The notes below the pieces were generated by a model. It had not been told where the DNA came from. It did not search any database and was given only the letters and a program-made list of their open reading frames with translations. The translations under genes were made by a program, and so were the position numbers. Below, piece after piece: positions 1 through 6,615 of a stretch of DNA of 6,615 nt (positions are counted from its first letter, which is position 1; each line of letters opens with the position of its first letter). Source of the DNA: Candidatus Fermentibacterales bacterium (GTDB taxonomy: Bacteria; Fermentibacterota; Fermentibacteria; Fermentibacterales; JAFGKQ01); contig JAFGKQ010000096.1 in the NCBI GenBank assembly GCA_016928495.1, positions 1 to 6,615 on the forward strand. Direction: 5' to 3'.

Positions 1-324
1 AGGGTCGTCATGCGCCAGGATCGTGAGAGGCTCCAGGCTGTAGGTCAGGGCAGACCCCGATCCCGAGTCGAGACAGGTCCCCCTGAGGCACGATTCAGGC
101 CCTTCGAAGATGCGGGGTGAGCGCTCGCCGAAATCGAGGATGCCGCTGAGATCGAGGTGGGAAGCTCCTTCGGAGGAACCTTCGAGGCCGAGCAGCCGGA
201 TGAAGCCCGCGGTCATGGAAGTCGCCAGGATTCGACCGGGCTCCAAATGGACTATCGCGCTGGCATCGAGCCGGTTGCCACCGTTGCGGCCGTTACGCGA
301 GGAGATCACGTCTTCCATCGTCAT
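1..324 (-). CDS. Partial protein, possibly with an N-terminal PAS-like sensor domain (C-terminus beyond left edge)
   Basis: This reading frame runs from an ATG at 324 to the window edge without a stop, giving 108 residues, and its codons are GC-rich at third positions as in the neighbours. The protein starts MTMEDVISSRNG. Residues about 22-107 follow the rhythm of a PAS domain: a strand and turn (HLEPGRILATS), a helix with FIRLLGLEG like the usual 'N.AF..LLGY' segment, a middle part LSGILDFGERSP, and a later strand pair around ALTYSLEPLTIL. No catalytic domain is visible, so it could be the front of a sensor kinase, a phosphatase or a regulator, and the PAS reading is only a resemblance. The frame stays open upstream into batD, so the start is not certain. 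ATG 318 is an alternative, and the nearest GGAG (340-343) is rather far from ATG 324. It lies 131 bases after batD behind a candidate promoter, so it is probably a separate transcription unit. Confidence 0.45.
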   Translation of the reverse strand, partial: MTMEDVISSRNGRNGGNRLDASAIVHLEPGRILATSMTAGFIRLLGLEGSSEGASHLDLSGILDFGERSPRIFEGPESCLRGTCLDSGSGSALTYSLEPLTILAHDDP

Positions 325-370
325 ACGCCCGTCAGTACTCTCCGACCGGACGGACAGCCAATCTGATCGC

Positions 371-387
371 CGGGCTGGCTCAACCCG
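371..387 (-). other. Small stem-loop in the batD downstream gap
   Basis: On the minus strand CGGGTTG, the triplet AGC and CAGCCCG form a seven-pair stem (one G-U pair) with a three-base loop. No run of T follows, so it does not look like a standard intrinsic terminator. If the promoter at 417-445 is real, the stem lies inside the leader of the downstream transcript. Its function is unknown. Confidence 0.25.
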
Positions 388-416
388 ACAAGTGCCGCTC
401 CTTCTGCCCAACCCGG

Positions 417-445
417 AGTCTAACCCATCGACGCTGAGTTGCCAA
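417..445 (-). promoter_or_regulatory. Candidate sigma70-type promoter for the gene downstream of batD
   Basis: On the minus strand a TTGGCA hexamer (440-445, five of six matches to TTGACA) is followed after exactly 17 bases by TAGACT (417-422, four of six matches to TATAAT). Transcription would begin near 410 and leave a leader of about 85 bases before the ATG at 324. The site sits just after the batD stop, where a new transcription unit could begin. It is a by-eye match in GC-rich DNA, and the sigma factor preferences of this organism are unknown. Confidence 0.35.
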
Positions 446-469
446 GGACCGGTCCCTACCCGCCGGTCC
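446..469 (-). other. Stem-loop straddling the batD stop codon
   Basis: On the minus strand GGACCGG (463-469) pairs with CCGGTCC (446-452) across a ten-base loop that contains the batD TAG stop (456-458). The lower arm is also part of a perfect ten-base palindrome, GGACCGGTCC, at 446-455. CTTGGCAACTC follows rather than a T-tract, so termination would be weak or factor-dependent. It could mark the 3' end of the operon mRNA or be chance in GC-rich DNA. Confidence 0.3.
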
Positions 470-2156
470 GCCCTGCCCTCGCCTCCAGCGCCTTTTCGAG
501 GCTCTCGGCCAGCTCGCAAGCCCTCTTCGTGGCACGGGCGAGCTCCGAGGGGCCGGGTGCCCTGCCGCAGAGAGCCAGCTCCATGTCCCTCCAGCAGATC
601 AGAATCGAGCGAGTCAGCAACGGATCGATTTCGCGATCCCTGAGGAGCTCTTCGAGACCGTCCCTACCGGAGTGGAGCGGTCTTCCGCAGAGCATCCCGG
701 TCAGGCAGGACTCGAATCGCGTGAAGAGCTCCTCCATGTCGCTGCTCTGGGAGAGGTCCGAGGCGGAGTCCCCCGCAGCCCCGGCCTTCCTTCGGAAGTG
801 AAGCACCAGGAACAGACAGCAGCCCAGAATCGGCAGGGCCAGGATGATCGCGATCAGCAGCTTCTGCGAATGGCTGCCGTCCAGTGCCGGGAGTGGCAGC
901 TCCGGAGTGCTCCGTGCCGGGCGCTCCCGGACCTGAAGCGTGCAGGGCCCGATCCTGCTCTGGTGATACGAGAGGTCCGAGGGGTCGAACCACGCGATGC
1001 TGTCAGGACCGATCACGACGGCGCCGCTGTCGCTCGGGTCGAGCACGAAGTCCCAGGTCGTCGAGCCGCGTGGCCCCTCCCGCTGACCAGCCGGCCTCAG
1101 CTCCGCCGGCCCGGAGACCGTCAGAGCGGGAGGGTGCGGTCGCAGGCTCTCCGCGCCTGGCCCGGAGGCCGTCAGGTGAACACAGGTCTCCCCGGCCTGT
1201 CCCTCCTCGCTCGGGCGTGAGGCCCGGAGAAGCTCGAGACTCAGCGAGTCGATGACCCCTTCGAAGTTGTCTGGCATATCGCTCTCCGGGAACGGGTACA
1301 CGGGCAGGCTCACTCTCCCGCTCTCGATGAGCACCGTGCCATGGTCGAAGAAGCCGAACCGGTCGCGCTGCGCATCCAGGACCACCCCGGGCACGACCAG
1401 GCTCCCGGGAATGGCGGGGGTCAGCTCGAGGGTGACGACGTGCTCCCGCCACAGGCCGGGAGCGACGTACTCCCATTCCATGGTCTCCCTGAACTCCTCC
1501 TGGGTGGCGACCACGTTCTCGCCCGGCATCCAGGAGACGTTGATATGGCTGAACCTCTCCCTGGTGTAGAGGTAGTAGGTGACCAGGAAGGGCATGCCGG
1601 GGAAGTGGGCGCCCTCGAGACCCTCGATGTCCACCCAGGCCGGCTCCGCCCTCGCCGGCCCTCCTGCTGATGCCCCCGGGCCACGTGCCGGAAGCGTTCT
1701 CCTGCCGGTCGTTGCGCCAGATACCTGTGCGTTCCATGGGAGTATGTAAGTCTCCACCGAAGGGAGCGTTACGTAGCCCAGTGAAGACCCGGCATAGACC
1801 TCGAAGGGACCCACGATCGCCGGGCCCGAGGCATCCTCCGCGACCCTGTAGCTGATCGTCACTCTGCGGGTCTGCTCCATGACGGAGCCGCCCGGGGTCT
1901 GGACCGATCTGAAGGAGCTGGAGGACCCCGAGCTCTGGTAGACTGCGAAGCTCAGAGAGGGGATCCTGGAGGTCAGGCTGGTCACCTCGCCCGCGCTGGT
2001 GCTTATCGTTACGCCGAAGGTCTCCCCCGCCCGGAGCGTATCGGGCACCTCGACGACGAACAGGTCTTCCGGGCCCGACAGCGCGGTGCCGGCAAGCGTG
2101 GGCAGGAGAAGCACCTGCACCGCGAGCTGCCGGAGCCGCGCCGGCAGCGTCACCAT
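456..2156 (-). CDS. batD: BatD, membrane-anchored oxygen-tolerance protein
   Basis: This 566-residue protein matches the BatD family in layout and motifs. Residues 1 to about 27 form a signal peptide (MVTLPARLRQ, then a hydrophobic stretch). Three beta-sandwich-like repeats fill the ectodomain. The first begins with VEVPDTLRAGETF. The second contains the VTYYLYTRERF segment and ends in the family-typical proline-rich strand VYPFPESDMPDNFEG (near 286-300). The third (about 323-410) ends in IAWFDPSDLSYHQS. A transmembrane helix spans about 433-453 and is followed by HFRRK and a cytosolic helical tail of about 110 residues. The ATG at 2156 was chosen because it begins the signal peptide and overlaps the batC stop as ATGGTGA. 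The frame is open 140 codons further upstream, but that extension is G/R-rich, out of frame over batC and not believable. The usual GAVG after the proline-rich motif is GVID here. BatD is thought to act with the other Bat proteins at the cell envelope, and its biochemical role is not established. Confidence 0.85.
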   Translation of the reverse strand: MVTLPARLRQLAVQVLLLPTLAGTALSGPEDLFVVEVPDTLRAGETFGVTISTSAGEVTSLTSRIPSLSFAVYQSSGSSSSFRSVQTPGGSVMEQTRRVTISYRVAEDASGPAIVGPFEVYAGSSLGYVTLPSVETYILPWNAQVSGATTGRRTLPARGPGASAGGPARAEPAWVDIEGLEGAHFPGMPFLVTYYLYTRERFSHINVSWMPGENVVATQEEFRETMEWEYVAPGLWREHVVTLELTPAIPGSLVVPGVVLDAQRDRFGFFDHGTVLIESGRVSLPVYPFPESDMPDNFEGVIDSLSLELLRASRPSEEGQAGETCVHLTASGPGAESLRPHPPALTVSGPAELRPAGQREGPRGSTTWDFVLDPSDSGAVVIGPDSIAWFDPSDLSYHQSRIGPCTLQVRERPARSTPELPLPALDGSHSQKLLIAIILALPILGCCLFLVLHFRRKAGAAGDSASDLSQSSDMEELFTRFESCLTGMLCGRPLHSGRDGLEELLRDREIDPLLTRSILICWRDMELALCGRAPGPSELARATKRACELAESLEKALEARAGRTGG

Positions 2157-2968
2157 TCCGGTCCCGCCGGCTGCGCCCCTCTGCGGCCCGACGTCGAGTC
2201 CTGCTCGACCGGCGCCTCCTCGATCAGATCCAGGATCGCCTGAGCCTCCTCTGGAGTCATCTCCCCCTGCTGAGAGACCAGGCTCTCCAGCATCTCCTCC
2301 AGCTCGTCCATCCTCTCCTGCCGTTCCTCTCCGGCCGCATCCCGGCTCTCTTCTTCGGGATGCTCTTCCCGGTCGTCCGGAGGAGGCTCCCGACCATCTT
2401 CCTCCTGGCCGCCGCCGGAAGGCTGCTCCTCCTGCTGATCCTCGCCCGACTGCCCCTGATCTTCCTGCTGCTCCTCCTGCCCCCCGCCATCGCTCTGGCT
2501 CTGGTCCCTCAACCAGTCGAGCGCCACCTCCAGGTTCCAGAGGTCCTCCGGCGTGGCCCCGGGCGGGGACACGCACTTGTTGCGAAGGATGGCCACGGCG
2601 GACTGCACTTTGCCGGAGTCCAGGCCATCCATCCCGGAGGCGAGCATCGCAGCGGCTCTGGCAGAGGCCATGCTGTCGGAGGAAACCGACTCGAAGCTGT
2701 CGGGGAGCATGGACAGGATGCTGTCGCAGGCCGTGCGGGTGGAGTCCTCGAGGAGCATCGCCAGGGCCAGGTCATATCCCAGCCCGTGCTTGTGAGGCAT
2801 CCTGTGCCAGAGCTGCTCGAGGCTGACACGCGCCGAGGAGTAGTCGCCGGCCTCGAAGCTCTCCATTGCGCTCTCGAGGATCTCCAGAGCTGGTGAGAGC
2901 CCCCCCGCGATGCAGAGGGCCGGGATCAGGGCGATCAGGATCATCGAGAGGACCGCCCGCACGGTCAT
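2150..2968 (-). CDS. batC: BatC, exported TPR protein with an acidic Q/E-rich linker
   Basis: This 272-residue protein begins with a signal peptide (residues 1 to about 22, MTVRAVLSMILIALIPALC). C19 is preceded by PAL, which is not a lipobox, so it is probably not a lipoprotein. Residues 25-155 are helical and TPR-like: AMESFEAGDYSSARVSLEQL, then YDLALAMLLEDS, and finally PEDLWNLEVALDWL, which corresponds to the 'NLE.AL' motif at the end of the BatC TPR block. Residues about 155-218 are a low-complexity Q/E/D/G linker. A conserved BatC-type tail follows: ERMDELEEMLESL, then MTPEEAQAILDLIEE (237-251). The ATG at 2968 overlaps the batB stop as ATGA and has a strong AGGAGG five bases upstream. 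The stop overlaps the batD start. BatC probably scaffolds the BatA, BatB and BatD ectodomains through its TPRs, which is inferred from the family. Confidence 0.85.
   Translation of the reverse strand: MTVRAVLSMILIALIPALCIAGGLSPALEILESAMESFEAGDYSSARVSLEQLWHRMPHKHGLGYDLALAMLLEDSTRTACDSILSMLPDSFESVSSDSMASARAAAMLASGMDGLDSGKVQSAVAILRNKCVSPPGATPEDLWNLEVALDWLRDQSQSDGGGQEEQQEDQGQSGEDQQEEQPSGGGQEEDGREPPPDDREEHPEEESRDAAGEERQERMDELEEMLESLVSQQGEMTPEEAQAILDLIEEAPVEQDSTSGRRGAQPAGPEW
2315..2506 (-). repeat. Low-complexity Q/E/G-rich linker coding region inside batC
   Basis: These bases encode batC residues 155-218, almost entirely Q, E, D, G, S, P and R, with GGGQEE occurring twice (161-166 and 185-190). 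The bias toward GAG, CAG and GGC codons keeps the other minus-strand frame open too, which produces the false N-terminal extension of batD. Acidic Gln-rich linkers are common in BatC proteins and probably form a flexible, strongly negative hinge. Confidence 0.6.
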
Positions 2969-3948
2969 CTGCGCCTCCTCTCCAGGACCGTTGCGGCGAG
3001 CAGGAACAGCATTCCCGCACCCAGGAGGATCTGGAATCTCCTCCCCTGAGTGGCAGCGTCACGAAGCTCGGGGAGGCGCCAACTGCTCCTGGCAAGCATC
3101 TCGCGCATCAGCCAGGGGAGATCCGGCGTCTCGGCGAGGGCAGCGTAGAACCCGCCCGTCTCCTCGGCAATCCTGCGGAGGACCTCGTCCTCGAGCGCGG
3201 TTTTCACGGTGTCTCCATCAGCGGTCATCAGGGGCTCTCCCGAGGGACCAGGAACCGGAGCGGGGACGTTACCCCCCACTCCTACCGTGACTACCGGCAT
3301 CTCCGACGATCTCGCGGCCTCTATCGTGCTCTCGATCTCGTGGTCGTGAAAACCGCCGTCGGAGAAGACGATCCCCACGCGGGACTCCAGGGCCATCTCC
3401 GGGGCGGCGCTCTCCATCACGTCGATCAGGCCTCCGATCTGGGTCCCGAGCCTCGGATCGGCTATATCGCCGGGTTCCCTGGGAAGCCTGGAAAGGAAGT
3501 ACTCCCCGTCGAGCGTTAGGGGTACGGCAACCCTGGAGTAACTGGCGAATAGAACGAGAGATAGCCGCACGTCCGGCAGCCCGCGGACGAGCTGCTCGAT
3601 GGCCGCCGCGGCCCTGCCGAGCCTGGTCGGGGCCTCATCCGTGGATCTCATGCTCCCGGAGATGTCCAGCGCGATGACCAGATTGCTGCCTCCAGAGGCC
3701 TGCTGCATCGTGCCAGTTCCCCAGACCGGCCCGGCTGCGGCCAGGATGCAGAGCGCGATCCCCGCGCTCCAGAACATCCTGGAGAGAGTCCTGGGCGGAG
3801 GCACCGTCACGCTGACCTTCTCCCACAGGACGGGCCGGACGAATGTCCGCAGGCTCTTCAGCTCGCGTGCGAGCCACGTGGACCTGAGCCAGAGCAGCAG
3901 CGGTATCGCGAACAGGCCGATCAGCAGAAGAGGGCGGTCGAAGCTCAC
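2965..3948 (-). CDS. batB: BatB, membrane-anchored VWA-domain protein
   Basis: This 327-residue protein has the BatB layout. It begins with two membrane segments (about 5-22 and 59-74) separated by a short basic stretch. A von Willebrand factor A domain of about 90-270 follows, and a third membrane segment (about 307-322) ends in ERRRR. The metal-binding MIDAS site is intact: D95-I-S97-G-S99, a threonine at 169 in LGTQIGG, and D197 in VFSDGG. The stretch GEPLMTADGDTVKTALEDE, followed by LRRIAEETGGFY, is the characteristic BatB segment late in the VWA domain. Translation begins at a GTG at 3948, one base after the batA stop, with GGGGGA five bases upstream. The stop overlaps the batC start as ATGA. 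BatB is expected to work beside BatA at the inner membrane, presenting a metal-dependent binding surface, possibly remodelled by a MoxR ATPase. That role is inferred from the family. Confidence 0.9.
   Translation of the reverse strand: MSFDRPLLLIGLFAIPLLLWLRSTWLARELKSLRTFVRPVLWEKVSVTVPPPRTLSRMFWSAGIALCILAAAGPVWGTGTMQQASGGSNLVIALDISGSMRSTDEAPTRLGRAAAAIEQLVRGLPDVRLSLVLFASYSRVAVPLTLDGEYFLSRLPREPGDIADPRLGTQIGGLIDVMESAAPEMALESRVGIVFSDGGFHDHEIESTIEAARSSEMPVVTVGVGGNVPAPVPGPSGEPLMTADGDTVKTALEDEVLRRIAEETGGFYAALAETPDLPWLMREMLARSSWRLPELRDAATQGRRFQILLGAGMLFLLAATVLERRRR
2974..2979 (-). promoter_or_regulatory. Strong ribosome binding site of batC
   Basis: AGGAGG lies five bases before the ATG at 2968. It is the strongest Shine-Dalgarno match in the operon and sits inside the end of batB. 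It supports the chosen batC start and may let batC be made in excess over its neighbours. Confidence 0.75.
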
Positions 3949-3949
3949 C

Positions 3950-4903
3950 TCAGTCCCCCACCACCCTCCAGGGCCCCCATCGCAGCACGATCGAGAGCAG
4001 GATCATGATCAGCCCGGGCAGCAGGAAGAGCCTGTACTGGTCCCTGAAGACGAAGAGCCCTTCGTCGGGGAGAGTCGATGCCTCCAGGCTGTCTATAGCC
4101 TGGTAGACCTCCTGCAGATCAGCGGCGGAGTAGACATCGAACAGCCTGCCTCCGGTTATGGACGCGATGGTCGCCAGGGTCTCGCGGTCCACTCCGTATC
4201 CTGAAGCTGCCTCGGCGGACAGCGGATCTCCCATGGCTACCGTGTAGACCCTGAGGCTGTCAGCGTGAAGGGTCTGTATGGCGCGCGCCACGGTTATGGG
4301 GTCTATCATCCCCGATGTGTCGGTACCATCGGAGATCAGGATGATGACTCGGCTCGGGGTCCTGGAGTAGCTGAGCCCTCTGGCGGCCGTCGCCAGCCCG
4401 GAGCCGATGGCCGTGAGGTCCGGGAGATGGCCCAGCCCGGCCTTGCGGATAAGGGCCGTCAGGGTGTGGTGGTCGGAGGTCGGAGGGCAGAGTATCAGGG
4501 GCTCTCCGGCGTAGATCACGAGCCCTATCCTGTCGTTGGGCCTGCCTTCGATGAAGCTCAGGGCAGCCTCCCTGGCGGCACCCAGCCTGCTCGGGTAGTA
4601 GTCCGTGGCATCCATGCTGCTGGAGACGTCGAGGGTTATCATCATGTCCACGCCCTCGCCGGCTGCCGGAAGCCGCTCGTAGCCCGATTGCGGACGCGCC
4701 AGCGCGATGGCCAGCATGATCATGCCGAGCCAGAAGAGGACGGGCGGCAGATGAAGGAGCCTCTGTCTTCCCCCCCGGAGCCCGGACACGTCGAAGGGAC
4801 CGGTGAAGGTCTGCCCCGGGCAGGTCCCGCTCTTTCGCAGGCCTGCCGCCAGCATGACTATGGGAGCCAGCAGCAGCAGGTACCAGGAAGCGAAGCGAAT
4901 CAC
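3950..4903 (-). CDS. batA: BatA, membrane-anchored VWA-domain protein
   Basis: This is a 317-residue protein when started at the GTG at 4903. Membrane segments lie at about 5-22, 52-70 and 290-308. The VWA domain (about 86-275) carries the MIDAS residues D92-V-S94-S-S96, T164 in LTAIGSG and D192 in LISDGTD. Typical BatA signatures are ALARPQSG just before the domain, DYYPSRLGAAREAA, RPNDRIGLVIYAGE and a C-terminal RLFLLPGLIMILL helix. The usual DVSGSM reads DVSSSM here, which keeps the metal ligands. The frame continues 40 codons upstream with G/R-rich shadow sequence. GTG 4903 was preferred because it overlaps the preceding stop as GTGA and begins the first membrane helix. GTG 4912 and 4915 are alternatives. 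Family knowledge suggests that BatA and BatB form an envelope complex linked to stress tolerance, and the exact client is unknown. Confidence 0.9.
   Translation of the reverse strand: MIRFASWYLLLLAPIVMLAAGLRKSGTCPGQTFTGPFDVSGLRGGRQRLLHLPPVLFWLGMIMLAIALARPQSGYERLPAAGEGVDMMITLDVSSSMDATDYYPSRLGAAREAALSFIEGRPNDRIGLVIYAGEPLILCPPTSDHHTLTALIRKAGLGHLPDLTAIGSGLATAARGLSYSRTPSRVIILISDGTDTSGMIDPITVARAIQTLHADSLRVYTVAMGDPLSAEAASGYGVDRETLATIASITGGRLFDVYSAADLQEVYQAIDSLEASTLPDEGLFVFRDQYRLFLLPGLIMILLSIVLRWGPWRVVGD
3954..3959 (-). promoter_or_regulatory. Ribosome binding site supporting the GTG start of batB
   Basis: GGGGGA lies five bases before the GTG at 3948, within the last codons of batA. No ATG lies near this point in the batB frame, and the hydrophobic N-terminus begins right here, so this site decides the start. 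Confidence 0.55.
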
Positions 4904-5826
4904 GGCTTCCACCACTCGTCCAGCAGAGCAGCCAGGGACCTGATGTCCCTCTCGGCCCGCTCTCTGCTCGTGCCCCAGGCCGCGTACCTCTGAAGCCTCA
5001 CTTCTTCCACCAGAGGGGACCACTTCTCGATGAAGCTCCTGCCTTCCGGACCTGCCTCCCCCAGCCTCCTGCCCATCTGCCTGTGTGTCAGGGCATCACA
5101 CGCCAGGCCGAACCTCCTGCCGACGAGGAGCCTCTGGATCCTGTCCATGGAGGCGTAGAGCGCCGGCCAGTCGCCTGATGCGTATTCCGGCGACTCCAGG
5201 AGATCCAGCGCCATGGAGGATGCCGGCCGGCCGGGAGCAGGGCCGTCGAACCCGGTCCCCGGTCGTTCCCGCGAGCGCCTCCGGAGCACCAGGGCTGTGG
5301 CAAGAGCGGCTGCGGGCAGCGCCAGAACCAGCAGCAGGACAAGGACGGTCCGGTCCGCTGGAGCGCTGCTCCACTCGTCCCAGAACTCCAGGCTTCGAAG
5401 GTAGTCACCAGGGAGCCCCGGCGGAATCCGGACGGGAGCCGGGCCCGGAAAGGGCTGCACGGTGAAGCAGAGGGTGTCCGGCCTGACCCGACCCACCACG
5501 ACGGCGGGTGGCTCGACCCACACCGTGTCCTCAGCCGACTGAGCGAAGCCCTGAGCGCTGCTGCGGATTGCGGGCACAGCGGGCAGAGGCAGAGTGTCCA
5601 GGTCCAGGGCTATCAGGCGTATGACGCCGTTGTCCTGGGACACCGGATAGTAGGACGGGGCTGCTGCCAGGCTGTCCAGCCGGTATCCCCGGGGCACCTC
5701 GTAGACGACGGTGAGTGTGTCTCCGAGAAGAGAGGGTGTCTCCCCACTCCCCTGCTGAGCCTGTGCGGGAGCCGCCAGGGCCGGGGCGAGCAGCAGGAGG
5801 GTGATCGAGAGCGAGCAAACCCGCAT
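4900..5826 (-). CDS. Single-pass membrane protein of the Bat operon, function unknown
   Basis: This 308-residue protein is not one I can name, but its position between DUF58 and batA matches the uncharacterised membrane protein found there in FCB-type Bat operons. In some other bacteria a DUF4381-type protein takes that place. Residues 1-23 are a signal peptide with likely cleavage after AQA. An extracytoplasmic part of about 24-155 has beta-type sequence (DTLTVVYEVPRGYRLDSL), suggesting a small sandwich domain. A membrane helix covers about 160-181 and is followed by LRRRSR. A cytosolic helical domain of about 205-306 includes LLVGRRFGLACDALTHRQ and VEEVRLQRYAAWG, resembling the late 'KFA/RYA' segment of Bat-associated tails. 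The ATG at 5826 shares one base with the DUF58 stop (TGATG), with AGGA ten bases upstream. It ends in LLDEWWKP and its stop overlaps the batA start. It could couple the cytosolic DUF58/MoxR parts to the BatA/BatB complex, which is inference. Confidence 0.8.
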   Translation of the reverse strand: MRVCSLSITLLLLAPALAAPAQAQQGSGETPSLLGDTLTVVYEVPRGYRLDSLAAAPSYYPVSQDNGVIRLIALDLDTLPLPAVPAIRSSAQGFAQSAEDTVWVEPPAVVVGRVRPDTLCFTVQPFPGPAPVRIPPGLPGDYLRSLEFWDEWSSAPADRTVLVLLLVLALPAAALATALVLRRRSRERPGTGFDGPAPGRPASSMALDLLESPEYASGDWPALYASMDRIQRLLVGRRFGLACDALTHRQMGRRLGEAGPEGRSFIEKWSPLVEEVRLQRYAAWGTSRERAERDIRSLAALLDEWWKP

Positions 5827-6615
5827 CAGTGGAACATCCTGCGCCTTCTGGTCTTGAAGAAGCGCCTCAGGGGCAGGACCAGGTCGTCGGCTGTGGAGAT
5901 GCTGACCAGATCGAACCTGTTGCTCCTGCAGAGCTGCTCCCTGACGCTCTGGAGCTCGGCGACCCGCTCCATGAAGCCGCGTCTCCAGCGGGCAGAGCCG
6001 GTGTCGACTACCCGGACCAGGCCTGTCTCCGGGTTGCGAAACCTCATCAGGCCGAGGTCCGGAACGCTGACCTCTCTGGGATCGAAGACATGGATGCCAA
6101 CCAGGTCATGCCTTCCTGAAGCCGCCCTGAGCAGGCTGCCGCCGCTGGTGAACAGGAAGTCGCTGACCAGGAACAGCAGGGCCCTTCGGTGCAGCACCCT
6201 GCCCAGGTAGGAGAGCGCGGAGTCAACGTTCGCGGCTTCCTCTCTCCCCCCGGAGAGCAGCACCTTCCTGATGAGAACCAGAGCGTGGGAGCGGCCCTTC
6301 TCCGCGGGCATGTAGTCCACGACATCGCTGGCGAAGGTGATCAGGCCGACTCTGTCGTTGTTGCGGACGGCTGCGAGAGCGAGAAGCGCGGTGACCTCCG
6401 CCACGCGGTCGGCCTTGGTCAGCGACATCGAGCCGAAGCCCAGACTGCCCGAGAGGTCCACGGCGATGATGACGTGAAGCTCGCGCTCCTCGGCGAAGAC
6501 CTTCACGTGAGGATGCCCCGTCCTGGCCGTCACGTTCCAGTCGATCAGCCTCGGATCGTCTCCCTCCACGTAGGGCCGGACCTCCGAGAACTCCATGCCC
6601 CGGCCGCGGAACACG
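5826..6615 (-). CDS. DUF58 family protein, N-terminus cut by the window edge
   Basis: The visible 262 residues, counted from the codon at 6614, carry the full DUF58 signature: FRGRGMEFSEVRPYVEGDD, then PRLIDWNVTART and VKVFAEERE. These are followed by a VWA-like fold with the metal-site motif D53-L-S55-G-S57 and a later LVSDF (D152). The protein ends in a basic tail, FFKTRRRRMFH. Family members normally have about 20-40 residues before the GRG.EF motif, so the true start lies beyond 6615. The GTG at 6612-6614 is almost certainly an internal valine. There is no signal peptide or membrane helix in the visible part, which fits a cytosolic protein. DUF58 genes usually directly follow a MoxR AAA+ ATPase gene and are thought to act as its partner. 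The stop overlaps the next start as TGATG, so it belongs to the same operon. Confidence 0.9.
   Translation of the reverse strand, partial: VFRGRGMEFSEVRPYVEGDDPRLIDWNVTARTGHPHVKVFAEERELHVIIAVDLSGSLGFGSMSLTKADRVAEVTALLALAAVRNNDRVGLITFASDVVDYMPAEKGRSHALVLIRKVLLSGGREEAANVDSALSYLGRVLHRRALLFLVSDFLFTSGGSLLRAASGRHDLVGIHVFDPREVSVPDLGLMRFRNPETGLVRVVDTGSARWRRGFMERVAELQSVREQLCRSNRFDLVSISTADDLVLPLRRFFKTRRRRMFH

Follow-up and report, generated by a model that had tools for sequence, protein, structure and literature searches.

The bat operon of Fermentibacterota encodes, between its DUF58 and BatA genes, a 308-amino-acid protein that on sequence comparison is best read as an ancient short paralogue of BatD. 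We place at roughly 0.7 the probability that it represents, in Fermentibacterota, a conserved, unnamed Bat-operon protein, most likely a shortened duplicate of BatD. Synteny, domain order, tail homology and tail conservation are seen directly, and homology of the ectodomain in Bacteroidota only; the topology, complex formation and docking proposed below are inferred. The relationship between the protein of this slot and BatD most likely remains recognisable in Bacteroidota but has eroded in the window, by which we mean the whole stretch of 6,615 nucleotides analysed here.

The operon occupies the minus strand of the window in the order DUF58, 308-aa protein, BatA, BatB, BatC and BatD, with overlaps of a few bases between most adjacent genes. 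The DUF58 protein (5826..6614) is VWA-like and truncated at the window edge, and the portion inside the window has no transmembrane (TM) segment; its stop codon overlaps the ATG of the 308-aa protein (4900..5826) by one base. BatA (3950..4915) carries a VWA domain lying between TM2 and TM3, and BatB (2965..3948), the other VWA protein, has three TM segments. BatC (2150..2968) combines a weak TPR match with an N-terminal hydrophobic segment and a Gln/Glu-rich region; this low-complexity stretch falls at 2150-2576 of the window, and in a relative (L032) the related BatC has near-exact DQNEDQQ repeats. BatD (566 aa; 456..2156) begins with an ATG at 2156, and the list of open reading frames also holds a longer BatD frame that starts from a GTG at 2576 and runs through BatC.

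The 308-aa protein, lying between DUF58 and BatA in the slot that defines this member of Bat operons, is an ordinary operon member. Its orthologue was found in 39 of the 42 genomes of the phylum examined; relatives are named Candidatus Aegiribacteria, Sabulitectum and Fermentibacteria. The order of the operon was constant in the 32 stretches compared, apart from genes truncated where a contig stops and, in a single genome, frames that are split. In genome G026 (stretch L057) the slot protein and BatD are each split over two frames and a BatB reading frame was not called separately, reflecting either sequencing error or decay. The relative L032, which has more upstream sequence than the window, encodes MoxR immediately upstream of DUF58.

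The initial annotation of this DNA had noted a common build in the 308-aa protein and BatD, and this was borne out: each opens with a hydrophobic segment at the N-terminus and a region predicted as a beta ectodomain, followed by a single TM helix with basic residues behind it and, last, a helical tail. In the 308-aa protein a beta ectodomain (residues 28-117) is followed by a Pro-rich pre-TM stretch, a TM helix at about 159-180, a basic anchor and a helical tail (203-305). BatD has three beta domains (about 28-142, 170-288 and 289-412), a TM helix at about 429-456 and a tail at 465-562. AlphaFold2 models built from 32 sequences of the 308-aa protein and 25 of BatD had pLDDT values of 80 (tail mostly above 90) and 81, respectively. 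The tail of the 308-aa protein (residues 203-306; 4909..5220, minus strand), supported by predicted helices, conservation and hhalign matches, was modelled as helices 203-217, 220-239, 248-257, 260-282 and 288-305. That of BatD (residues 465-562; 471..764, minus strand), supported by predicted helices and by ungapped collinearity with the Bacteroidota BatD tail in a full-length alignment, was modelled as helices 474-490, 497-507, 512-530 and 536-564. From helix 220-239 of the 308-aa protein and helix 474-490 of BatD onward, the two models share a long-short-long-long order of helices with similar loops, which is an agreement of order and not of fold; such a four-helix order is common, and this weighs against reading it as a sign of a short BatD paralogue.

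A fold search of the 308-aa tail against the PDB gave 3mfn as the best match (Z 9.4, rmsd 2.7, 101 aligned residues), with HEPN-type bundles at Z 8.7 and 8.6; for this predicted model, these matches indicate a likeness to general four-helix bundles and stay under the level at which a match says more than that the helices are arranged in a common way. The corresponding list for BatD was filled by Ig-like domains, and a sequence search of the PDB with the slot-protein profile returned no match. Among the domains of BatD, conservation is highest in the tail; in the 308-aa protein it is highest in the tail and the pre-TM stretch. Conserved polar residues are present in the slot tail.

From a by-eye alignment of the two tails, in which L223, G236-R237, D244, L246, W269 and E274 of the 308-aa protein faced L477, G491-R492, D499, L501, W522 and E526 of BatD, it had been proposed that the two are paralogous subunits with tails that dock on the same cytosolic partner, perhaps DUF58 or MoxR. 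All of these residues are at the numbers given, and on the BatD side L477, G491, L501, W522 and E526 are conserved in the family, as a genuine docking motif common to both tails would have it, while of 27 sequences only 9 have R492 and 6 have D499. In the 308-aa family five of the facing residues lack conservation: of 32 sequences, 4 have G236, 3 have R237, 2 have D244, 1 has W269 and 2 have E274. What is conserved in this tail instead is W220, Y224, R232, F239, A245, T247, Q250, E275 and a block LQRYAxWG. A pairwise Smith-Waterman alignment of the two window tails scored 23, a value equalled or exceeded in 1683 of 2000 shuffles. The GR-x6-D-x-L match is expected by chance, because 98% of shuffled tails give at least four identities in an ungapped window of 11 residues on nearby diagonals.

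The register of the by-eye alignment also differs from that obtained through the Bacteroidota tail, which pairs Y224 of the 308-aa protein with M474 of BatD. There L223, G236, D244 and L246 fall at about 473, 486, 494 and 496 rather than 477, 491, 499 and 501, and W269 and E274 at about 519 and 524 rather than 522 and 526. The earlier register is thus displaced by 2-5 residues; for BatD, this correction depends on a tail that aligns weakly, although the full-length alignment around it is strong. With residues that are not conserved, a match at chance level and a wrong register, the shared motif falls away, and we regard a genuine conserved docking motif at these positions as extremely improbable.

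Direct comparison of the two window proteins likewise gave no signal. A profile-profile comparison of the two tails, which the initial annotation had named as the check on its proposal and by which its direct claim fails, returned probabilities of 0.2-0.9%, with nothing detectable; hhalign found no match between them in either local or global mode, and 47 of 120 column shuffles scored at least as high as the real pair. A comparison of the 308-aa profile with the C-terminal part of BatD aligned the TM segment and nothing else. The 308-aa ectodomain, predicted as a beta domain by AlphaFold2, had no profile signal against any BatD domain or against the Bacteroidota slot ectodomain, its score against the latter lying inside the shuffle range (19/60). 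No Pfam family was assigned to the protein, and matches to the BatD family PF13584 were absent from its 32 homologues. Merging the slot and BatD profiles still did not bring out the BatD tail of the window.

The tails are connected through Bacteroidota, where the comparisons rest on five operons from plasmid records. Across the TM segment and tail, the 308-aa protein and its Bacteroidota slot counterpart matched at 92.4%. The 308-aa tail alone matched the Bacteroidota slot tail at 87-89% in hhalign and the Bacteroidota BatD tail at 66-68% over 63 columns, and not one of 120 shuffles equalled these tail matches. As decoys, 40 real windows from other operon and neighbour proteins were used; none exceeded 0.9% with the 308-aa tail or 3% with that of Bacteroidota BatD, and one decoy, a C-terminal window of MoxR, reached 31% against the Bacteroidota slot tail. 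Searched against 1556 Fermentibacterota open reading frames, an HMM of the five Bacteroidota BatD tails gave its highest ranks to 308-aa homologues, weakly (best E 0.07), and barely found the Fermentibacterota BatD of those operons (one match, E 91). The divergent tail is therefore that of BatD, since the 308-aa homologues outrank BatD from the same operons with this HMM.

Between full-length profiles of the window BatD and Bacteroidota BatD the match was 99.6% along 498 columns, in a collinear alignment that runs without gaps into and across the tail, and by domain the first (D1-B1) and third (D3-B3) pairs matched at 97.0% and 96.9%. The window BatD matched PF13584 at 8.7e-5, just below the cut-off. 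By these sequence profiles it is an orthologue of Bacteroidota BatD, despite a divergent tail that alone matched the Bacteroidota BatD tail weakly (1.2%, 3/120 shuffles as good).

Within Bacteroidota, the slot protein itself is linked to BatD along its length. Two of the slot proteins match PF13584 at 1.8e-4 and 6.8e-4, just below the cut-off, and that of Bacteroides finegoldii is named 'BatD family protein' in RefSeq. The Bacteroidota slot ectodomain matched BatD domain 1 at 95.8% (0/60 shuffles as good), and the whole slot protein matched the last (third) beta domain, TM segment and tail of BatD at 91.9% over 247 columns. Its tail matched the Bacteroidota BatD tail at 81-88%, with none of 80 shuffles as good.

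The slot is occupied in the annotated MoxR-DUF58-bat operons examined from Bacteroidota, Fusobacteriota, Spirochaetota and Pseudomonadota. The gene is present in Prevotella, Bacteroides, Parabacteroides, Cetobacterium, Leptospira and Paroceanicella, and is annotated as DUF4381 in Vibrio, Legionella, Catenovulum, Sagittula and Persicobacter. Several variations were seen in these operons. In two from Prevotella (L097 8560-11136 and L109 5926-8550) the C-terminus of BatD is fused to a TPR/SH3-like part, which in Bacteroides and Parabacteroides is a separate gene after BatD. Persicobacter psychrovividus has three MoxR-DUF58-DUF4381-VWA-VWA-BatD operons on three plasmids (L117, L118 and L119), each near an arylsulfatase gene. 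In several operons of Pseudomonadota and Persicobacter (L113, L114, L117 and L121) the second VWA protein is long, at about 540-700 aa, and a TPR gene of its own is missing, so that BatB and BatC look as though they had merged. On a Paracoccus plasmid (L104 1-9701), VWA, VWA and BatD genes lie directly behind IS66 and IS3 transposases, in a stretch without MoxR, DUF58 or slot gene. Scans of viral contigs yielded no useful bat operons.

Compared with the families around it, the 308-aa protein resembles BatD (PF13584) of the Bacteroides aerotolerance operon in being, by prediction, a single-span protein with a periplasmic beta region, a TM helix, a basic anchor and a cytosolic helical tail, the last homologous to that of BatD through Bacteroidota. 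It differs in having one beta domain and, throughout the phylum, no match to PF13584, whereas BatD has three beta domains and stands at the end of the operon. The Bacteroidota protein between DUF58 and BatA, named 'hypothetical protein' or 'BatD family protein' in RefSeq, shares the slot and the 92% match over TM segment and tail; unlike the 308-aa protein it retains a recognisable BatD ectodomain, and in some cases it bears an extra C-terminal hydrophobic segment past the tail. DUF7939 (PF25607), the tail of gammaproteobacterial BatD, is helical and follows the BatD TM segment as in the window, but has no significant profile match to the window tails. DUF4129 was considered as a third tail of this kind and rejected, no match over the cut-off being found in the phylum.

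Could the 308-aa protein and BatD instead be unrelated single-span proteins with only a general build in common, a non-homologous protein having taken over the slot in this phylum? The silence of the direct comparisons, in both tail and ectodomain, and the shuffle-level pairwise tail match are what such a takeover would leave. It would not account for the matches of the 308-aa protein to the Bacteroidota slot protein (92%) and BatD tail (63-68%), which stand above both shuffles and real decoys, nor for the constant synteny, and we consider it unlikely. The proposal of paralogous subunits is thus supported in part and indirectly, by the Bacteroidota slot and BatD matches and the order of helices, while the residue argument and the direct match of the window tails fail.

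A different assignment, which is compatible with a link to BatD, would place the 308-aa protein in the DUF4381 family (PF14316), the occupant of the same slot in Pseudomonadota and Persicobacter. DUF4381 shares a TM segment and helical tail with the 308-aa protein, and sub-threshold matches occur in 11 of its 32 homologues (best 1.6e-5). DUF4381 proteins are short and lack the beta ectodomain, and in none of the 42 phylum genomes does the family exceed the Pfam gathering cut-off (best 25.8 bits against 27.2), weak matches of this model being common in control genomes. Moreover, the 308-aa tail matches the gammaproteobacterial DUF4381 tail at shuffle level (42/120). That DUF4381 tail matched the BatD/DUF7939 tail weakly (2-5%, 0/80 shuffles as good) and over the last helices only, and neither gave anything significant against the window tails. 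Membership in DUF4381 is a tentative possibility that we do not claim.

With a short BatD paralogue as the preferred reading, predicted topology suggests how the operon products might be arranged. Positive charges are predicted to put the TM1-TM2 loop of BatA and BatB in the cytosol, and their VWA domains would therefore be periplasmic. MoxR is, by family, a soluble ATPase. With periplasmic VWA domains, a DUF58 protein that has no TM segment in the part seen and a soluble MoxR, BatD and the slot protein would therefore be the members with a folded domain on each side of the membrane. We propose that these two are the single-span members of a complex. On the periplasmic side their beta domains would neighbour the BatA and BatB VWA domains, and on the cytosolic side their tails would lie alongside MoxR and the TM-less DUF58. 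The tails would then serve as docking points that pass the action of the MoxR ATPase, via DUF58, across the membrane. The cytosolic tail of the 308-aa protein could reach MoxR-DUF58, and its conservation and polar residues, together with topology and synteny, may fit a putative docking on MoxR or DUF58. A bolder and rather doubtful extension is that BatD and the slot protein form a paired transmembrane relay on one MoxR-DUF58 machine, carrying ATPase work to BatA and BatB, with the tail as a general adaptor module.

Bat operons have a known link with oxidative stress: deletion of batA in R. anatipestifer leads to poorer survival under it (PMC11834572), and bat deletions have also been studied in Leptospira (PMC3557215); the passages of these two papers on the deletions do not treat the slot protein. 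Our literature search found no paper on this protein, with DUF4381 mentioned only in passing, once in each of two papers. To our knowledge, the mode of action of MoxR and its VWA partners in Bat operons is not settled. Should a gene annotated mostly as 'hypothetical' prove to encode a short paralogue of BatD, the operon would have two matching transmembrane subunits, and these would suggest a specific, testable route from a cytosolic ATPase to the periplasmic VWA proteins.
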